64,000 nucleotides of DNA from Undibacterium hunanense (GTDB lineage Bacteria; Pseudomonadota; Gammaproteobacteria; Burkholderiales; Burkholderiaceae_D), in the NCBI RefSeq assembly GCF_014284335.1, contig NZ_JACOGF010000002.1:576659-640658 (forward strand), read 5' to 3'. Made by a program: the position numbers and the translations under genes. Below, one piece after another: positions 1-64,000 of the stretch (the stretch's first letter is position 1; each line of letters starts with the position of its first letter). The notes beneath the pieces are model-generated. The model ran no database searches. It was not told the origin of the DNA and saw nothing but the letters and a program-made list of their open reading frames with translations.

Positions 1-405
1 GCATTTGGAATAGGCTGGCTGGTTGACCGTTATGGTGCCATCCTGATTTCTGCCATCATGATGAGTCTGTATTTTGTGGTAGCGGCGACGGGCTATCTGT
101 GGCTGGACGGTGAGCAGAACTTTCGCATTTTTTATGTCGCCCATGTGGTTGTCTCTGGTGCGTATTACACGGCAGCAGCGTCCATGCCCATGGCCTTGTT
201 TCCCAGTGCACAATTTGTCCGATATAACTCAAGCAAAGATGTCATGGTCACGCTTGCGATCATCCTGGGAAGCAGCATACAAGGCCCGGCACTGGATTTT
301 TCAGGACATAATTATCACCTGACACTCTTGAGTGCGACTCTGTTTTCATTGCTGTGCGTCATGTGCCTGGCACGCCTGCATACACGTAAGCCCCATGGCT
401 ACTGA
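1..405 (+). CDS. MFS transporter, C-terminal part (5' end outside window)
   Basis: Open from the first base and in frame to a TGA at 403-405, so only the last 134 residues are present. The fragment begins with GIGWLVDRYGA, which fits the loop motif between helices of major facilitator superfamily carriers (G-x-x-x-D-R-x-G). It then shows several hydrophobic helices separated by short loops and ends in a basic tail. It would be an inner-membrane secondary transporter; the substrate cannot be told from this end. The next gene on the same strand is an ABC ATPase about 100 bases on. Confidence 0.75.
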   Translation, partial: AFGIGWLVDRYGAILISAIMMSLYFVVAATGYLWLDGEQNFRIFYVAHVVVSGAYYTAAASMPMALFPSAQFVRYNSSKDVMVTLAIILGSSIQGPALDFSGHNYHLTLLSATLFSLLCVMCLARLHTRKPHGY

Positions 406-501
406 TAGGCGCGTCACAAAGCGTAACAGTAAGAATGCCCGATTTTCAATATCATGCTGCGATGACCCTTGCCCATACATGGGCGACTATTTCGCATCCG
501 C

Positions 502-1134
502 ATGATGACAAAAAATACTATTCTTTTGCAGGCAACCGAGTTGAGCTTTGCCTACCCGGGGCAGGCCCTGTTCAACAACTGGTCTGGTGAGATCACTCCG
601 GGCGTTACCCTGATATACGGTGGCGATGGCCGTGGCAAGACCAGTTTGCTGCAATTGCTGGCTGGAGTGTTACCTGTGCAGAAAGGGCAGTTGCAGATAC
701 AGGGTGCTTACCTGCACACAGAGCCGGATGTCTATCGTAATCAGATCTTCTGGGTGGACCCGGCGACGGAGGATTTTGACCAGATGACAGTGATGGAGTA
801 TTTCACTTCCCTGCACAAACAGTACCCGCTGTTTGATGAAACACTGCTGGAAAACGTCATCGAAGGGCTGGGACTGACGCCGCATGTCGATAAAAAACTG
901 TTCATGTTATCGACCGGCAGCAAACGCAAGGTCTGGCTGGCGGCAGCCTTTGCTGCTGGTGCCACCATCAATTTGCTCGACGATCCTTTTGCTGCACTGG
1001 ACAAGACATCGATCAACTTTGTGGTGAAGATGCTTACCCAGTTTGCACAACATTCAGCCCAGGCCTGGGTCATTACCATGTACCAGGTGCCCCAGGGTGT
1101 GCCGCTGGCGGGTCTGATCGACCTGGGAGACTGA
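502..1134 (+). CDS. ABC transporter ATP-binding protein (orphan ATPase)
   Basis: A 210-residue nucleotide-binding domain. The Walker A is GGDGRGKTS, the signature-like segment is LSTGSKRKV and the Walker B is INLLDDPFAALD. A Q-loop-like region (NQIFWVDP) sits between. The size fits a single NBD without a membrane domain, and no permease gene lies beside it, so its partner is unknown. An upstream ATG at 469 is in frame, but the protein family pattern begins near the MTKN start; 502 and 505 are both ATG. The second Walker A glycine is kept although the loop reads GGDGRGKT rather than the usual GPNGAGKT. Role in import or export cannot be assigned. Confidence 0.72.
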   Translation: MMTKNTILLQATELSFAYPGQALFNNWSGEITPGVTLIYGGDGRGKTSLLQLLAGVLPVQKGQLQIQGAYLHTEPDVYRNQIFWVDPATEDFDQMTVMEYFTSLHKQYPLFDETLLENVIEGLGLTPHVDKKLFMLSTGSKRKVWLAAAFAAGATINLLDDPFAALDKTSINFVVKMLTQFAQHSAQAWVITMYQVPQGVPLAGLIDLGD

Positions 1135-1143
1135 CAGTCCAGA

Positions 1144-1590
1144 TCAGGGTGCAGTCTGACGAACTGCATTTGGGTAACTGACAATCAGGCTCAGTGGCTG
1201 TGCCCCGGTTTGTTTGATGCCGACTGTGGCACCCTTGTATAAATACGCAGCCATGCCTGGTTTCAGGGGCTGGGTCGTACCGTCAGAATTCACGATACCT
1301 TCACCAGAAAGCACGTAATAGACCTCGTCATGGTCTATGCGGTGCAGACCAATTTCTGCCTTGGGATGCAGTACGCGTTTCCTGAATTCCATACTGCGCG
1401 GTGCCGGTGCGGCATCACTGATGCGGTAAGCAGTGGACATGCCTATGGCACCATGGGGTGGTGGTTCATCGCGTTTTACATCTTCTTCATTTACGACGAC
1501 CATGGGGCGAGCAGGGTCTGTTGGTGCCGCAATACAAAATCCTGCGCAGGTGAAAAGCAAACTGCAAATGAGTGTGGTGGATATCTTCAT
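1144..1590 (-). CDS. secreted cupin-domain protein
   Basis: 148 residues. The start at 1590 is chosen because a purine-rich ribosome site (AGAGGAAGAG) sits directly in front, and because the protein then begins with a good signal peptide (MKISTTLICSLLFTCAGFCIA). A longer in-frame start at 1665 would add an unlikely second hydrophobic stretch. The central part matches the cupin 2 fold: HRIDHDEVYYVLSGEG followed by LKPGMAAYLYKG, giving the His-His-Glu type metal ligands of the first cupin motif. Probably a periplasmic small-molecule-binding or enzyme protein of unknown substrate. It converges on the ABC ATPase gene with 9 bases between stops. Confidence 0.7.
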   Translation of the reverse strand: MKISTTLICSLLFTCAGFCIAAPTDPARPMVVVNEEDVKRDEPPPHGAIGMSTAYRISDAAPAPRSMEFRKRVLHPKAEIGLHRIDHDEVYYVLSGEGIVNSDGTTQPLKPGMAAYLYKGATVGIKQTGAQPLSLIVSYPNAVRQTAP

Positions 1591-1827
1591 CTCTTCCTCT
1601 GTGTGGCCGGGCATCAAAAATACATGCAGTAAAAACGAAAGCAAAAAAACGATGGTGCCGATCATACGTCAAACCTGCCTCGAAAACGCTGTTTGCCGGA
1701 CATGATGGCTAATCCATGGTGGCTGATCCATGATGATTAATCTATACACACATTAATTATTCCCGTGACAACAGTATTGCAATAATGATAAATTAATGTC
1801 TATTGCATAACTTGTTAGGGTGTATTC

Positions 1828-4353
1828 ATGCCTGCTCCAACTGCGCTCAGACTTCAGGTTCGCTTGCTTTCCGCTTTGTTCATGGGCCTGGCTGGCAAGG
1901 CTGGCATGGCGGCTGACGTGTCGGTAGATATAGCAATAGATATAGCTACGCCGCCGGTAGTGGAAATCATAGGCACCACACCTTTGCCTGATCTGGGGCT
2001 GGCCAGGGAGCAGATTCCTGCTGCGGTCCAGACTGCCACTAGCCGTGACATGGCCAGGAGCGGTGCCCTGAATTTTTCTGATTTTCTCAATCGCAGCCTG
2101 GGCAGCGTGCACGTCAATGACGTGCAGGGCAATCCTTTCATGAATGATGTGAATTACCGGGGTTATACCGCCTCACCCTTGCTGGGTACGCCACAAGGCT
2201 TGTCAGTCTATATGGATGGGGTACGCCTGAACCAGCCTTTTGGAGACGTCGTGATGTGGGACCTGATCCCCAAAGACGCTATTTCTTCACTGACCCTGAT
2301 GTCTGGTGCCAACCCTCTGTTTGGTCTGAACACCCTGGGCGGTGCCCTGTCCCTGCAAACCAAGGATGGCCTGCATGATGCCGGTACCGCAGTGGAAATC
2401 GGTGCAGGGCGCTATGGCCGGCGCTCTCTGGGTCTGGAGCATGGCGGCACCAATGAGCGCGGGCTGGATTGGTTCATGGTGGCACATGCTTATCAGGAAG
2501 ACGGATGGCGCGATGATTCACCATCCAGTCTGGGTCAATTCTTTGGCAAGCTGGGCTGGCATGACAGCAAAACCGGCCTGAAGCTCAGTTATGCATGGGC
2601 CGGCAGCAAAATGACGGGCAATGGCTCGCAGGAACAGCAGTTGCTGGCCAATAACTATGCCAGCGTCTATACCAAACCGGATGTGACGCGCAACCACGCC
2701 GGTTTTGTCAATCTGGAAGCTAAATCCAGCCTCAGCGAGCATGTCCTGCTGGCTGGCAATGTGTATTACCGCAACACCCGCACGGCCACCATCAATGGTG
2801 ATCTGAATGAAGATGCACTTGGTGAATCTGCGTATTACACCGGGCAGGCGGCAGACAAGGCCTGGTTGCTGGCGCATGGCTACAGCCCGGTCGTTGAAAG
2901 CAGCAACAGCAGGACCAGCACCACCAACGCCTTCCCCGTCTGGCGTTGTATTGCCCAGGCAGGTACGAACACCGAACCCAATGAAAAATGTACCGGCCTG
3001 ATCACAAACACGAATACCCATCAGCAAAACTATGGTGTCAGCGCTCAGCTCAGTTTCCAGAGCAAGGCCGCCGGGTATGGCAATCAGTTCGTCGTCGGCG
3101 CAGGCTATGACGCCAGCCGTACCCGTTTCTCGCAGGCCAGCCAGTTCGGCTATCTGAATGCCGATCGCAGCATTAGCCCTGTCAATGCCTATGCAGACGG
3201 TACCCAGAATTCAGAAAATGCCTTTGACCAGCGCGTCAATTTGAGTGGGCAGACTACAACCTGGAGCCTGTCTGGCAGCGACACCCTGTCATTGGATGAT
3301 CGCTGGCATATTACGGCGTCTGGTCGTTATAACAGTACAGCATTGAAAAATACTGACAGGCTTTACCCCTATAACAACGCTACTACCCAGGGTGGACAGC
3401 GGGGTTCGCTGGATGGTGATCATACTTTCCGGCGTTTCAATCCTGCTCTTGGCATCAGCTTTACGCCAGATACCGCCATCAATGCCTACCTGGGTTATAG
3501 CGAAAGCAGTCGCGCACCCACCTCAATAGAACTGGGTTGTGCTGATCCGGATTTCGGCTGCCGTTTGCCCAATTCCATGGCTGGCGATCCGGCATTGAAG
3601 CAGGTCGTGTCCAAAACCTGGGAGGCTGGACTGCGTGGCAAATTGCCGGGCAAACTGGTAGACAAAATGGCTTGGAATGTTGGTGTATTCCGTGGTGATA
3701 ATCTGGATGACATCCTCTTTGTTGCCAATTCTGCGGCGACTGGCTACTTCAAGAATTTCGGCCAGACCAGGCGGCAGGGGCTGGAAGCGGGTATCTCTGG
3801 TGAGCTGGATAACGCCTCCTTCGGATTGAATTACACCTGGATGAAGGCGACCTACCAGAGTAGCGATAGTCTGGGGGCGCAGTACAACAGCGCGGCCAAT
3901 GCCAGTGGCAACATCACTGTCAAACCCGGCGACCAGATACCGTTGATACCCCAACAGATTTTCAAGGCGCACGCCAATTACGAATTCGATACACGCTATT
4001 CTGCCGGCATTGAATTGCTTGCCGTAGGAAAAAGTTTTTTGCGGGGCAATGAAAATAACGCCCATGTTGCCGATGGCATCAACAAGCTGGGCTCTGGCAG
4101 CATGCCGGGTTACACCGTCGTCAATCTGTCTGGCAGCTACCGGCCCACTGCACAGTTGAAGTTATTGATCAACATCAGCAATCTGTTTGATCAGCGCTAT
4201 TACACCGCTGGCCAGCTGGGGCCGCATGCCATCACTGCCAATGGCGGCTACAGCAATTCCGACGCCAAAGGTACCAACTTCTACACCCCCAGCGCACCAC
4301 GCATGATCTGGGTGGGTTTGCGCTATAGCCTGGGGGCAACTGCCAGGGATTGA
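1828..4353 (+). CDS. TonB-dependent outer-membrane receptor
   Basis: 841 residues. A signal peptide (about 1-28) is followed by a plug domain with the segments RSLGSVHVNDVQGNP, DGVRLNQPFGDVVMWDLIP and NPLFGLNTLGGALSLQTKDG. The rest has the alternating aromatic beta-strand pattern of a 22-strand barrel, ending in IWVGLRYSLGATARD with the late NLFDQRYY strand typical of the family. It imports a substrate across the outer membrane using TonB energy; the substrate is not evident. Two Cys in ELGCADPDFGC may form an extracellular loop disulfide. The upstream region is AT-rich (1745-1827). No linked inner-membrane uptake genes other than the MFS and ABC fragments. Confidence 0.9.
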   Translation: MPAPTALRLQVRLLSALFMGLAGKAGMAADVSVDIAIDIATPPVVEIIGTTPLPDLGLAREQIPAAVQTATSRDMARSGALNFSDFLNRSLGSVHVNDVQGNPFMNDVNYRGYTASPLLGTPQGLSVYMDGVRLNQPFGDVVMWDLIPKDAISSLTLMSGANPLFGLNTLGGALSLQTKDGLHDAGTAVEIGAGRYGRRSLGLEHGGTNERGLDWFMVAHAYQEDGWRDDSPSSLGQFFGKLGWHDSKTGLKLSYAWAGSKMTGNGSQEQQLLANNYASVYTKPDVTRNHAGFVNLEAKSSLSEHVLLAGNVYYRNTRTATINGDLNEDALGESAYYTGQAADKAWLLAHGYSPVVESSNSRTSTTNAFPVWRCIAQAGTNTEPNEKCTGLITNTNTHQQNYGVSAQLSFQSKAAGYGNQFVVGAGYDASRTRFSQASQFGYLNADRSISPVNAYADGTQNSENAFDQRVNLSGQTTTWSLSGSDTLSLDDRWHITASGRYNSTALKNTDRLYPYNNATTQGGQRGSLDGDHTFRRFNPALGISFTPDTAINAYLGYSESSRAPTSIELGCADPDFGCRLPNSMAGDPALKQVVSKTWEAGLRGKLPGKLVDKMAWNVGVFRGDNLDDILFVANSAATGYFKNFGQTRRQGLEAGISGELDNASFGLNYTWMKATYQSSDSLGAQYNSAANASGNITVKPGDQIPLIPQQIFKAHANYEFDTRYSAGIELLAVGKSFLRGNENNAHVADGINKLGSGSMPGYTVVNLSGSYRPTAQLKLLINISNLFDQRYYTAGQLGPHAITANGGYSNSDAKGTNFYTPSAPRMIWVGLRYSLGATARD

Positions 4354-4441
4354 AGTCTGGCATCATGTTTTACCTGACTTTCCGTGCGTGTTAAATTATC
4401 ATGGAAAGTCTGTCATCATCCTTGATGCCATCAGGCCAAAC

Positions 4442-5578
4442 ATGAAATCGCGCGTCAGTACACCTGCTGAAGATACAAGACAGAATGCGTTTGCACAGGA
4501 TAAACCCTTGCAACAATTCGCCAATCCCCTGGGGTTTGTGGATCAGCGCCCCGAAGCCATTGCACAGCGCAAGCGGCAGGAAATGGCGGACAATAGTCCA
4601 CAGGCAATGCAACTCAAGACCTACCAGGCCATGATGGATGCCAGGTCGGCACTTACCTTGCAGATGGCTGGCGGTGGAAACCCTGTGGTTCAGCGTGCCG
4701 CGGCAAAGATCACGTACGATGATGATGATAGTCGTAGTGCCAAACTCAAAGGTCACAGCGATAAAGCCGGTGTGGCCAATATAAAGAGAACCAGTGTCAG
4801 TTTTGAAACCGGGCGGCTAACTACCTCCAAGGAGACCGTTGGTCTTTCCATGAAAGCCTATCCTCTGGGGCCGGATCATCCCCAGGGAGGCGAACCAAAC
4901 CCTTTTGTTGCAAAAAACCATTTCAGCAAGCACATGAAAAAAAATGGCGTCAATATTCGCGGACATTTATTGAATGGCGATCTGGGCGGCCCGGGATCGG
5001 AGCAGAATCTTTTCCCTATCACGGCACAAGCCAATTCGCATCACTACCAATATATAGAAAAGCGGGCCAAGTATTGGATCAATGATTTGAAAAGCTGGCT
5101 CAGGTACGAAGTCAAGGTGACCGGCAGGGATGACGCAAAAGGAATCGCCGATTTTGAATGTGAGCTGGCACCGGTTGACGTAGATGGCAACGACACCCAA
5201 TGGCTGAGAAAGCTGAAAGTGCATTCCGAGCCGGATGCATCGGCCAGTGTGGCAAGTGAAAGCGATCTTGATAATAAAAAAGCCGCCATGAGTGACGACA
5301 CCAATTTTACTGATGACGATATCGAATATTCGGAAGGCAAGACACCGGTTGGCTACAGACCGATAGAACAGGACGTGGAAGAGCGCATGCGTGTCGATGC
5401 AGGCAAGAGCACCCTGGGTATGACCACGCTGGTCTGGAATTTGAAACAATTGTCTATTGGTGAAGACAGTGCCGAAGAAATACAGAGCTATATCGATTCA
5501 GGGGATGAAGCGGTGTTCCAGAATAATAATAAAGGTGCATGGAACAAATGGGTCAAGAAAATCAATGAAGAGTATTGA
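4442..5578 (+). CDS. putative eCIS-associated effector with nuclease-like motif
   Basis: 378 residues. The start at 4442 is preferred over 4388 because the resulting N-terminus (MKSRVSTPAEDTRQN) matches that of the eCIS-core protein at 7402-9852 (MKAHTTPAEASQQN). Both continue with a GFVD-x-RP...QLKT-x-QAM-x-DA block, here at about residues 31-68. The middle contains RGHLLNGDLGGPGSEQNL (173-190) then FPITAQANSHH, a His/Asn-rich pattern resembling DNA/RNA non-specific endonuclease-like toxin domains. The C-terminal 150 residues are acidic and unrecognised. It has no signal peptide, which fits delivery as cargo rather than by Sec. Function as a toxin is inferred; nothing resembling a cognate immunity gene is obvious next to it. 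Confidence 0.6.
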   Translation: MKSRVSTPAEDTRQNAFAQDKPLQQFANPLGFVDQRPEAIAQRKRQEMADNSPQAMQLKTYQAMMDARSALTLQMAGGGNPVVQRAAAKITYDDDDSRSAKLKGHSDKAGVANIKRTSVSFETGRLTTSKETVGLSMKAYPLGPDHPQGGEPNPFVAKNHFSKHMKKNGVNIRGHLLNGDLGGPGSEQNLFPITAQANSHHYQYIEKRAKYWINDLKSWLRYEVKVTGRDDAKGIADFECELAPVDVDGNDTQWLRKLKVHSEPDASASVASESDLDNKKAAMSDDTNFTDDDIEYSEGKTPVGYRPIEQDVEERMRVDAGKSTLGMTTLVWNLKQLSIGEDSAEEIQSYIDSGDEAVFQNNNKGAWNKWVKKINEEY

Positions 5579-5671
5579 TGACTGGCACCGGAGACAGGAT
5601 TGCTCATGCATCCGGTGTACCTCATGAAGCGGGCTGGGTTGTTTGTATCAATCCGTATCAATAAAATTCAG

Positions 5672-5727
5672 CCACTTAGCCACTTAGCCACTTAGCCACT
5701 TAGCCACTTAGTCACTTAGCCATTCAG
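5672..5727. repeat. 8-bp tandem repeat (CCACTTAG)
   Basis: Five exact copies of CCACTTAG (5672-5711), one with a single change (TCACTTAG, 5712-5719) and a decayed seventh. On the minus strand the array supplies the TAA stop codon of the aldo/keto reductase and runs straight on downstream of it. Eight-base units are not a multiple of three, so slippage would move the end of the reading frame only if it reached upstream of the stop. Confidence 0.9.
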
Positions 5728-6759
5728 TATTTTCATGCCTTCGGCGGTATAACGGGTGCCGGCTGCTGCATCCATGGGGAACAAGAGATTCAGTTCTTCC
5801 AGGTCACTGGCCGTCAGCTTGACTGACAGCGCCTTGCTGTTTTCTTCCAGGTAGGTTCTGCGTTTGGTGCCTGGAATAGGTACGATATCATCACCCTGTG
5901 CCAGCACCCAGGCCAGGGCCAGTTGTGATGGCGTGCAGTCATAACGCGTGGCAAGCTGTCTTACCTTGTCTACCAGCAGCAGATTCTTGCTGAAATTATC
6001 CCCCTGAAAACGCGGGCTATTGCGACGATAATCATCTTCCGCAAACTGGTCTGGCCGGGTGATCGCACCTGTCAGAAAGCCACGGCCCAAAGGACTGTAA
6101 GGCACAAAACCCACACCCAGTTTGCGACACATGGCCAGCACACCCTGTTCCGGGTCACGGGTCCACAGTGAATATTCGTTTTGCAGGGCGGTAATCGCAT
6201 GCACTTTGTGTGCGCGCTCCAATGTGACAGGTGATGCTTCGGACAAACCTATGTAACGGATCTTGCCCGCTTGCACCAGTTCTGCCAGCGCACCCACGGT
6301 TTCCTCTATCGGCGTATTGGGATCAATACGGTGCTGGTAATACAGGTCTATGGTCTCTATCCCCAGGCGTTTCAGACTGGCTTCTACCGATGCCCGTATA
6401 TAGTCCGGGCGACCGCTGACACCGCGTTCGTGGATATTCGCCGGATTGCGTACGATGCCGAACTTGGTGGCGATAAAACATTGCTCGCGTTTGCCCTTGA
6501 TTGCCTTGCCGACCAGTTCTTCATTGGTGTGTGGACCGTACACGTCTGCCGTGTCGAGAAAATTGATGCCCAGTTCCAGCGCACGGTGTATGGTGGCAAT
6601 GGATTCGACGTCATCACGATGGGAATAAAATTCACTCATGCCCATGCAGCCCAGGCCGATGGCAGAAACCAGAGGGCCGTCAGCGCCCAGCCGGCGTGTT
6701 GGTATGTGGGTTGGTGTTTGTGTTGGTGTTTGGGCTGCTGATGTGTGTGCTGTGCTCAT
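5716..6759 (-). CDS. aldo/keto reductase (IolS/YajO-like)
   Basis: 347 residues, NADPH-dependent oxidoreductase of the aldo/keto reductase superfamily. Family landmarks are [15 protein letters not shown], the catalytic Asp and Tyr in [22 protein letters not shown], the Lys in IATKFG and the His in LYYQHRID, plus the C-terminal cofactor loop [15 protein letters not shown]. The start at 6759 follows a GAGGAC ribosome site; the first 22 residues (Thr/Pro/Gln-rich) are not part of the fold. Those codons overlap the last 80 bases of the MerR gene in another frame, so the two genes are co-transcribed. The reductase is the likely target or partner of that regulator. Confidence 0.88.
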
Positions 6760-7180
6760 TCGTAACGTCCTCGGAAAATGATGGTTGCGTAACGACGTTC
6801 GCTGGCAATGCGGCTTCCATCCTGGCGTACATGGCAATCTTCTGGTGCAAGACCGTCAGATTGCTTTGCAGTTCAGCGAGCGTCTTTTCCACGGTACGGG
6901 TATGCTGTTGCAGCAAATCGTTCCGTGCTGACAGACTTTCTGGCGTATTCCCCAGCCTGCGCAATTCGGCATACCGCAGCATGTCGCGTATGGGCAGGCC
7001 AGTGGTGCGCAGCTTCAGCAAAAATTGTATCCAGAGGATATCTTCCTCGCGGTACAACCTGTGCTTGTTGTCCTGCCGCGTCACCGGGTCCAGCAAGCCT
7101 ATGCGTTCGTAATAACGCAAGGTGTGAACAGTTAATCCGGTTACCGCAGCAGCTTGCTGTATGGTCAGATGTGTCGTCAT
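6680..7180 (-). CDS. MerR-family transcriptional regulator
   Basis: 166 residues. The N-terminus ([25 protein letters not shown]) is the MerR winged-helix DNA-binding domain. A dimerisation coiled coil follows at about residues 80-120 ([27 protein letters not shown]). There are no cysteines in a metal-binding arrangement, so it is not a classical metal sensor; it resembles regulators that respond to organic or electrophilic compounds. The C-terminal 20 residues ([18 protein letters not shown]) are low-complexity and overlap the start of the aldo/keto reductase. The start ATG sits about 7 bases after a -10 element, with no ribosome site, suggesting a leaderless mRNA (see the promoter entry). 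Confidence 0.88.
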
Positions 7181-7187
7181 GGCAAGG

Positions 7188-7218
7188 AGTGTAGAAGTTA
7201 GAGTGCGCTCTAAGTCAA
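7188..7218 (-). promoter_or_regulatory. MerR-type promoter with 19-bp spacer and dyad operator
   Basis: On the minus strand a TTGACT -35 (7213-7218) and a TACACT -10 (7188-7193) are separated by exactly 19 bases. That is the over-long spacing that MerR proteins activate by untwisting DNA. The spacer holds the inverted repeat TTAGAG-TGCG-CTCTAA (7198-7213). The predicted start of transcription falls on or next to the ATG of the merR gene at 7180. Confidence 0.75.
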
Positions 7219-7401
7219 GGCCATATTAGACCTTATTTTGATTTTATTCGTGCGCGGTGCCAAACCTTTGTCCAAGCACTTAAAAATATTTTTGTAATAT
7301 TCGAAACACCGGTACGCCGATGCGATGACGCAGTTGTTTGAAGCCCTGCAATAACAGTATTGTCAGTCTCTCACGCAATGGACCTCACTGAATTTTTATT
7401 T

Positions 7402-9852
7402 TTAATCATCCAGGTACATCCGAACTATATTAATTTCCTCCTGTAATTTTTCCGCAGTCGTAATTGCTTCTGCCTTGGCCACAAGGAAATACAGCATACC
7501 GGTAGCTTCAGAACGGCGCTTACTTTCCGCATCGGCACTTGTCTGGGCTGATTGCGCCAATTCAGTCAACATTTGTTCCCATGAGATTTTTGTTTTTTTC
7601 AATATGCTTCGCAACTGACCGATGCCGCCAGGAAGTTTTTTTCCAATAAATCCCTCACCCTGACGGTCCCATTTGACGTCATTGATTAACAATTCGATTG
7701 CCGTGACTGTATCCTGTGCAGTAATTTTCGCGACTACTTTGACAGGTCGCTTTTCTTCTTTTAATTCTATACGGTGCTCCCTGGGTTTTTCCTTGACTAC
7801 CTTACTTGACGGAGAAGAAATAACTAACTCTTGCTTTTCATCCTTTTTATCTCTTACGAGTATTTCTTCTTTTTTTGGTTTTTCTTTGGACGTAAGTTCT
7901 ACCCGGGCTTTTTCAACTTCCGATACAAGATAATCTTGATATTTTTCTACTTTTTTTCCGGCACTACCATCTTTGAAACTGGCAGTTCCTCCATAGGTAG
8001 GAAGTTGTGTATCTTTGACTTTGTGCAATGTATTTACACGCGTAAACATTTCTTTGGCTTTTAATTTTGCCTCGTTTAATCCAAATTGCCCACCACTCAT
8101 ACGGGTTTCGAAAATACCACCTTTTCTGCGATTATCTCTCTTGTTCACAGAACTGTCGGTTTCGGGGGCGCGCACAGGTCCGACAGAATCAGCACCTATG
8201 GATTTTCCGCCAACAACAAAAGGTGCTTTGAATGATGTTGGGTTAAGATCCGCAACTTTAGTACCAGACTTCACTGATCTGTCAGTCTCATCAACGAGGG
8301 GATCTTCTGTGGTTGCGTCTTCTCCTCTCGCGCGTTGAAGTGCAACAGCCAGAATTTTATTTCGATAGCGGGTGTAGATTATTTTTTCTTCGTCAGACAG
8401 GGTCTTATCGACCAGATCTGAAATGGGTGTTTTCAAAAGCAAAGGGGTGAAATTTTTGATTGTTCCACCTGCAGGGACGCCACCTGATCCCACCCGAAGA
8501 TATAGTGCCATAACCGCAAAAATACCTTTCAATCCAAGCAGTGGCACCTCTTTATCGCTACCCTCGCGTTCCCTCATGGCTTCTTCCATGAAGGCAGCGT
8601 CACGTACTGCCTCAATCAGGCATTTCTTGAAATGAATTCTCGCTGCATTTTGTCCATCATCTTCTTCTGTTTCTACCAATTCGCTTGATTGAGAATACAG
8701 GGCAAGCAAATCCGGGATTTTCTGTGTCTCTACGCCAATATTAACCTGCATGGAATAGGCCTTATCATCCATTTCATCCGGCTTTACACCTTTCGTGTTG
8801 ATCGGTCCTGCATAATAATTACCACCTAGTAGTGCGCGTTCGGTAAAGCCCTTGGTCGCAGCGCGAACATCGCTGACATGCGCAAAAATATTATCCAGAA
8901 CGGCAAACATTTCTTCTTCCGTTTCAACAGCGGGTTTGAAAATGTATTCAAGAATGTTGTTGGCAAATCCTTTCGCTGGTGTCGAAGCCACGAGCGGGTT
9001 TACCCGGCTATTGTGATCTGGTGAAATGACGAAACCTTTTCCAGTCACCATCTTTATATCTTTGTCCAGTACGGATTCAGCCTGTAATTTCGCGCGGTCT
9101 TCATCTTCTGGTGCTTTCAACATCGCTTGGTTCTTAGGTTCGTCCAATATACCTTGCCCATCTGCAATGATAGGAAACTCCAATTCCAGCCCCACTTTTC
9201 TTTGCAGCATATTTGCTTGAATATTTCCTGCCTGAGGTATTAGCGCTGGCCCTGCAACATTGCTTTCTGGTGTAGACAGGGCTTTTTGCCCCATCTGATC
9301 CGCTTCCTGTTCCAGCGTTGGATCATCATTCAGAGGAAGATTCTCCTTCATTTGCATGGTGGGTCGTACACGACCCTGAGCCTGTTGCACGACGTGCCAG
9401 GCTTCATGGGGCAAATGCTGTTCCTGACCTGGTGCTATGTGAATGTCGCTACCCTGCGCATACGCGTGAGCATGCAATTGTGACGGCTGTGCCGAGTTGT
9501 AATGCACCTTGACATGATCCATGCTCATGCCGGATAGCGACTCTATGCCAGACTTGAGCTGGTTTGGAAGACCGGTGCGATTCGGGCTGGTATGGCCAGT
9601 TCCTCTGTCTGGTGTGGACGCGGCCTGTAATTGTTTGATGCCCTGCAATTGCTTTGCTTGTGGGCTTGCATCAAGCATCGCTTGCATGGTTTTTAATTGC
9701 CTGGCCTGCTTGCTTCCCGCCGCTGCTTCTTTCAGTGCCATTTGTGCGGCCATCTGCGGACGTGCATCAACAAAACCGGTCGTGGCCAGTGTATGGGCTG
9801 GTATGACCTGGTTTTGCTGGCTTGCTTCTGCTGGAGTGGTATGCGCTTTCAT
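7402..9852 (-). CDS. eCIS-core (DUF4157) domain protein, putative injected effector
   Basis: 816 residues. The N-terminal leader (about 1-65) shares the GFVD-x-RP and QLKTMQAMLDA block with the protein at 4442-5578. Residues about 90-165 are the eCIS-core domain: GLPNQLKSGIESLSG, VHYNSAQPSQLHAHAYAQGSDIHIAPG, then a zinc-protease-like HEAWHVVQQ (HExxH at 149-153). After a linker, about 215-420 form an unrecognised module with VGLELEFP, ILEYIFKPAVETEEE and YSMQVNIGVE. That spacing is faintly like amidoligase or carboxylate-amine ligase folds. The last 250 residues are Lys/Glu-rich. No signal peptide. AT-richer than its neighbours, suggesting acquisition. Confidence 0.72.
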   Translation of the reverse strand: MKAHTTPAEASQQNQVIPAHTLATTGFVDARPQMAAQMALKEAAAGSKQARQLKTMQAMLDASPQAKQLQGIKQLQAASTPDRGTGHTSPNRTGLPNQLKSGIESLSGMSMDHVKVHYNSAQPSQLHAHAYAQGSDIHIAPGQEQHLPHEAWHVVQQAQGRVRPTMQMKENLPLNDDPTLEQEADQMGQKALSTPESNVAGPALIPQAGNIQANMLQRKVGLELEFPIIADGQGILDEPKNQAMLKAPEDEDRAKLQAESVLDKDIKMVTGKGFVISPDHNSRVNPLVASTPAKGFANNILEYIFKPAVETEEEMFAVLDNIFAHVSDVRAATKGFTERALLGGNYYAGPINTKGVKPDEMDDKAYSMQVNIGVETQKIPDLLALYSQSSELVETEEDDGQNAARIHFKKCLIEAVRDAAFMEEAMREREGSDKEVPLLGLKGIFAVMALYLRVGSGGVPAGGTIKNFTPLLLKTPISDLVDKTLSDEEKIIYTRYRNKILAVALQRARGEDATTEDPLVDETDRSVKSGTKVADLNPTSFKAPFVVGGKSIGADSVGPVRAPETDSSVNKRDNRRKGGIFETRMSGGQFGLNEAKLKAKEMFTRVNTLHKVKDTQLPTYGGTASFKDGSAGKKVEKYQDYLVSEVEKARVELTSKEKPKKEEILVRDKKDEKQELVISSPSSKVVKEKPREHRIELKEEKRPVKVVAKITAQDTVTAIELLINDVKWDRQGEGFIGKKLPGGIGQLRSILKKTKISWEQMLTELAQSAQTSADAESKRRSEATGMLYFLVAKAEAITTAEKLQEEINIVRMYLDD

Positions 9853-10210
9853 TCGACCTTAGCCCTACTATTAAGTACGCAGCCAGCATTCTTGCTGTAT
9901 TGAGATCACGGTGAGGATAAAGCAGTGATTGAGCATACTATTGAATTGCCAATAAGGCAATTGCAGAAAGTGTTATCTTCAGATATTTTGTTGCTTATTG
10001 GCAATATTGCTAATCTGGCGCGATTATTGCCCCATTGTCCTGTTTACTTTGATGAATTTAAAACTGAATAAATTTACTGACGGAAATACCATTCGTTCGA
10101 CAGGACTGAATTTGACGTGACAAAGAATCGAAGTCTTGCGTATGCCCGTATGGCTTGACCATATCCGGGTTGAACATCTCAAATTTTAAGAAATCAATAA
10201 ACATTTCACT
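9853..10210. other. AT-rich intergenic region with hairpins
   Basis: 358 bases without a gene, dividing the divergent eCIS-core gene and the membrane-protein gene. It holds a small hairpin AATTGCC-AATAA-GGCAATT (9944-9962), and a near copy of the same word in inverted orientation at about 9991-10004 (TTGCTTATTGGCAA). Both promoters must lie here; no convincing -35/-10 pair was singled out. Confidence 0.5.
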
Positions 10211-11158
10211 ATGACGACACTTTCCTTTCGCCAGTTTCTCTTACGTTCAAAGCGTTTTTTTATACCTATTGCAAGTGTGTGCAAATTAATCCTGAGATAT
10301 TCCGGGAATATGATTCGACGCCAAATTCTTTTTCTTCACTCCTTTTTGAAAGAGGTCGTAAAAAAGAAATTTTTCCTCGATGGCTGGATAGGAAAATTAC
10401 TACTTCTTGTGAGCACTCAATATTTTGTCGTTTCATGTTTTATCTGGGCGCATGACCATGCAGTAATGCGGTATTTGAACCTGTGTTTGGCACTTTCTCT
10501 TATCGGTGGTTCTTTGATAATGGCAATTCAAATCTACAATCGTTTTTGTGTGGAAGAGAACAAGTCCGATCTTGATTGTCGTAAACTGATCAATCGACAA
10601 AAGTTGTGGGCTGAGGTTTTTTCTGCAATCGCAATTATTGCCTTTATCGGCATGTATTTTCGTTTTGGCTATGAAGATGATAAAAACAATGTGGCTGTGA
10701 GATTTAAAAATCTGCAGAAAGTGCGTTTGATCACTTCCAAGGTGATGCCGCCTTCCTATTGCATTTCAAAATATTATCGCCAAACAGCATGTTTGGTAAT
10801 TCAGAATGCCTTAACAAAAACTGGCGATGGGTTGCTGTATAGTAGCGAATCAGACGTACAGAATAATATTGGAACAGCCTTGTTTAACATGGGTATGTTG
10901 AGTAAAGCAGGAGAGAATTTTTCTGATCAGGATTGGGATTCCTTAAAACAGGCAGAAAAACTACTTTCAGATATACGGATGGACGAATCCTGGATCAATT
11001 TCAATTTCTCTCAACTGCAGTTCCTGCTCATGTTGTTTGCAGCATTTTCTGTTTCAAGAAAACTGTCAATTGCGGCATTCGATGCGACATCTAAACCGCA
11101 TCAAATTATTAGCTGGAAAAGTATATTGGATCTCATAAAAAAGAAACGTACAGTTTGA
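10211..11158 (+). CDS. hypothetical membrane protein, function unknown
   Basis: 315 residues, not recognised. Hydrophobic segments lie at about 62-80, 89-108, 135-151 and near 266-284. A soluble stretch of about 110 residues between the third and fourth contains several Cys (SYCISKYYRQTACLVIQ). The basic N-terminal region (residues 6-55) is amphipathic. The DNA is AT-rich like the adjacent eCIS-core gene, to which it is divergent, hinting that both came in together. It could be an immunity or accessory protein for the effector pair, but nothing in the sequence proves that. Confidence 0.55.
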   Translation: MTTLSFRQFLLRSKRFFIPIASVCKLILRYSGNMIRRQILFLHSFLKEVVKKKFFLDGWIGKLLLLVSTQYFVVSCFIWAHDHAVMRYLNLCLALSLIGGSLIMAIQIYNRFCVEENKSDLDCRKLINRQKLWAEVFSAIAIIAFIGMYFRFGYEDDKNNVAVRFKNLQKVRLITSKVMPPSYCISKYYRQTACLVIQNALTKTGDGLLYSSESDVQNNIGTALFNMGMLSKAGENFSDQDWDSLKQAEKLLSDIRMDESWINFNFSQLQFLLMLFAAFSVSRKLSIAAFDATSKPHQIISWKSILDLIKKKRTV

Positions 11159-11389
11159 TGGCCTGTCTTGTAGCGTCGTGAATATGGACTGAGGATGCAT
11201 TTCTGTTCATGGGTTCTGACAAGACCCTCATTTTTAATGGCATATTCAGGCAACGTAGTGACGACAGGCGTTTCAAATCTTATCAACTTTATTTCCAAAC
11301 ACCGCCACCAGAAAATCAATGAACAACTTCGTCCGCAAAGGCAGGTAGCGACGGGATGGGTACATCATCTGTATCAGTGCGCTGTTGCT

Positions 11390-11623
11390 GCTCTATTGGG
11401 CCACGAATTGCGCGATGAGTGTGACCCGCTCCATATGGAAGCTGGCAACAGACGACGCATGATGTCCATCTCCACCCATGACCGTATCGCCGGCACACCT
11501 GTCCGTGCCAAGGTGCTTGGCGAGTTTTTGCAGTATGCGCTCCAACATCCGGGTGTGGTATTCATGCGCAAGGACAAGATAGCTGAACTCGCGCATAGCT
11601 TGCCGGATGTACCGCACAAGTAA
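11390..11623 (+). pseudogene. relic of a polysaccharide deacetylase (C-terminal end only)
   Basis: The frame ending at 11623 contains RRRMMSISTHDRIAGTPVRA followed by LGEFLQYALQHPGVVFMRKD and IAELA. I recognise this as the last conserved block of PuuE-like polysaccharide deacetylases (NodB fold). A full gene of this type is about 300 residues, and the upstream sequence in this frame has no deacetylase catalytic motif, so only the last 60-75 residues survive. An ATG at 11195 opens the frame but the upstream part has no family resemblance. It converges on the ssuA-like gene. Most likely a deletion remnant. Confidence 0.6.
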
Positions 11624-11641
11624 GATGCATCAGTGATGTAT

Positions 11642-12595
11642 CTACTTATCCGCCTTTGGCACCCATACCCATGCCTTGTCACTGATCTTGACGGCCCTGG
11701 GTATGAGCTTGTTTTGATAGAACAGATCGGCAATTTCCTGCTGGCGATTCACTACCGCTGCGCTTACCGGCATGACGCCGTAGCGGCTGCGTTGTTGCCA
11801 GGTGTTGATCACATCCAGCGGCATGCCCAGTTGGGCCGCGATAATGCTGGCAAGCTGTTGTGGATTCTTGCTGGCCCAGGCACCGGTGGTGGCGAGTTCG
11901 CCCAGGATGATGTTCAAAGCCTGTGGATGTTTTTCTACCAGGCGGCGTGAAGCTTCGTAAAAACTGTTTGCTGGCAGCAAGCCCTGATGATCGGCCAGTA
12001 CCCTGACCGGTAAACTGTGTTGTACTGATGCCAGATAAGGGTCCCATACTATCCAGGCATCGATATTGCCGCTGACAAAGGCAGCACGGGCATCTGCCGG
12101 CGACAGGTAGATGGCTTGTATGTCCTGCATACCCAGGCCAGCCTTGCGCAGGGCCGCCAGTATCAACAGGTTGGAACTGGAGCCCTTCTGGAAGGCGACT
12201 TTCTTTCCCTTCAGTTCAGCGACACTTTTGATGGGGGAATCTTTCGGTACCAGTATGGCTTCACAGGTGGGCGAGGATGGTTCCGCGCCGACATACAGCA
12301 AATCCACACCAGCGGCTTGGGCAAATATCGGTGGTGGTGCGCCGGTCAGGCCAAAGTCTACATTGCCGCTATTCAAGGCTTCCAGCAATTGCGGGCCGGC
12401 AGGAAATTCTATCCACTTGATTTGGAATTTTTGCGCTGCCAGAGCTTTTTCCAGCGTGCCTTGCGCTTTCAGCACGGATAGCAGGCCGCTGCCTTTTTGA
12501 AAGCCTATGCCGATCAGTCTGTCATCGGCAGCCTGTGCAAGCAGACTGAACAGCAAGCTGGTTTTCAGCAAAAGAAGTAAAACTAATTTTTTCAT
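11642..12595 (-). CDS. ssuA: aliphatic sulfonate ABC transporter substrate-binding protein (SsuA-like)
   Basis: 317 residues. A signal peptide (MKKLVLLLLLKTSLLFSLLAQAA) precedes a periplasmic binding protein of the NMT1/SsuA type. Landmarks are IGFQKGSGLLSVLKAQGTLE, PAGPQLLEALNSGNVDFGLTG, LKGKKVAFQKGSSSN and SGNIDAWIVWDPYL. It should capture alkanesulfonates, or a related anion such as taurine, for an ABC importer. The permease and ATPase (ssuC, ssuB) are absent from the window, so it must work with components encoded elsewhere. It lies 86 bases downstream of the lacI-type gene on the same strand and next to an FMN monooxygenase cluster, supporting an organosulfur role. Confidence 0.82.
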   Translation of the reverse strand: MKKLVLLLLLKTSLLFSLLAQAADDRLIGIGFQKGSGLLSVLKAQGTLEKALAAQKFQIKWIEFPAGPQLLEALNSGNVDFGLTGAPPPIFAQAAGVDLLYVGAEPSSPTCEAILVPKDSPIKSVAELKGKKVAFQKGSSSNLLILAALRKAGLGMQDIQAIYLSPADARAAFVSGNIDAWIVWDPYLASVQHSLPVRVLADHQGLLPANSFYEASRRLVEKHPQALNIILGELATTGAWASKNPQQLASIIAAQLGMPLDVINTWQQRSRYGVMPVSAAVVNRQQEIADLFYQNKLIPRAVKISDKAWVWVPKADK

Positions 12596-12681
12596 AAATC
12601 ACTTTCTTGATGGTATCTTGAATTTGCATTCAGTTTGCATTGACTTTGCGTTGACTTTTTCTTCAGGGTTGTTTGATAGCT

Positions 12682-13725
12682 TCATGCGCTTTCGCGTTCC
12701 AGCAGTTCGCATTGCAAGAGGTTAAGGCGCTGTACGTTTTTACTTGCCGGTATTTCACCCAGGCTTTCGAGTATGCGCATGGCAGCAATTTCGCCTATCT
12801 CTTTTGCCGGTGGCCGTATGGTGGTCAGGCTGGGCAATAACATGGACGACATGGCATAGTCACCAAAACCGACAATCGCACATTGTTCGGGCATGCGTAT
12901 ACCTGCGCGTTGCCCTGCCAGAATCGCGGACGCTGCCAGGTTGTCATTGGCAAAGATGATGGCTTCGGCAGCATGGCGCTTGCGCATGGCGAGGGTTTCC
13001 ATGGCCTGCTTGCCAGCGTCAAAAGGCGTGGCAGCGGTGGGTAAAAAGAACCAGGGTTCAAGGCCAGCTTCCCGCATGATATCGGCATAACCATCACGGC
13101 GATCTATGGCGCTTTCATCACCGGCCACGCTGTTCTGTGCAAAGGCGATGCGTTTGTAGCCTTTCTTTAACAGGTAGCGTGCAGCCTGTTGCCCGACTTC
13201 GTAATGCGAAAATCCTACCTGCATGTATTTGCGGCGCGGCTGGTAATCCCAGGTTTCCACCACCGGGATATTGGCTGTATTCAGCAATTGCACCGTGGCC
13301 CTGGTGTGGTATTGCCCGGTCACCACCAGCGCTGCCGGTGACCAGCCGAGGAAGGTGCGTACCGCTGCTTCTTCCTGTTCAACAGAAAAATAACTGGATG
13401 CCAGCAATAGCTGGTAACCATGCGCGCTCAGTACATCACTGAAGCTTTGTATCGTGTGTGCAAAGATCGGCCCCGAGATATTCGGTATCACCATGCCGAC
13501 TATCCGCGCATGGGTAGACGCCAGCCCGCCTGCTGCCAGATTCGGCAGGTAGTTCAGGCTTTTTACGGCTGCGGCAATGCGCAGGCTGAGTGCCGCCGAC
13601 ACTTGCGCCGGTTGCTTGAAGTAGCGCGATACCGTGATGGAGCCGACACCTGCCGCCCGTGCCACATCATGGATGGTGGCGCGTCCTGATCCTCGGCGTT
13701 TTCGTGCTTCGCTTTCTTGTGTCAT
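12682..13725 (-). CDS. LacI-family transcriptional regulator (GntR/IdnR-like)
   Basis: 347 residues. The helix-turn-helix and hinge are ATIHDVARAAGVGSITVSRYF followed by NYLPNLAAGGLAS. The periplasmic-binding-protein-like sensor domain shows VGMVIPNISGPIFA, AIIFANDNLAASAIL and IVGFGDYAMSSML. Such proteins usually repress by binding a palindrome and release on binding a sugar or acid ligand. A matching palindrome is found at 13804-13819 between this gene and the divergent TonB receptor. Gene order suggests it controls the receptor-monooxygenase pair and the downstream ssuA. A sugar-type regulator in a sulfonate-looking cluster is unexpected; the ligand is not evident. Confidence 0.85.
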   Translation of the reverse strand: MTQESEARKRRGSGRATIHDVARAAGVGSITVSRYFKQPAQVSAALSLRIAAAVKSLNYLPNLAAGGLASTHARIVGMVIPNISGPIFAHTIQSFSDVLSAHGYQLLLASSYFSVEQEEAAVRTFLGWSPAALVVTGQYHTRATVQLLNTANIPVVETWDYQPRRKYMQVGFSHYEVGQQAARYLLKKGYKRIAFAQNSVAGDESAIDRRDGYADIMREAGLEPWFFLPTAATPFDAGKQAMETLAMRKRHAAEAIIFANDNLAASAILAGQRAGIRMPEQCAIVGFGDYAMSSMLLPSLTTIRPPAKEIGEIAAMRILESLGEIPASKNVQRLNLLQCELLERESA

Positions 13726-13803
13726 CTCTGCATATTTCCAAAAGACATATCGATGATTGTTTTAATTCTTTGACTGAACCCATCTGCATCACAGAAACTA
13801 AAA

Positions 13804-13819
13804 ATGGTATCGGTACCAT
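13804..13819. promoter_or_regulatory. probable LacI-family operator
   Basis: ATGGTA-TCGG-TACCAT, a 16-base palindrome with 6-base arms. Its centre and length are like operators of the gluconate branch of the LacI family. It sits in the divergent region between the regulator (start 13725) and the TonB receptor (start 13926). A lone half site (ATGGTATC) recurs at about 12610, just upstream of the ssuA-like gene. Confidence 0.7.
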
Positions 13820-13925
13820 CGAATTCTAGCAGCGGCTGTTGTGTGAACGAAGTTGCATTTCTTTCGATGCTTATTACCAATTCAAATAAGAGTGTGTGCA
13901 ACGGTCGTTAATCAAAGGATTTAGT

Positions 13926-16193
13926 ATGAAAGTCAATACAAAGAATAAGTTTTCACAACAGCGGCGCTATCAGCAATGGGGCAGTGTGCTTGCCGGTGCC
14001 GCCATATCGATGGGTGCCGTCTCGGGTGTGGCTGTGGCTGAAGAAAGCAGTATCCGTCCGGCCGCTGATGAACAGGCGACGCTGCCCTCTGTCACCGTGA
14101 CAGCAACGCGGCGTGAAGCTTCATTGCGTTCGGTGCCGATCGCCATATCGGTGCTGAATGGTGATCTGCTGGAACAGGCAAATCGCAATAGCATAGACAG
14201 CATTGTCGCCGAACTGCCCAGCGTGAATTTTCGCCAGCAGGGTGGCAACAAGGATTCGACCATTTTTGTGCGTGGCATAGGCACCATTTCGACATCGCCA
14301 GGTGTAGAGCCTACGGTATCCACGGTGGTGGATGGCGTGGTGTTTGCCCGTCCGGGTCAGGCCACGCTGGACTTGCTGGATATTGATCGCATCGAAGTAT
14401 TGCGCGGTCCGCAAGGAACCCTGTTCGGCAAGAATGCGTCTTCCGGCGTGCTGAATATTATCAGCCGCAAACCAGGCAAAGAAACCACAGGCTTTGTCGA
14501 TGCATCTTATTTTGAAGGCAATGAGAAACGCCTGCGTGCTGGCATTTCCGGCACCCTGTCACCAGAGTTGCTGAGTGCTTCCTTCACTGCGCTGGATAGT
14601 TCTTACGATGGCAACATCGATAACGTCAGCACGAAAAAGAAGGTGAATGGCTATGACCGTCAAGGTGCGCGTGCGAAGTTCTTGCTGACACCCAATAAAG
14701 ATCTGGATGTCAGCGTCATTGCAGATTATCTGCGTTCCACCAGTTCGCCGACTTATGCGGTACTGCAATCCAGCAATACCGCTTTGCTGCAAGCCATCGC
14801 ACCTGTGCAACCCGGCTTGAACAATCGTTCGGTAGTCTATGATCTGCCAAACGCCATCACTGATTTCAACAAGGGTTTGTCAGCGCAGGTAGACTGGCGC
14901 AACCAGGGCTATACCTGGACATCCATTACCGCTGCAAGACAATGGGATAACGAGCAGCGAACAACTACATCAGCCATCGGCAATAGTGCGGATGTGACAC
15001 GTATCAATGCCGCTTTCCCCGCAACGCGTGATATCGGCACCTTGCACTTCCGGCAGTTTTCACAGGAACTACGTGTCGCATCGCCGAAAGATACGGCTTT
15101 TGAATATGTTGCCGGTGCCTATTACCTGCATGGAAAAGATGAAGAAACTTACCAGCGCATCGTTACCACCGCACCAGGTGCCATCAACTATGGCTATGCA
15201 CCGTATAGCGTGAAGAGTGACAGTTATTCGCTGTTTGGTGAAGGCAATTACAAATTCAGCCCGCAATGGAAGGTCTTGACGGGTTTGCGCTGGACCCGTG
15301 ATGAGCTGGCCTATGCACATGCACGTATTTCTACCCAGACAGTGGCCTTCCCTGGCGTGCAACCGGCGACGGCGAATGCCGGTTCCACCACAGAAAGTGC
15401 GTTTTCTGGTCGCGTCGGTCTGCAGTTTGATATCAGCAACGACATCAGCAGTTATGCCACACTGTCTCGCGGCTACAAGGGGCCTGCATACAATGTGTTT
15501 TTCAATATGCTGAATCGTGACACGCTGGCATTGAAACCTGAATTGTCAGATTCTTTTGAGATCGGCCTCAAGGCCTTGCTGCTGGATCGCAAACTGAGCA
15601 TCAACCTGGCTGCCTTCCAAACCAACTACTCGAATTATCAGGCCAACTTCTATGACACCGTGGCCGGTGCCGTGGTAACCCGTTTGATTAATGCCGGTGA
15701 CGTGTCTACCCGTGGGCTTGAACTGGAACTGGAAGCCAGGCCGATATCTCGTCTGAACCTGAGTGCTTCGCTGGCCTATGTGGATGCACGCATAGACCAG
15801 TTCAACTGCCCGGTGGCAGCGGCAGCATCCTGCTCTTTGAATGGCCAGACATTACCGTTTTCACCGAAGTGGAAGTCCTTTGCCCGCGCCAGCTATGTGG
15901 TACCACTGAGCAATGGCTTGCAGGTAGATCTGGCGACCGATTTCAGCTGGCAAAGCAAGGTGCAGTATGACTTGTTCCAGTCTGCAACCACGATACAAGG
16001 TAGCGTTGGTTTGTGGAATGCCAGTGTGGCACTGGCTGCACCAGAGAATGGCTGGCGTCTGGCCTTGATCGCAAAGAACCTGGGTGACAAATCGTATGCG
16101 ACCAACCTGGTGAACGGCACCAATACGGTGACACGTGCAGTACCACGCGATGACCAGCGTTATTTCGGCGTCAACTTCAGAAAGGATTTCTGA
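13926..16193 (+). CDS. TonB-dependent outer-membrane receptor
   Basis: 755 residues from 13926, chosen for the AAAGGA ribosome site just upstream; an ATG at 13896 is in frame but poorly placed. The signal peptide ends near residue 38 (SGVAVA). Plug landmarks are LPSVTVTATRREASLRSVPI, TIFVRGIGTISTSPGVEPTVS, DIDRIEVLRGPQGTLFGKNA and GVLNIISRKPG. The barrel ends in YFGVNFRKDF with the terminal Phe required for assembly. Its stop is 4 bases before the FMN monooxygenase start, so the two are translated from one mRNA. This pairing suggests import of an organosulfur compound that the monooxygenase then attacks. Confidence 0.92.
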   Translation: MKVNTKNKFSQQRRYQQWGSVLAGAAISMGAVSGVAVAEESSIRPAADEQATLPSVTVTATRREASLRSVPIAISVLNGDLLEQANRNSIDSIVAELPSVNFRQQGGNKDSTIFVRGIGTISTSPGVEPTVSTVVDGVVFARPGQATLDLLDIDRIEVLRGPQGTLFGKNASSGVLNIISRKPGKETTGFVDASYFEGNEKRLRAGISGTLSPELLSASFTALDSSYDGNIDNVSTKKKVNGYDRQGARAKFLLTPNKDLDVSVIADYLRSTSSPTYAVLQSSNTALLQAIAPVQPGLNNRSVVYDLPNAITDFNKGLSAQVDWRNQGYTWTSITAARQWDNEQRTTTSAIGNSADVTRINAAFPATRDIGTLHFRQFSQELRVASPKDTAFEYVAGAYYLHGKDEETYQRIVTTAPGAINYGYAPYSVKSDSYSLFGEGNYKFSPQWKVLTGLRWTRDELAYAHARISTQTVAFPGVQPATANAGSTTESAFSGRVGLQFDISNDISSYATLSRGYKGPAYNVFFNMLNRDTLALKPELSDSFEIGLKALLLDRKLSINLAAFQTNYSNYQANFYDTVAGAVVTRLINAGDVSTRGLELELEARPISRLNLSASLAYVDARIDQFNCPVAAAASCSLNGQTLPFSPKWKSFARASYVVPLSNGLQVDLATDFSWQSKVQYDLFQSATTIQGSVGLWNASVALAAPENGWRLALIAKNLGDKSYATNLVNGTNTVTRAVPRDDQRYFGVNFRKDF

Positions 16194-16197
16194 AACC

Positions 16198-17484
16198 ATG
16201 GCAACACGTCAATTGAAACTGGGCGCATTCCTGCTGCATAACGGCCATCATGTGGCTGCCTGGCGGCATCCGCAGGCCGATAGTGGTCGTGACCCATTTG
16301 CGCTATATAAAAAATTGGCACAGACGGCAGAGCGCGCCTGTTTTGATACGGTCTTCTTTGCCGACAGTGTTGCACTGACCAGCGGTGTCGGTGGGCTGGA
16401 ACCCTTGACACTGCTGTCAGCACTGGCGGCAGTGACCGAGCATATCGGCCTGATCGGTACTGCCACCACCACCTATAACGAGCCCTATCACGTCGCCCGT
16501 AAATTTGCCTCGCTGGACCGCATCTCTGGCGGGCGTGCCGGCTGGAACCTGGTGACATCCGACAATGCCAGCGAGGCCGCGAATTTTGGCCGCAGCGACC
16601 ATGTCGCCCATGGCGAACGCTACGCCAGGGCCAGGGAATTTCATCAGGTGGTGCAAGGTCTGTGGAATAGCTGGGAAGATGATGCCGTCCTGAATGACAA
16701 GGAAAAAGGCATACAGTTCGATGCAGATAAACTGCATGCCTTGAACCACAAGGGCGATCATTTTTCTGTTGCCGGGCCTTTGAATGTCAGCCGCAGTCCG
16801 CAAGGACAACCGGTGGTGGTGCAGGCCGGCGGTTCGGAAGCGGGCAAGAATCTGGCGGCAGAAACAGCGGATGTGGTGTTTACCGCACACCCCAACCTGG
16901 CATCTGCCCAGGCTTTTTACCGCGACCTGAAAAGTCGGGTGGTACATGCCGGGAGGCCAGCAGACAGTCTGAAGATCATGCCCGGTCTGTTCCCTGTGGT
17001 GGGAAGAACGCAGGAAGAAGCGCAAGAGAAATTCCAACTATTGCAAGACCTGGTTGTTCCGAAGGATGGTTTGGCGCTGCTGGGCCGTATGATAGGCAAT
17101 TTTGATTTGTCGGCTTATCCGCTGGATGAACCCTTGCCAGAATTACCCCTGACCGACAATGGCCAGCAAAGCCGGCAAAAATTGCTGACCCAACTGGCGC
17201 AGGGTGAAAATCTGAGCATACGTGAACTGTATCTGCGCATCGCCGGTGGCCGTGGTCACTTTACGCTGATAGGCACACCAGAATTGATCGCTGACCAGAT
17301 ACAGTTATGGTTTGAAAACGAAGCCGCGGACGGTTTCAATGTCATGCCACCGTATCTGCCAGGCGGGCTGGAAGATTTTGCTGAACTGGTGGTGCCGGAA
17401 TTGCAAAAGCGTGGCCTGTTCCGGCGCAGTTATGAAGGCAGGACCTTGCGTGACAACCTGGGGCTGGCCTTACCAAAAAAATAG
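16198..17484 (+). CDS. FMN-dependent monooxygenase, NtaA/SnaA/DmoA family (LLM class)
   Basis: 428 residues. The start at 16198 gives MATRQLKLGAFLLHNGHHVAAWRHP, the standard beginning of the nitrilotriacetate/dimethylsulfide monooxygenase branch of bacterial luciferase-like enzymes. Other landmarks are FADSVAL, LLSALAAVTEHIGLIGTATT, RISGGRAGWNLVTSDN and PVVVQAGGSEAGKNLAAE. These enzymes use FMNH2 and O2 to cleave C-S or C-N bonds, with the flavin reduced by a separate reductase, which is not encoded here. Next to an SsuA-like protein and in the same operon as a TonB receptor, it most likely desulfonates or demethylates an organosulfur compound. Confidence 0.87.
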   Translation: MATRQLKLGAFLLHNGHHVAAWRHPQADSGRDPFALYKKLAQTAERACFDTVFFADSVALTSGVGGLEPLTLLSALAAVTEHIGLIGTATTTYNEPYHVARKFASLDRISGGRAGWNLVTSDNASEAANFGRSDHVAHGERYARAREFHQVVQGLWNSWEDDAVLNDKEKGIQFDADKLHALNHKGDHFSVAGPLNVSRSPQGQPVVVQAGGSEAGKNLAAETADVVFTAHPNLASAQAFYRDLKSRVVHAGRPADSLKIMPGLFPVVGRTQEEAQEKFQLLQDLVVPKDGLALLGRMIGNFDLSAYPLDEPLPELPLTDNGQQSRQKLLTQLAQGENLSIRELYLRIAGGRGHFTLIGTPELIADQIQLWFENEAADGFNVMPPYLPGGLEDFAELVVPELQKRGLFRRSYEGRTLRDNLGLALPKK

Positions 17485-17565
17485 TTTTCGCTGTTTTTTT
17501 CTGACGTATGCTGGCCACCGTGGCAGCATACCTCTTGATCTTGCCTGTTGATTTTGCAACTCCTG

Positions 17566-18912
17566 ATGACAACCTTCATGATGATGATAAAACTGCGTAC
17601 CTTGATTGCCACCTGCATTTTGCTTGCTCCCTGCTGGGTGAGCGCGCAGGATAACCGCATTGATCAGATACGGCCCGACGCCCCCGAACTGGCCGCCTAT
17701 GGTCAGCACAGGGTGGGCATTACCAGCCTGAACCTGCTGAACCCCAGACAGGTCGATATCCTCAATAGCAAACCTGGTGGCGAAACGGTGTATTACGACC
17801 GCCCGCTGACGGTGGAAATCTGGTATCCCGCCACGTTGAAACCGCAGCAGGCACCAGGCGGCAAGTACCAGACCTATCTGCGCGACGGCAAGACAGAAAT
17901 CAGCCTGAGCGGCCAGGCAGTGCGCGATGCAGCACCAGACAAACAGCATGGCCCATACCCGTTGCTGATCGTGTCGCATGGATATCCGGGTAATCGCTAC
18001 CTGCTGAGCCATCTGACAGAAAACCTGGCCAGTAAAGGCTATGTGGTGGTCGCGATCGACCATACCGACAGTAATTACCATGATCTCAAGGCGTTTTCCA
18101 GCACTTTGCTGAACCGTTCGCTGGACCAGTTGTTTGTCCTGAACCAGATGGCAGCCCTGAACAAGGCCGATGCCAGCGCCAGGTTCAACGGACTGATCAA
18201 TGCAGACAATACCGGCCTGATCGGTTATTCCATGGGCGGCTATGGCGTGGTGAATACCATCGGTGGCGGTTTGACAGCGGCCAGTGTGGACGGGGCTTTT
18301 GTGCCTAACCGTGCGCTGGCAGTCCGGCAGGCTGGCAATGCCGCCTATCTGGCATCGCAGGACAAGCGCATCAAGGCAGCAGTTGCATTTGCCCCCTGGG
18401 GCTGGAATGCAGGTCTGTGGGATGCGACAGGTTTATCTGCCATCCGTACCCCTGTCTTCTTTGTAGCGGGCAGCGTTGATGACATATCCGGTTATGCACC
18501 TGGTGTGCGCAATATCTATGAAAATAGTGTCAATGCCCGGCGTTATCTGCTGACCTTTGAGAATGCCAACCACAATGCCGGTGCCCCCATACCCGCTCCG
18601 AAGGAAGCCTGGCTACCTGTACCCAGCCTGAAGAAAATTCCGGCAGAAACCTATATCGATGCAGTTTGGGATAACAACAGGATGAACAATATCGCGCAAC
18701 ACTTTGTCACCGCTTTCCTGGCCAGATACCTGAAGAACGATAACAGCATGGATGCCTACCTGGATCTGACAGAGAATGCGCGGGATGGGAAATGGAGCGT
18801 AGATGAAAATGCACAACCCAAACCGGATCATACTTACTGGAAGGGTTTTCCTGCCCGTACAGCCGCAGGCCTGAAACTGGAAAAGAAATTGCCAGTAGCA
18901 GAAAGCCGTTAA
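17566..18912 (+). CDS. secreted alpha/beta hydrolase (dienelactone hydrolase / PAF-acetylhydrolase-like)
   Basis: 448 residues from the ATG at 17566; ATGs at 17548, 17578, 17581 and 17584 are also in frame and none has a clear ribosome site. A signal peptide (LRTLIATCILLAPCWVSA) sends it to the periplasm. The hydrolase core shows YPLLIVSHGYPGNRYL (oxyanion region), the nucleophile elbow GYSMGGYG, an acidic residue in FVAGSVDDISGY and a late His in ENANHNAG. Substrate is probably an ester. It starts about 80 bases after the monooxygenase with a modest hairpin between (17506-17531), so it may or may not belong to that operon. Confidence 0.75.
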   Translation: MTTFMMMIKLRTLIATCILLAPCWVSAQDNRIDQIRPDAPELAAYGQHRVGITSLNLLNPRQVDILNSKPGGETVYYDRPLTVEIWYPATLKPQQAPGGKYQTYLRDGKTEISLSGQAVRDAAPDKQHGPYPLLIVSHGYPGNRYLLSHLTENLASKGYVVVAIDHTDSNYHDLKAFSSTLLNRSLDQLFVLNQMAALNKADASARFNGLINADNTGLIGYSMGGYGVVNTIGGGLTAASVDGAFVPNRALAVRQAGNAAYLASQDKRIKAAVAFAPWGWNAGLWDATGLSAIRTPVFFVAGSVDDISGYAPGVRNIYENSVNARRYLLTFENANHNAGAPIPAPKEAWLPVPSLKKIPAETYIDAVWDNNRMNNIAQHFVTAFLARYLKNDNSMDAYLDLTENARDGKWSVDENAQPKPDHTYWKGFPARTAAGLKLEKKLPVAESR

Positions 18913-18954
18913 GCTAAGCCCAGCACAGCCTCACTTATTCCCTTCCAATCCCTG

Positions 18955-18990
18955 ACAACACGGCAATATTTGCCGTGTTGTTGCTTTAGA
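18955..18990 (+). terminator. hairpin terminator after the hydrolase gene
   Basis: A perfect 12-base stem (18955-18966 with 18970-18981) around a TAT loop, followed by a short T-containing tract. It ends the operon before the BNR-protein gene. Confidence 0.65.
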
Positions 18991-19190
18991 CTTTAGTTCA
19001 ACACGCCCTCATACCTGCAGTAATCTACAGTATTATTCCAATCAAATTTTTGCGCATATGCGACTGAAACCTGTGATCATGGTCATTGCGCTGGTCCTTA
19101 AACCTATAATCGTAAGCCGTCTATAGGGCAAATTCATGTCAGCTAGCAAAAAAGTGCTGCTGCCGGATAAAAAAATCAAGGAGATCACCT

Positions 19191-20564
19191 ATGCTGAAGA
19201 TCAGCCGCCCGTTGGTATTTACGTGGATATGTACGCTGGCACTGATGTCCAGTCATCTGGCGATTGCCGATACATCGACAGCGACGCTTGCCTCTGCACC
19301 TGCTCAGCTACCCATATCAATTGAAGCAATAGACAGGGTCTGGTCAGGGCATACGGTGCCGTTTGCCATGGCTACCAGCAAAGACCACCTTTATGTGGCT
19401 TACTATGACGCCAACCGTCAACTGACGGTGGCGCAGCGGCCATTGAATGCGCCCAGCCACTGGGTCTATCACAAGCTTGATACCTGGCTGGGCTGGGATA
19501 GCCATAATCTGATCGCGATGACACTGGATGCTTCTGGTGCAGTGCATATTGCCGCCAATATGCATGTAGACCCGTTGACCATGTTCCGTTCGGATACCAC
19601 AGGCGATGTGCGTACCTTGCAGCGGGTGCCAAAAATGCTGGATGCAGCGCGAGAAAAAGCGATGACCTATCCGGTCTTCCTGAAAAATCATCAGGGGCAA
19701 TTGATTTTCAAATACCGCGATGGCAGCAGTGGTCGTGGCAATGAAATTTATAACATCTATGACGAGAAATCACAAAGCTGGAAAGCCCTGACAAATAGCC
19801 CGCTGACCGATGGAGAAGGGCAGCGCAATGCCTATTTCATGGGACCGACCAAGGGGAAGGACGGTTATTTCCATGTTGCCTGGGTATGGCGTGAATCGCC
19901 AAGTGCCGAAACCAATCATGACCTGTCTTACGCAAAAAGCCGCGACCTTGTGCATTGGGAACGTGCCAATGGCAGCCCCCTGACATTGCCGATACGCCTG
20001 AAGCAGGCCGAGATTGTCGACCCCGTGCCTGTAAGCGGCGGCATGATCAATAACAATACAGTGCTGGGGTTTGATGAAGAAGGGCGCGCCATCATCACTT
20101 ACCATAAATACGATGCCGCAGGGAATACGCAAATCTGGCTGGCGCGACATGAAAAGGCTGGCTGGAAACTGAAGCAGATCAGCGCCTGGACCAATTATCG
20201 CTGGGACTTTAAAGGGAATGGCTCGCTGAATTCTGAAATCTTTGTCGAAGGCGCCCGCCCAGGCAAGCCTGGGCAACTGCTGGTGGCCGTGACACGTCTT
20301 GGGCAAAGACTGGAATTCAGTGTCGATTCCAGAACCTTGGAAACTGTCACAGAAAACAAGCTGGCTGGTGTGGCAGAGATGTTTGCTACCTATTTCAAAC
20401 CTGGGCCGGACATGCAGATCAATACCACTGAAACAAGCGACGCCAACGGCAGGGTATACCGTCTGGCATGGACAGCGCAGGCACCACATCGCGATTTGCC
20501 GCTGACGGAGATCGTACCTGCAACGGACTTGAAACTGTTTGTTTTTAACCCGGGAAAACCCTGA
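19191..20564 (+). CDS. secreted BNR_4-type beta-propeller protein, candidate polysaccharide lyase
   Basis: 457 residues, start at 19191 after a strong AAGGAGATCACC ribosome site. Signal peptide about 1-26. The body fits the BNR_4 family propeller: DRVWSGHTVPFAM, LGWDSHNLIAMTLDASGAVHIAANMH, KAMTYPVFLKNHQGQLIFKY and DGYFHVAWVWRE. Related propellers include PL24/PL25-type ulvan lyases, whose catalytic His and Tyr sit in the same DSHN and TYP regions seen here. With a PL4 lyase, a GH2 enzyme and a TonB receptor close by, a role in cutting an acidic, rhamnose-containing polysaccharide is likely but not proven. Confidence 0.65.
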   Translation: MLKISRPLVFTWICTLALMSSHLAIADTSTATLASAPAQLPISIEAIDRVWSGHTVPFAMATSKDHLYVAYYDANRQLTVAQRPLNAPSHWVYHKLDTWLGWDSHNLIAMTLDASGAVHIAANMHVDPLTMFRSDTTGDVRTLQRVPKMLDAAREKAMTYPVFLKNHQGQLIFKYRDGSSGRGNEIYNIYDEKSQSWKALTNSPLTDGEGQRNAYFMGPTKGKDGYFHVAWVWRESPSAETNHDLSYAKSRDLVHWERANGSPLTLPIRLKQAEIVDPVPVSGGMINNNTVLGFDEEGRAIITYHKYDAAGNTQIWLARHEKAGWKLKQISAWTNYRWDFKGNGSLNSEIFVEGARPGKPGQLLVAVTRLGQRLEFSVDSRTLETVTENKLAGVAEMFATYFKPGPDMQINTTETSDANGRVYRLAWTAQAPHRDLPLTEIVPATDLKLFVFNPGKP

Positions 20565-20650
20565 GAAAATCGGGGTTGAGAGCCTGGGCATTTGCTTGTT
20601 GCAGACAAATGCCCAGCTCGTTCTTCAATGCGGTATTTGAGTAGTCGAGC

Positions 20651-23524
20651 TTATTTTTTCGGCTCTGCAATAATATTTCCTTCCAGTCCGGCTTTCTTGC
20701 CGGGCTCGGCTTCCACCAGTACCGTCAGTTGCGCTGGCCCTTCGCCAGCGGGCAGGTCAACACTGAGATCACCCGTACCCAGTGAGGTTTTTGATCCCAG
20801 CAATTTCCCGTTCAGCCAGATTTCTGCCTTGCCGTTGATACGTGAAAACAGCAGGCGTGCCTTGCCGCTGCCCAGCCTCTTATCCTGGGTAAAATCGCTG
20901 CGGAACAGATGGAAGTGATTTGCTTTGTTATCACTCTCCTTGGTGCCGCTTTCCAGCAGAGGTGGCTGGCCCCAGTTCCAGGTATTCATATCATTGTCTG
21001 CCAGCGTCTGGTTGGGGTCTGGCCGTGTTGCATAAGGGGGCGAGATGCGCCAGTTTTGCAGGTACAGCACGGGGGCATCACTCACCGGGACAAAGGGCAG
21101 GCCCACCGTTTTTTGTACCGGTATGCGCACGCTGGCTGCTTGCAAGCCGGGTGCTGTAGCGGTGATCAACAATTCACCACTGCTGTCAAAATGACTTTGC
21201 ACGATCAGTTGTGCCAGGCCATTAAACAGTCTGCGCGTCTTGCCTTTTTCATCTTCATGCGAATTGGGGTCACCGTTGCCATGGCCTATGGACTGACCGG
21301 CACCGGAGATGTCGAAGCTGACCTCGCTATTGTCTATCGGCACGGCACGGCCTTGTGCATCCAGCGCGCGTACAGTAACTGGCATGGCGTCACGCCCATC
21401 GCCTGCAAGTGATGCGCCGTCTGGCAGCAGTTCCAGCCTGACGGCCTTGCCGGTGGTTTCTACGCTGGTGCGTATTACTTCCTTGCCGCCTTTGTAGCCC
21501 AGTGCCTCCAGCTTGCCGGCTTCATAGGTGACCTTGAAGGTATTCATGCGATAAGGATCAACCTGTTGCTCGCCCAGTTCGCGGCCATTCAGCAAGAGCT
21601 TGATACGCTCCACATTGGCCATCACCATGACGCGGATTTCCTTGCCCTCCAGGCCCTGCCAGTTCCAGTGCGGGGCGATATGGATCAGCGGGCGATCCTT
21701 GATCCATTGCACCTGATGCATGTAGTAGGCTGTTTTGGGGAAACCGTTCAAATCCATGATACCGAATACCGAACTGACCGATGGCCATTCATTTGGCGTC
21801 GGTTCGCCACGGTAATCAAATCCGGTCCAGACAAATCCGCCGGCGACATACGGGCGGCTGTCTATGGCTTGCCAGGCATCGCGGTGGCTATTACCCCATT
21901 TGGCAAAGTCATCGTCATAACTGGCAATCAGGTTCCTGCTGTTATCTGTAGTGAATTCACCGCGTGTCATGAAGGCCGAGGTATCTTCCGCGCTGGTGAA
22001 GGGTTTGTTGGGATTGGCCTTGTGATAACGGTCATAATCCGGCACCTGATAATTGGCTCCAAGGACATCGACGGCATGCGATACATTCAGTGCAGTAAAA
22101 AAGCCGCCATTCATCGCGGCTGTTACCGGGCGGGTGTCATCCAGAGCTTTGACGGCAGCTGTCATGCGCCTTGCCATTTCATAGCCGATTTCGGTACCTT
22201 GCACCGGTTCTTCGTTGAATACTGACCACAGGATCACACCTGGGTGATGACGGTCACGCCGCACCATCCATTCCAGTTGCTTCATATAATCAGGCGAAGG
22301 ATTGAAATTGCGATTTTCATCCATGACCAGAAAACCCATACGATCTATCATGTCCAGCACTTCGGGGGCTGGCGCATTGTGGGAAAAACGTATCGCATTG
22401 ACGCCCAGTTCCTTGAGGCGTCGCAGGCGGTATTCCCAGATGGAATCCGGTACGGCCACACCGACCCCGGCATGGTCCTGATGCAGGCAAACGCCTTGCA
22501 GCTTGACATGCTGGTTATTGAGAAAGAAGCCTTGCTGGGCATCAAAACGTATGCTGCGAAAGCCCGTTTTAAGATGCACTTCATCAATTACCTTACTGTC
22601 TTGCAGCACCACGGTTTTAACGCTGTACAGTGCAGGTTTGTCCAGGGTCCAGCGTTCCGGCTGTTTGATTGTCACAGGCAAACTGGCGATGGTCTGCCTC
22701 AGCAAGGGGACGCGGACTGTTTGTGTCTTGCTGGCGACGACTTTATTGTCCGGGCTGACGACGGTGACTTCGACCCTGACGTCGGCGGCTTGCTTGCCGC
22801 TGTTATCCAGCGTTACTTCCACCGGGATTTGCCATTGTTTGTCATTCAGTTGCCTGGGTGTCGCATGTACACCGTCGGTGATGATGTGGACAGGATTTGA
22901 TTTCAGTAACCATGCATGGCGATAGATGCCCGCACCTTCATACCACCAGCCTTCCATCTGCTCGGCATCGACTCGGATGGCGATGGTATTGCTGGCATCG
23001 CCATAACGCAGATAGGGGGTGATATCGATATTGCTAGCATTGTAGCCAGACCAGTTGCGGTGCACGATATTGCCGTTCACCCAGATGCTGGCATGGGTGG
23101 CAATGCCGTCAAACTGCAATTCAAAATAACGGCCACGTTCACTTTCATCCACCCGCAGATAACGGCGATACCAGGAAATACCACGTGGGCGATAACCTTG
23201 CGAGATATTCGCCTTGGGGTCAAATGGTCCTTCTACCGCCCAGTCATGCGGCAGATCCAGTTTTCGCCAGTCACTGTCATTGTAGCGGGTGCCCGCAGCA
23301 CCCTGGGCATTGCCGGCTTTGGCATTGCCATAGGTCGCGCCGTGTCCCTTGATGTCCGGCATGGGGATATCACCCAGATGAAATAACCAGCCCCGGTCCA
23401 GCGACAAACGCTCACGTCCGCTATCGGCAAGGGCCAAAGATGAAAACAGGGATGAAAAAAGGACCAGAATGCTGATGGCATAAAGTTTCCATCCCTGCCT
23501 GACTGATGTGGTGATTGGTGTCAT
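20651..23524 (-). CDS. glycoside hydrolase family 2 (beta-galactosidase-like, with DUF4982-type domain)
   Basis: 957 residues from 23524, where a signal peptide begins (WKLYAISILVLFSSLFSSLALA); the reading frame stays open upstream but that part is not protein-like. Order of domains: sugar-binding jelly roll (LDRGWLFHLGD...LPHDWAVEGPF), immunoglobulin-like sandwich, TIM barrel with acid/base Glu in SVFNEEP (438/439) and nucleophile candidate Glu513 in FTSAEDTSAFMTRGEF. A DUF4982-like module (ERIKLLLNGRELGEQQV), a second Ig-like domain and a C-terminal jelly-roll-like region follow. Likely an exo-beta-galactosidase acting in the periplasm on pectic side chains. The PL4 gene upstream has its own terminator, so this gene probably has its own promoter. 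Confidence 0.85.
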   Translation of the reverse strand: MTPITTSVRQGWKLYAISILVLFSSLFSSLALADSGRERLSLDRGWLFHLGDIPMPDIKGHGATYGNAKAGNAQGAAGTRYNDSDWRKLDLPHDWAVEGPFDPKANISQGYRPRGISWYRRYLRVDESERGRYFELQFDGIATHASIWVNGNIVHRNWSGYNASNIDITPYLRYGDASNTIAIRVDAEQMEGWWYEGAGIYRHAWLLKSNPVHIITDGVHATPRQLNDKQWQIPVEVTLDNSGKQAADVRVEVTVVSPDNKVVASKTQTVRVPLLRQTIASLPVTIKQPERWTLDKPALYSVKTVVLQDSKVIDEVHLKTGFRSIRFDAQQGFFLNNQHVKLQGVCLHQDHAGVGVAVPDSIWEYRLRRLKELGVNAIRFSHNAPAPEVLDMIDRMGFLVMDENRNFNPSPDYMKQLEWMVRRDRHHPGVILWSVFNEEPVQGTEIGYEMARRMTAAVKALDDTRPVTAAMNGGFFTALNVSHAVDVLGANYQVPDYDRYHKANPNKPFTSAEDTSAFMTRGEFTTDNSRNLIASYDDDFAKWGNSHRDAWQAIDSRPYVAGGFVWTGFDYRGEPTPNEWPSVSSVFGIMDLNGFPKTAYYMHQVQWIKDRPLIHIAPHWNWQGLEGKEIRVMVMANVERIKLLLNGRELGEQQVDPYRMNTFKVTYEAGKLEALGYKGGKEVIRTSVETTGKAVRLELLPDGASLAGDGRDAMPVTVRALDAQGRAVPIDNSEVSFDISGAGQSIGHGNGDPNSHEDEKGKTRRLFNGLAQLIVQSHFDSSGELLITATAPGLQAASVRIPVQKTVGLPFVPVSDAPVLYLQNWRISPPYATRPDPNQTLADNDMNTWNWGQPPLLESGTKESDNKANHFHLFRSDFTQDKRLGSGKARLLFSRINGKAEIWLNGKLLGSKTSLGTGDLSVDLPAGEGPAQLTVLVEAEPGKKAGLEGNIIAEPKK

Positions 23525-23670
23525 ATTTTTTATAATGATTCTTATCCGTTGAAGCGGAATGATGATGAGCAGATTGATGATGGACAGATGAGGCGCAAGA
23601 TATTTTATGAGAGTATGCGCGGGCTTGAAGCTGAGCGCGGAAACAATCAAGAAATTGACTGCTGGCTGTG

Positions 23671-23705
23671 GAAACAGAAAAAATCTCCGGCATGGCCGGA
23701 GATTT
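23671..23705 (-). terminator. intrinsic terminator of the PL4 lyase gene
   Basis: A perfect 11-base stem (23681-23691 with 23695-23705) and ATG loop. Read on the minus strand it is followed by a run of T. It lies between the PL4 stop and the GH2 start. Confidence 0.8.
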
Positions 23706-23729
23706 CTGCATAGCTTTCCCTCGTCAGGC

Positions 23730-25397
23730 TTACAGCATGTCCAAAGCATCAAAAGCAAATGCCGGACTCAGGTAAGTGGTGCCGCTTGAACCGGATACCA
23801 CACTGATAGTCATGGTATTGGTGCCAGTCACAAAAGCACTGGCTGGAACACTGAAACTGTACATGGTGTTGTTGCCCCGGTAACTGCCTGTCGTCAGGCT
23901 GCGTGAATTAGGCTGGGTGGATGCGCCCTGTGCCGTTGCTGTCCATGCGTTGATTTTGATATTTGGCCGTCCACCAGCGTAGGCACCGGTTATACCTATC
24001 CTGACGGTATGATTTGCCACCTGGGCAGCGCTGAGGTTGAAGGTGACGGTAGTCGGGCTGTTCAGGTCTTTCCATTGCGCAGCCGGAAAGCTATTGGTTG
24101 CCGCACCGATGTTGTAGGTGACAGGCCCCCAACTGGCGTTACGTACGTCGGAAGGATGACGCACATTAAATGTCTGACCGTTTTTCAACTCTCTTGGTGT
24201 GCCGTCCCAGTCACCGATGCGCCATACCGCCGTATCTGCCGAAGGATCGCCCTGTATGGTGCGGGTATTCAGAGTGGTAGTACCGCCAGCGCTGACAGCT
24301 ACTGTTTCTGTATACACAGCCAATTCGCCCTTGTAGACAGACATGGTGTAGGTGCCGGGTTTCATGCCCGACCGGACAAAGTTGCCGTTAGTCGTGCTGG
24401 CCGCTGTCCAGTATTGGGCGGTGGCATTCGCAAAGCCTACGGTGTACGCATAATTGCCATCCATGCCTGCCAGTCCGTTGCCGACCACTTTGCCGCGTCC
24501 GCTGGCGTCGATCCAACCAGACAGGTTATAACTGCCCATCCAGCTCATGTCGGGTATGGCTGGTGTCGCCCCGGTCGTGAACATGACAGCATAGGGGCCG
24601 TGGAAACCCATGCGGTCGGCTTCTGTCTGGTTGTGGCCAGAGTTCATGTAATTGTAGACTTCGGTATCGCCACCGGTCTGGTTTTGAATGTCGCGATAGA
24701 AAGGGCCGCCGGAGCTGCTCTCACGATTGCCGTAGACCATGAAGATGCCAATATTTGACCCCGTCACACCCCGTATAGACAGGTCAATAGCACGCTGATT
24801 GCCATAATATTTCGAACGGGTTTCACCGTTCGCCAGTCCAAAGATATCGGTACTTTCTATGGCGCCGGTGTTGTCGGCAATTCTTGATTCCGTCGGTACA
24901 TTGGTCAGCACCGTGGAATTCAGGCGGGTGATCCAGCGTAATTCACCTACGCTGGGTTCGGCGGTGACATACGTCCCCATGTAGATATTGTTTTCATTCG
25001 CACGCACCAGCAGATAGTGGATCAGGGTAGACGTAGTCAGCGTGATTTTTGCCACCGAACCCGATACCGAGTAAGACACCGTGGCACCCAGGCCAGATGC
25101 AATATGCGAGCCCTTGGTCTGCGACTGTAATTCCGGGCCGTCATTGTATTTGATGGACGTGATGTTGCCGCCGTTTTCATCCACTTTAAATACCAGACCC
25201 GCACCGCTGGTCACGGTCAGAAAACCGCCACTATCGGTAACACCAAAAGCTGCAGGCGGCGGGCTGCCACCGGCACTTATTTTTCCTGCCAGGCTATTGC
25301 CGGCGTTTGCACTATCCTGTGAACCGCCGCCGCATGCGCTGGCCAGCATCGTTACCGCAAGGCTGACCAGAATGGTCCGCCAGTTGAATACACTCAT
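23730..25397 (-). CDS. rhamnogalacturonan lyase, polysaccharide lyase family 4, lipoprotein
   Basis: 555 residues from 25397, which has the ribosome site AAGGAGATAGC. The first 22 residues end in a lipobox (LASAC), so it is lipid-anchored, probably facing the periplasm or cell surface. Domain I is the PL4 catalytic sandwich (GLVFKVDENGGNITSIKYN through GFHGPYAVMFTTG). Next comes a fibronectin-like domain (GRGKVVGNGLAGMDGNYAYT), then a carbohydrate-binding-like sandwich starting at WRIGDWDGTPRELKNG. This order is the standard PL4 layout. The enzyme breaks rhamnose-galacturonic acid bonds in the rhamnogalacturonan I backbone by beta-elimination. It is divergent from the TonB receptor at 26283. 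Confidence 0.88.
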   Translation of the reverse strand: MSVFNWRTILVSLAVTMLASACGGGSQDSANAGNSLAGKISAGGSPPPAAFGVTDSGGFLTVTSGAGLVFKVDENGGNITSIKYNDGPELQSQTKGSHIASGLGATVSYSVSGSVAKITLTTSTLIHYLLVRANENNIYMGTYVTAEPSVGELRWITRLNSTVLTNVPTESRIADNTGAIESTDIFGLANGETRSKYYGNQRAIDLSIRGVTGSNIGIFMVYGNRESSSGGPFYRDIQNQTGGDTEVYNYMNSGHNQTEADRMGFHGPYAVMFTTGATPAIPDMSWMGSYNLSGWIDASGRGKVVGNGLAGMDGNYAYTVGFANATAQYWTAASTTNGNFVRSGMKPGTYTMSVYKGELAVYTETVAVSAGGTTTLNTRTIQGDPSADTAVWRIGDWDGTPRELKNGQTFNVRHPSDVRNASWGPVTYNIGAATNSFPAAQWKDLNSPTTVTFNLSAAQVANHTVRIGITGAYAGGRPNIKINAWTATAQGASTQPNSRSLTTGSYRGNNTMYSFSVPASAFVTGTNTMTISVVSGSSGTTYLSPAFAFDALDML

Positions 25398-26282
25398 GCT
25401 ATCTCCTTGATATTGTTGTGAGAGGCCGCTGTAAATAGAAACTGACTCGATACTGACTCGATGCTGTTCTGACAGACACGTCAGGTGATGCATAGTAATG
25501 ACACAGTAATGAGGTAGCTGACGGAACGATGCACCATTCTGTTTTCTTATAGCGGCTTGTGTGCTCAGGCGTTATGTATCGCCACTGACATCATAGATAC
25601 CACTTTTTTTCATTCCATATCAATTGTATAAGCATGATCAAATAATCATTTTCCTGCTTGATTCAGGAGGGCATCAATTTTGATTGAAAATTGCTGGATT
25701 TCAGAGGAGAAAATACCAAAATGAACAGCGATACCGATGATGGGCGTCGAGTTGACGCTGGTCGTTGATGGCGCTAGCATTTATCCGTTGCCCATTGTTC
25801 AAATACCAGTCGCAGTTTGCTAGTGCGATGGGCGACGTGTGCTTTCCTCTGCACCACGGTTTTGACAGGTCTGGTTTGCACGCTGCAAACCTATGGTCTG
25901 CAAATACCTGAGTGTTGTTCACAGTCCACCAATTCCCTTTTTTCGGGATAGGCATGACGGCGATGTGATCAGGCATCTGCTTCATTGACAGCACAATTCT
26001 TCATGCTCCAAAGACGGAGCATATGGCCTTTCCCTATGCAGATAGACGGGAAGAGGGCGAGTTTTTTTCATCACTTTTACTTCAAGCAGACGGATGTGAT
26101 TTCCCGTTTTTTTGTTATCGCTCAGCTATTTGATTGCTATATGAAAACAACATACGTCCAGCGAGAAAATCTATATAAATGAATTTTTTAAATCAAATAA
26201 GATCATCTTAAGCACTCAATATCGGGCGCAAAAAAATGCAATGACCAACAAATTGCATACTTAGAATAATCCAGGAGATAGC
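25398..26282. other. 885-bp divergent regulatory region
   Basis: Separates the PL4 lyase gene from the large TonB receptor. No convincing gene was found; a 97-codon frame on the minus strand (25701-25994) lacks a ribosome site and any recognisable motif. The segment from about 25600 to 25680 is AT-rich and is a plausible site for promoters and an operator, but no regulator gene lies here. Confidence 0.5.
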
Positions 26283-29200
26283 ATGAAAACCGTATACAAG
26301 AAGGGTATAGGGCAAGACTTGTCGCGTACGTCGGACGTGACCGGAGTTGCAGCAAATGAGGTAGCAACTGAAGCAGCAAATAAGGTAGCAAGAGAGACCG
26401 CAACTGAAGGCCTGAAACTGAAACGTCTGAGCTATGCCATCGCGCTTGCCATGACTTCCATGATGGCCAATGATCTCGCCCTGGCGCAAGACAGCAAGCC
26501 GGCAACTACTCAGGGCAGCAAGGCCGTAGAACCTGCGACACCAGCGGCACCAGCTGCGCCAGCCAAGCCAGGCGAAAAATCCACAGACAATGAAGTATCC
26601 ACCATTGTGGTGGTGGGGACACGTGCATCACAACAATCGGCCATCGATAGAAAGAAACATGCGACTACCGCACTGGATTCCATCGTTGCCGAAGATGTGG
26701 GTGCTTTCCCGGACAGGAATATAGGCGAGGCCATTTCCCGCATCTCAGGCATCTCGCTGGATCGTGGTGATTTTGGTGAAGGCGTCAGTGTGACCGTGCG
26801 TGGTAACGGGCCGGACCTGACCCGCGTGGAAATTGATGGACAGGCCGTGCAATCTGCCGGTGGTTCAGACATGAATGGCGGTGGCTTTGGCCGTGCGGTC
26901 GAGTTTCGCCAATTATCGTCCGACCTGATCAAGAGCGTGGACGTGGTCAAGGGATCGACTGCCGACATGACCGAAGGTGCTTTGGGCGGCGGTATCATCA
27001 TCACCACACGTACCGGCCTGGATTTCAAGAAACCCTATGCGTCCCTGCGTCTGGCCACGACGCAAAATTCCATTAACAAGGAATGGACACCAGACATGAA
27101 TCTGGTACTGGCCAATAAATATCTGGACGGTCGCCTGGGCGTCTTGTTGAATGTGTCGGCCTCCAGAATCACCAATGACGGCCATTCTTCACAGATATCC
27201 ACGACTGGCATCGCAGGTTATGCGCGTTCCCTCGATTTTGATAATTCGCCCAACAAGACTTTTGCGTTTAACCCCAGCACGGTATCGACTACTGACCTGG
27301 CAGCAACCACGCCTATCGTGGCATCGCCATTGACTGCTGGTGGAGTCTTCAATTCAGAAACACCAATGAGCCTGGTCAACAAGTCTGCTGCGGCCAAAAC
27401 CAAGGCGGACTGTTATGCGGCTTTCCCTGCGCTGACCAGTGCACAGTCTGCAGCGGTTAATGGAACCACCGCCAGAAACGCGGCCATTACGCAACGTACG
27501 TCCGAGCTGGAAACCTGTCTCAACCAGTGGAATGACTACACCCCATCACTGGTGCGTTTCATCGAAAAACGTCAGAAAGAAGAACGTAAGTCCTTTGACC
27601 TGCGCTTCGATTTCAAGGTCGACAATAATCTGTCTTTGTATGTCAAGGGCAGTGGTAACAGCCGCAAGGTAGAAGACAATTTCCTGACTTATGGTCTTGG
27701 CGGGTTGAACATCAATACAGCCAGCGTGTTGTCACCGACCTATCAGGGCGTCAGTTTTGTCGATTCCGCGACCGGTGTCCGTACTGCCGTGCCGGGTTCT
27801 GGCTACTATGTGTATGACAATATCAGTGGCCGTACCGGTTTGCCAGCGGCAGCGGGTGCTGTAGCCAATGTCATCCCCGGTTCTGTTGTGGTGGATGCCA
27901 ACCATCACGTGACAAAATTCACGATCACGGATGGATCTGCCAGTACTGACCAGATACAAAACACCATGGAAACCAAGTCCACCTACCTGCAGGGTGGTGG
28001 GCTGTATAAAAACGACCGGTTCAAGGCAGAGTTTTTTATTGCCGATGCCAGGTCAGATTTTTCTCGTGCAGACAAACGCACCAGCTGGACCACACCTTAT
28101 GGCGAAGCAACGCTGAGTGTTTTGCCTAACGGTCTCTGGACGTATGCTTTCCCGGCGACATCGACTTTTGATCAGGCCAATCCTGCGCAGTATTCCAATC
28201 TGAATGCAGCGACCTCGGCACGTGCAGCAGTGGCCGCGACGATCAATAATCCTGCCATACCGGCGTACACGATTGCACAGCAGCCTTTGCTGACGCAGGC
28301 ACCACAAATATCGTATTCTCCAAAACTGATAGAAACCGGCGAGAAAACTGCCAAGCTGGATCTGACCTATAACACCACCGACAAATTGCCGTGGCTGACA
28401 CAGATCAAGACAGGTTTCAATCTGCGCGACAGCAATGCATCCAGCTGGGGCGGCGGTGGCGCGACGATTCAATCGGCAATCGGTACATTTGGTACAGCCG
28501 GTTATGTGCCACCGGTTGTCTTGCCAACCAATAATCTGCGCGGCAGTTTTGTTGGCTGCGAAAATACACCAGGCTCCCTGGGTGCAGGCGGTGCGCCATG
28601 TAATTACGGTTATGTTCCAAATACCAATTTGTCGAACACCCAGTATGGAACAACAACACTGACCCAGGCCCAGTTCCTGGATGTAATTACGCAATCCATG
28701 ATACCGGCGTCTTCGCAGTTTATGGCTGGTCTGCCAGATCGCCCTGCCAACCTGATCAATGGCTGGCGGCAGATTGATGTTGCCAAGGCTTTCGACTTGC
28801 TTGGTGTGCCTAACATGAACTTCAATTGCATGAAGTCCTGCAAGGCCAGCGACGGCAAGGTGTACGCTCAACCAGTGAGCCAGAACAGTGAAAAGACCAA
28901 ATCAGGTTATTTCATGCTGGACTTTGAAAAGGATGAACTGCCTTTCGGCATGGAATTCGCAGCCAATTTCGGTGTACGTTATGTGAACACCGAAATTCAT
29001 GCAACTGGCCAAATGTTCTTTACATCGATTACCAAGACAGCTTCATTTGACCCGGCTAATCCAACGGTTGCTACCGGTGTACAGAGCAGTACCCTGATGA
29101 AGAATACTTCACTCGACAGTAACACCACGGATATCCTGCCGATTTCCAATCTGTCGCTGTGGGTTATTCCGAATAAATTTGTGGTTCGTTACAATCATGC

Positions 29201-30134
29201 CAAAACAGTGGCACGTCCACCTATCGCCCGCCTGCTGCCAACAGGTACATGTACCTATGATGAACGTCGCGTAGGCAGCTTCGATCCTGACGGATCAGGT
29301 GCAGATATGGGTTGCACCGGCACCATTGGTAACCCGAACCTGAAGGCACAATCAAACATCAATCAGAACCTGAGTGCAGAATGGTATCCGAACAAGGATA
29401 CGATGCTGAGTATCGGCGCCTTCAAGCAAACCGGCAAGATCGGCCCTGCGATTGCTGTCGGTAAATCGAACGTTGCCCTGTTCTCGGGTACCAGCGATAT
29501 CGATCCTGTCACCGGCAAGAAACTGTCTGATTTTGAGTTTGGTTATTCCACCTGGGAAAATGGCCCGGCAACGACACGCAAGGGGATAGAGATAGGCGGC
29601 AAGCTGGCCTTTACTTTCCTGCCATGGTACTTCAAGTACACCGGTGTCGATTTCAACTATTCCAAATTGAAATCCTCTGATTCGATTTCCGTACGCGAAC
29701 TGATCAGTGGTGATTCTCTGCCACCAACCCTGGAATCCAGCTACACCACCAATCTGTCCCTGTGGTATGACGATGGTGCTTTGAGTGCGCGTATTGCCTA
29801 CCAGGCACGGGCCAATTACTTCACCTGTATCGCAGGTTGCGGTAATAATATTGCATCGACTTATACTTACCCGAACGATGGCGGTGGTTTCTACCGCACA
29901 CCGTATAACCCGGGTGCACCTAACTTCAAGGATGCGACTGCATTTATTGATGCCAAGATCGGCTATCGCTTCAAGAATGGTCTGGAATTGTTTGCAGAAG
30001 CCCGTAATCTGGGCCTGGCAACCACGACCAGCAGCCAGGCGCAATATGCTTCCTTTGCTAACGGCATACCTAGTCTGAATGACTATGCGTATGCTGGTCG
30101 CAGGATCATGGTGGGCATCAATATGAGAAACTAA
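26283..30134 (+). CDS. large TonB-dependent receptor (Xanthomonas/Caulobacter carbohydrate type)
   Basis: 1283 residues, start supported by the CAGGAGATAGC ribosome site. It has an unusual N-terminus: about 45 polar Ala/Thr/Glu residues precede the hydrophobic signal core (LSYAIALAMTSMMANDLALAQ). An Ala/Pro-rich linker and the TonB box region TIVVVGTR follow. The plug contains RKKHATTALDSIVAEDVGAFPDRNIGEAISRISGI split over neighbouring lines of the fold, and VTVRGNGPDLTRVEIDGQ. This is the signature of the TonB-Xanth-Caul subgroup that imports oligosaccharides. The barrel closes with RRIMVGINMRN. Next to PL4 and GH2 genes it most likely takes up rhamnogalacturonan oligosaccharides. Confidence 0.9.
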   Translation: MKTVYKKGIGQDLSRTSDVTGVAANEVATEAANKVARETATEGLKLKRLSYAIALAMTSMMANDLALAQDSKPATTQGSKAVEPATPAAPAAPAKPGEKSTDNEVSTIVVVGTRASQQSAIDRKKHATTALDSIVAEDVGAFPDRNIGEAISRISGISLDRGDFGEGVSVTVRGNGPDLTRVEIDGQAVQSAGGSDMNGGGFGRAVEFRQLSSDLIKSVDVVKGSTADMTEGALGGGIIITTRTGLDFKKPYASLRLATTQNSINKEWTPDMNLVLANKYLDGRLGVLLNVSASRITNDGHSSQISTTGIAGYARSLDFDNSPNKTFAFNPSTVSTTDLAATTPIVASPLTAGGVFNSETPMSLVNKSAAAKTKADCYAAFPALTSAQSAAVNGTTARNAAITQRTSELETCLNQWNDYTPSLVRFIEKRQKEERKSFDLRFDFKVDNNLSLYVKGSGNSRKVEDNFLTYGLGGLNINTASVLSPTYQGVSFVDSATGVRTAVPGSGYYVYDNISGRTGLPAAAGAVANVIPGSVVVDANHHVTKFTITDGSASTDQIQNTMETKSTYLQGGGLYKNDRFKAEFFIADARSDFSRADKRTSWTTPYGEATLSVLPNGLWTYAFPATSTFDQANPAQYSNLNAATSARAAVAATINNPAIPAYTIAQQPLLTQAPQISYSPKLIETGEKTAKLDLTYNTTDKLPWLTQIKTGFNLRDSNASSWGGGGATIQSAIGTFGTAGYVPPVVLPTNNLRGSFVGCENTPGSLGAGGAPCNYGYVPNTNLSNTQYGTTTLTQAQFLDVITQSMIPASSQFMAGLPDRPANLINGWRQIDVAKAFDLLGVPNMNFNCMKSCKASDGKVYAQPVSQNSEKTKSGYFMLDFEKDELPFGMEFAANFGVRYVNTEIHATGQMFFTSITKTASFDPANPTVATGVQSSTLMKNTSLDSNTTDILPISNLSLWVIPNKFVVRYNHAKTVARPPIARLLPTGTCTYDERRVGSFDPDGSGADMGCTGTIGNPNLKAQSNINQNLSAEWYPNKDTMLSIGAFKQTGKIGPAIAVGKSNVALFSGTSDIDPVTGKKLSDFEFGYSTWENGPATTRKGIEIGGKLAFTFLPWYFKYTGVDFNYSKLKSSDSISVRELISGDSLPPTLESSYTTNLSLWYDDGALSARIAYQARANYFTCIAGCGNNIASTYTYPNDGGGFYRTPYNPGAPNFKDATAFIDAKIGYRFKNGLELFAEARNLGLATTTSSQAQYASFANGIPSLNDYAYAGRRIMVGINMRN

Positions 30135-30152
30135 ACCAGTACTGGTGTCGAC

Positions 30153-30200
30153 AATGCAGGTTGGCTGTATGTATGAAATCAGCCAGCCTGCATTTCTGTT
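30153..30200 (+). terminator. hairpin terminator after the large TonB receptor
   Basis: A 15-base stem with one G-T pair (30153-30167 with 30180-30194), 12-base loop, followed by TCTGTTATT. It lies between the receptor stop and the Sel1 gene and probably limits read-through. Confidence 0.6.
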
Positions 30201-30251
30201 ATTGCAAACTATATGTGCGGTTATTTTAATTAGTACAACGTTCGGGAACCT

Positions 30252-31748
30252 ATGAAAATCACCATCAGATTGTGTTTGAGTGCAGCCATGCTGGGCTTGC
30301 CTGGTTTGCCCATGGCGCAGACACCGACGCAACAGATAGAGCCGATTTTTGTTCCCGATACGCCGATTACTGCGGTCACCATATTTGGCAGCCTGCCCAA
30401 GCGCCCTGGTACTGCAGTAAGGCGTCTTGACCGTAATTCGGCGGGTTCCTGTGCCTTCAGCTTTACGTCTTATCAAGATCAGATCATCGATGATTATCTT
30501 GATCATTTCGAAGGCCGTGGCCGTAGCACTGACAATACCAATATGGGTGCAGATGCACCTCCGGGCCTTGGCGACCGCACTGAAGGTTTTCTCGACAGCA
30601 GCCCGTATGGTTCGGCTGCCGGTGGTGAACGGCTGGTAACCCCGGCAGAAGACAGCACGCAGACCAGCGCTGGCTGTTCTCAGGCGGATAGAAATTTTGC
30701 TGCTGGCCGCAATTATATTGCCCGCAAGGACAAAACCCTGGACCTGGCGTTTGCCGCTTATGATGCAGGTGATTTTCCCAAGGCACTGGAAGCTTTCAAG
30801 ACTTCGTATTCCGCAATTGGCTATGACGAAGCGGCCCTGATGTTGGGGAATATGTATTTCTATGGGCAAGGCGCACCGCGCGACACACGTCAGGCCATCA
30901 CCTGGTATGACAAACTGGCGGACTCCCGTCTGAATCCGTCACAATACAGTCCATTTGATCCCAAAGACCCGGAACGGGCATCGTTGCGGGTGCAGGCACA
31001 GTTGCGGCTGGCGCGTATCTACATGGCTGGGTATGACGTTCCTAAAGATCCTGTCAAAGCCAGACAATGGTACAAGGCAGCGGCAGAGTTGAATTTTGTA
31101 CCGGCCCGTTACGTACTGGCACGTTTTTACCAGAGCGGCTATGGCAGCAGCAAAGACATCCAGGAAGCGGTCAAGCTTTACACCAATGCCGCAGAATATG
31201 CGTATGTACCGGCACAATTGTCCCTGGCCAATCTTTATTACTATGGTGATGAAGTCAAACAGGATTTGCCGAGAGCATTTGCCTGGTACCAGCAGGCGGC
31301 CAAACAAAAAAAACCACAAGCCCTGTATGCATTGGCCCTGATGTTTGACCAGGGGCAGGGTGTTGCTGCTGACCCGGCTAAAGCCCTGGCCTTTTACAAG
31401 GAAGCTGCGGTTGCCGGACATCCTGATGCACAAAATTCTCTGGCCACCTATTTTTATACAGGCCAGATCGTCAGCAAGAATCTGCAGATAGCGCGTAATC
31501 TGTTTCAAAGTGCTGCCATGCAGAGCCAGCCGGATGCCATGGTGAATCTGGCGGCGATGTTGCTCAAGGGCGAAGGTGCCGCAGCTGACAAACCTCGCAA
31601 TAGTGATGAAGATACCGTGAAAGCCTATGTCTGGCTGAAACTGGTTGCCAAACTGGGCCGTGCACCGGCTGCAAGTGCTGCCGAGAAGCTGGAGACACGT
31701 CTGTCAGATGCACAGAAGGCCCAGGCCAAACGCATCCTGACGCCCTGA
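30252..31748 (+). CDS. secreted Sel1-repeat (TPR-like) protein
   Basis: 498 residues with a signal peptide (MKITIRLCLSAAMLGLPGLPMAQ). The first 150 residues are not recognised and contain CAFSFTSYQDQIIDDYLDHF. From about residue 165 there are at least six Sel1 units of about 36 residues, for example DEAALMLGNMYFYGQG, AQLRLARIYMAGYDV, ARYVLARFYQSGYG and AQNSLATYFYTGQIV. Such solenoids bind other proteins. It lies about 120 bases after the oligosaccharide receptor on the same strand, so it may assist the envelope machinery, but no specific partner is evident. Confidence 0.8.
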   Translation: MKITIRLCLSAAMLGLPGLPMAQTPTQQIEPIFVPDTPITAVTIFGSLPKRPGTAVRRLDRNSAGSCAFSFTSYQDQIIDDYLDHFEGRGRSTDNTNMGADAPPGLGDRTEGFLDSSPYGSAAGGERLVTPAEDSTQTSAGCSQADRNFAAGRNYIARKDKTLDLAFAAYDAGDFPKALEAFKTSYSAIGYDEAALMLGNMYFYGQGAPRDTRQAITWYDKLADSRLNPSQYSPFDPKDPERASLRVQAQLRLARIYMAGYDVPKDPVKARQWYKAAAELNFVPARYVLARFYQSGYGSSKDIQEAVKLYTNAAEYAYVPAQLSLANLYYYGDEVKQDLPRAFAWYQQAAKQKKPQALYALALMFDQGQGVAADPAKALAFYKEAAVAGHPDAQNSLATYFYTGQIVSKNLQIARNLFQSAAMQSQPDAMVNLAAMLLKGEGAAADKPRNSDEDTVKAYVWLKLVAKLGRAPAASAAEKLETRLSDAQKAQAKRILTP

Positions 31749-31752
31749 TATT

Positions 31753-31775
31753 GATTCGCCTGAGCGAATCCCGAT
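31753..31775 (+). terminator. hairpin directly after the Sel1 gene
   Basis: GATTCGC-CTGA-GCGAATC (31753-31770) begins 4 bases after the stop codon and is followed by CCGATTTTTA. A second, stronger hairpin follows at 31819. Confidence 0.5.
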
Positions 31776-31818
31776 TTTTATACGGCATGGAGACTCCTCC
31801 CTCCATGTCGTGTATCCC

Positions 31819-31846
31819 ACGGCTTGTTATTGACAAGCCGTTTTTT
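31819..31846 (+). terminator. intrinsic terminator
   Basis: Stem ACGGCTTGT / ACAAGCCGT (31819-31827 with 31833-31841) with loop TATTG and a run of six T. A classical rho-independent terminator isolating the Sel1 gene from metY. Confidence 0.85.
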
Positions 31847-31994
31847 CTTTTGACACCCACATCATCACTGATGCCGGGTGTTTCTGCATTTTTCAACTAT
31901 GTAAAACTGAAAAGCTTCCTTGTGGTTTGCAGGCACAGTTTTTATGATCAGTGCAGATGAGATAAGTTCTGACCAACATAATAAGGATAGTTAG

Positions 31995-33266
31995 ATGAAA
32001 CTGGAAACCATCGCCGTTCACGGCGGCTACACCCCCGACCCGACCACACGTGCTGTTGCCGTGCCCATCTACCAGACGGTCGCCTATGCGTTTGATAATA
32101 CCCAGCACGGTGCAGACCTGTTTGACCTGAAGGTGCAGGGAAATATTTATTCGCGCATCATGAACCCTACCAATGATGTGCTGGAAAAACGTGTGGCTGA
32201 ACTGGAAGGCGGGATAGCCGGCCTGGCGCTGGCGTCCGGTCAGGCGGCGATTACCTATGCCATACAGACTATCGCCGAAGCGGGTGACAATATTGTTTCT
32301 GCTTCCACGCTGTATGGCGGCACCTACAATCTGTTTGCCCATACCTTGCCGCAGTTTGGCATAGAAACCCGTTTTGCCGATTACCGTGATCCAGAATCTT
32401 TTGCCAGTCTCATCGATGAAAAAACCAAGGCGGTATTTGTTGAATCCATCGGCAACCCCCTGGGCAATATCACCGATATCGAAGCGATTGCCGCAGTGGC
32501 ACACCGTCATGGTGTGCCGCTGATTGTCGACAATACCGTGCCTTCTCCTTATCTGCTGCGCCCTATCGAGTTTGGCGCGGATATCGTCGTGCATTCCCTG
32601 ACCAAGTATCTGGGCGGGCATGGCAATTCCATAGGCGGCATCATCGTTGATTCCGGCAAGTTCCCGTGGGCGGAACACAAGCAACGTTTCAAACGTCTGA
32701 ATGAACCCGATGTGTCTTATCACGGCGTGGTGTATACCGAAGCACTGGGTCCGGCAGCCTATATCGGCCGTGCCCGTGTGGTGCCGCTGCGCAATACCGG
32801 TGCTGCACTGTCACCTTTTAATGCTTTCTTGATTTTGCAGGGAATAGAAACCCTGGCCCTGCGCCTGGACAGAATTACGGAAAACACCATCAAAATTGCG
32901 CGCTATCTTGACCAGCACACCAAGGTGAAATGGGTCAACTATGCCGGTTTGCCTGAACACCGGGATCACGCCCTGGCGCAAAAATACCTGGGTGGAAAAC
33001 CGTCCGGCATCCTGACTTTTGGTCTCGATGGTGGCAGGGAAGCCGGTGGCCGCTTCCAGGATGCATTGCAGTTATTTACCCGTCTGGTGAATATTGGTGA
33101 TGCTAAGTCGCTGGCCTGCCATCCTGCCAGCACCACGCACAGGCAGTTGAATCCGGAAGAACTGGCAAAAGCCGGTGTGACTGAAGATACCGTTCGCCTG
33201 TCCATCGGTATTGAGCATGTGGATGATCTGATCGCCGATCTGGAGCAGGCATTGGCAAGTGCCTGA
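31995..33266 (+). CDS. metY: O-acetylhomoserine sulfhydrylase (aminocarboxypropyltransferase)
   Basis: 423 residues of the Cys/Met-metabolism PLP enzyme family, at the length usual for MetY. Landmarks are HGGYTPDPTTRAVAVPIYQT, YSRIMNPTNDVLEKRVAELE, the PLP-binding Asp in VPLIVDNTVPSPYL and the Schiff-base lysine K204 in HSLTKYLGGHGNSIGG. It makes homocysteine from O-acetylhomoserine and sulfide in the cytoplasm. It lies in a sulfur-rich stretch with rhodanese, serine acetyltransferase and an encapsulated cysteine desulfurase, and could use sulfide released from them. No riboswitch-like structure was recognised in the 150-base leader. Confidence 0.9.
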   Translation: MKLETIAVHGGYTPDPTTRAVAVPIYQTVAYAFDNTQHGADLFDLKVQGNIYSRIMNPTNDVLEKRVAELEGGIAGLALASGQAAITYAIQTIAEAGDNIVSASTLYGGTYNLFAHTLPQFGIETRFADYRDPESFASLIDEKTKAVFVESIGNPLGNITDIEAIAAVAHRHGVPLIVDNTVPSPYLLRPIEFGADIVVHSLTKYLGGHGNSIGGIIVDSGKFPWAEHKQRFKRLNEPDVSYHGVVYTEALGPAAYIGRARVVPLRNTGAALSPFNAFLILQGIETLALRLDRITENTIKIARYLDQHTKVKWVNYAGLPEHRDHALAQKYLGGKPSGILTFGLDGGREAGGRFQDALQLFTRLVNIGDAKSLACHPASTTHRQLNPEELAKAGVTEDTVRLSIGIEHVDDLIADLEQALASA

Positions 33267-33288
33267 TCTTTGTGGTCAGGCAGTTTGA

Positions 33289-33317
33289 GAATGCATTTCA
33301 GCCGCTGAAATGCATTC
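33289..33317. terminator. bidirectional hairpin between convergent genes
   Basis: A perfect 13-base inverted repeat (33289-33301 with 33305-33317) around a CCG loop. It stands between the stop codons of metY and the sensor kinase. T-tracts on both sides are weak. Confidence 0.55.
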
Positions 33318-33324
33318 TGCCAGT

Positions 33325-35631
33325 TTAGTTGTTGTCGTTCGCCACTGGTGCTGGTACCAGTGGCAGTTCGAAGAAGAATTTGCTGCCTACATCGATCGTT
33401 GATTCAAAGCCGATGCTGCCGCCCATTTTCTCGATGATGGTCTTGCAAATATTTAAACCCAGGCCAGTGCCGCCTTTTTTGCGGGTATTGGAACTGTCCA
33501 CCTGGCTGAATTTCTGGAATATCTTGCTGTGGAAATGACTGGGAATGCCGCTGCCATAATCAGTGACAATGACCTTTACCTTGTCTGCCGTTTTTTCTAC
33601 CGATACGACCACTTCGCCGCCCTTGTGAGAAAACTTGATGGCGTTTGACAGCAGGTTTGCCAGTACCTGTGCATAGCGGTCACGGTCAACATTCACATAC
33701 AGTTCTGCATCATCACCGATGGCGCGCATACTGACGCCATACTGGTCCGAATACGACATATTGCCGCTGATAGCATCCTGTATCAGGGGCTGCAGGGCAC
33801 TGACCTTGAAATCGAATTCCATCTTGCCTGAAGCGATTTTTTCCAGGTCCAGTATGTCATTGATCAGGTGTAGCAGACGGTCTGCATTGCGCATGGCCAC
33901 TGTGGTCAGTTCCTTGGCCTTGTCCGGGATTTCACCTGCCACGCCGGCGGCCACCAGACGCAAGGCACCGTTGATCGAGGTCAGTGGTGTGCGCAATTCA
34001 TGGCTGACCATGGACACAAATTCATTCATCATCATTTCCACTCGCTTGCGATCGGCAATGTCAAAGCTGATGGCATAAAAGCCTTCAACTTCGTCGCGGT
34101 CATTCACCGCAGGTACGTACACGGACTGGTAATAATAAGTGCGTTTATTGAGTTCGCCTGTTCCTTCAAAACTGGCACGTTGCCCTGCCAATACATTTTT
34201 CACATAGCCAGCCATAGGCTTATAAAACTCTTCCCCTACAACTTCACGCAGGGTTTTGCCTATCAGCTGTTCCGGCCTGACCCCGAATTCTGACGTGATG
34301 AAGGCGTTCACAAACACATATCTTTCTTCCAGATCCATGAAGGTGATGATGCAGGGCAGGTTATCGGTGATGGCCTGCAGACGGCTTTGGACATTGCGTT
34401 GCTGTTGCAACGCCAGCTCCAGTTCGCTGGCCTTCTGTTTGATTTCATGCGTGCGTTCGGCGACGGTGGTTTCCAGACTCTGGTTGGCGCTTTCCATATC
34501 AGCCAGGTGACGTTCTTCTTTTTCCACCATGTCGGCCAGGGTGACTGACAAAAGATGTGCCTCATGATAAGCATTGACGATAGGAATAGACGGCGTGACA
34601 GCAGTACCGCCACGCTTGAGCGAACGCTGTTCAATCGCGGTACTGAGTCTGATCAGTGATGCCGATGCCCGGCGTGCCAGCAACGCTGCTACCAGAGCCA
34701 GGATCAGCCCCAGCAAGCCACAGAACAAGAGAATTTCTTTTTCCAGATTGTGCAGGGCCGCCATGGCAATGTCTTTGGGCTGGCGTACCAGAATGCTCCA
34801 TTGCAGGGCCGGGTAGTTGCGTGCCTGCCCGGTCAGGGCATAGCCGGTCAGGTAGAGTTTGCCATCTTCAAATGTTTCTTCGACTGTTCCAGTTTTACCC
34901 GAGCGCGATTGTGTCAGGCTGCTGGACTTGATTTTCTTTTCTTCCATGCCCTTGGGGCCAAGCAGTACCGTGCCGTCATCACGGACTATCATGATGTCAA
35001 CATTGTATTGCTGATCTGCCGGGGCCAGTATGGTCTGGGCCAGCTTGCGCGCCCAGTTCCAGCTCAGGTGTACACCCAGTACCCCACGCAGGCTGCCATC
35101 AGCCCGACGGACAGGGATGGCAACATCCACAAAACGCCATGGGTCGGCGCTATACGGCAATAACTTTTGCAACAGCAGAGCCGGATGGTAGTCGCCAGCG
35201 TACAGCGCCTTTTTACCCTGCTGGAACCAGGGGCGCTGGCTGACATCCTGTCCCTCCAGCAAGCCCTTGCTGGATGCCAGAACCTTGCCGTCGGGGCTGG
35301 CCAGGCCTATCCAGGCATAATCGGTGAAATTGTTTTGCAGGCTGTCGAGGATGCGGCGTATTTCAGATGGGTCCTGCGCATCCCTGATCTGGCTTAATTG
35401 CGACAGCAATTGCACATCGCCTACTGATTTTTGCATGACCAGATCAATCTGGTCGCGCATTTGCCAGGAAAGCTGTTGCAGCCTTTGTTCAGCCTCTTTT
35501 TGCGCATAATTATTGGCAAAATGATCGACCAGCAGCAGGGCTGACAAGACGGTACACAAGACGACGGCACTGACGCCAAGTGTCAGCAGGGTGGCAAGCC
35601 GCGGGCGGGAAGTCGGTTTTAGTAAAGACAT
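33325..35631 (-). CDS. membrane sensor histidine kinase (Cache-PAS-HisKA-HATPase)
   Basis: 768 residues. Transmembrane segments at about 14-35 and 299-319 flank a periplasmic double-Cache sensor (about 45-285, with WIGLASPDGKVLAS, RPWFQQGKKALYAGDYHP and VHLSWNW). A signalling coil (365-415) leads to a PAS domain (415-530). The dimerisation domain has the phosphoacceptor His544 in SHELRTPL. The ATPase domain has the N box NLLSNAIKFSH, G1 DYGSGIP and G2 GTGLGLNICK. No receiver domain and no response regulator gene nearby, so it is an orphan kinase. It is divergent from the encapsulin operon across 347 bases and could sense a small ligand relevant to it. Confidence 0.9.
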   Translation of the reverse strand: MSLLKPTSRPRLATLLTLGVSAVVLCTVLSALLLVDHFANNYAQKEAEQRLQQLSWQMRDQIDLVMQKSVGDVQLLSQLSQIRDAQDPSEIRRILDSLQNNFTDYAWIGLASPDGKVLASSKGLLEGQDVSQRPWFQQGKKALYAGDYHPALLLQKLLPYSADPWRFVDVAIPVRRADGSLRGVLGVHLSWNWARKLAQTILAPADQQYNVDIMIVRDDGTVLLGPKGMEEKKIKSSSLTQSRSGKTGTVEETFEDGKLYLTGYALTGQARNYPALQWSILVRQPKDIAMAALHNLEKEILLFCGLLGLILALVAALLARRASASLIRLSTAIEQRSLKRGGTAVTPSIPIVNAYHEAHLLSVTLADMVEKEERHLADMESANQSLETTVAERTHEIKQKASELELALQQQRNVQSRLQAITDNLPCIITFMDLEERYVFVNAFITSEFGVRPEQLIGKTLREVVGEEFYKPMAGYVKNVLAGQRASFEGTGELNKRTYYYQSVYVPAVNDRDEVEGFYAISFDIADRKRVEMMMNEFVSMVSHELRTPLTSINGALRLVAAGVAGEIPDKAKELTTVAMRNADRLLHLINDILDLEKIASGKMEFDFKVSALQPLIQDAISGNMSYSDQYGVSMRAIGDDAELYVNVDRDRYAQVLANLLSNAIKFSHKGGEVVVSVEKTADKVKVIVTDYGSGIPSHFHSKIFQKFSQVDSSNTRKKGGTGLGLNICKTIIEKMGGSIGFESTIDVGSKFFFELPLVPAPVANDNN

Positions 35632-35978
35632 AAATGGGCACTTTATCTTGGGGCGTATCGCTGGAACTCATGCCATCCCTGTTTTTGCAATGAGTTCCTT
35701 CTGTTCGGGGCAGTCATTGTCATAAATTTAATAACCAGACTGACCTGTTGGATTTCCGTTTATTGCTCAGATGATACTCTCAAAATTTCTGCATTTGCTG
35801 GGCTTGTATGAAAACAAGCCAGTGTTTTCGTCGGCGATGGCAGTTTCCACAGTGATTCTTGATATCTGTTTTTCAGATAAATAACAACATTTTTATTCGT
35901 TTTGCGCCTTAGATAAATTCGGTACATTGAAACTCTGTTACGAACCAAATTCGTTTTTGTTGTTAGCCAGAGTATTTC
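35632..35978. other. divergent promoter region, sensor kinase / encapsulin operon
   Basis: 347 bases without a gene. AT-rich from about 35860 to 35960. A dyad TATCTG-TTTTT-CAGATA (35863-35879) lies about 100 bases before the rhodanese start and is a candidate regulator site. No specific factor can be named. Confidence 0.45.
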
Positions 35979-36497
35979 ATGACCGATTCTACATTTGCAT
36001 CTACAGAGTTATCGTCTGCCAGCCAGGCGGACGAAACATCATCTTCGGGTAGCGAAGACCACGCACTGGCGAATGCCAGAGCAGTTGCGCAGGCAGCAGG
36101 CCTGGTGTTTTCCGGCAGTGTTGCGCCAACTGACGCCTGGCGTCTGGTACAGAGTAACCAGGCCATTCTGGTCGACGTGCGAACGGCGGAAGAACGCAAG
36201 TTTGTTGGCCATGTGGCCGACGCCGTCCACGTGCCCTGGGCCACCGGCACAGCCCTGACCCGTAACCCAAGATTCGTCAAGGAACTGGAAACCAAAGTCA
36301 AAGACAAGTCCAGAGTCGTCCTGCTGCTGTGTCGTAGCGGAAAACGCTCGACAGCCGCTGCTGAGGCTGCGGCCAAAGCAGGTTTCAGCAACATTTTCAA
36401 TGTGGCAGAGGGCTTTGAAGGTGACTTGAATCCAGAGCAGCAACGCGGCCAGCTTGGTGGCTGGCGTTTTCACCAGTTACCGTGGATACAGGATTAA
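35979..36497 (+). CDS. rhodanese-like sulfurtransferase, encapsulin operon
   Basis: 172 residues. A single rhodanese domain with the active-site loop CRSGKRS (Cys118) following VVLLL, plus LVDVRTAEERKFVGHVADAVHVPW. The catalytic Cys should carry a persulfide and pass sulfur to or from an acceptor. The first 28 residues are Ser/Glu-rich and look disordered, which is not needed for the fold. First gene of a four-gene operon with serine acetyltransferase (49 bases on), encapsulin and cysteine desulfurase. Known family 2A encapsulin loci often include a rhodanese, so it likely handles sulfane sulfur made or stored by the compartment. Confidence 0.88.
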   Translation: MTDSTFASTELSSASQADETSSSGSEDHALANARAVAQAAGLVFSGSVAPTDAWRLVQSNQAILVDVRTAEERKFVGHVADAVHVPWATGTALTRNPRFVKELETKVKDKSRVVLLLCRSGKRSTAAAEAAAKAGFSNIFNVAEGFEGDLNPEQQRGQLGGWRFHQLPWIQD

Positions 36498-36545
36498 GGC
36501 GATGTCATCCGCTTCATTGTTATAAGAGAAGAAAGGTAAAGGCAG

Positions 36546-37529
36546 ATGGTCAGCTTTACAGAAGAGACACCCGTACAGTCAGTAACGCCAGTCAGGGATC
36601 AGCGTGGCTCACTGTTTGGTATCGAGCAGGTAGTCAGTGAACTGGCCGCCGTCAGGCATGCATGGCGACGCCGTCAGCAACGTTCATCCGAACCGGGAGG
36701 GCGTGAATTGCCATCCCGTGATGCACTGGCAAAAATTATTTCCGATCTGCGTGGGGCATTGTTTCCCATGCGTCTGGGGCCGCCGGAATTGCGTCAGGAA
36801 AGCGAAGATTTCTATGTCGGCCATACGCTGGACACGGCACTGCATTCAATGCTGAGCCAGGTCAGGCTGGAACTCAGTTACACCTCGCGCTATTACGAGC
36901 AGGAAGACCTGCATATAGAAGACCGTGCCCTGCATATCGTGCGTGAATTTTCGCGCGCATTGCCAGCGATTCGCTCACTGCTGGATAGTGACGTGATTTC
37001 GGCTTACCAGGGTGATCCGGCAGCCCGGACTGTGGATGAAGTACTGCTCTGCTACCCCGGCATCCTGGCCATGATCCATCATCGCATCGCCCATCAGTTA
37101 TACCAGTCTGGCGTGCCTTTGCTGGCGCGCATCGTGGCAGAAATAGCTCATGCACAAACCGGCATAGACATTCACCCTGGCGCCAGCATAGGTGCAGGGT
37201 TTTTCATCGACCATGGCACCGGTGTGGTGATAGGTGAAACCGCCATCATCGGCCAGCGCGTGCGTATTTACCAGGCGGTGACCCTGGGGGCCAAACGCTT
37301 CCCTACCGATGATGAAGGCAAATTGCAAAAAGGCTTGCCACGACACCCGGTGGTGGAGGACGACGTGGTCATTTATGCCGGTGCCACTGTACTGGGGCGA
37401 GTGACGCTGGGGCGCGGTGCCATCATCGGCGGCAATGTCTGGGTGACAAATGATGTGGCTGCCGGTTCCCACGTCAGTCAGGCCAGCCTGCGGCATGAAC
37501 ATGGAGCACTGCCATCCCCAGCCTTGTAG
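36546..37529 (+). CDS. serine O-acetyltransferase (SrpH/EpsC-type)
   Basis: 327 residues, start after AAGGTAAAGGCAG. An alpha-helical N-terminal domain (about 1-190) is followed by a left-handed beta-helix of hexapeptide repeats: GIDIHPGASIGAGFFIDHGTG, VVIGETAIIGQRVRIYQAVTLGA and VVIYAGATVLGRVTLGRGAIIGGN. The catalytic His lies in IDHGTG. It makes O-acetylserine from serine and acetyl-CoA, the precursor for cysteine. It lacks the C-terminal Ile of CysE that binds cysteine synthase (it ends PSPAL). In family 2A encapsulin operons a serine acetyltransferase of this type is a usual neighbour, tying the shell to cysteine turnover. Confidence 0.9.
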   Translation: MVSFTEETPVQSVTPVRDQRGSLFGIEQVVSELAAVRHAWRRRQQRSSEPGGRELPSRDALAKIISDLRGALFPMRLGPPELRQESEDFYVGHTLDTALHSMLSQVRLELSYTSRYYEQEDLHIEDRALHIVREFSRALPAIRSLLDSDVISAYQGDPAARTVDEVLLCYPGILAMIHHRIAHQLYQSGVPLLARIVAEIAHAQTGIDIHPGASIGAGFFIDHGTGVVIGETAIIGQRVRIYQAVTLGAKRFPTDDEGKLQKGLPRHPVVEDDVVIYAGATVLGRVTLGRGAIIGGNVWVTNDVAAGSHVSQASLRHEHGALPSPAL

Positions 37530-37673
37530 GCAGACCAGGCAGATCAGTCAGGCAGATTAGTAAGGCAGATTTTTTAACGACAGGCGTCAACCTGTTTTTT
37601 TGATGGGCTTGAAATTTTTATTCTTGAAGTTTTCATTTGTTCCGATTCACCGTATTTTTAAATGGAGTAAGCA

Positions 37674-38603
37674 ATGACCGATGTGTCTCCCAGTAATTTC
37701 GCACTCAGTGACAACGCCGCCAGGCAGTTAGCGAATGCAACCAAAACCGTTCCTCAGTTATCCACCATTTCACCACGCTGGCTGGTGCATTTGCTGCAAT
37801 GGCTGCCGGTAGAGGCAGGTATTTATCGCCTCAACAAAGTCAAAAATCCTAAAGATGTCCGGGTGGCCTGTTCCCAGCGTGACGAGTCTGAACTGCCACA
37901 GACTTTTGTCGATTATGACGAACAGCCACGTGAATACTTCCTCAATGCTGTGGCAACCGTGCTGGACGTACATACCCGTATTTCTGATCTGTACAGCAGC
38001 CCGCATGACCAGATCAAGGAACAACTGCGCCTGACGGTAGAAACCATCAAGGAACGTCAGGAAAGCGAACTCATCAACAATCCTGATTACGGCCTGTTGG
38101 CGAATGTGCATGATGATCAGCGTATTTCCACACTGACCGGTGCACCTACCCCTGATGATCTGGATGACCTGCTGACCAAAGTCTGGAAAGAGCCTGGTTT
38201 CTTCCTGGCCCATCCGCTGGCGATTGCTGCCTTTGGCCGTGAATGCACACGCCGTGGCGTGCCACCACCAACGGTGAGTTTGTTTGGTTCCCAATTCCTG
38301 ACCTGGCGCGGTGTACCACTGGTACCTTCCGACAAACTGCCTATCGAAGACGGCAAAACCAAGATCATCCTGTTGCGCGTGGGTGAAAAGCGTCAGGGTG
38401 TGGTTGGCCTGTTCCAGCCGGGCCTGGCTGGCGAACAAAGCCCCGGTCTGTCGGTACGTTTCATGGGCATCAACCGCAATGCGATTGCCTCATATCTGAT
38501 TTCCCTGTACTGCTCGCTGGCAGTCCTGACGGATGATGCGGTTGCTGTTCTGGATGACGTAGAGATCGGTAAGTACCATGACTATCCTGACACCTACAAG
38601 TAA
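37674..38603 (+). CDS. family 2A encapsulin shell protein (SrpI-like)
   Basis: 309 residues, start after a GGAG ribosome site. I recognise the family 2A pattern: an N-terminal arm (LANATKTVPQLSTISPRWLVHLLQWLPVEAGIYRLNKVK), an HK97-like core with YFLNAVATVLDVHTRISDLYSSPHDQIKEQ, and the late segment GLSVRFMGINRNAIASYLISLYCSLAVLTDDAVAVLDDVEIGKYH. Length matches the family (about 310). Such proteins assemble into icosahedral protein shells in the cytoplasm that enclose a cysteine desulfurase. No cNMP-binding insert, which separates 2A from 2B. The stop lies 26 bases inside the next gene, the desulfurase, as expected for co-assembly of shell and cargo. Confidence 0.93.
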   Translation: MTDVSPSNFALSDNAARQLANATKTVPQLSTISPRWLVHLLQWLPVEAGIYRLNKVKNPKDVRVACSQRDESELPQTFVDYDEQPREYFLNAVATVLDVHTRISDLYSSPHDQIKEQLRLTVETIKERQESELINNPDYGLLANVHDDQRISTLTGAPTPDDLDDLLTKVWKEPGFFLAHPLAIAAFGRECTRRGVPPPTVSLFGSQFLTWRGVPLVPSDKLPIEDGKTKIILLRVGEKRQGVVGLFQPGLAGEQSPGLSVRFMGINRNAIASYLISLYCSLAVLTDDAVAVLDDVEIGKYHDYPDTYK

Positions 38604-40464
38604 TACCGGCGCGGCAAATGCGGGTTTGCCGGATGAAGCCCTGCTGAATCGCATGGCATCAGAGTTTTTTGCTCTGGTGCCGGGCGCAGCGCAAGCTGCT
38701 GCGCAATTCCTGCCGGGTTTTTCGGAAGCTGGCAGTGCACCTGTAGCGTCTGTATCAGCACCAGGCCGTCTGTCTTCTGTCAGCGAATCTGGCAATCATT
38801 CTGGCAGTAATGCCGGTGCAGCGCTTACGCAGCCATCCACGCAGCCATCAATTTATGCCAGCGCCATTCCACAGAATGGTGGCAGCAGTGTCGCACCGTC
38901 ACGTCCACAGGCGGGTGGTGCGCCTCTCTCAACACCGGCAGCATCGACGACGCCTTATTATTTTATTGGTGCCGACAATGGTTACCCGGTAGCCGATGGC
39001 AATCTGGATGGTCTCGCTGCGCAGGGAACAGGCCGGCAGGCAGATCAGACACTGGCACGCTCTTTTGGTCTGCCAGGGCAGGATCAGTTGCAGCAACTGC
39101 TGGGCGAGCTGTATCCGGCCAATACCCAGGCAGCTCCGGCGGCTGGGGCAGATGCAGATGCGCGTCCTGCGTATTATTTTCAGCAGGGTGAGCAGGATTA
39201 CTGGGATACCGCACCCCGGGCGGCCAACCCCGCACTGGCTGCACCGTTTGATATCAATGCCGTGCGCCGTGATTTTCCCATCCTGGCAGAACGGGTGAAT
39301 GGCAAGCAACTGGTCTGGTTTGACAATGCAGCGACGACCCAAAAACCACAGTCGGTGATAGACAGGCTCAGCTATTTTTATGAGCATGAAAATTCCAACA
39401 TCCATCGCGCAGCGCATGAACTGGCAGCACGGGCTACAGACGCCTATGAAGGTGCACGCAGCAAGGTTGCAAAGTTTTTGGGCGCTGCATCGGTAGATGA
39501 AATCATCTTCGTGCGCGGTGCCACAGAAGCTATCAATCTGGTTGCCAATACCTTTGGTAAAAAGTTTATCGGTGCTGTTGATGAAATTATCGTGTCGCAG
39601 CTGGAACACCATGCCAACATCGTGCCATGGCAGCAACTGGCAGCCGAGAAGGGTGCGGTCATCCGCGTTATTCCTGTGGATGACAGTGGCCAGATCATTC
39701 TGGATGAATATCGCAAGTTGCTCAACAGCAAAACGCGACTGGTCGCAGTGACCCAGGTCTCGAATGCTTTGGGCACGATCACACCGGTGCAGGAAATCAT
39801 TGCACTGGCGCATAGTGCCGGTGCCCGTGTGCTGATTGACGGCGCTCAGGCAGTGTCACACCTGCGTGTGAATGTGCAGGCCCTGGATGCCGATTTTTAT
39901 GTGTTTTCAGGACACAAGGTATTCGGTCCTACCGGCATAGGTGTGGTGTATGGCAAGAAGGCATTGCTGGATCAGTTGCCGCCATGGCAGGGCGGTGGCA
40001 ACATGATTGCTGACGTGACGTTTGAGCGTACGCAATATCAACCGGCACCGGCACGTTTTGAAGCCGGTACCGGCAATATTGCCGATGCAGTCGGTCTGGG
40101 TGCAGCGATTGATTATGTCGAACGCCTGGGACTGGAAAATATTGCTCTGTATGAACATGCCTTGCTGGAATACGCAACGCATGGTCTGAAGAGCATACCC
40201 GGTGTACGCCTGATAGGTACGGCCCATGAAAAGGCCAGTGTTGCTTCGTTTGTACTGGAAGGCTATCAGACCGAAGAAGTTGGCAAGGCACTCAATGAAG
40301 AGGGTATTGCCGTCCGTTCCGGTCACCACTGTGCGCAACCTATCCTGCGTCGCTTTGGTGTCGAGGCTACGGTACGTCCTTCTTTTGCGTTCTACAATAC
40401 CTGCGAAGAAATTGATCGCCTGCTGGCAGTGGTACGTCGTCTGGCAAATCAAAAAAGGAATTGA
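38578..40464 (+). CDS. cysteine desulfurase, encapsulin cargo with long N-terminal loading domain
   Basis: 628 residues. About 1-223 is a low-complexity, Ala/Ser/Pro/Gly-rich segment with islands likely to bind the shell: LNRMASEFFALVPGAAQA, TPYYFIGADNGYPVADG, SFGLPGQDQLQQLLGELYP and RPAYYFQQGEQDYWD. From 224 it is a SufS-type (group II) desulfurase: WFDNAATTQKPQSV, the PLP lysine K447 in FSGHKVFGPTG, and the catalytic Cys585 in RSGHHCAQP. It releases sulfur from cysteine as a persulfide, giving alanine. Ordinary SufS is about 400 residues, so the extension is specific to encapsulation. Start overlaps the shell gene by 26 bases. Confidence 0.93.
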   Translation: MTILTPTSNTGAANAGLPDEALLNRMASEFFALVPGAAQAAAQFLPGFSEAGSAPVASVSAPGRLSSVSESGNHSGSNAGAALTQPSTQPSIYASAIPQNGGSSVAPSRPQAGGAPLSTPAASTTPYYFIGADNGYPVADGNLDGLAAQGTGRQADQTLARSFGLPGQDQLQQLLGELYPANTQAAPAAGADADARPAYYFQQGEQDYWDTAPRAANPALAAPFDINAVRRDFPILAERVNGKQLVWFDNAATTQKPQSVIDRLSYFYEHENSNIHRAAHELAARATDAYEGARSKVAKFLGAASVDEIIFVRGATEAINLVANTFGKKFIGAVDEIIVSQLEHHANIVPWQQLAAEKGAVIRVIPVDDSGQIILDEYRKLLNSKTRLVAVTQVSNALGTITPVQEIIALAHSAGARVLIDGAQAVSHLRVNVQALDADFYVFSGHKVFGPTGIGVVYGKKALLDQLPPWQGGGNMIADVTFERTQYQPAPARFEAGTGNIADAVGLGAAIDYVERLGLENIALYEHALLEYATHGLKSIPGVRLIGTAHEKASVASFVLEGYQTEEVGKALNEEGIAVRSGHHCAQPILRRFGVEATVRPSFAFYNTCEEIDRLLAVVRRLANQKRN

Positions 40465-40481
40465 AGCAAGGCAATTTGACA

Positions 40482-40528
40482 CGCTGGTCATGCCAGGCCG
40501 ATAAGCCTGGTATGCCAGCGTTTTTTTT
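40482..40528 (+). terminator. strong intrinsic terminator closing the encapsulin operon
   Basis: A stem of about 16 pairs with one bulged base (40482-40498 with 40505-40520), loop CGATAA and a run of eight T. It begins 18 bases after the desulfurase stop, so the ccmH-like gene downstream is a separate unit. Confidence 0.9.
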
Positions 40529-40748
40529 CGCACCAACAACGAATAGTTGCTGAAATCGTGGACAGCACATACCTGCTGATGTTTGCTGTAAGGCGTTTGA
40601 AATTCCGCAGTGCAGCGCATATTCATATCTGAATTAATTCGCTTACTTTTTATCCTGCACACGGTATATTGAAGCTGTCTTTACCCCTAGAGGAATTTCA
40701 GGCTCGCGCAGTATGGCGAGCCATTTTTTAGAGACATTCAACTTCAGC

Positions 40749-41231
40749 ATGAATAGTGACAGGATAAAAGCTGGCCTTCATATGGCAATGATATTGCTGG
40801 TTTCTGCCGCTTTTTATTTGCTGTGGCCCAGCCTGGCGGCTGCTGCGCCACGTGAGGAATCTGCATCAGGTATCGAGCAGCGGGTACAAAAACTCGCACA
40901 AGAATTGCATTGCCTGGTGTGCCGGAATCAGACGCTGGCAGATTCACATACAGAAATGGCGGTCAATCTGAAACAACAAATTCGCGAAAAAATTCAGCAA
41001 GGCCAGGATGAACAGCAGATTACTGATTTTCTGCTGACACGTTATGGCGATGTCGTGCGTTACCGGCCAACACTGAATGTACAAACTCTGTTGCTATGGA
41101 GCGGACCTTATCTATTGCTGCTGACCGGCCTGATCTGGTTGTTTGCAAGATTCAGATCTGCCAGTAGTCTGGATGATGGGCAAGAACCCGCAAGCATCGA
41201 AGTACAACATTATTCTGACCCCTTGTTGTGA
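40749..41231 (+). CDS. ccmH: CcmH/CycL-type cytochrome c biogenesis thioredoxin-like protein (orphan)
   Basis: 160 residues from 40749; ATGs at 40713 and 40782 are also possible. A signal sequence (ILLVSAAFYLLWPSLAAAA) is followed by the CcmH domain with the redox pair in LHCLVCRNQTLADS, then EKIQQGQDEQQITDFLLTRYGDVVRYRP. One C-terminal membrane helix follows (LLLWSGPYLLLLTGLIWLF). The family reduces the haem-binding cysteines of apocytochrome c at the periplasmic side of the membrane. Normally it is encoded in a ccmABCDEFGH cluster; no other ccm gene is here. A dedicated terminator separates it from the encapsulin operon. Confidence 0.83.
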   Translation: MNSDRIKAGLHMAMILLVSAAFYLLWPSLAAAAPREESASGIEQRVQKLAQELHCLVCRNQTLADSHTEMAVNLKQQIREKIQQGQDEQQITDFLLTRYGDVVRYRPTLNVQTLLLWSGPYLLLLTGLIWLFARFRSASSLDDGQEPASIEVQHYSDPLL

Positions 41232-41351
41232 CGTTTTTGAGCGGCATGTCATGAATCCTGCGTGATGCATGTATAGGCACGTATAGGCGCGTATTGGAAT
41301 GTACCATCATGCTTCGATACATGCCTTAATACATGGCTCAATTTATTCGTC

Positions 41352-42788
41352 TTATTCTTCTTTCAATGCGCGGTAATGGTCAGCCTGGGCCTTGCCGTCT
41401 ACCGCATGGGTTTTGACATCTTTGGTAATGGGCAGCATCTGTGCATTCCAGTTTTCCCAGTCCTGTTTGAGTTTGGCGAATACTTGCGGATGCTTTTGCG
41501 CCAGATTTGCTCTTTCGCGCGGGTCATGCACCACATCGAACAGAAACTCATTGTCGGCAATTTTCAGATATTTCCAGTCGCCTGAACGGACTGCTTTTTG
41601 CTGGTTGGCTTTATAGCGCCAGTACAGTGTGCGCGGGTGTGCCGGCTGGTTAGCGATAAGATTTGGCAGCAGGTTGTCACCATCGCCGGGGTAGGCTGGG
41701 TCAGGTGCACCGCCAGCTGCAGCCAGCAAGGTGGGCAGCCAATCCATACTGATGGCTACCTGATTGCTGACTTGCCCCGGCTTGATTTTTTCTGGCCAGC
41801 GAACGATAGCAGGCACGCGTATGCCGCCTTCCAGCAGTTCAGTTTTTTGACCACTGAGTGGCCAGGTTTTGGAAAAACGCTCGCCACCATTGTCACTGGT
41901 GAAGACCACAATGGTATTGTCCGCCAGGCCCTGTTCGTCCAAACTTTTCAACACCCGCCCTATCGCAACATCCAGCGATACGACCATTTTTGCATAGGTT
42001 TCCAGGCTGCCGCCGTCGAGGTGGTACAGGCTTTTTATTTCACGCGACACTGCTTCATCTTCCGGTGCTTCCCATGGCCAATGTGGCGCGGTGAAATGCA
42101 GTGACAGGAAGAAGGCCTTGTCCCTGTTTTGCTGTTTCAGATAATCGACAGCCCGGTCTGCCAGCAAATCGGTGTAATAGCCGGTTTTGCTGACCGCCAC
42201 CTCGCCTTCAAATAAACCATCTTTGGCGTCTGCGCCAACCCCGGTCTTGTGTGTGAAATAATCAATTGCCCCACCGTAGTTGCCAAAGAAAACATCGTAT
42301 CCGCTTTTCAGCGGACTGAATTTGGGCAAGCTTCCCAGATGCCATTTGCCAAACAGGGCCGTGGCATATCCCTGTTTTTTCAATAATGAAGGCAGGGTCG
42401 GGTGCTCTGGCGGCAGGCCTATCGTGTCTGACGCGCCGGAGATCGGTTCTTCCAGCCCTCCGCGCAGCCGGTATTGGTAGCGTCCTGTGATCAGGCCAAA
42501 GCGGGTGGCCGAACAAACTGCCGAATTGGCATACGCCTGGGTAAATCGTAGCCCTTGCCTGGCCAATTGGTCAAGATGCGGGGTCTGAAAATCTGTCTGC
42601 CCATAAATACTGAGATCGGCATAGCCCAGGTCATCTGCCAAAATGAAGATGATGTTCGGCTTGGCTGGGGTTGTTGCCTTGGTACTGGCATTCCCGGCCG
42701 CTGCGGCGACACCGCTGATGGCTGAACCCAGCGACAGCGCAGACAGACTGCCGATTACTTGCCGGCGTTTCTTGTTGAAATGGGACAT
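41352..42788 (-). CDS. secreted sulfatase (arylsulfatase family, Cys-type)
   Basis: 478 residues from 42788. The N-terminus KKRRQVIGSLSALSLGSAISGVAAAA looks like a twin-arginine or Sec signal. The sulfatase core starts at PNIIFILADDLGYADLS with the metal-binding Asp pair. The modification motif is CSATR (Cys92), a C-x-A-x-R variant of the usual C-x-P-x-R in which the Cys is oxidised to formylglycine. Later metal and substrate residues are in TSDNGGERFSKTWPLSGQK. It hydrolyses sulfate esters in the periplasm and could release sulfate from sulfated polysaccharide or aryl compounds. No maturase (sulfatase-modifying factor) lies in the window. Confidence 0.88.
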   Translation of the reverse strand: MSHFNKKRRQVIGSLSALSLGSAISGVAAAAGNASTKATTPAKPNIIFILADDLGYADLSIYGQTDFQTPHLDQLARQGLRFTQAYANSAVCSATRFGLITGRYQYRLRGGLEEPISGASDTIGLPPEHPTLPSLLKKQGYATALFGKWHLGSLPKFSPLKSGYDVFFGNYGGAIDYFTHKTGVGADAKDGLFEGEVAVSKTGYYTDLLADRAVDYLKQQNRDKAFFLSLHFTAPHWPWEAPEDEAVSREIKSLYHLDGGSLETYAKMVVSLDVAIGRVLKSLDEQGLADNTIVVFTSDNGGERFSKTWPLSGQKTELLEGGIRVPAIVRWPEKIKPGQVSNQVAISMDWLPTLLAAAGGAPDPAYPGDGDNLLPNLIANQPAHPRTLYWRYKANQQKAVRSGDWKYLKIADNEFLFDVVHDPRERANLAQKHPQVFAKLKQDWENWNAQMLPITKDVKTHAVDGKAQADHYRALKEE

Positions 42789-43192
42789 ATGATTTGATTC
42801 AAATAATGTGTGGATATCTGGCGATCTGTTAACTGCCAACAGGTCGGGAGATAATAGCTGCTTGCCGGTATTGTAGGTTTGATGTGTGGATTGTTGTCAA
42901 TAACTGGCAAGAATATGTTTGCATAAGCTCATGCGACTGTGCCATACAAACTGCAAAGCGAGTGCAGAGCTGTAGTTTCGCGTTACGGCAAACAAGCTGC
43001 CAGGATCATCAGTGCAGTCATCATCAGTGCAGTCATCATCAGTGCAGTCATCATCAGTGCAGCCATCAGAAATCAGGACTATGATGATGGATGCTGAAAG
43101 GATGCTGGCAGCACGCAGTATGCTCAAAGCCTGTAGTACCTGCCACGACAGCTACCATCCATTCAAATAAATCGATAATTCAGGAGAACAAG
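42789..43192. other. 404-bp divergent intergenic region
   Basis: Lies between the sulfatase and the dienelactone hydrolase genes. Apart from the 15-bp tandem array at 43005-43064 and the hydrolase ribosome site (CAGGAGAACAAG), nothing recognisable was found. Confidence 0.5.
43005..43064. repeat. 15-bp tandem repeat, four copies
   Basis: Unit ATCATCAGTGCAGTC repeated four times head to tail, the last copy with one T-to-C change. It lies about 130 bases upstream of the dienelactone hydrolase start. No spacers, so not a CRISPR array. Confidence 0.9.
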
Positions 43193-44083
43193 ATGACACG
43201 CCAGACAGCAAATGATTTCAAGCCGGAAGTGCTGCGTTTATTTGATCAGTATGTACATGGCGTCATTGATCGCCGTGCTTTCTTGCAGTCAGCCAGCAAA
43301 TATGCGGTTGGTGTGGTGACGGCAGAAACCATGTTGCAACAGCTTAGCCCGAATTTCGCCCAGGCCCAGCAAGTGCCAAAGACCGATGCACGGATACAGG
43401 CCAAATATGTTGAATATCCTTCACCACACGGTTCGGGTACCCTGCGCGGCTATCTGGTCACTCCTGCTGAAATCAAGGGAAAACTGCCCGCAGTGCTGGT
43501 GGTGCATGAAAACCGTGGCCTGAATCCGCATATCGAGGATATAGCGCGCCGCCTGGCGCTGGATGGTTTCATTGCCTTTGCCCCGGATGCGCTGGCATCG
43601 CTGGGTGGCTACCCTGGTGATGAAGAAAAGGCCCGTGAACTGTTTCCCAAGCTGGATCAGAACAAGATCCGTGCAGATTTTATTGAAGCCGCTGCAATAC
43701 TGAAAAAACTGCCTGAAGCCAATGGCAAGGTAGGCGTGGTCGGCTTCTGTTATGGCGGTGGCATTGCCAACTTCCTGGCAACCAGAATCCCTGATCTGGC
43801 TGCTGCCGTACCTTACTATGGTGGCCAGCCAGGTGAAGAAGATGCGGCAAAAATCAAGGCGCCACTTTTGATCCATTATGCCGGTACGGATGAACGCGTC
43901 AATGCCGGATGGCCAAAATATGAAGCTGCGCTGACCAGGGCCGGTGTCAAGTATCAGGCATATGTCTACGCCGGTACCCAGCATGGCTTCAATAATGATA
44001 CGACGCCACGGTACGACCAGGCAGCAGCAACATTGTCATGGCAGCGTACAGTCGAGTTTTTCAAAGCCAATCTGCGTGCCTGA
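43193..44083 (+). CDS. dienelactone hydrolase family protein (YghX-like)
   Basis: 296 residues, start after a perfect CAGGAGAACAAG ribosome site. The N-terminal region has a Tat-like stretch (DRRAFLQSASKYAVGVVTAETML). The hydrolase core has VLVVHENRGLNPHIEDIARRLA (Glu106, the acid that pairs with the nucleophile in this family), the nucleophile Cys186 in GFCYGGG, Asp in HYAGTDERVN and His in GTQHGFNN. The Cys-Asp-His triad is typical of dienelactone hydrolases. Substrate unknown; with a Tat-like leader it may be exported, which is unusual for ring-cleavage enzymes. Confidence 0.87.
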   Translation: MTRQTANDFKPEVLRLFDQYVHGVIDRRAFLQSASKYAVGVVTAETMLQQLSPNFAQAQQVPKTDARIQAKYVEYPSPHGSGTLRGYLVTPAEIKGKLPAVLVVHENRGLNPHIEDIARRLALDGFIAFAPDALASLGGYPGDEEKARELFPKLDQNKIRADFIEAAAILKKLPEANGKVGVVGFCYGGGIANFLATRIPDLAAAVPYYGGQPGEEDAAKIKAPLLIHYAGTDERVNAGWPKYEAALTRAGVKYQAYVYAGTQHGFNNDTTPRYDQAAATLSWQRTVEFFKANLRA

Positions 44084-44141
44084 TAGTCTGCCAGTCGGGC
44101 AGTCGCTTGAAGTCGATAGCCGCTTTAAACCGATAGTCCCC

Positions 44142-44723
44142 TTAAACCGATTTCAGAATGAAATCGCTGGTGTCACGCAGTACAGCCTTCGTTTTTGTAG
44201 GGCTGTCCATCATGCGTGACAGCAGCAGGCCGCCTATCATTGATGCCAGCACGGCGTGTGCCTTGGCTTCCACTTCATCATTATCGACGCCTTCACGTTG
44301 CAACTGCGTGCTGATCAGTGCCAGCAGATTGTTCACACCCTGCTGTATGGTTTCCTTGCCTATGCCGTCTTGGCGTATGGCTTCCGGGCCCAGGGTGGCG
44401 ATGGTGCAGCCAAGACCTGGGTTGTCGCTGTGGGCTTTGCTCAGATAAGTGTGTACCAGGGTGCTCAATGCCTCATCGTCGGGGGCAGCGGCGATTTTAC
44501 GTCGCAGTTCAGTCTTGGTGGCTTCCAGCGCTGCTGCGCAGGCTTCGGCGATCAATGCTTCCTTGGATTCAAAGTGCTTGTAAAAGCCGCCATGGGTCAG
44601 GCCTGCTTCATTCATCAGATCCGCCACACCTATGCCATTGATGCCGCGTTCGCGATACAGACGTGCCGCTGTCTCGACAATGCGTTCTCTGGTTTGCGCA
44701 GCTTGTTCACGTGAAGTTCTCAT
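44142..44723 (-). CDS. TetR-family transcriptional regulator
   Basis: 193 residues. The DNA-binding domain is RERIVETAARLYRERGINGIGVADLMNEAGLTHGGFYKHFESKEALIAEA split across the usual three helices, with the recognition helix around LTHGGFYKHF. The C-terminal domain has HSDNPGLGCTIATLGPEA, as in the branch that often represses a divergent hydrolase or oxidoreductase for reactive carbonyls or esters. Converges on the dienelactone hydrolase. Upstream it faces the alpha/beta hydrolase at 45138, but a 272-bp repeat element lies between them. Confidence 0.88.
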   Translation of the reverse strand: MRTSREQAAQTRERIVETAARLYRERGINGIGVADLMNEAGLTHGGFYKHFESKEALIAEACAAALEATKTELRRKIAAAPDDEALSTLVHTYLSKAHSDNPGLGCTIATLGPEAIRQDGIGKETIQQGVNNLLALISTQLQREGVDNDEVEAKAHAVLASMIGGLLLSRMMDSPTKTKAVLRDTSDFILKSV

Positions 44724-44776
44724 GGCTTTATTCCGGTTGTGCGATCATGATCCGTGGACTGTATTGATGTCATTAT

Positions 44777-45048
44777 CTAGAACTCATTTCATAAATAGGG
44801 ATGAGTGCGAGCAAGGCGATTCGGGATGCAGTGCAAGGCGTGTCGCGTAGCTAAGGCTGGTGCCTTAGCAAGCGGCACAACGCTGCAATGCGCCCGAATC
44901 GCCAGCTCCCGGAGGGTTTGCCTCATAACGTGTGCTGGACTGCGTTGGACTCGTTGTCAATAGACCCGCTATTGACTGCCTCGTCCGCCTTGCCAGCCCA
45001 CGTTATGAGGCAAACGCATCTCACCCCTATTTATGAAATGAGTTCTAG
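44777..45048. mobile_element. 272-bp MITE-like element made of nested inverted repeats
   Basis: Bounded by perfect 24-base inverted repeats (44777-44800 and 45025-45048) that begin CTAGAACTCATTTC. Inside are two large hairpins. The first is bounded by GGCGATTCGGG (44815-44825) and CCCGAATCGCC (44893-44903) with apex CTAAGGC-TGGT-GCCTTAG. The second is bounded by 44916-44930 and 45001-45015 (15-base arms) with apex GTCAATAG-ACCCG-CTATTGAC (44956-44976). It encodes no protein. A folded single strand would be a cloverleaf, like a non-autonomous mobile or intergenic repeat element. Confidence 0.75.
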
Positions 45049-45080
45049 GCATGTCGCTGTATTTGACACAGGTTTCTATT

Positions 45081-45123
45081 TTAGATGATAATCGGCATCT
45101 ATGAGATTATGTTTATCATCTAA
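45081..45123. promoter_or_regulatory. probable TetR operator upstream of the alpha/beta hydrolase
   Basis: Perfect 11-base arms TTAGATGATAA (45081-45091) and TTATCATCTAA (45113-45123), 21 bases apart, ending 14 bases before the hydrolase ATG. The neighbouring TetR gene is the obvious candidate to bind it. Confidence 0.6.
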
Positions 45124-45137
45124 TTGAGGGAATTGGT

Positions 45138-46004
45138 ATGAATGAGCCGGCAATGAAACAAAATGATGCCTCATCAGCAATGTCGGCATCTGCACTGCCA
45201 TCGCAAGCACCTGCCAGGCCGACTATGGAAGCAGTGTTGCAAGCCCTGATCACACCACGCAGACAGGCGACCACTGACGATGACAAAATGGCATTGTCAG
45301 CCGCCAGACGTTTTGACCTTGACCATGCCGGGCAGGTGCTGGTGGCCTGGCGCTGGGGGCCAGACACTGTCCCTGCCGTGTTATTGCTGCATGGCTGGGA
45401 AAGCCGGGCCAGTCACATGGCAGCCTTTGTAGCACCGCTGCTACAGGCTGGTTATGGCGTCATTGCGCTTGATGGCCCGGCTCATGGCGAGTCACAGGGT
45501 GAACTTACCCATGTCGTCGATTATGGCAAGGCCGTGTTGGCGCTAGCTGCCCAGGTCGGGTCGTTGGCCGCCGTCATTGGCCACTCTGCCGGATCGGCCG
45601 CCAGCCTGTATGCCTATGCGCATGGCTTGCGCGTCGCCGCCAGCGTGCAGTTATGTGGCCCGGCTTCGCTTACCCGCGTGGTACAACGTACCGCCCGCAT
45701 GGCAGGTCTGAATGCGGAAGAGGCGTATGCACTGGAACAGCAAATGGCTATGCACATAGGTGGCCCGCTTGCCAGTATGGACCTGTCGCAACTGCAATCA
45801 GGTTTTCAACATCCCGCGCTGATCCTGCACGACCCGGAAGACCGCGAAATGCCATACGAAGAAAGCCTGGCCCTGGCTGCCGCCTGGCCAAAAGCAAGAT
45901 TACAGCCAGTTGCAGGGACAGGGCATAGACGCATCTTGCGTACTCCCACCGTGGTGGAAGCTGCTATCAGTTTCATTGTTGAACACGGTGCAACGATGGC
46001 ATAG
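45138..46004 (+). CDS. alpha/beta hydrolase
   Basis: 288 residues, no signal peptide, cytoplasmic. Landmarks are VLLLHGWESRASHM (oxyanion region), LDGPAHGESQG, the nucleophile Ser in IGHSAGSAAS, Asp in HDPEDREMPYEES and the catalytic His in GTGHRRIL. A lid domain (about 175-215) covers the site. Start at 45138 follows TTGAGGGAATTGGT. It is likely controlled by the TetR protein through the palindrome at 45081-45123. Substrate not evident; an ester or lactone is typical. Confidence 0.85.
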   Translation: MNEPAMKQNDASSAMSASALPSQAPARPTMEAVLQALITPRRQATTDDDKMALSAARRFDLDHAGQVLVAWRWGPDTVPAVLLLHGWESRASHMAAFVAPLLQAGYGVIALDGPAHGESQGELTHVVDYGKAVLALAAQVGSLAAVIGHSAGSAASLYAYAHGLRVAASVQLCGPASLTRVVQRTARMAGLNAEEAYALEQQMAMHIGGPLASMDLSQLQSGFQHPALILHDPEDREMPYEESLALAAAWPKARLQPVAGTGHRRILRTPTVVEAAISFIVEHGATMA

Positions 46005-46087
46005 ATGCATTTTTCTCGCAATGGGCTTGCATAGCCGGTCCCGGCTGGCTATGCTTGGGTGAGTTTACACTTCCAAATCAGGTATGC

Positions 46088-47026
46088 ATGGTGGGAATGT
46101 CATTACCCCTGGTTCAACTGGCTTTCCTGGATCAGCTAAAAGGCTTCGTAGCAGTCGGCAGGCGCATGAGCATCACGCATGCGGCAGCCGACTTATGCCT
46201 GACGCAATCGGCAGTCAGTCGCCAGATACTGACACTGGAACAGCATCTGGGTGTGAAGTTGCTGACAAGGGGGCATCGTTCCATTGCCTTCACTGCCGAA
46301 GGCGAACGTCTGTTCCGCAGCGCTGATGTTGCCATCCGGCAGTTGCAGGATGTCATGGGTGAAATTGGCGCTGGCACCCAATCCCGGGCGGTGACCATCA
46401 GCGCCAGCATAGGTGTGACCGGTTTGTGGCTGCTGCCCAGACTGAATGCATTTCAAAAACTGCATCCGGGCATCGATATACGGCTCAGCGCCAGCAACAG
46501 GGTGGGGGATCTGAACAAGGAAGGCATTGATCTGGCGATACGCTATACCAATGCCAAACTTGCACCAGATAAGGCCGTGCGTCTGTTTGAAGAATCCATT
46601 GCGCCGGTTGCTCATCCTTCCCTGGCGATCAAGCCAAAAAAATCCGGCAAAATGACCGTGAAATGGCCCTTGCTGGAATTTGATGAAAGCCAAAAATCCT
46701 GGCTGTCCTGGCATGACTGGCTGGACAGGGACGCTATGCAGAACGCCAAAACCCACGGCATCCTGCGTTTTAATCAGTACGATCAGGTGATACAGGCCGC
46801 TATGGCCGGACAGGGTATTGCGCTGGGTCGGCTGGAACTGATACAGAATCTGCTGGATGACGGCAGGTTGCAGCAGTTGATGCCGGCCAGGACACAGGGT
46901 CAGGCCGGGCATGCCTACTGGCTATTGCAAGCGCATGAAACACCAGGCACCGAATGCCAGCAGGTCATGCAATGGCTGATGGCCGAAGCCAGTAAAACCA
47001 GGGAGTGGGTATTGCCTGTTACTTAA
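46088..47026 (+). CDS. LysR-family transcriptional regulator (GcvA-like)
   Basis: 312 residues from 46088 (46055 and 46097 are alternatives). The winged helix is LKGFVAVGRRMSITHAAADL followed by TQSAVSRQILTLEQHLGVKLLTRGHRSIAFT, with effector domain signs GVTGLWLLPRLNAFQKLHPGI and DLAIRYTNAKLAPDKA, as in the GcvA branch. It converges on the HCCA isomerase-like gene. LysR proteins usually regulate a divergent gene; the gene behind it is the alpha/beta hydrolase on the same strand, so the target is unclear. Confidence 0.87.
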   Translation: MVGMSLPLVQLAFLDQLKGFVAVGRRMSITHAAADLCLTQSAVSRQILTLEQHLGVKLLTRGHRSIAFTAEGERLFRSADVAIRQLQDVMGEIGAGTQSRAVTISASIGVTGLWLLPRLNAFQKLHPGIDIRLSASNRVGDLNKEGIDLAIRYTNAKLAPDKAVRLFEESIAPVAHPSLAIKPKKSGKMTVKWPLLEFDESQKSWLSWHDWLDRDAMQNAKTHGILRFNQYDQVIQAAMAGQGIALGRLELIQNLLDDGRLQQLMPARTQGQAGHAYWLLQAHETPGTECQQVMQWLMAEASKTREWVLPVT

Positions 47027-47067
47027 AATAACTCGGCTAGTTGAACTAGCTGAACCAGGCAATTAAT

Positions 47068-47688
47068 CTAGCCACTTTGTGCCCGGCAGAACAACAACGC
47101 GTCATCCAAGCGGTCATTCCCCCAAAACATCTCGTCACCCACAAAAAAGCTTGGCGCGCCGAATATGCCTTTGGTCATGGCAGTTTCCGTCTGGCGGCGC
47201 AGTTTCAGTTTGTTTTCATCAGAGAGCGCCTGTTTCAGGATATCTGCCGCCGGTAGCTTCATGGCGACCAGTACCTCCGTCACTAATGCAGCATTATCGA
47301 TCTCACGATCCTGGGCAAAATTTATTTGCATCATGCGCCGGCAATACTCGGCCATCCAGGGTTCTTCTGCACCGAGTACGGCCACCCGCAAGGGTAATAT
47401 GGCAGAACGCGGAAAATTGCCCGGCTTCTTCCACGGCAAGTCGTATTTAAGGCATAACCTTTCCATATCCCGCCACACGTATTCGCCCTTGGCTTTTTGC
47501 AGCACAAAAGGTGAGGTCGTCCAGCCAAATGACTGAAACACGGGGCCAAGCAAAAAGGGTTGCCAGCGTACCCTGACTCTTGCTTTTTCTGCTTCCTGCT
47601 CTATCCGCATGACACTCAGATAACTGTAATTACTGCCAAACTCAAACCAAAAATCAATGACAGGCAAAGAGGCAATCGCTATATCCAT
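47068..47688 (-). CDS. 2-hydroxychromene-2-carboxylate isomerase / DsbA-family protein
   Basis: 206 residues of the kappa-class GST/DsbA-like thioredoxin fold. Landmarks are IDFWFEFGSNYSYLS in the position of the thioredoxin active site (Ser instead of Cys, as in HCCA isomerases), VRWQPFLLGPVFQSFG, and TKGIFGAPSFFVGDEMFWGNDRL near the end. These enzymes isomerise aromatic breakdown intermediates using glutathione, and many relatives have other substrates. It starts 10 bases after the CmcJ-like gene stop, so both are in one operon and may act on the same compound. Confidence 0.85.
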   Translation of the reverse strand: MDIAIASLPVIDFWFEFGSNYSYLSVMRIEQEAEKARVRVRWQPFLLGPVFQSFGWTTSPFVLQKAKGEYVWRDMERLCLKYDLPWKKPGNFPRSAILPLRVAVLGAEEPWMAEYCRRMMQINFAQDREIDNAALVTEVLVAMKLPAADILKQALSDENKLKLRRQTETAMTKGIFGAPSFFVGDEMFWGNDRLDDALLFCRAQSG

Positions 47689-47698
47689 GGCGCACCTT

Positions 47699-48580
47699 TC
47701 AGTAAGTGACCAGGCAGCGCAGTTCTATACTTTCGCGTGGTCTGGCGTGTGCTGGAATATGCGGATGATCAAATGCAGCGTGCGGCGTGAAACGGCTGCA
47801 GCCACTGAATTGCGAGTCATACTGTTTGAAGACCAGTGCTTCATGCGGTTCCATGCGCGAGAAATAAGACCAGCGGTGACGCGTCGCAAAATTGACCAGA
47901 TAGATTTCTCCCGTCCGGTTGGGGTACCTCACATCGCAGGACACCAGGTCTTTTGGTTCTATCGTGCGCGCATCACAGACAGCCAGCGGTGTGTCCAGTA
48001 CTGTATTGCGAATGGGGCGCCAGATATTCACGATACTGTAACGGCGTACCTGCGCCAGTTCTTTCACATCCTGAATCACCATGCCCAGGCGTTTCTTGCC
48101 AGAGGCTTCGGTATAGTCATTATGGATGCGGCCATTCGCCGCAGCCATGCCATTTGCTGCTCTTTTACCAAAAGACAGCGGCGTGTCCGATGTTTCGCGC
48201 TTGCGCAACAGATGGTCGAATACATAGGCTTTCCTGGCACCAGTGGCAGCCAGGGCCAGTTCCCGCGCTTCCTGGTAATACACAGAGCGAATTTCATTCA
48301 GATCCAAAAAGTCCTTCACAGAAGTCGCGGCATCCCACAACTCAAATCCTTCGAGTTCCAGTTGTGGCGCACTATCTGCCTGCCGGGCATCATGAATGCT
48401 GATGGAGCGTAAATCATAGTCGGCACTTTCCCAGGGAATTCCTGGTGGCGGCTGGAAAGTGTAGCTACATGGGCGTGTGTCTGACGGCATGACATAACTC
48501 ATGCTGGCAATAACCGGGGCATCATCTGGCAATGATTCACCCTGGAACTGATACAAGTCTTGTGCTGTCTGGATAGACAT
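47699..48580 (-). CDS. CmcJ/NvfI-family oxidoreductase (2OG-Fe type)
   Basis: 293 residues from 48580, where the ribosome site TGGAGGTTCC stands; the frame is open upstream but poor. Recognised by YVFDHLLRKRE, the iron-ligand type HNDYTEASGKKRL, YSIVNIWRPIRNTVLDTPLAVCDARTI, and HRWSYFSRMEPHEALVFKQYDS with a late CSRFTPHAAFDHPHI. This family includes enzymes of cephamycin and fungal meroterpenoid synthesis and many of unknown role that hydroxylate or rearrange small molecules. First gene of an operon with the HCCA isomerase-like protein. Confidence 0.85.
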   Translation of the reverse strand: MSIQTAQDLYQFQGESLPDDAPVIASMSYVMPSDTRPCSYTFQPPPGIPWESADYDLRSISIHDARQADSAPQLELEGFELWDAATSVKDFLDLNEIRSVYYQEARELALAATGARKAYVFDHLLRKRETSDTPLSFGKRAANGMAAANGRIHNDYTEASGKKRLGMVIQDVKELAQVRRYSIVNIWRPIRNTVLDTPLAVCDARTIEPKDLVSCDVRYPNRTGEIYLVNFATRHRWSYFSRMEPHEALVFKQYDSQFSGCSRFTPHAAFDHPHIPAHARPRESIELRCLVTY

Positions 48581-48800
48581 GGAACCTCCAATAGTGGGAA
48601 CATGAATGAAATACCTTCGGCGGCTACGGCCTTGTATTTCTTCACTGACTATTGAATCCCAGGTTTGTAGTGTACACAAACGACATTTCTGCATCTCTTG
48701 CATTCGCACAGAGAATGCGAAGATGTAGTTGGCTATCAGATTAAAGTGTAAACTTCCTCGTGCGGAATGATGCGTTGTTCAATATAGTTTTTAAATTTCA

Positions 48801-49366
48801 TTATTGAGTGATATGTCTTTCGGTAAGCAGTTTTTGCCTGACTTCCATCAAAGCGAAGCCCAGTAAATTAAGCCCCTGCCATAGTTGCGGGTCTTTGCTT
48901 TCAGCATGATCCTGTGCCAGACCTATTCCCCAGATACGGTCTACAGGACTGGCTTCTACAAGAATACTGTCGCCGGTACCCAGCAAAAATTTCGCCAGGG
49001 CAGGGTGTCGCGAGAATTTTGCATAATTTGCCTCCACAACAACCTGAAAACGATGCTGCACCCAAGTATTCTCGTCATAGTCTGAGATTTTCCTGCCCAG
49101 ATTTTTGGCGGCATCTGGCTGATCTGTAGCCAGTATCTTTTCCAGAATGGCGTGGTCGTTGAACAGTCTCGCCTTGCTTGCCATCATGTAATGTTCGGTT
49201 GTTGCATACTGAATGCCGTCTATGTGAAAGCTGGCAGGAAACCATTGGCTAAAACAGGATTTGTCTGTTGCTACACTTTTTTCCTGTGACCCCAAAAGTA
49301 AAGATAATCAAATTGCTTGCCGTCCTTCAGTTGCTGCAATAATTCTTCCAGGGTGTGGATATTCAT
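48801..49366 (-). CDS. NADAR-family protein (YbiA-like), reading frame broken at an A6 run
   Basis: Two frames together make one NADAR protein of about 188 residues. The first part starts at 49366 (ribosome site AAGGAATAAAA) and reads MNIHTLEELLQQLKDGKQFD then YLYFWGHRKKV before a stop at 49271-49273. The second part, open from 49295, reads SCFSQWFPASFHIDGIQYATTEHYMMASKARLF...WGIGLAQDH. The family has FWGH followed closely by KSCFSQW. The switch falls at a run of six A (49277-49282, T on the plus strand); one extra A restores the frame. NADAR enzymes cleave N-glycosidic bonds of ADP-ribose or riboflavin intermediates. Either a mutation or slippage-dependent expression. A shorter start at 49295 would lack the first motif. 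Confidence 0.75.
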
Positions 49367-49368
49367 TT

Positions 49369-49899
49369 TTATTCCTTGTGTATATTCCAGTTCATTACCC
49401 ATGTGAGTTGTTCTGGCGTCTCTGGAGTTCTTGGCCAGCGATCTTTCTTTTCCATCTGTTGCCACAACAAATTCAGTTCTTTCAGTGCCGCACGACTATC
49501 TTTTCTGGCTTGTGCCAGATAACACGCGATGACCATGCCGGTACGGCCTATCCCACCATAGCAATGGACGTAGACTGCGCCCTGTTTTTCCAGTGCCTTG
49601 TTCAGGCTGCGCAGAATAGTGTGCATCTGCTTTGATGATGCCGGTATGCTTTTGTCTGGAATGGCAAAGCGTTCGTGCCTTACTTGCAAGCCACGCTGGT
49701 CTGCCAATGCCATGAGCTGATCAAGGTAAGGGACTAACTCCCCAGATTCGGTCAAATCAATGAAGTGTCTGACGCCACAATCCAGGAAATTTTCCAGCTT
49801 GCGCGCACTGATCGCGGGGTCGATGGCGCCAGGGTATTCACCTGCAAGCAAGTGTCCTGCTTGTACCCAGTAGGTATTCTCGTTTGGCCGCTTATGCAT
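49369..49899 (-). CDS. dual-specificity/tyrosine phosphatase-like protein
   Basis: 176 residues. The phosphatase loop is VHCYGGIGRTG (Cys113, Arg119), matching HCxxGxxRT, with the general-acid loop region in RFAIPDKSIPASS. There is a WPD-less compact fold as in bacterial dual-specificity phosphatases. It overlaps the end of the RNA 2'-phosphotransferase gene by 8 bases and is followed after 2 bases by the NADAR start, so the three are one operon. In this setting a phosphorylated ADP-ribose product of the phosphotransferase is a possible substrate (inference). Confidence 0.85.
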   Translation of the reverse strand: MHKRPNENTYWVQAGHLLAGEYPGAIDPAISARKLENFLDCGVRHFIDLTESGELVPYLDQLMALADQRGLQVRHERFAIPDKSIPASSKQMHTILRSLNKALEKQGAVYVHCYGGIGRTGMVIACYLAQARKDSRAALKELNLLWQQMEKKDRWPRTPETPEQLTWVMNWNIHKE

Positions 49900-50446
49900 G
49901 GTCTGTGTTTTTTGTCAGGTATTGCGGCGGTACCGTATCGCATAACCATACGCCATTTGCAGACAAGAAAAATGTATGTCCGGCATCATGCATGTCTTTT
50001 GCGCGTACGGTCAGTATGACCGGCACACCATGGCGCGTCCCCACCGTTTTTGCCGTCTCCTGCTTCGCTGACAAATGCACATGATGCCTGGAGCCCGGAC
50101 GCAGGCCTTCTTTCAAAATAGAGGCGATAAAACAGCTTGCCGTACCATGAAATAGAATTTCTGGCGGTGCTACTTCAGGCAAGGCCAGGTCAACCTTGAC
50201 GGAATGTCCTTGATTTGCACGAATTTTCAGCCCGTCTTCGCTGATGGCAAAGCGTTGCTTGTCTGAGGTTTTCACGGCTTCTTCTATATCGTCCAGCTGG
50301 ATGGACTTTCCATGCAAGCGAGCCTGTTCAATCAGCTTGCCGATACTTGTCCAGCCCTGTTCATCCAGCTCAATACCTATGGTCTCAGGCTGATGGCGTA
50401 AAATAAAGCTGAGAAATTTGCTGATGTCTTTTGTTGTAGTTTTCAT
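49892..50446 (-). CDS. kptA: RNA 2'-phosphotransferase (Tpt1/KptA)
   Basis: 184 residues, the usual length of KptA. Landmarks are the N-terminal SKFLSFILRHQPETIGIELDEQGW (catalytic Arg-His), ILFHGTASCFIASILKEGL, RHHVHLSAKQETAKTVGTRHG and the closing GVWLCDTVPPQYL. It removes a 2'-phosphate from RNA using NAD, releasing nicotinamide and ADP-ribose 1''-2'' cyclic phosphate. First gene of the leftward operon facing nrtR across an NrtR palindrome. Since NrtR senses ADP-ribose and the enzyme consumes NAD, co-regulation is logical. Confidence 0.93.
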   Translation of the reverse strand: MKTTTKDISKFLSFILRHQPETIGIELDEQGWTSIGKLIEQARLHGKSIQLDDIEEAVKTSDKQRFAISEDGLKIRANQGHSVKVDLALPEVAPPEILFHGTASCFIASILKEGLRPGSRHHVHLSAKQETAKTVGTRHGVPVILTVRAKDMHDAGHTFFLSANGVWLCDTVPPQYLTKNTDHA

Positions 50447-50512
50447 TTTTATTGTCTATCTTTTTTTAGATTGGTATATCCAAATTCATTGGATACCCAT
50501 CACTATAAAACA

Positions 50513-50535
50513 CTTAGTTGTATAATTCAACTAAG
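50513..50535. promoter_or_regulatory. NrtR operator between kptA and nrtR
   Basis: CTTAGTT-N9-AACTAAG, perfect arms (50513-50519 and 50529-50535), extended by one more G/C pair inward. A TATAAT word lies in the centre, so binding would block a promoter. It lies between divergent kptA (start 50446) and nrtR (start 50605). The same half sites at the same spacing recur at 51452-51474. Confidence 0.85.
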
Positions 50536-50604
50536 AAAGTTGTAAATAAACACTAAGAATCGTTAAGCGTTATAATAAAAGTCTATAACACCGGGATAAA
50601 TAAA

Positions 50605-51357
50605 ATGGCCGTATCAAAAAAAGACAGTGAAGAGCAGGAATTTCTTCGTCAATACAATATCCATGATTACGACATCCCCCTGACGAGTGTGGATCTGGTC
50701 ATTTTTACGATCAGGGATAATCTCTTACAGGTATTGCTGGTCAAGCGTGGTGATCATCCCTATAAAGGTAAATGGGCCTTGCCAGGCGGTTTTATCGATG
50801 TGCAGCGTGATACCAATCTGGATGCGACTGCCTTGAGAAAACTCAGGGAAAAAACAGGGGTGGAAGCACCTTATCTGGAACAGTTGCAAGGTTTTGGCAG
50901 TAAAGACCGTGACCCGCGCGGCTGGTCCAGCACCTTTGTGTATTTTGCCCTGATCTCGTCTGAAACTGTGGAATTGCGTCATGGTGCCGGAGCGGATGAA
51001 GCCGTCTGGTATCCGCTGGAGGGGCAGAATGCGCAGAAGCCAGTAGTGAAACTGGCATTTGATCACTCGGCCATTTTGGAACTTGCCTTGCAACGCCTGC
51101 GCAGCAAGGTTGAATATACCTCGCTTCCCGCCTATCTGTTACCGGCTGAATTTACACTTTCTGAATTGCAGCAAGTGTACGAAATTATTCTCGGCCGCCC
51201 GCTGGATAAAAGCTCTTTCAGAAAACGCATTAAGGAAGGTGATTTCCTGGATGAATTGCCTGGCCGGCAAAGGCTGGGCAGCAACCGGCCTGCGCAATTG
51301 TTTGCCGTACGTGCAGGGCTGGCATCTGCCAGTTTCAATCCTTTGAGCAGAGCCTGA
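50605..51357 (+). CDS. nrtR: NrtR, Nudix-related transcriptional regulator of NAD metabolism
   Basis: 250 residues. The N-terminal Nudix-like domain has GKWALPGGFIDVQRDTNLDA followed by TALRKLREKTGV. The Nudix box lacks the catalytic Glu pair (REKTG instead of REEXG), as expected for a sensor that binds but does not hydrolyse ADP-ribose. The C-terminal part is a winged helix (FTLSELQQVYEIILGRPLDKSSFRKRI). NrtR represses NAD salvage genes and lets go when ADP-ribose rises. Its gene lies between two identical operators, with targets on both sides. Confidence 0.93.
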   Translation: MAVSKKDSEEQEFLRQYNIHDYDIPLTSVDLVIFTIRDNLLQVLLVKRGDHPYKGKWALPGGFIDVQRDTNLDATALRKLREKTGVEAPYLEQLQGFGSKDRDPRGWSSTFVYFALISSETVELRHGAGADEAVWYPLEGQNAQKPVVKLAFDHSAILELALQRLRSKVEYTSLPAYLLPAEFTLSELQQVYEIILGRPLDKSSFRKRIKEGDFLDELPGRQRLGSNRPAQLFAVRAGLASASFNPLSRA

Positions 51358-51451
51358 ATCTACATTCATTTTCTTGCACAACCCTTAGAAATACGACGGG
51401 CATTACCTGTAGCGGTGCTTCATCAATACGGATGCCGTTATAGTATTTTTA

Positions 51452-51474
51452 CTTAGTTGTAAAATGAAACTAAG
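51452..51474 (+). promoter_or_regulatory. NrtR operator upstream of the pncA-like gene
   Basis: CTTAGTT-N9-AACTAAG (51452-51458 and 51468-51474), same arms and spacing as the site at 50513. It ends 41 bases before the start at 51516, so it should control the pncA-pncB-nadE-nadM operon. Confidence 0.85.
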
Positions 51475-51515
51475 TGTTTTACAATGAACTCAGTTTCAGA
51501 AGAAAGGAACCTGTC

Positions 51516-52385
51516 ATGAAACGCAATTTGCAACTTCTGGTCATTGATCCACAAAACGATTTCTGTGATTTGCCTCCGGCCTACCTGCCGTCTGCTGCGC
51601 AAGGGGGCGCAAGCGTGGTGCCTGCCTTGCCCGTACCCGGTGCCCATGACGACATGTTGCGTGTCGCCGGATTGATACGCACAGGCGCTGCGGGTTTGAC
51701 GGGTATCAGCATTACCATGGATGCGCATCATCGCTATGACATTGCTCACCCTACATTCTGGATGACGGCGCAAGGTGGGGATGTGGCTCCATTTACCTCT
51801 ATCTCTGCGGCGGCGGTACGTGCTGCCGAATTCCAGCCACGTCAGCCAACTGCCTTGCCGCGTGCACTTGCCTACCTGGATGCGCTGGAAGCCGAAGGAC
51901 GCTATCAGTTGATGATCTGGCCTGTGCATTGCGAAATCGGCACATGGGGGCAGAATGTGCATGCGGATGTACGTGCAGCCTATAATGCCTGGGAAGAAAA
52001 GACGCTGTCGGTCGTGAGCAAGATCAGCAAGGGTTCCAATCCATGGACCGAGCATTATTCGGCAATCAGGGCAGAAGTGCCGGATGCCGGTGATCCGGAT
52101 ACGCAATTGAATCAGTCACTGATTCTTGAACTGAGCAAGGCTGACCGCGTGTATATCTGCGGCGAGGCAGGTAGCCATTGTGTGAAGGCGACCACAGAAC
52201 ATCTGGTCGAAAATTTTGCAGCGGCTGATTTGCATAAACTGGTCTTGCTGACAGATTGCATGAGCGCCGTCAGTGGCTTTGATGCCCAGTTTGAAGGCTT
52301 TGTGCGCGATATGGTTGCCAAAGGTGTGCAGATTGCCAAAATGGCTGATGTATTGCCTGAATTGTTGGCGAACGCAGCTGCCTGA
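51516..52385 (+). CDS. nicotinamidase-like cysteine hydrolase (isochorismatase fold)
   Basis: 289 residues, start after AGAAAGGAACCTGTC. Isochorismatase-like fold with catalytic Asp in LLVIDPQNDFCD and catalytic Cys in YICGEAGSHCVKATTEHL; a metal-binding His pair is likely in DAHHRYD. At 289 residues it is longer than typical PncA (about 210), with inserts around 35-60 and 80-130. Position at the head of pncB-nadE-nadM and under an NrtR site strongly suggests it deamidates nicotinamide to nicotinate, the first step of the Preiss-Handler salvage route. Confidence 0.85.
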   Translation: MKRNLQLLVIDPQNDFCDLPPAYLPSAAQGGASVVPALPVPGAHDDMLRVAGLIRTGAAGLTGISITMDAHHRYDIAHPTFWMTAQGGDVAPFTSISAAAVRAAEFQPRQPTALPRALAYLDALEAEGRYQLMIWPVHCEIGTWGQNVHADVRAAYNAWEEKTLSVVSKISKGSNPWTEHYSAIRAEVPDAGDPDTQLNQSLILELSKADRVYICGEAGSHCVKATTEHLVENFAAADLHKLVLLTDCMSAVSGFDAQFEGFVRDMVAKGVQIAKMADVLPELLANAAA

Positions 52386-52396
52386 TTTGCAGGAGT

Positions 52397-52467
52397 TGCA
52401 AGGTGCAAGGTGCAAGGTGCAAGGTGCAAGGTGCAAGGTGCAAGGTGCAAGGTGCAAGGTTGCAAGG
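52397..52467. repeat. 7-bp tandem repeat (TGCAAGG), ten copies
   Basis: Nine perfect head-to-tail copies of TGCAAGG (52397-52459), one extra T, then a tenth copy (52461-52467). It fills most of the gap between the pncA-like stop and the pncB start at 52512. Each unit carries an AAGG word resembling a ribosome site. Confidence 0.95.
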
Positions 52468-52511
52468 TAGACGACCGCGTCGCCAAAGACGATATTAAGA
52501 TAGAGAAAAAT

Positions 52512-53702
52512 ATGAAACCCGTAGTACAGAGCTTGCTTGAAACGGACTTGTATAAATTCACCATGTGGCAGGCTTTATTGCATAGCCATCCCAATGCACA
52601 GACAGAATATGCTTTCGTCTGCCGCAACACACCCGCTTATCCGCTGGCAGAGTTAAAGGCTGATGTGGAGCGTGAACTCGATCATTTGTGCGCATTGAAT
52701 TTGAATGAAGATGAACTCGATTATCTGCGCTCACTGCGGTTCATCAAAAGTGATTTTACTGACTTCCTGACGGTATTTCATTTCCAGCGAAAATTCATAC
52801 GCGTCAGCATACTGGGCGATACGCTGGAGATTGTGGCTACCGGCCCGCAGGTGCATGTCATGGGGTTCGAAATTTATGTACTGCATATCGTCAATGAACT
52901 ATATTTCCGCCGTTTGCAGACTGAACAGACCCTGACCGAAGCCAGAAGCAGGCTGGCAGCCAAGGTAGAACAATTGCGTAGCTTTGGCAAAGAAGCAGCC
53001 AGGACTCATCCCTTTGAATTTTTTGATTTTGGTTTGCGCCGGCGTTTTTCTGGCGCATGGCATGATGACGTGGTGGCCACGCTGGCACGTGAAGTACCTG
53101 AATTTTTCAAAGGCACGTCGAATGTCTATCTGGCCAAGAAATACAAGCTGGTACCGATAGGGACAATGGCGCATGAGTATTTGCAGTCTTACCAGTCCTT
53201 TGGTGTACGCCTGCGTGACTTTCAAAAAGCCGCGCTGGAAGACTGGGTACAGGAATACCGTGGCGATCTCGGCACCGCATTGACGGATGTGGTCGGTATG
53301 GATGCCTTCCTGGCCGACTTTGATTTGTACTTTGCCAAATTGTTTGATGGCCTGCGTCACGACTCTGGTGATCCGGTCGTCTGGGGTGAAAAGGCACTGG
53401 CGCATTATGCCAAACTGCGTATCGACGCCCATACCAAACGCCTGGTGTTTTCCGACGGGCTGGATCTGGCAACTGCCTTCAAGTTGTACCGGCACTTTGC
53501 AGATCGCACCATGACAGGTTTTGGCATAGGTACCAATCTGACCAATGACACTGGCATCAAAGCCCTGAATATCGTCATGAAGCTGAAATCCTGCAATGGG
53601 CAGCCGGTCGCCAAGCTATCCGATTCGGCTGGCAAGACTTTGTGTACGGATGAGACCTTTCTTGCCTATCTGCGTCAGGTTTTTCATCATCCCCTTATTT
53701 GA
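52512..53702 (+). CDS. pncB: nicotinate phosphoribosyltransferase
   Basis: 396 residues, usual length for PncB. Starts [30 protein letters not shown], the canonical opening. Further landmarks are [14 protein letters not shown], the phosphorylated-His-like motif region [30 protein letters not shown] and [12 protein letters not shown]. It joins nicotinate and PRPP to nicotinate mononucleotide with ATP. An earlier in-frame ATG at 52410 lies inside the heptamer repeat and would give a repetitive leader; 52512 is the family start. Confidence 0.95.
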
Positions 53703-53728
53703 AGCAAGTTGAGTTCAGGATTATTACC

Positions 53729-55432
53729 ATGTTGAAACTGGCAATTGCACAATTGAATTATACGGTGGGCGATTTCTCTGGTAATGCCGCTGCCATCATC
53801 AGCCACATGCAACAGGCGGCGGTGGGTAATGCCGATATCGCTGTATTCAGCGAACTCTGCGTCTGTGGTTATTATCCGGGCGACTTGCTGGAAGACAGCG
53901 CCTTTTTGCTCAGGGCTGAACAGGCACTCAGCAATATCATGCAGGCTTCCAGAGATTATCCTGCGCTGGTGAGCGTGATAGGTACGGTACGCAAAAACCG
54001 GGGGCGTGGCAAAGCGCTGCACAATGCCTTGCTGGCGATACGCAATGGTGAAATCGTTGCGGAATACTATAAACAGTTGTTGCCCACTTACGGTATTTTT
54101 GATGAACGCCGCCATTTTGAACCTGGCCAGGAAGTCGCCTGCACACTGGATGTTGCAGGTCATAAGTTGGGTTTCATGGTCTGTGAAGATGGCTGGAATG
54201 ATGATGAGCAGGATTATCAGGTCAACCCATTCAATGCCCTGACGGCAGCAAAAGTTGATCTGGTGATCAGCATCAATGCCAGTCCGTCTGATATAGGCAA
54301 GCGTCAGCAAAGACATGCCATGTTTGCCAGGGCAGCAGCACATCATGCCTTGCCTTTGCTGTATGTGAACCAGGTTGGCGGGCAAGATCAACTGGTATTC
54401 GACGGCGCCTCATTTGCGCTGACGCCAGAACAGGGTCTGGTTTTTGAAGCGGCACGCTTCGAAGAAGATTTTCAGTTGCTGGGATTTGAAGCGGACCAAT
54501 TCACCCGCATTGATGGCAAGGCCGTGGATAAGCCCGACAGTACAGGTTTGTCCGTGCCGGAATTCACCCGCCGCCAGATCGTCCTGGGTTTGCAGGACTA
54601 TGCGCGTCGCTGTGGTTTCAAACAGGTCGTAGTGGGATCATCCGGCGGTATTGATTCTGCGCTGACTATTGCTTTGGCCGTGCAGGCACTGGGCGCAGAA
54701 AATGTGATTGCCATTACCATGCCTTCTGCTTATTCAAGCACGGGTTCGGTCTCGGATTCTGTCAAGCTATGCGACAACCTGCAAGTCAGATTGCTGACGC
54801 ATCCGATACTGAGTCTGGTCGATCAATATGCCCAGGGTTTTGAGCAGGCATTTGCTACGCCTTTGAGAGGGCTGACGCAAGAAAATCTGCAGGCGCGCAT
54901 ACGTGGCACCATACTGATGGAATATTCGAATGCTTTTGGCGCACTCTTGCTGACTACTGGTAACAAGAGTGAAATATCGGTTGGTTACTGTACCCTGTAT
55001 GGCGATACCAATGGTGGTCTGGGTTTGATTGGTGACCTGTACAAGACTGAAGTATATGCCCTGTCACAGCATATCAATCAGGCAGCGGGGCGCGAAATTA
55101 TTCCGCAGGATGTATTGACCAAGCCGCCATCAGCCGAGCTGGCACCGGATCAGTTGGATACTGACAGCCTGCCACCTTATGAAGAGCTGGATGAAATGTT
55201 GAAATGGCATATCGAAGGCAAGCGCCTGCCCGCGCATGAATTTTCCCGCGCCCAGAGTTTTGTAGAACAATTGCAGCAGACAGAGGCAGGCGTGAAAAGC
55301 CTGAGCCGCATACTGGGCATGGTCGCACGCAATGAATACAAGCGTCGGCAGGCGCCGCCCATCATACGCGTGCGCGCCAGGGCGTTTGGCAGTGGCCGTC
55401 AGATGCCGATTGCCGCCAAATACAGCAATTAA
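53729..55432 (+). CDS. nadE: glutamine-dependent NAD+ synthetase
   Basis: 567 residues, two domains. The N-terminal nitrilase-type glutaminase has the Glu in VFSELCVCGYYPGD, Lys in YYKQLLPTYGIFDERR and Cys in GFMVCEDGWNDDEQ. The C-terminal synthetase has the ATP loop VVGSSGGIDSALTIAL and EYSNAFGALLLTTGNKSE followed by GDLYKTEVYAL. It amidates nicotinate adenine dinucleotide to NAD. Start at 53729 gives MLKLAIAQLNYTVGDFSGN, the family opening. 26 bases after pncB. Confidence 0.95.
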   Translation: MLKLAIAQLNYTVGDFSGNAAAIISHMQQAAVGNADIAVFSELCVCGYYPGDLLEDSAFLLRAEQALSNIMQASRDYPALVSVIGTVRKNRGRGKALHNALLAIRNGEIVAEYYKQLLPTYGIFDERRHFEPGQEVACTLDVAGHKLGFMVCEDGWNDDEQDYQVNPFNALTAAKVDLVISINASPSDIGKRQQRHAMFARAAAHHALPLLYVNQVGGQDQLVFDGASFALTPEQGLVFEAARFEEDFQLLGFEADQFTRIDGKAVDKPDSTGLSVPEFTRRQIVLGLQDYARRCGFKQVVVGSSGGIDSALTIALAVQALGAENVIAITMPSAYSSTGSVSDSVKLCDNLQVRLLTHPILSLVDQYAQGFEQAFATPLRGLTQENLQARIRGTILMEYSNAFGALLLTTGNKSEISVGYCTLYGDTNGGLGLIGDLYKTEVYALSQHINQAAGREIIPQDVLTKPPSAELAPDQLDTDSLPPYEELDEMLKWHIEGKRLPAHEFSRAQSFVEQLQQTEAGVKSLSRILGMVARNEYKRRQAPPIIRVRARAFGSGRQMPIAAKYSN

Positions 55433-55465
55433 GATCAACCAGAACCGTATTTAAAGAAGTTAACC

Positions 55466-56497
55466 ATGCAAATCGATGTTGCGGTATTGATAGGACGCTT
55501 TCAACCCTTCCATAACGGGCATGCCACGCTCTTGCAACTGGCACTGGAAACTGCAGAAGAGGTGGTGATCGTACTTGGGTCATCCTTTCATGCGCGCAGT
55601 ACCAAAAACCCTTTCACCTGGCAGGAAAGGGCAGACATGATCAATGCCACTCTGTCCCCGTCTGAGCGTGACAGGGTGTCGTATATCGCAGTGCGTGATT
55701 ACTATGATGACGTGCGCTGGGCAGCGGCGATCAGGGGCAAAGTGGAGCAGCACTACCCCCATGCAAAACGGGTGGCGCTGATTGGGCATTTCAAGGATGC
55801 ATCCAGTTATTACCTGAATCGTTTCCCGCAATGGCAACTGGTCGCGGCAGAACAATTGCTGGCGATTGATGCTACCGTCATCCGGCGCGTACTGTTTGAA
55901 GCTGAAGACATGCGCATATCGCTGGATGTGATTGCCCACTACCTGCCATTGAGCATACGTCAGTATCTGAAGGCCTGGAGTATTTTGCCGCATTATGCCG
56001 CACTGGTAAAAGAGCACGCGCAGTTAGTTGCCTATCAGGCAGCGTGGAAGACGGCACCTTATGCACCCATGTTTATCACCGTGGATGCGGTAGTCAAGGC
56101 TGCCGGGCATATCTTGCTGGTGCAGCGTGGCGGTTTTCCCGGCAAAGGCTTGTGGGCATTGCCGGGTGGTTTTCTTGATCAGAATGAACGCCTGTTCCAG
56201 GGCGCGATACGGGAATTGTTTGAAGAAACCAATCTGGCGGTATTGGCATCTACACTTGAACATTCTTTGGTAGATGTCAAAGTGTTTGATCATCCGGGCC
56301 GCAGCCTGCGTGGTCGTACCATTACCCATGCGCATTTCTTTGATTTGCAGACCGAACACCTGCCAGATATCCGCGCAGCCGATGATGCCGCCCAGGCCGC
56401 CTGGGTTGCCATTGATAAGCTGGAGGGGATGGAAGAATTATTCTTCGACGACCACTTCCACATTCTCGACCAGTTTTTGCTGTTGACAGCCAAATAA
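55466..56497 (+). CDS. nadM: bifunctional NMN adenylyltransferase / Nudix hydrolase
   Basis: 343 residues. The N-terminal nucleotidyltransferase has IGRFQPFHNGHATLLQLAL (the HNGH site) and the late SIRQYLKAW linker. The C-terminal Nudix domain (about 195-340) has an intact box GGFLDQNERLFQGAIRELFEE followed by TNL. NadM joins NMN (or nicotinate mononucleotide) to ATP; the Nudix half hydrolyses ADP-ribose. That removes the signal sensed by NrtR and closes a feedback loop. Last gene of the salvage operon. Confidence 0.94.
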   Translation: MQIDVAVLIGRFQPFHNGHATLLQLALETAEEVVIVLGSSFHARSTKNPFTWQERADMINATLSPSERDRVSYIAVRDYYDDVRWAAAIRGKVEQHYPHAKRVALIGHFKDASSYYLNRFPQWQLVAAEQLLAIDATVIRRVLFEAEDMRISLDVIAHYLPLSIRQYLKAWSILPHYAALVKEHAQLVAYQAAWKTAPYAPMFITVDAVVKAAGHILLVQRGGFPGKGLWALPGGFLDQNERLFQGAIRELFEETNLAVLASTLEHSLVDVKVFDHPGRSLRGRTITHAHFFDLQTEHLPDIRAADDAAQAAWVAIDKLEGMEELFFDDHFHILDQFLLLTAK

Positions 56498-56520
56498 AAA
56501 AAGGCAGGATAAACCTGCCT
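56494..56520 (-). terminator. intrinsic terminator of the udh gene
   Basis: Stem AGGCAGG-ATAAA-CCTGCCT (56502-56520). On the minus strand it is followed by seven T, ending the uronate operon. On the plus strand it may also end nadM, but the T-tract there is poor. Confidence 0.8.
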
Positions 56521-56554
56521 GAACTGTTTAACTGGTGCGTCCTGCGTGTCTGGC

Positions 56555-57376
56555 TTATTTGTATTGTGGGCCAGTCAGTAAAAACCCGCCACCCTGATAA
56601 ATGGTGGTGATGTCATCTGCTGGCGGATACTCGCCGGTTTCCGGGAACAGGTGGTTAAACTGGGTTGAATTGTCTTTGGCCTTGTAGCCAAGGTGGGCTG
56701 CTTTTCTGTTATCCCACCATTTGCCTGGATTATCCGATACGCCAAAGCTGATGGTATGGCCTACACGCTGTGCGAATACCGAGCAGCGCAGCATTTCAAA
56801 CAAATCATCGTAACTGAAATACGTCACCAGCATACGGCGTGTGGTTGGAACCGGGAAGGATGAACCTATGCGTATGCAGACGGTTTCTATACCAAAGCGA
56901 TCGTAGTAATAACGGGACAGCGATTCGCCAAAACACTTGCTGATACCGTACATGCCATCCGGCCTGGTAGGCATATCGGCATCGATATGGTCAGTGGTGC
57001 GATAGAAACCGACAGCATGATTGGAGCTGGCAAAAATCACGCGCTTGACCTTGCACTTGTGCACGGCTTCGTAAATATTGTAGGTACCCTGGATATTGGC
57101 ATGCATGATGGATTCGAAATCGGCCTCGGTGGAAATGCCACCGAAATGCAGGACTACATCCACATCCTGCATCAGTGCCAGCACGGAAGCCTTGTCCGCC
57201 AGGTCGCAACGTACGATTTCTTCGCCTTCTCTGGCTTCGCCCATGTCGCTGATATCGCTAAGACGTACTACATTGGCCCAGGCCTTGATCCTGTCCCGCA
57301 ATACCTGGCCAAGTCCACCAGCTGCGCCTGTCAGCAAGATGCGGTTAAATGGCTTTTCCGAGGATGTAGAATTCAT
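56555..57376 (-). CDS. udh: uronate dehydrogenase (SDR family)
   Basis: 273 residues, the usual Udh length, start after GAAGGAAGTTTC. Rossmann motif LLTGAAGGLGQVLR, then LHFGGISTEADFESIMHANIQG, the catalytic Ser in FASSNHAVGFY, and Tyr-Lys in YGISKCFGE. It oxidises galacturonate or glucuronate with NAD to the aldarolactone. It lies 88 bases downstream of the galactarate dehydratase gene on the same strand. Together they form the oxidative uronate route, consistent with the pectin-degrading enzymes elsewhere in the window. Confidence 0.92.
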   Translation of the reverse strand: MNSTSSEKPFNRILLTGAAGGLGQVLRDRIKAWANVVRLSDISDMGEAREGEEIVRCDLADKASVLALMQDVDVVLHFGGISTEADFESIMHANIQGTYNIYEAVHKCKVKRVIFASSNHAVGFYRTTDHIDADMPTRPDGMYGISKCFGESLSRYYYDRFGIETVCIRIGSSFPVPTTRRMLVTYFSYDDLFEMLRCSVFAQRVGHTISFGVSDNPGKWWDNRKAAHLGYKAKDNSTQFNHLFPETGEYPPADDITTIYQGGGFLLTGPQYK

Positions 57377-57464
57377 GAAACTTCCTTCAAATTTTCAAAA
57401 AATAATCTGTGGTGCAAACCTGTATTACTAGACTTCATTAAGTATACAAGGAATACGTGTGCGA

Positions 57465-59027
57465 TCAGGTAATTGGTGCCGGGTTGAACAGGACCAGTGC
57501 ATTATGCAACTTCCAGTGTTCTGCCCAGGTTTTTTTACCGCTGGCAACATCGAGCATCATTTGAAATAATTCCCAGCCTACCTGTTCTATGGTGGCTTCG
57601 CCGCTAGCAATCTTGCCCGCGTTGATGTCCATCAGATCATGCCAGCGTCGTGCCAGGTCATCGCGCGTAGCGACTTTGATGACCGGCACTTCTGCCAGGC
57701 CATAAGGTGTGCCACGACCAGTGGTAAATATGTGCAGGTTCATGCCGGCTGCCACTTGCAAGGTGCCGCAGATAAAGTCGCTGGCCGGTGTTGCGGCGTA
57801 AATCAGGCCTTTTTGCTTGAGTTTTTCACCTGGGGACAAGACACCGGATATCGCGGCCGTGCCGGACTTGACGATGGAGCCCATGGCTTTTTCAACGATG
57901 TTCGACAAACCGCCTTTTTTATTGCCAGGCGTGGTGTTGGCGCTGCGGTCAACCCCGCCACGTTTCAGGTATTCGTCGTACCATTCCATTTCTCTGATCA
58001 TGGCCGCTGCCACATCTGCATTGGCAGCACGCGAAGTCAGTTGGTCAATACCGTCACGCACTTCGGTGACTTCAGAAAACATGACGCTGGCACCAGCTCT
58101 GACCAGCAGATCCGTCGCAAAGCCGACCGCAGGATTGGCAGTCACGCCAGAAAATGCATCACTACCACCACATTGCACACCCACCACCAGATCGGCAGCA
58201 GGGCAGGGTTCGCGGCGACGTTTATTCAATTCAGTCAGTTGCGTTTCCGCAGTCGTCATGATGGATGCGATCATGCTCTGGAAGCCGACATGCACCTGGT
58301 CCTGCAGGCAGACCAGCGCCGGTTCACCACCGTTATTGTTGCTTTGTATGGGGATACTGCCCTTGGGGAAAAGTCTGGTGGGTTGCAATTTTTCGCAACC
58401 CAGGCTGACGACCATGGCCTGCCCACCAAAATTCGGGTTCAGGCTGATATTGCGTACCGTACGGATAGGGATGGCGGCATTCGGTGCGTCAATTGCCACG
58501 CCACAGCCATACGTATGTTCAAGGCCGACAACATCATCGACATTCGGAAACTTTGGCAGCAGTTCCTCCTTGATACGTTTGACGGCATGCTCAACCACGC
58601 CAGCCACACATTGTACGGTGGTGGTAATGGCCAGGATGTTGCGGGTGCCTACACTGCCATCGGCATTTCTGTAACCAAGGAAGGTATAGCCTTCCAGCGG
58701 TTCGGTTTTGGGAGCGGGGCGATTGGCGATGGGCAAATCCACCAGTTGCCGGGCATCTGGCATGCGTATCAGTGATTCTTCAACCCAGCTACCTTTTGGT
58801 ATTGTTCTTACCGCAAAACCGATAGTGACGTTATAGCGCAGGATGGGTTGGCCTTCAGCGATATCCGTCAGTGCCACTTTATGGCCCTGCGGTACATTTT
58901 CAAGAAGTGTCAGGCCGTCAGGGAAAACCGTATTGGCAAGTAATCCGCCGTCATTGGCAATAATGGCAACGTTATCGTTGTCATGCATGCGTATATATAG
59001 CGGTGGCTTGGGGGTGGATGTACTCAT
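57465..59027 (-). CDS. garD: galactarate dehydratase (UxaA/GarD family)
   Basis: 520 residues, start after AAGGGAAAAAA. An N-terminal SAF-type domain (about 10-95: [16 protein letters not shown]) is joined to the UxaA-type core: [55 protein letters not shown] and [17 protein letters not shown]. The joined layout and length match galactarate dehydratase. Altronate dehydratase is the alternative, but the adjacent uronate dehydrogenase favours galactarate. It dehydrates galactarate to 5-keto-4-deoxyglucarate using iron. Confidence 0.87.
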
Positions 59028-59500
59028 TTTTTTCCCTTCTTACTTGCTTTTAGTCTTATAGGTATTACGTAAAACCGTCCCGGTTGCCTTGCAACTCATG
59101 GCCTTACTGTCCTTATTACTGGACCTTGACGCGACAATTTTGCGTCAGTTCCGTCTTGTTTTTGCAAATATTCTTCAATTGAAAATCATTTTTACAACAT
59201 TTGGTCTAACCAAAATACGACAAACCTGATCTTTCTTTTGCCCTGCTTCCTGTCGTCTCATATTGCATTTTCGCTCATCTTGAAATCCTGATTTACCTAT
59301 GAAAACAGGGTGAGGATGCGATAGCTTTCAAGATGAAGAAACATAATGTACGCACAGTTTTTACACTGCCAACTGTGGCGAGTATGCCACCAAATAAAAA
59401 TTTTGGCTAGTCCACATTGCATATTTGGTCTGACCACATTAGAATGGCCTGACCGAATTGCTTTTTCATGGGCTGTTCATATTTCCCTGATCCAGACGAG
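59028..59500. promoter_or_regulatory. divergent control region with several GntR-type operators
   Basis: 473 bases between garD and the GntR gene. Sites of the type TGGTCT(A/G)ACCA occur at 59201-59213 (TTGGTCTAACCAA, perfect arms) and 59426-59436 (TGGTCTGACCA). Weaker versions lie at 59404-59414 (TGGCTAGTCCA) and 59445-59455 (TGGCCTGACCG). This is the operator shape used by FadR-subfamily GntR regulators of hexuronate genes. The outer sites flank the two divergent promoters, allowing joint control and possibly looping. Confidence 0.75.
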
Positions 59501-60199
59501 ATGAAAAAAAATTATTCGCACGGCGAATCTGTACCCCACGAACCGCGTCTGTATCGCGTGGTGGCAGACCGGATTCAGGCGTTGATCGCAGAGGAAAATA
59601 TTTTGCCAGGAGAGCGCCTGCCGTCTGAGCGTGACCTGGCAACAAAATTAAGTGTCAGTCGCGCATCTTTGCGCGAAGCCCTGATCGCACTGGAGCTGGG
59701 CGAGGTAATCGAAGTACGTGGCGGCTCTGGAGTATATGTCAGTGAACTGCCTGAAGAGCAGCCGGATTTGCCCGAAGTAGGTCCGGGTCCGTTTGAAGTG
59801 CTGTCGGCACGCAGGCTGATTGAAGCTGAGATTGCAGCCATTGCAGCACGGGTCGCAACAGATGCAGCGATAGACGATATTTTGAAGGCAGTGCTGGAAA
59901 TGGAAAAGCACCACGCCAATTATTCGAGTAATGAAAACGCGGACAGGAATTTTCACCTGTCCATAGCCAGGGCGACCGGCAATAGTGCGCTGGTCGGAAC
60001 GATTGAATACCTGTGGAGTCAGCGGGGCCGGTTGTGGCACAAATTAAAGGAGCATTTTCAAACTGAAGAATTACGCCAGCAAACGCTGACAGATCACAGA
60101 AATATTCTGGAAGCAATTGCTTCGCATGATCCTGCAGCGGCCAGAAAGGCGATGCGGGCGCATTTAGAGAGAGTGACAAGAACTTTCTCACGCGGATAA
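59501..60199 (+). CDS. GntR-family regulator, FadR subfamily (uronate/galactarate type)
   Basis: 232 residues from 59501; an in-frame ATG at 59468 is an alternative. The winged helix is RIQALIAEENILPGERLPSERDLATKLSVSRASLREALIALE in consecutive helices, with the wing VIEVRGGSGVYV. The C-terminal FCD domain carries metal-binding candidates in ENADRNFHLSIARATGN and TDHRNILEAIASHDPAAARKAMRAHL. Such regulators (UxuR, ExuR, LgoR-like) respond to uronic acids. It faces garD-udh and precedes a TonB receptor, with TGGTCNNACCA operators between, so it probably represses the whole uronate set. Confidence 0.87.
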   Translation: MKKNYSHGESVPHEPRLYRVVADRIQALIAEENILPGERLPSERDLATKLSVSRASLREALIALELGEVIEVRGGSGVYVSELPEEQPDLPEVGPGPFEVLSARRLIEAEIAAIAARVATDAAIDDILKAVLEMEKHHANYSSNENADRNFHLSIARATGNSALVGTIEYLWSQRGRLWHKLKEHFQTEELRQQTLTDHRNILEAIASHDPAAARKAMRAHLERVTRTFSRG

Positions 60200-60389
60200 C
60201 AGCTAAAGCAAAGATCAACATTTGCAACTGTTGCCGAAGTAAGAAGAATTTTTGACCGGCTGTGACCTCGATGGTGCCTTGTGCCCCTCTTCGTCGCAGT
60301 GGCACGGGGCACGCGAGGTGTTCCATGTATTGTCCCACGCATGACGTGGGGGCAAGAATTTTATGTGAAAATCCGGAGGAGACTAGATA

Positions 60390-63083
60390 ATGAAAGATGT
60401 AAAGAAAAATCACAGACCAGTATTTGTTTTGTCATCCATCGCCATGGCGGTGTTGACAGTGGTCAGCCAGGCACATGCTGAAGATGTACAAAGGGTGGAA
60501 GTAACAGGTTCATCCATCAAGCGCCTGGCATCAGAAGCATCCCTGCCGGTCACTATGGTGACGGGTGAAGAATTAGAAAAACGTGGCATGACCACACTGG
60601 CAGACTTAATGATGTCTCTGCCAGAATCGAGCTCACTGGCGCCTTCCAATGCCGGTTCCGGTACCAATATCAATTTGCGCGGTCTGGGTGTCAATCGTAC
60701 GCTGGTACTGTTGAACGGTCGTCGTCTGGCCAATGAAGCGATTGCTGATGGTTACGCCAATCTGGACGTGATCCCTATGAGTGCGATCGCCAGGGTAGAG
60801 ATCCTGCGTGACGGTGCATCTTCCATTTATGGTTCCGATGCGATTGGTGGCGTGGTCAACTTCATCACCAAACGTACTGTTGTTGGCAATTCTGTTTCTG
60901 CGCAATATGTCAAACCGCAACAAAGTGGTGGCGGTGATGAACAACGCCTGAGTGCCACTGTTGGTGTCGGTGATCTGCAAAAAGACGGCTGGAATCTGTA
61001 CGCAACAGTGGATGCGCATCGCCGCAGCCGCTTGCTGGCTTCTGACCGCGCCGATCTCAGCACGACAGAAATCCTGACCAGCATAGGCCGTGCGCCTACA
61101 CTGGGTAGCGGTGGCTATGCCATGCCTGCCAACTTCACGACAGCGACCAACAAAACTGCTGCCAATCCTTACTATGCAAGTGGTTGCCAGGGTCCTTACA
61201 CTATTCAGGGCGCAAAAAACACCTGTATCCTGAATGCTGCCTATTATGGTACAGCGCTGTATGGTAATGAACAGGTTACTTTCTATGCCAAGGGCACCAA
61301 GAAATTCACTGATGACCATATCCTGACGGTGGATTACATGCGTGGCCAGGAATACATTCTGGGCACAAAAAATCCAACCACCAGCCTGGCAGCCAACGGC
61401 GTTAGCGCCTTGTTGCCTTCCACCAGCAAATGGTACCCAGGCGGTAGTGGCGGCGTACCTGCTGTCGCCGGCCTGAAAGGTGAGCCACTGACAGTGACAT
61501 GGAGTGTCGCCGATCTGGCAGAAGCCGTGACCAAAGACGTACAGGTCAATCAGCGCGTCAGCGTGAATGACGAAGGCCGTATCGGCAACTGGGACTACAA
61601 ACTCGGTTTCGTCTATGGCAATAGCCAACGTGACAATTACTATGAATCCGGCTATGTGAATGGTCCTGGCCTGCTGACTGGTCTCGCCAATGGCACGCTG
61701 AACCCTTTCGGTTTGCAGGATGCTGCCGGTAAAGCTTACCTGAAGAGCATTTCGGTTGACGGCGCATTGAATCGTCATTCCATCAGTACCTATACAGGTG
61801 TGGATCTGACAGCGTCTACTGAATTGATGACACTGGCTGGTGGTCCTTTGACACTGGCTCTGGGCACTGATTTCCATCGTGATACCACAGAAGATACCAA
61901 GACTGACATCACTTCTCTGGTTACTTATGCAGCTTCCGGCCCTTCCCATGGTCAGGGCGCACGTAATGTAGCGGCGGCATATGCAGAGATGGAAATCCCA
62001 GTCACCAAAGAATTGAACTTCAACCTTGCGGTACGTGACGATCATTTCAGTGATTTCGGCAACACCATCAATCCTAAGGCCAGCTTCCGCTATCAGCCTA
62101 TGAAGAACCTGATGTTCCGTGGTTCTGCCAATACCGGTTTCCGTGCTCCGACACTGTTTGACCGTTATGGTTATCGCGTAGCAGGTGCGAATACCACGAC
62201 AGCAGCAAAATGGGATGATCCGGTGCAATGTCCTGGCGGCACTCCTGGTGTAGCTGGTACAGGCAAGGCCTTGCCTGGTCTGGTAGCATCCGCTGTTTGT
62301 AATGTTGCCCTGCCACGTCAGACTGGTAGTAACGCTGATCTGATCCCGGAAAAATCCCGTGGTTTCACTCTGGGTGTCGTGACAGAACCAGTACAGAACC
62401 TGACTGTGTCTGCCGATTACTGGCATATCGAAATGAAGGACATGCTGGCTAACTTGCCAGAACAAGTGTACTTCCTGAACCCAACCAAATATGCTGATCT
62501 GTTTGTGCGTAATCCAGATGGTTCCCTGGCTTACATCAAAAACATCACCATGAATCTGGGCGGCCAAAAAGCTTCCGGTATCGATCTTGGCCTGGCGTAT
62601 TCGATTCCTAAAACTGCAGTCGGTAACTTCAAGTTTGAACTGAATGGTACTTACCTGACACAGTTTGATAACCAACTGGAAAAAGACAGTGCGTATATTT
62701 CCAATATTGGTCGTTTCGGCGTAGCCAGCAATGGTACAACCAGCAGCTTGCCTATCATTACTTTCCGCTGGAAACACACGCTGACCATGTCCTGGAGCCA
62801 AGGTAACTGGACTTCACAACTGACTCAGAACTACAACACTGGTTACCATGATCAAAACCTGGTTGCAGCTGAATATTTCCGTGATATCGAGCCGTACCAG
62901 GTATGGAACTGGACAGCAAGCTACCGTGGTTTCAAAAATCTGACATTGTCAGCTGGTATCACCAATCTGGCCAATGCAAGACCACCGATCACTAACCACA
63001 GCGGTTACACCTATGGTTACCTGAGCAGTGCTGCTAGCCCAATAGGTCGCGCGTTCAATGCACGCATGACTTATAACTTCTAA
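60390..63083 (+). CDS. TonB-dependent receptor
   Basis: 897 residues, start after CCGGAGGAGAC. Signal peptide about 1-30 (FVLSSIAMAVLTVVSQAHA). Plug landmarks are VQRVEVTGSSIKRLASEASLP, LPESSSLAPSNAGSGTNINLRGLG, LVLLNGRRLANEAI, IPMSAIARVEILRDGASSIYG and SDAIGGVVNFITKR. The barrel ends AFNARMTYNF with terminal Phe. A Cys pair in ASGCQGPYTIQGAKNTC and another near 627 and 642 may form loop disulfides. Placed between the uronate regulator and a rhamnogalacturonan acetylesterase-like gene, it probably imports pectic oligosaccharides. Confidence 0.92.
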   Translation: MKDVKKNHRPVFVLSSIAMAVLTVVSQAHAEDVQRVEVTGSSIKRLASEASLPVTMVTGEELEKRGMTTLADLMMSLPESSSLAPSNAGSGTNINLRGLGVNRTLVLLNGRRLANEAIADGYANLDVIPMSAIARVEILRDGASSIYGSDAIGGVVNFITKRTVVGNSVSAQYVKPQQSGGGDEQRLSATVGVGDLQKDGWNLYATVDAHRRSRLLASDRADLSTTEILTSIGRAPTLGSGGYAMPANFTTATNKTAANPYYASGCQGPYTIQGAKNTCILNAAYYGTALYGNEQVTFYAKGTKKFTDDHILTVDYMRGQEYILGTKNPTTSLAANGVSALLPSTSKWYPGGSGGVPAVAGLKGEPLTVTWSVADLAEAVTKDVQVNQRVSVNDEGRIGNWDYKLGFVYGNSQRDNYYESGYVNGPGLLTGLANGTLNPFGLQDAAGKAYLKSISVDGALNRHSISTYTGVDLTASTELMTLAGGPLTLALGTDFHRDTTEDTKTDITSLVTYAASGPSHGQGARNVAAAYAEMEIPVTKELNFNLAVRDDHFSDFGNTINPKASFRYQPMKNLMFRGSANTGFRAPTLFDRYGYRVAGANTTTAAKWDDPVQCPGGTPGVAGTGKALPGLVASAVCNVALPRQTGSNADLIPEKSRGFTLGVVTEPVQNLTVSADYWHIEMKDMLANLPEQVYFLNPTKYADLFVRNPDGSLAYIKNITMNLGGQKASGIDLGLAYSIPKTAVGNFKFELNGTYLTQFDNQLEKDSAYISNIGRFGVASNGTTSSLPIITFRWKHTLTMSWSQGNWTSQLTQNYNTGYHDQNLVAAEYFRDIEPYQVWNWTASYRGFKNLTLSAGITNLANARPPITNHSGYTYGYLSSAASPIGRAFNARMTYNF

Positions 63084-63093
63084 AAAAGAGTTC

Positions 63094-63117
63094 CCCCCCA
63101 CGCTAGCGCGTGGGGGG
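63094..63117. terminator. GC-rich hairpin after the TonB receptor
   Basis: Ten-base stem (63094-63103 with 63108-63117) with loop TAGC. It begins 10 bases after the receptor stop. The plus strand has no T-run; on the minus strand it is followed by CTCTTTTTTA, so as an intrinsic terminator it points leftward. In the plus direction it may stabilise the mRNA end. Confidence 0.6.
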
Positions 63118-63412
63118 TGTGGAGCGATAATGCGAAACACCCTTTTGAACAGCGCGTTCTGTCTGACACAGATACAGCGCAGTCAGTTTTTACCAGCAGT
63201 AGCTACGACCATAGTCGTGCCCTTGAGTAGTCCAGTGAGCCGCAAATTCTATACTTGCCCATGCTCATGCCCATGTTGCATCCAGCAGTTTTCCCAGCCT
63301 TTGCGATCCCGCAAGCAAGAATTCCAGAAATTCCCATTGATTAAAAAAGCATCGTGCGGCCCTGTGCCCACCGCGACCAGACACGACTTGCTCCACTGAT
63401 CCGATACGGATG
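63118..63412 (+). other. untranslated stretch before the SGNH hydrolase
   Basis: About 300 bases between the receptor hairpin and the terminator-like hairpin at 63413. No convincing gene; an 89-codon frame (63130-63399) lacks a ribosome site and any family pattern. Could be a regulatory leader. Confidence 0.4.
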
Positions 63413-63442
63413 ACAGGGGATGCTTGCAGCCCCTGTTTTTTT
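63413..63442 (+). terminator. intrinsic terminator just upstream of the SGNH hydrolase start
   Basis: Stem ACAGGGG / CCCCTGT (63413-63419 with 63430-63436), loop ATGCTTGCAG in which TGC and GCA can pair, and a run of seven T. It ends only 24 bases before the next start codon. Confidence 0.85.
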
Positions 63443-63466
63443 GAATTTACCGACATAGAGAATGAC

Positions 63467-64000
63467 ATGAAACTGTTTTCCCGTTCCTTCATATTGACTG
63501 CGATCAGTGCCCTGGTTTTTGGCGCATACAGTACTGCCGCCAGCGCAGATAGCGCCAGCACCGACAAACCGGTGCGTATGATCCTGGTTGGCGATTCCAC
63601 CATGGCACCGAATAGCGGCTACGGCGACGCTTTTTGCAAACGCTTCAAACCGGAAGTGACCTGTCTGAACCTTGCCAAAGGCGGACGCAGTTCCAGCAGT
63701 TACCGCGCAGAAGGATCATGGGACATCGTGCAGAATTTATTGAAGAACCGTGAACAGTTTAGCCAGACTTACGTGCTGATACAGTTTGGGCATAACGACC
63801 AGCCGGGCAAGCCTGGTCGCTCTACCGATCTGGCGACAGAGTTCCCGGTCAATATCGCTCGTTATGTGGATGATTTACAGGCAGCCGGTGCACAAGCCGT
63901 ACTGGTGACACCACTGACACGCCGCACTTTCAAAGGCAGCCAATTACAAAACGACCTCAGGCCATGGGCAGAAGCCAGCATGACCGTTGCCGCCAACAAA
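63467..64000 (+). CDS. SGNH/GDSL hydrolase, rhamnogalacturonan acetylesterase-like (3' end outside window)
   Basis: 178 residues seen, open to the window edge. Start at 63467 is in frame with a signal peptide (FILTAISALVFGAYSTAASA). The blocks of the SGNH family are present: nucleophile Ser in ILVGDSTMAPN, Gly in NLAKGGRSSSSYRAEG and Asn in IQFGHNDQPGKPG; the final Asp-His block would lie beyond the window. The GDSTM and GGRSS forms are those of CE12 rhamnogalacturonan acetylesterases. It would remove acetyl groups from rhamnogalacturonan so that the PL4 lyase can cut. Same strand as the TonB receptor, with a terminator-like hairpin in between. Confidence 0.87.
   Translation, partial: MKLFSRSFILTAISALVFGAYSTAASADSASTDKPVRMILVGDSTMAPNSGYGDAFCKRFKPEVTCLNLAKGGRSSSSYRAEGSWDIVQNLLKNREQFSQTYVLIQFGHNDQPGKPGRSTDLATEFPVNIARYVDDLQAAGAQAVLVTPLTRRTFKGSQLQNDLRPWAEASMTVAANK

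Follow-up and report, generated by a model that had tools for sequence, protein, structure and literature searches.

Genes of the operon and their relatives

The window analyzed here is a stretch of 64,000 nucleotides from Undibacterium hunanense. All four reading frames claimed by an earlier sequence-only reading were found on the + strand at its coordinates, and each was identified by both Pfam and NCBIfam models. They encode a single-domain rhodanese (35979..36497, 172 aa; PF00581, 57 bits) with the catalytic loop CRSGKRS, a serine O-acetyltransferase (SAT) of the EpsC/SrpH type (36546..37529, 327 aa), a family 2A encapsulin shell protein (37674..38603, 309 aa) and the cargo cysteine desulfurase CyD (38578..40464, 628 aa). 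The set is closed by an intrinsic terminator on the same strand (40482..40528; stem 40482-40520 and T run 40521-40528, both read by eye). Its claimed strength agrees with the fold of 40484-40534, which has an MFE of -25.4 kcal/mol and a z of -5.74 and was equalled by none of 200 shuffles. No Rfam matches at the gathering threshold were detected in 31000-44500. As judged from its sequence, the segment 35979-40528 is a family 2A encapsulin operon comprising rhodanese, SAT, shell, CyD and terminator.

The order rhodanese-SAT-shell-CyD on a single strand is found in 67 of 81 related loci. A rhodanese is present in 77 of the 81, and its loop CRSGKRS is kept in 75 of the 77 homologues examined. The SAT matches NF041874 (EpsC) with 165 bits against a cut-off of 150; together with its identity to the Synechococcus elongatus SAT (below), this bears out the description of the enzyme as SrpH-like. 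Housekeeping CysE was rejected as its identity, the TIGR01172 score of 170 bits being below the cut-off of 210.65; another SAT, scoring 234.2 bits, is encoded elsewhere in the genome. Seven of the 81 loci, a Zoogloea group, have no SAT match within the DNA examined, and SAT is therefore not indispensable.

The claim that the system is especially novel found no support. A 2021 survey (PMC8346489), which counts 1281 family 2A operons with cysteine desulfurase cargo, already ranks SAT and rhodanese first among the enriched accessory genes of such operons. The SrpI/CyD prototype on the S. elongatus PCC 7942 plasmid NC_007595.1 has the same genes plus cysK, in the order cysK-SAT-srpI-cyd-rhodanese. 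Residues identical with the window proteins number 230/306 for the shell and 166/308 for the SAT adjoining srpI, and 286 of 406 alignment columns are identical for the catalytic part of CyD. In both clusters SAT lies directly upstream of the shell gene and a rhodanese is included. The S. elongatus cluster differs in that it contains cysK, has no overlap between the shell and CyD genes, and carries its rhodanese gene downstream of CyD, where it encodes a shorter protein (39/116 identical).

Shell protein and cargo desulfurase

The assignment of the shell to family 2A was checked by HMM search: NF041162 matched over the full model with 551 bits (cut-off 380). The family 2B model NF041163 gave a lower, partial match of 432 bits, and the cNMP-binding domain that marks family 2B is absent, PF19307 (357 bits) being the sole Pfam domain at E 0.001. 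By sequence comparison, the closest solved shell is 'Major membrane protein I' (PDB 8t6r), which matches residues 7-309 with 602 bits and which we take to be the A. baumannii encapsulin; SrpI (6x8m) scores 517 bits. The SrpI residues F262 and Y273, located near cargo density at the threefold axis according to the eLife paper (PMC8049743), are kept in the window shell as F263 and Y274.

CyD had been described as a SufS-type desulfurase enclosed as cargo, and NF041166 matches residues 1-622 with 912 bits (cut-off 800). The catalytic motifs are the PLP-lysine motif SGHK at 444 and RSGHHC at 580. R[SAT]GHHC, the motif with the active-site cysteine, occurs in 73 of 74 homologues with a reading frame ending inside the contig, the sole exception (L032) being a broken frame; five further homologues cut by contig or locus ends were left out of this count. 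The start codon of CyD lies within the shell gene, and the two genes overlap, as had been claimed, the overlap being 26 nt. Of the 81 loci, 61 allowed this length to be measured: 59 have 26 nt and two have 29 nt; such retention indicates that the overlap is not due to chance.

The 223-residue leader of the sequence-only reading is also real in extent: the low-complexity N-terminal region (38578..39246) spans about 223 residues, and the SufS model begins at residue 228. Its disorder was assessed from composition only. The leader contains LNRMASEFF at residue 23 and YYF at 127 and 199. Two YYF/FYF motifs occur in 62 of the 67 leaders that could be examined among the 81 loci, and the S. elongatus leader has one such motif as against two in the window. 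Leader-dependent cargo loading is known for relatives from the literature.

An element common to rhodanese and sulfate-binding-protein promoters

The rhodanese gene is preceded, at 35875..35903 (+), by a conserved element, ATAA-N11-TTTATTCGTTTT, which is a candidate sulfate-limitation box. It is common to the rhodanese promoters of 13 loci of the genus and to the promoters of sulfate-binding-protein genes of the genus. A matrix built from the rhodanese promoters gave a mean of 14.4 bits on the latter as compared with -6.9 inside the genes themselves, and at least 8 bits in 25 of 28 sulfate-binding-protein promoters versus 12 of 179 control promoters. Thirty-two such loci had been named, of which L168 and L195 (no full ORF) and L176 and L180 (short upstream sequence) were left unscored, and L164 duplicates L159. 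L165, the second such gene of the genome to which the window belongs, reached only 6.5 bits. In the reverse test, a matrix of 19 distinct sulfate-binding-protein sites (those of L165, L178, L182 and L184, scoring 5.9-8.3, being excluded) scored all 11 distinct rhodanese sites at 12.2-20.6 bits. With this matrix the site at 35875-35903 has 16.1 bits and ranks third among all window positions on both strands.

Other sites in the window were also considered. A candidate box at 40617..40645 (+) precedes a lone CcmH-like gene (16.2 bits, same matrix). The top-scoring site, 12607(-), lies across the start codon of an SsuA-like gene (NF008588, 333 bits), whose signal-peptide codons probably match by chance; the fifth-best, 10440(-), lies inside a + strand ORF. 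In many other genera the element is not recognisable, with at least two core mismatches in 37 of 89 loci. This count takes in L106, L108, L109, L115 and L116, five of the 14 loci from the genus, which appear to be the same records as L002, L007, L003, L040 and L038 and are thus counted twice. Searching the genome for ATAA-N11-TTWATTCGTT with two mismatches was unspecific (57 matches versus 145 for the reversed control); the sole exact match is at the window's own site, from which the pattern had partly been derived. Another pattern, TTTATTCGTTTT-N6-TTAG, has the wrong spacer for the window, gave 5 matches versus 10 in the control and was discarded.

Sharing of the element with sulfate-binding-protein promoters predicts that the operon is induced by sulfate limitation. 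The regulator would probably be of the CysB type, a name suggested by the class of genes; in the main texts of the literature searched, no paper connecting encapsulins with CysB was found. SrpI and CyD of S. elongatus increase under sulfate starvation (PMC8049743).

The sequence-only reading had also drawn in metY, just outside the operon. This gene (31995..33266, +; TIGR01326, 664 bits, cut-off 495) encodes an O-acetylhomoserine/O-acetylserine sulfhydrylase. The link is supported in a changed form: a candidate box at 31895..31923 (+) has 12.3 bits with the sulfate-binding-protein matrix, and metY promoters of six relatives in the genus carry sites of 8.9-18.8 bits, although the rhodanese-promoter matrix gives the window site -5.1 bits. 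The gene is a separate unit, divided from the operon by an opposite-strand histidine kinase gene (33325-35631), and among the 81 related loci only 6 have a metY match in the flanking DNA examined.

Region between the SAT and shell genes

The proposal that all four genes share a single mRNA is unproven, because SAT and shell are separated by 144 nt, the gap holds a weak terminator-like hairpin (37579..37596, +; MFE -6.8, z -1.45, equalled by 17 of 200 shuffles), and relatives seem to possess an internal promoter here. A small XRE-like gene precedes the shell gene in 51 of the 81 related loci. An operator-like site ahead of the shell gene was found in 48 of these 51 and in none of the 30 loci lacking the gene, using a relaxed pattern that was loosened after the strict misses had been viewed; with the strict 13-mer and up to two mismatches the counts were 45/51 and 0/30. 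Two of the 30 have less than 300 nt of upstream sequence. A tree test of the co-occurrence yielded five supported independent pairs, all of which agree in most of 200 pairings, with a median p of 0.0625; five pairs are unable to reach 0.05. In contrast to these relatives, the window has neither an XRE gene nor an operator-like site between SAT and shell. Among the papers listed by a literature search, none joined encapsulins with the term 'XRE family'.

These observations could be explained by two separately controlled units, with rhodanese and SAT transcribed from the promoter at 35875 and shell and CyD from their own promoter within 37530-37673. The 144-nt gap with its hairpin, and the conserved site overlapping a TTGANN hexamer just before the shell in 48/81 loci, which resembles an internal promoter, make this a reading to be taken seriously. 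However, the window lacks both that site and the XRE gene, a promoter scan of its gap revealed no sigma-70-like site, and 16 of 71 loci measured have a gap no longer than about 100 nt (33-96 nt), so that we lean somewhat away from it.

For proteobacterial family 2A operons in general we consider it rather probable that there are two layers of control. One, observed in Undibacterium, would be the sulfate-limitation box driving the first genes. The other, in many lineages, would be an XRE regulator of 75-90 residues, encoded between SAT and shell and acting on a [N][AT]TAG[CG]NNGTTG[AT] site that overlaps the -35 of a promoter serving shell and CyD alone. The lineage of the window is without both gene and site, suggesting that they are gained or lost jointly as a cassette.

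Proposed role in sulfur metabolism

The identities of the shell, desulfurase, rhodanese and SAT fit the role in sulfur metabolism that had been proposed. What the genes encode, how the operon is arranged and conserved, and its sharing of a promoter element are observed, and we hold it very likely that this family 2A encapsulin operon serves to handle sulfur when sulfate is limiting. A regulator responding to sulfur status, probably of the CysB type, would act at 35875-35903 to switch on rhodanese and SAT, and shell and CyD would be expressed by read-through or from a second promoter. The 26-nt overlap would couple shell with CyD, which its disordered leader would dock inside the shell. There CyD would strip sulfur from cysteine to give sulfane sulfur, to be kept in the shell or handed to acceptors, for which the operon's own rhodanese is a candidate. 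SAT would supply O-acetylserine, letting released or imported sulfide return to cysteine; for the sulfhydrylase step this organism would rely on enzymes encoded outside the operon, possibly MetY.

Storage of sulfur in this species and the use of the rhodanese as acceptor are what we infer, and the 'complete sulfur bank and withdrawal module' of the sequence-only reading may be entertained on the same terms. Against the model as a whole, S. elongatus knockouts show no growth defect (PMC8049743). A starvation box suits the scavenging or redistribution of sulfur no less than the banking of a surplus.

The shell may instead serve delivery, restricting the persulfide of CyD to the partner rhodanese so that chosen targets receive the sulfur, as proposed in PMC8346489. 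Retention of the rhodanese (77/81 loci) and its catalytic loop (75/77) speaks for this. However, we know of no contact between rhodanese and shell, and a 2024 study in Sci Adv reportedly found that the A. baumannii homologue stores elemental sulfur, which leaves delivery a rather doubtful substitute for the store. Cysteine desulfurases reduce free cysteine, and a compartment for oxidative stress or cysteine detoxification, rather than sulfate-starvation physiology, could be imagined, but the promoter element common to sulfate-binding-protein genes makes it improbable.

The genes of the operon are thus one more case of an already described system found in many bacteria, and the wider question here is what triggers the sulfur compartments and what empties them. 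From the shared element, expression of the operon is predicted for times of sulfate shortage, and simple models in which surplus is banked are constrained accordingly; the XRE-operator pair of the relatives offers a concrete switch for testing.

Identity of the operon

The four open reading frames of the sequence-only reading were borne out at the positions it gave them, all on the top strand: rhodanese at 35979-36497, serine acetyltransferase (SAT) at 36546-37529, shell at 37674-38603 and cysteine desulfurase (CyD) at 38578-40464. The strong terminator proposed to close the operon is present at 40482-40528. Assignment of the shell to family 2A was confirmed with the NCBIfam family 2A shell model (551 bits; cut-off 380), and the desulfurase matched the family 2A cargo model over residues 1-622 (912 bits; cut-off 800). 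A Pfam search of the shell detected the SrpI-like domain only and no cNMP domain, indicating that the protein lacks the domain typical of family 2B. The solved shells nearest in sequence are 8t6r (602 bits) and SrpI of S. elongatus, 6x8m (517 bits), and this genome has one shell gene. The observation is correct, but the genes are a further example of a described kind and their central grouping is already described: in a 2021 survey (PMC8346489), SAT and rhodanese are the accessory genes most enriched in such operons. What the analysis adds is regulatory and comparative.

Distribution and gene order

Undibacterium pigrum and Undibacterium sp. TS12 have shells with 99% identity to this one. Across the genus the shell is patchy (15 of 43 Undibacterium genomes, this one included). 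Among 81 loci (the best 80 of a contig scan plus the window's own), 67 have the one-strand order rhodanese-SAT-shell-CyD. The other fourteen comprise seven of a Zoogloea group, where no SAT match was found in the DNA available around the shell, five cut by contig ends, locus L081 with an inverted SAT, and L071. The last has a shell, an XRE gene and an operator-like site, with no CyD match within 10 kb downstream. In S. elongatus the order differs: cysK-SAT-srpI-cyd-rhodanese.

The shell/CyD overlap is nearly invariant (26 nt in 59 of 61 measurable loci). Of 74 complete CyD frames, 73 retain the catalytic cysteine motif, and 75 of 77 rhodaneses have the loop CRSGKRS. Eleven loci have a spacing of about 1 kb between rhodanese and SAT; five of six such gaps inspected contained a PLP-enzyme frame resembling cysteine synthase (confirmed as PF00291 in L039), the exception being L029.

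The CyD leader

According to passages of PMC8049743 (eLife 2021), the leader has two motifs, LARLANEFFS and AASPYYFLDG; residues 155-183, containing the second, are reported to be insufficient for loading. Our own pattern for the first motif found it in 48 of 67 leaders. The YYF/FYF motif is doubled in the window and in most of its relatives, the copies lying about 100 and 34 residues ahead of the catalytic part. Of 67 leaders, 62 have two copies, four have one and one has three, whereas the same pattern finds one in S. elongatus CyD.

Promoter element upstream of rhodanese

The element AGATAAATAACAACATTTTTATTCGTTTT is located upstream of the rhodanese gene (35875-35903, top strand). Within 400 nt upstream, its core ATTCGTTTT was exact in 25 of 89 loci, had at most one mismatch in 52 and at least two in 37, some genomes being entered twice; 1780 mononucleotide shuffles gave three exact matches. 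A matrix built on the genus's rhodanese promoters (11 distinct sites) scored a mean of 14.4 bits on promoters of sulfate-binding-protein (TIGR00971) genes versus -6.9 inside those genes. For 21 of these 28 promoters at most 2 of 200 shuffles scored as high, and in 20 the site ended 56-75 nt upstream of the first ATG. At least 8 bits were reached by 25 of the 28, against 12 of 179 other promoters of the genus loci and the window, the highest of the latter being metY of L114. This locus has the order metY-SAT-shell-CyD with no rhodanese match, and a 17-bit box precedes its metY.

Conversely, a matrix trained on sulfate-binding-protein sites only ranked the rhodanese promoter first (10) or second (3) on the top strand in all 13 genus loci with rhodanese; where it was second, the metY promoter was first. 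The top sites of the window were, in order, 12607 (bottom strand), 40617, 35875 and 31895 (all top strand), the last three preceding a CcmH-like gene, rhodanese and metY. With this genome excluded from training, first-order Markov windows (n=30) held a mean of 0.07 positions reaching the third score and 0.23 reaching the fourth. The site at 12607 is probably a chance match. The regulator, we infer, would be CysB.

The stretch 40617-41231 comprises the genome's sole CcmH-like gene (PF03918) and, 68 nt upstream of the gene's first ATG at 40713, its sulfate-limitation-like box. This ATG is overlain by a terminator-like hairpin and T run at 40701-40722 (MFE -15.7, z -3.8), and a second in-frame ATG follows at 40749, an arrangement suggestive of either a leader attenuator or a start placed wrongly.

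metY and other sulfur genes

The sequence-only reading had linked metY (31995-33266) to the operon. Of 14 other genus loci, 6 have a metY match adjoining the operon, and in every one of these the sulfate-binding-protein matrix gives a site of 8.9-18.8 bits. Among the 81 wider loci, 6 have a metY match anywhere in the available flanks. The link therefore stands as a neighbourhood in part of the genus and not as a general component of the system. The window's metY site is weak (-5.1 by the rhodanese matrix). Control of metY is probably related to that of the operon.

Elsewhere the genome encodes five more proteins that score above 300 bits for PF01053, and a second SAT that scores higher than the operon's. 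The window also carries another sulfur-scavenging gene, for an SsuA-like aliphatic sulfonate-binding protein (11642-12595; NF008588, 333 bits), and a gene for a sulfatase-family protein (41352-42839; PF00884, 234 bits) that might supply additional sulfate.

XRE gene and operator-like site in relatives

The SAT-shell gap spans 33 to 479 nt (71 loci measured). In gaps of about 330 nt there is a small frame for an HTH_3-domain protein of roughly 75-90 residues (55.5 bits in L005, the one tested). This XRE gene occurs in 51 of the 81 loci and 5 of 14 genus loci; it was not detected in the window, and its protein's nearest relative elsewhere in this genome scores 64 bits. An operator-like site, [N][AT]TAG[CG]NNGTTG[AT], was present in 48 of the 51 loci with the gene versus none of the 30 without it, 28 of which had at least 300 nt of upstream sequence to search. 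It lies 74-95 nt (once 226 nt) upstream of the shell and occurs elsewhere six times in 2.96 Mb of strand. Loci with both include L005, L004, L018 and L061. On a quick shell and CyD tree the trait changed 13 times, and the site tracked the gene in five supported independent pairs (median p 0.0625).

The site ends in TTGANN, and in many loci a GAYAMT-like hexamer follows about 17 nt further on; read by eye, this suggests a sigma-70 promoter with a candidate regulator site covering the -35 element. XRE genes of L007, L108, L111 and L113 have a divergent recognition segment, SYISEIECG, and the usual site is missing there; their specificity might have changed. The main texts of PMC8346489 and PMC8049743 mention neither XRE nor HTH, and none of the papers listed by a literature search paired XRE with encapsulin. 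Gene and site are the newest part of the analysis, though outside the window itself.

Proposed role

Elemental-sulfur storage was reportedly described in Science Advances in 2024. In our model, the operon would be expressed under sulfate limitation, CyD would be loaded into the shell via its leader and strip sulfur from cysteine inside, the sulfane sulfur would be held or passed on, with rhodanese as candidate carrier, and SAT would provide O-acetylserine for re-fixation. For S. elongatus, loading and starvation induction are known from passages of PMC8049743; we infer the other steps for this host. The sequence-only reading proposed a sulfur bank and withdrawal module; a box common to sulfate-uptake genes suits a scavenging role no less well than a bank.
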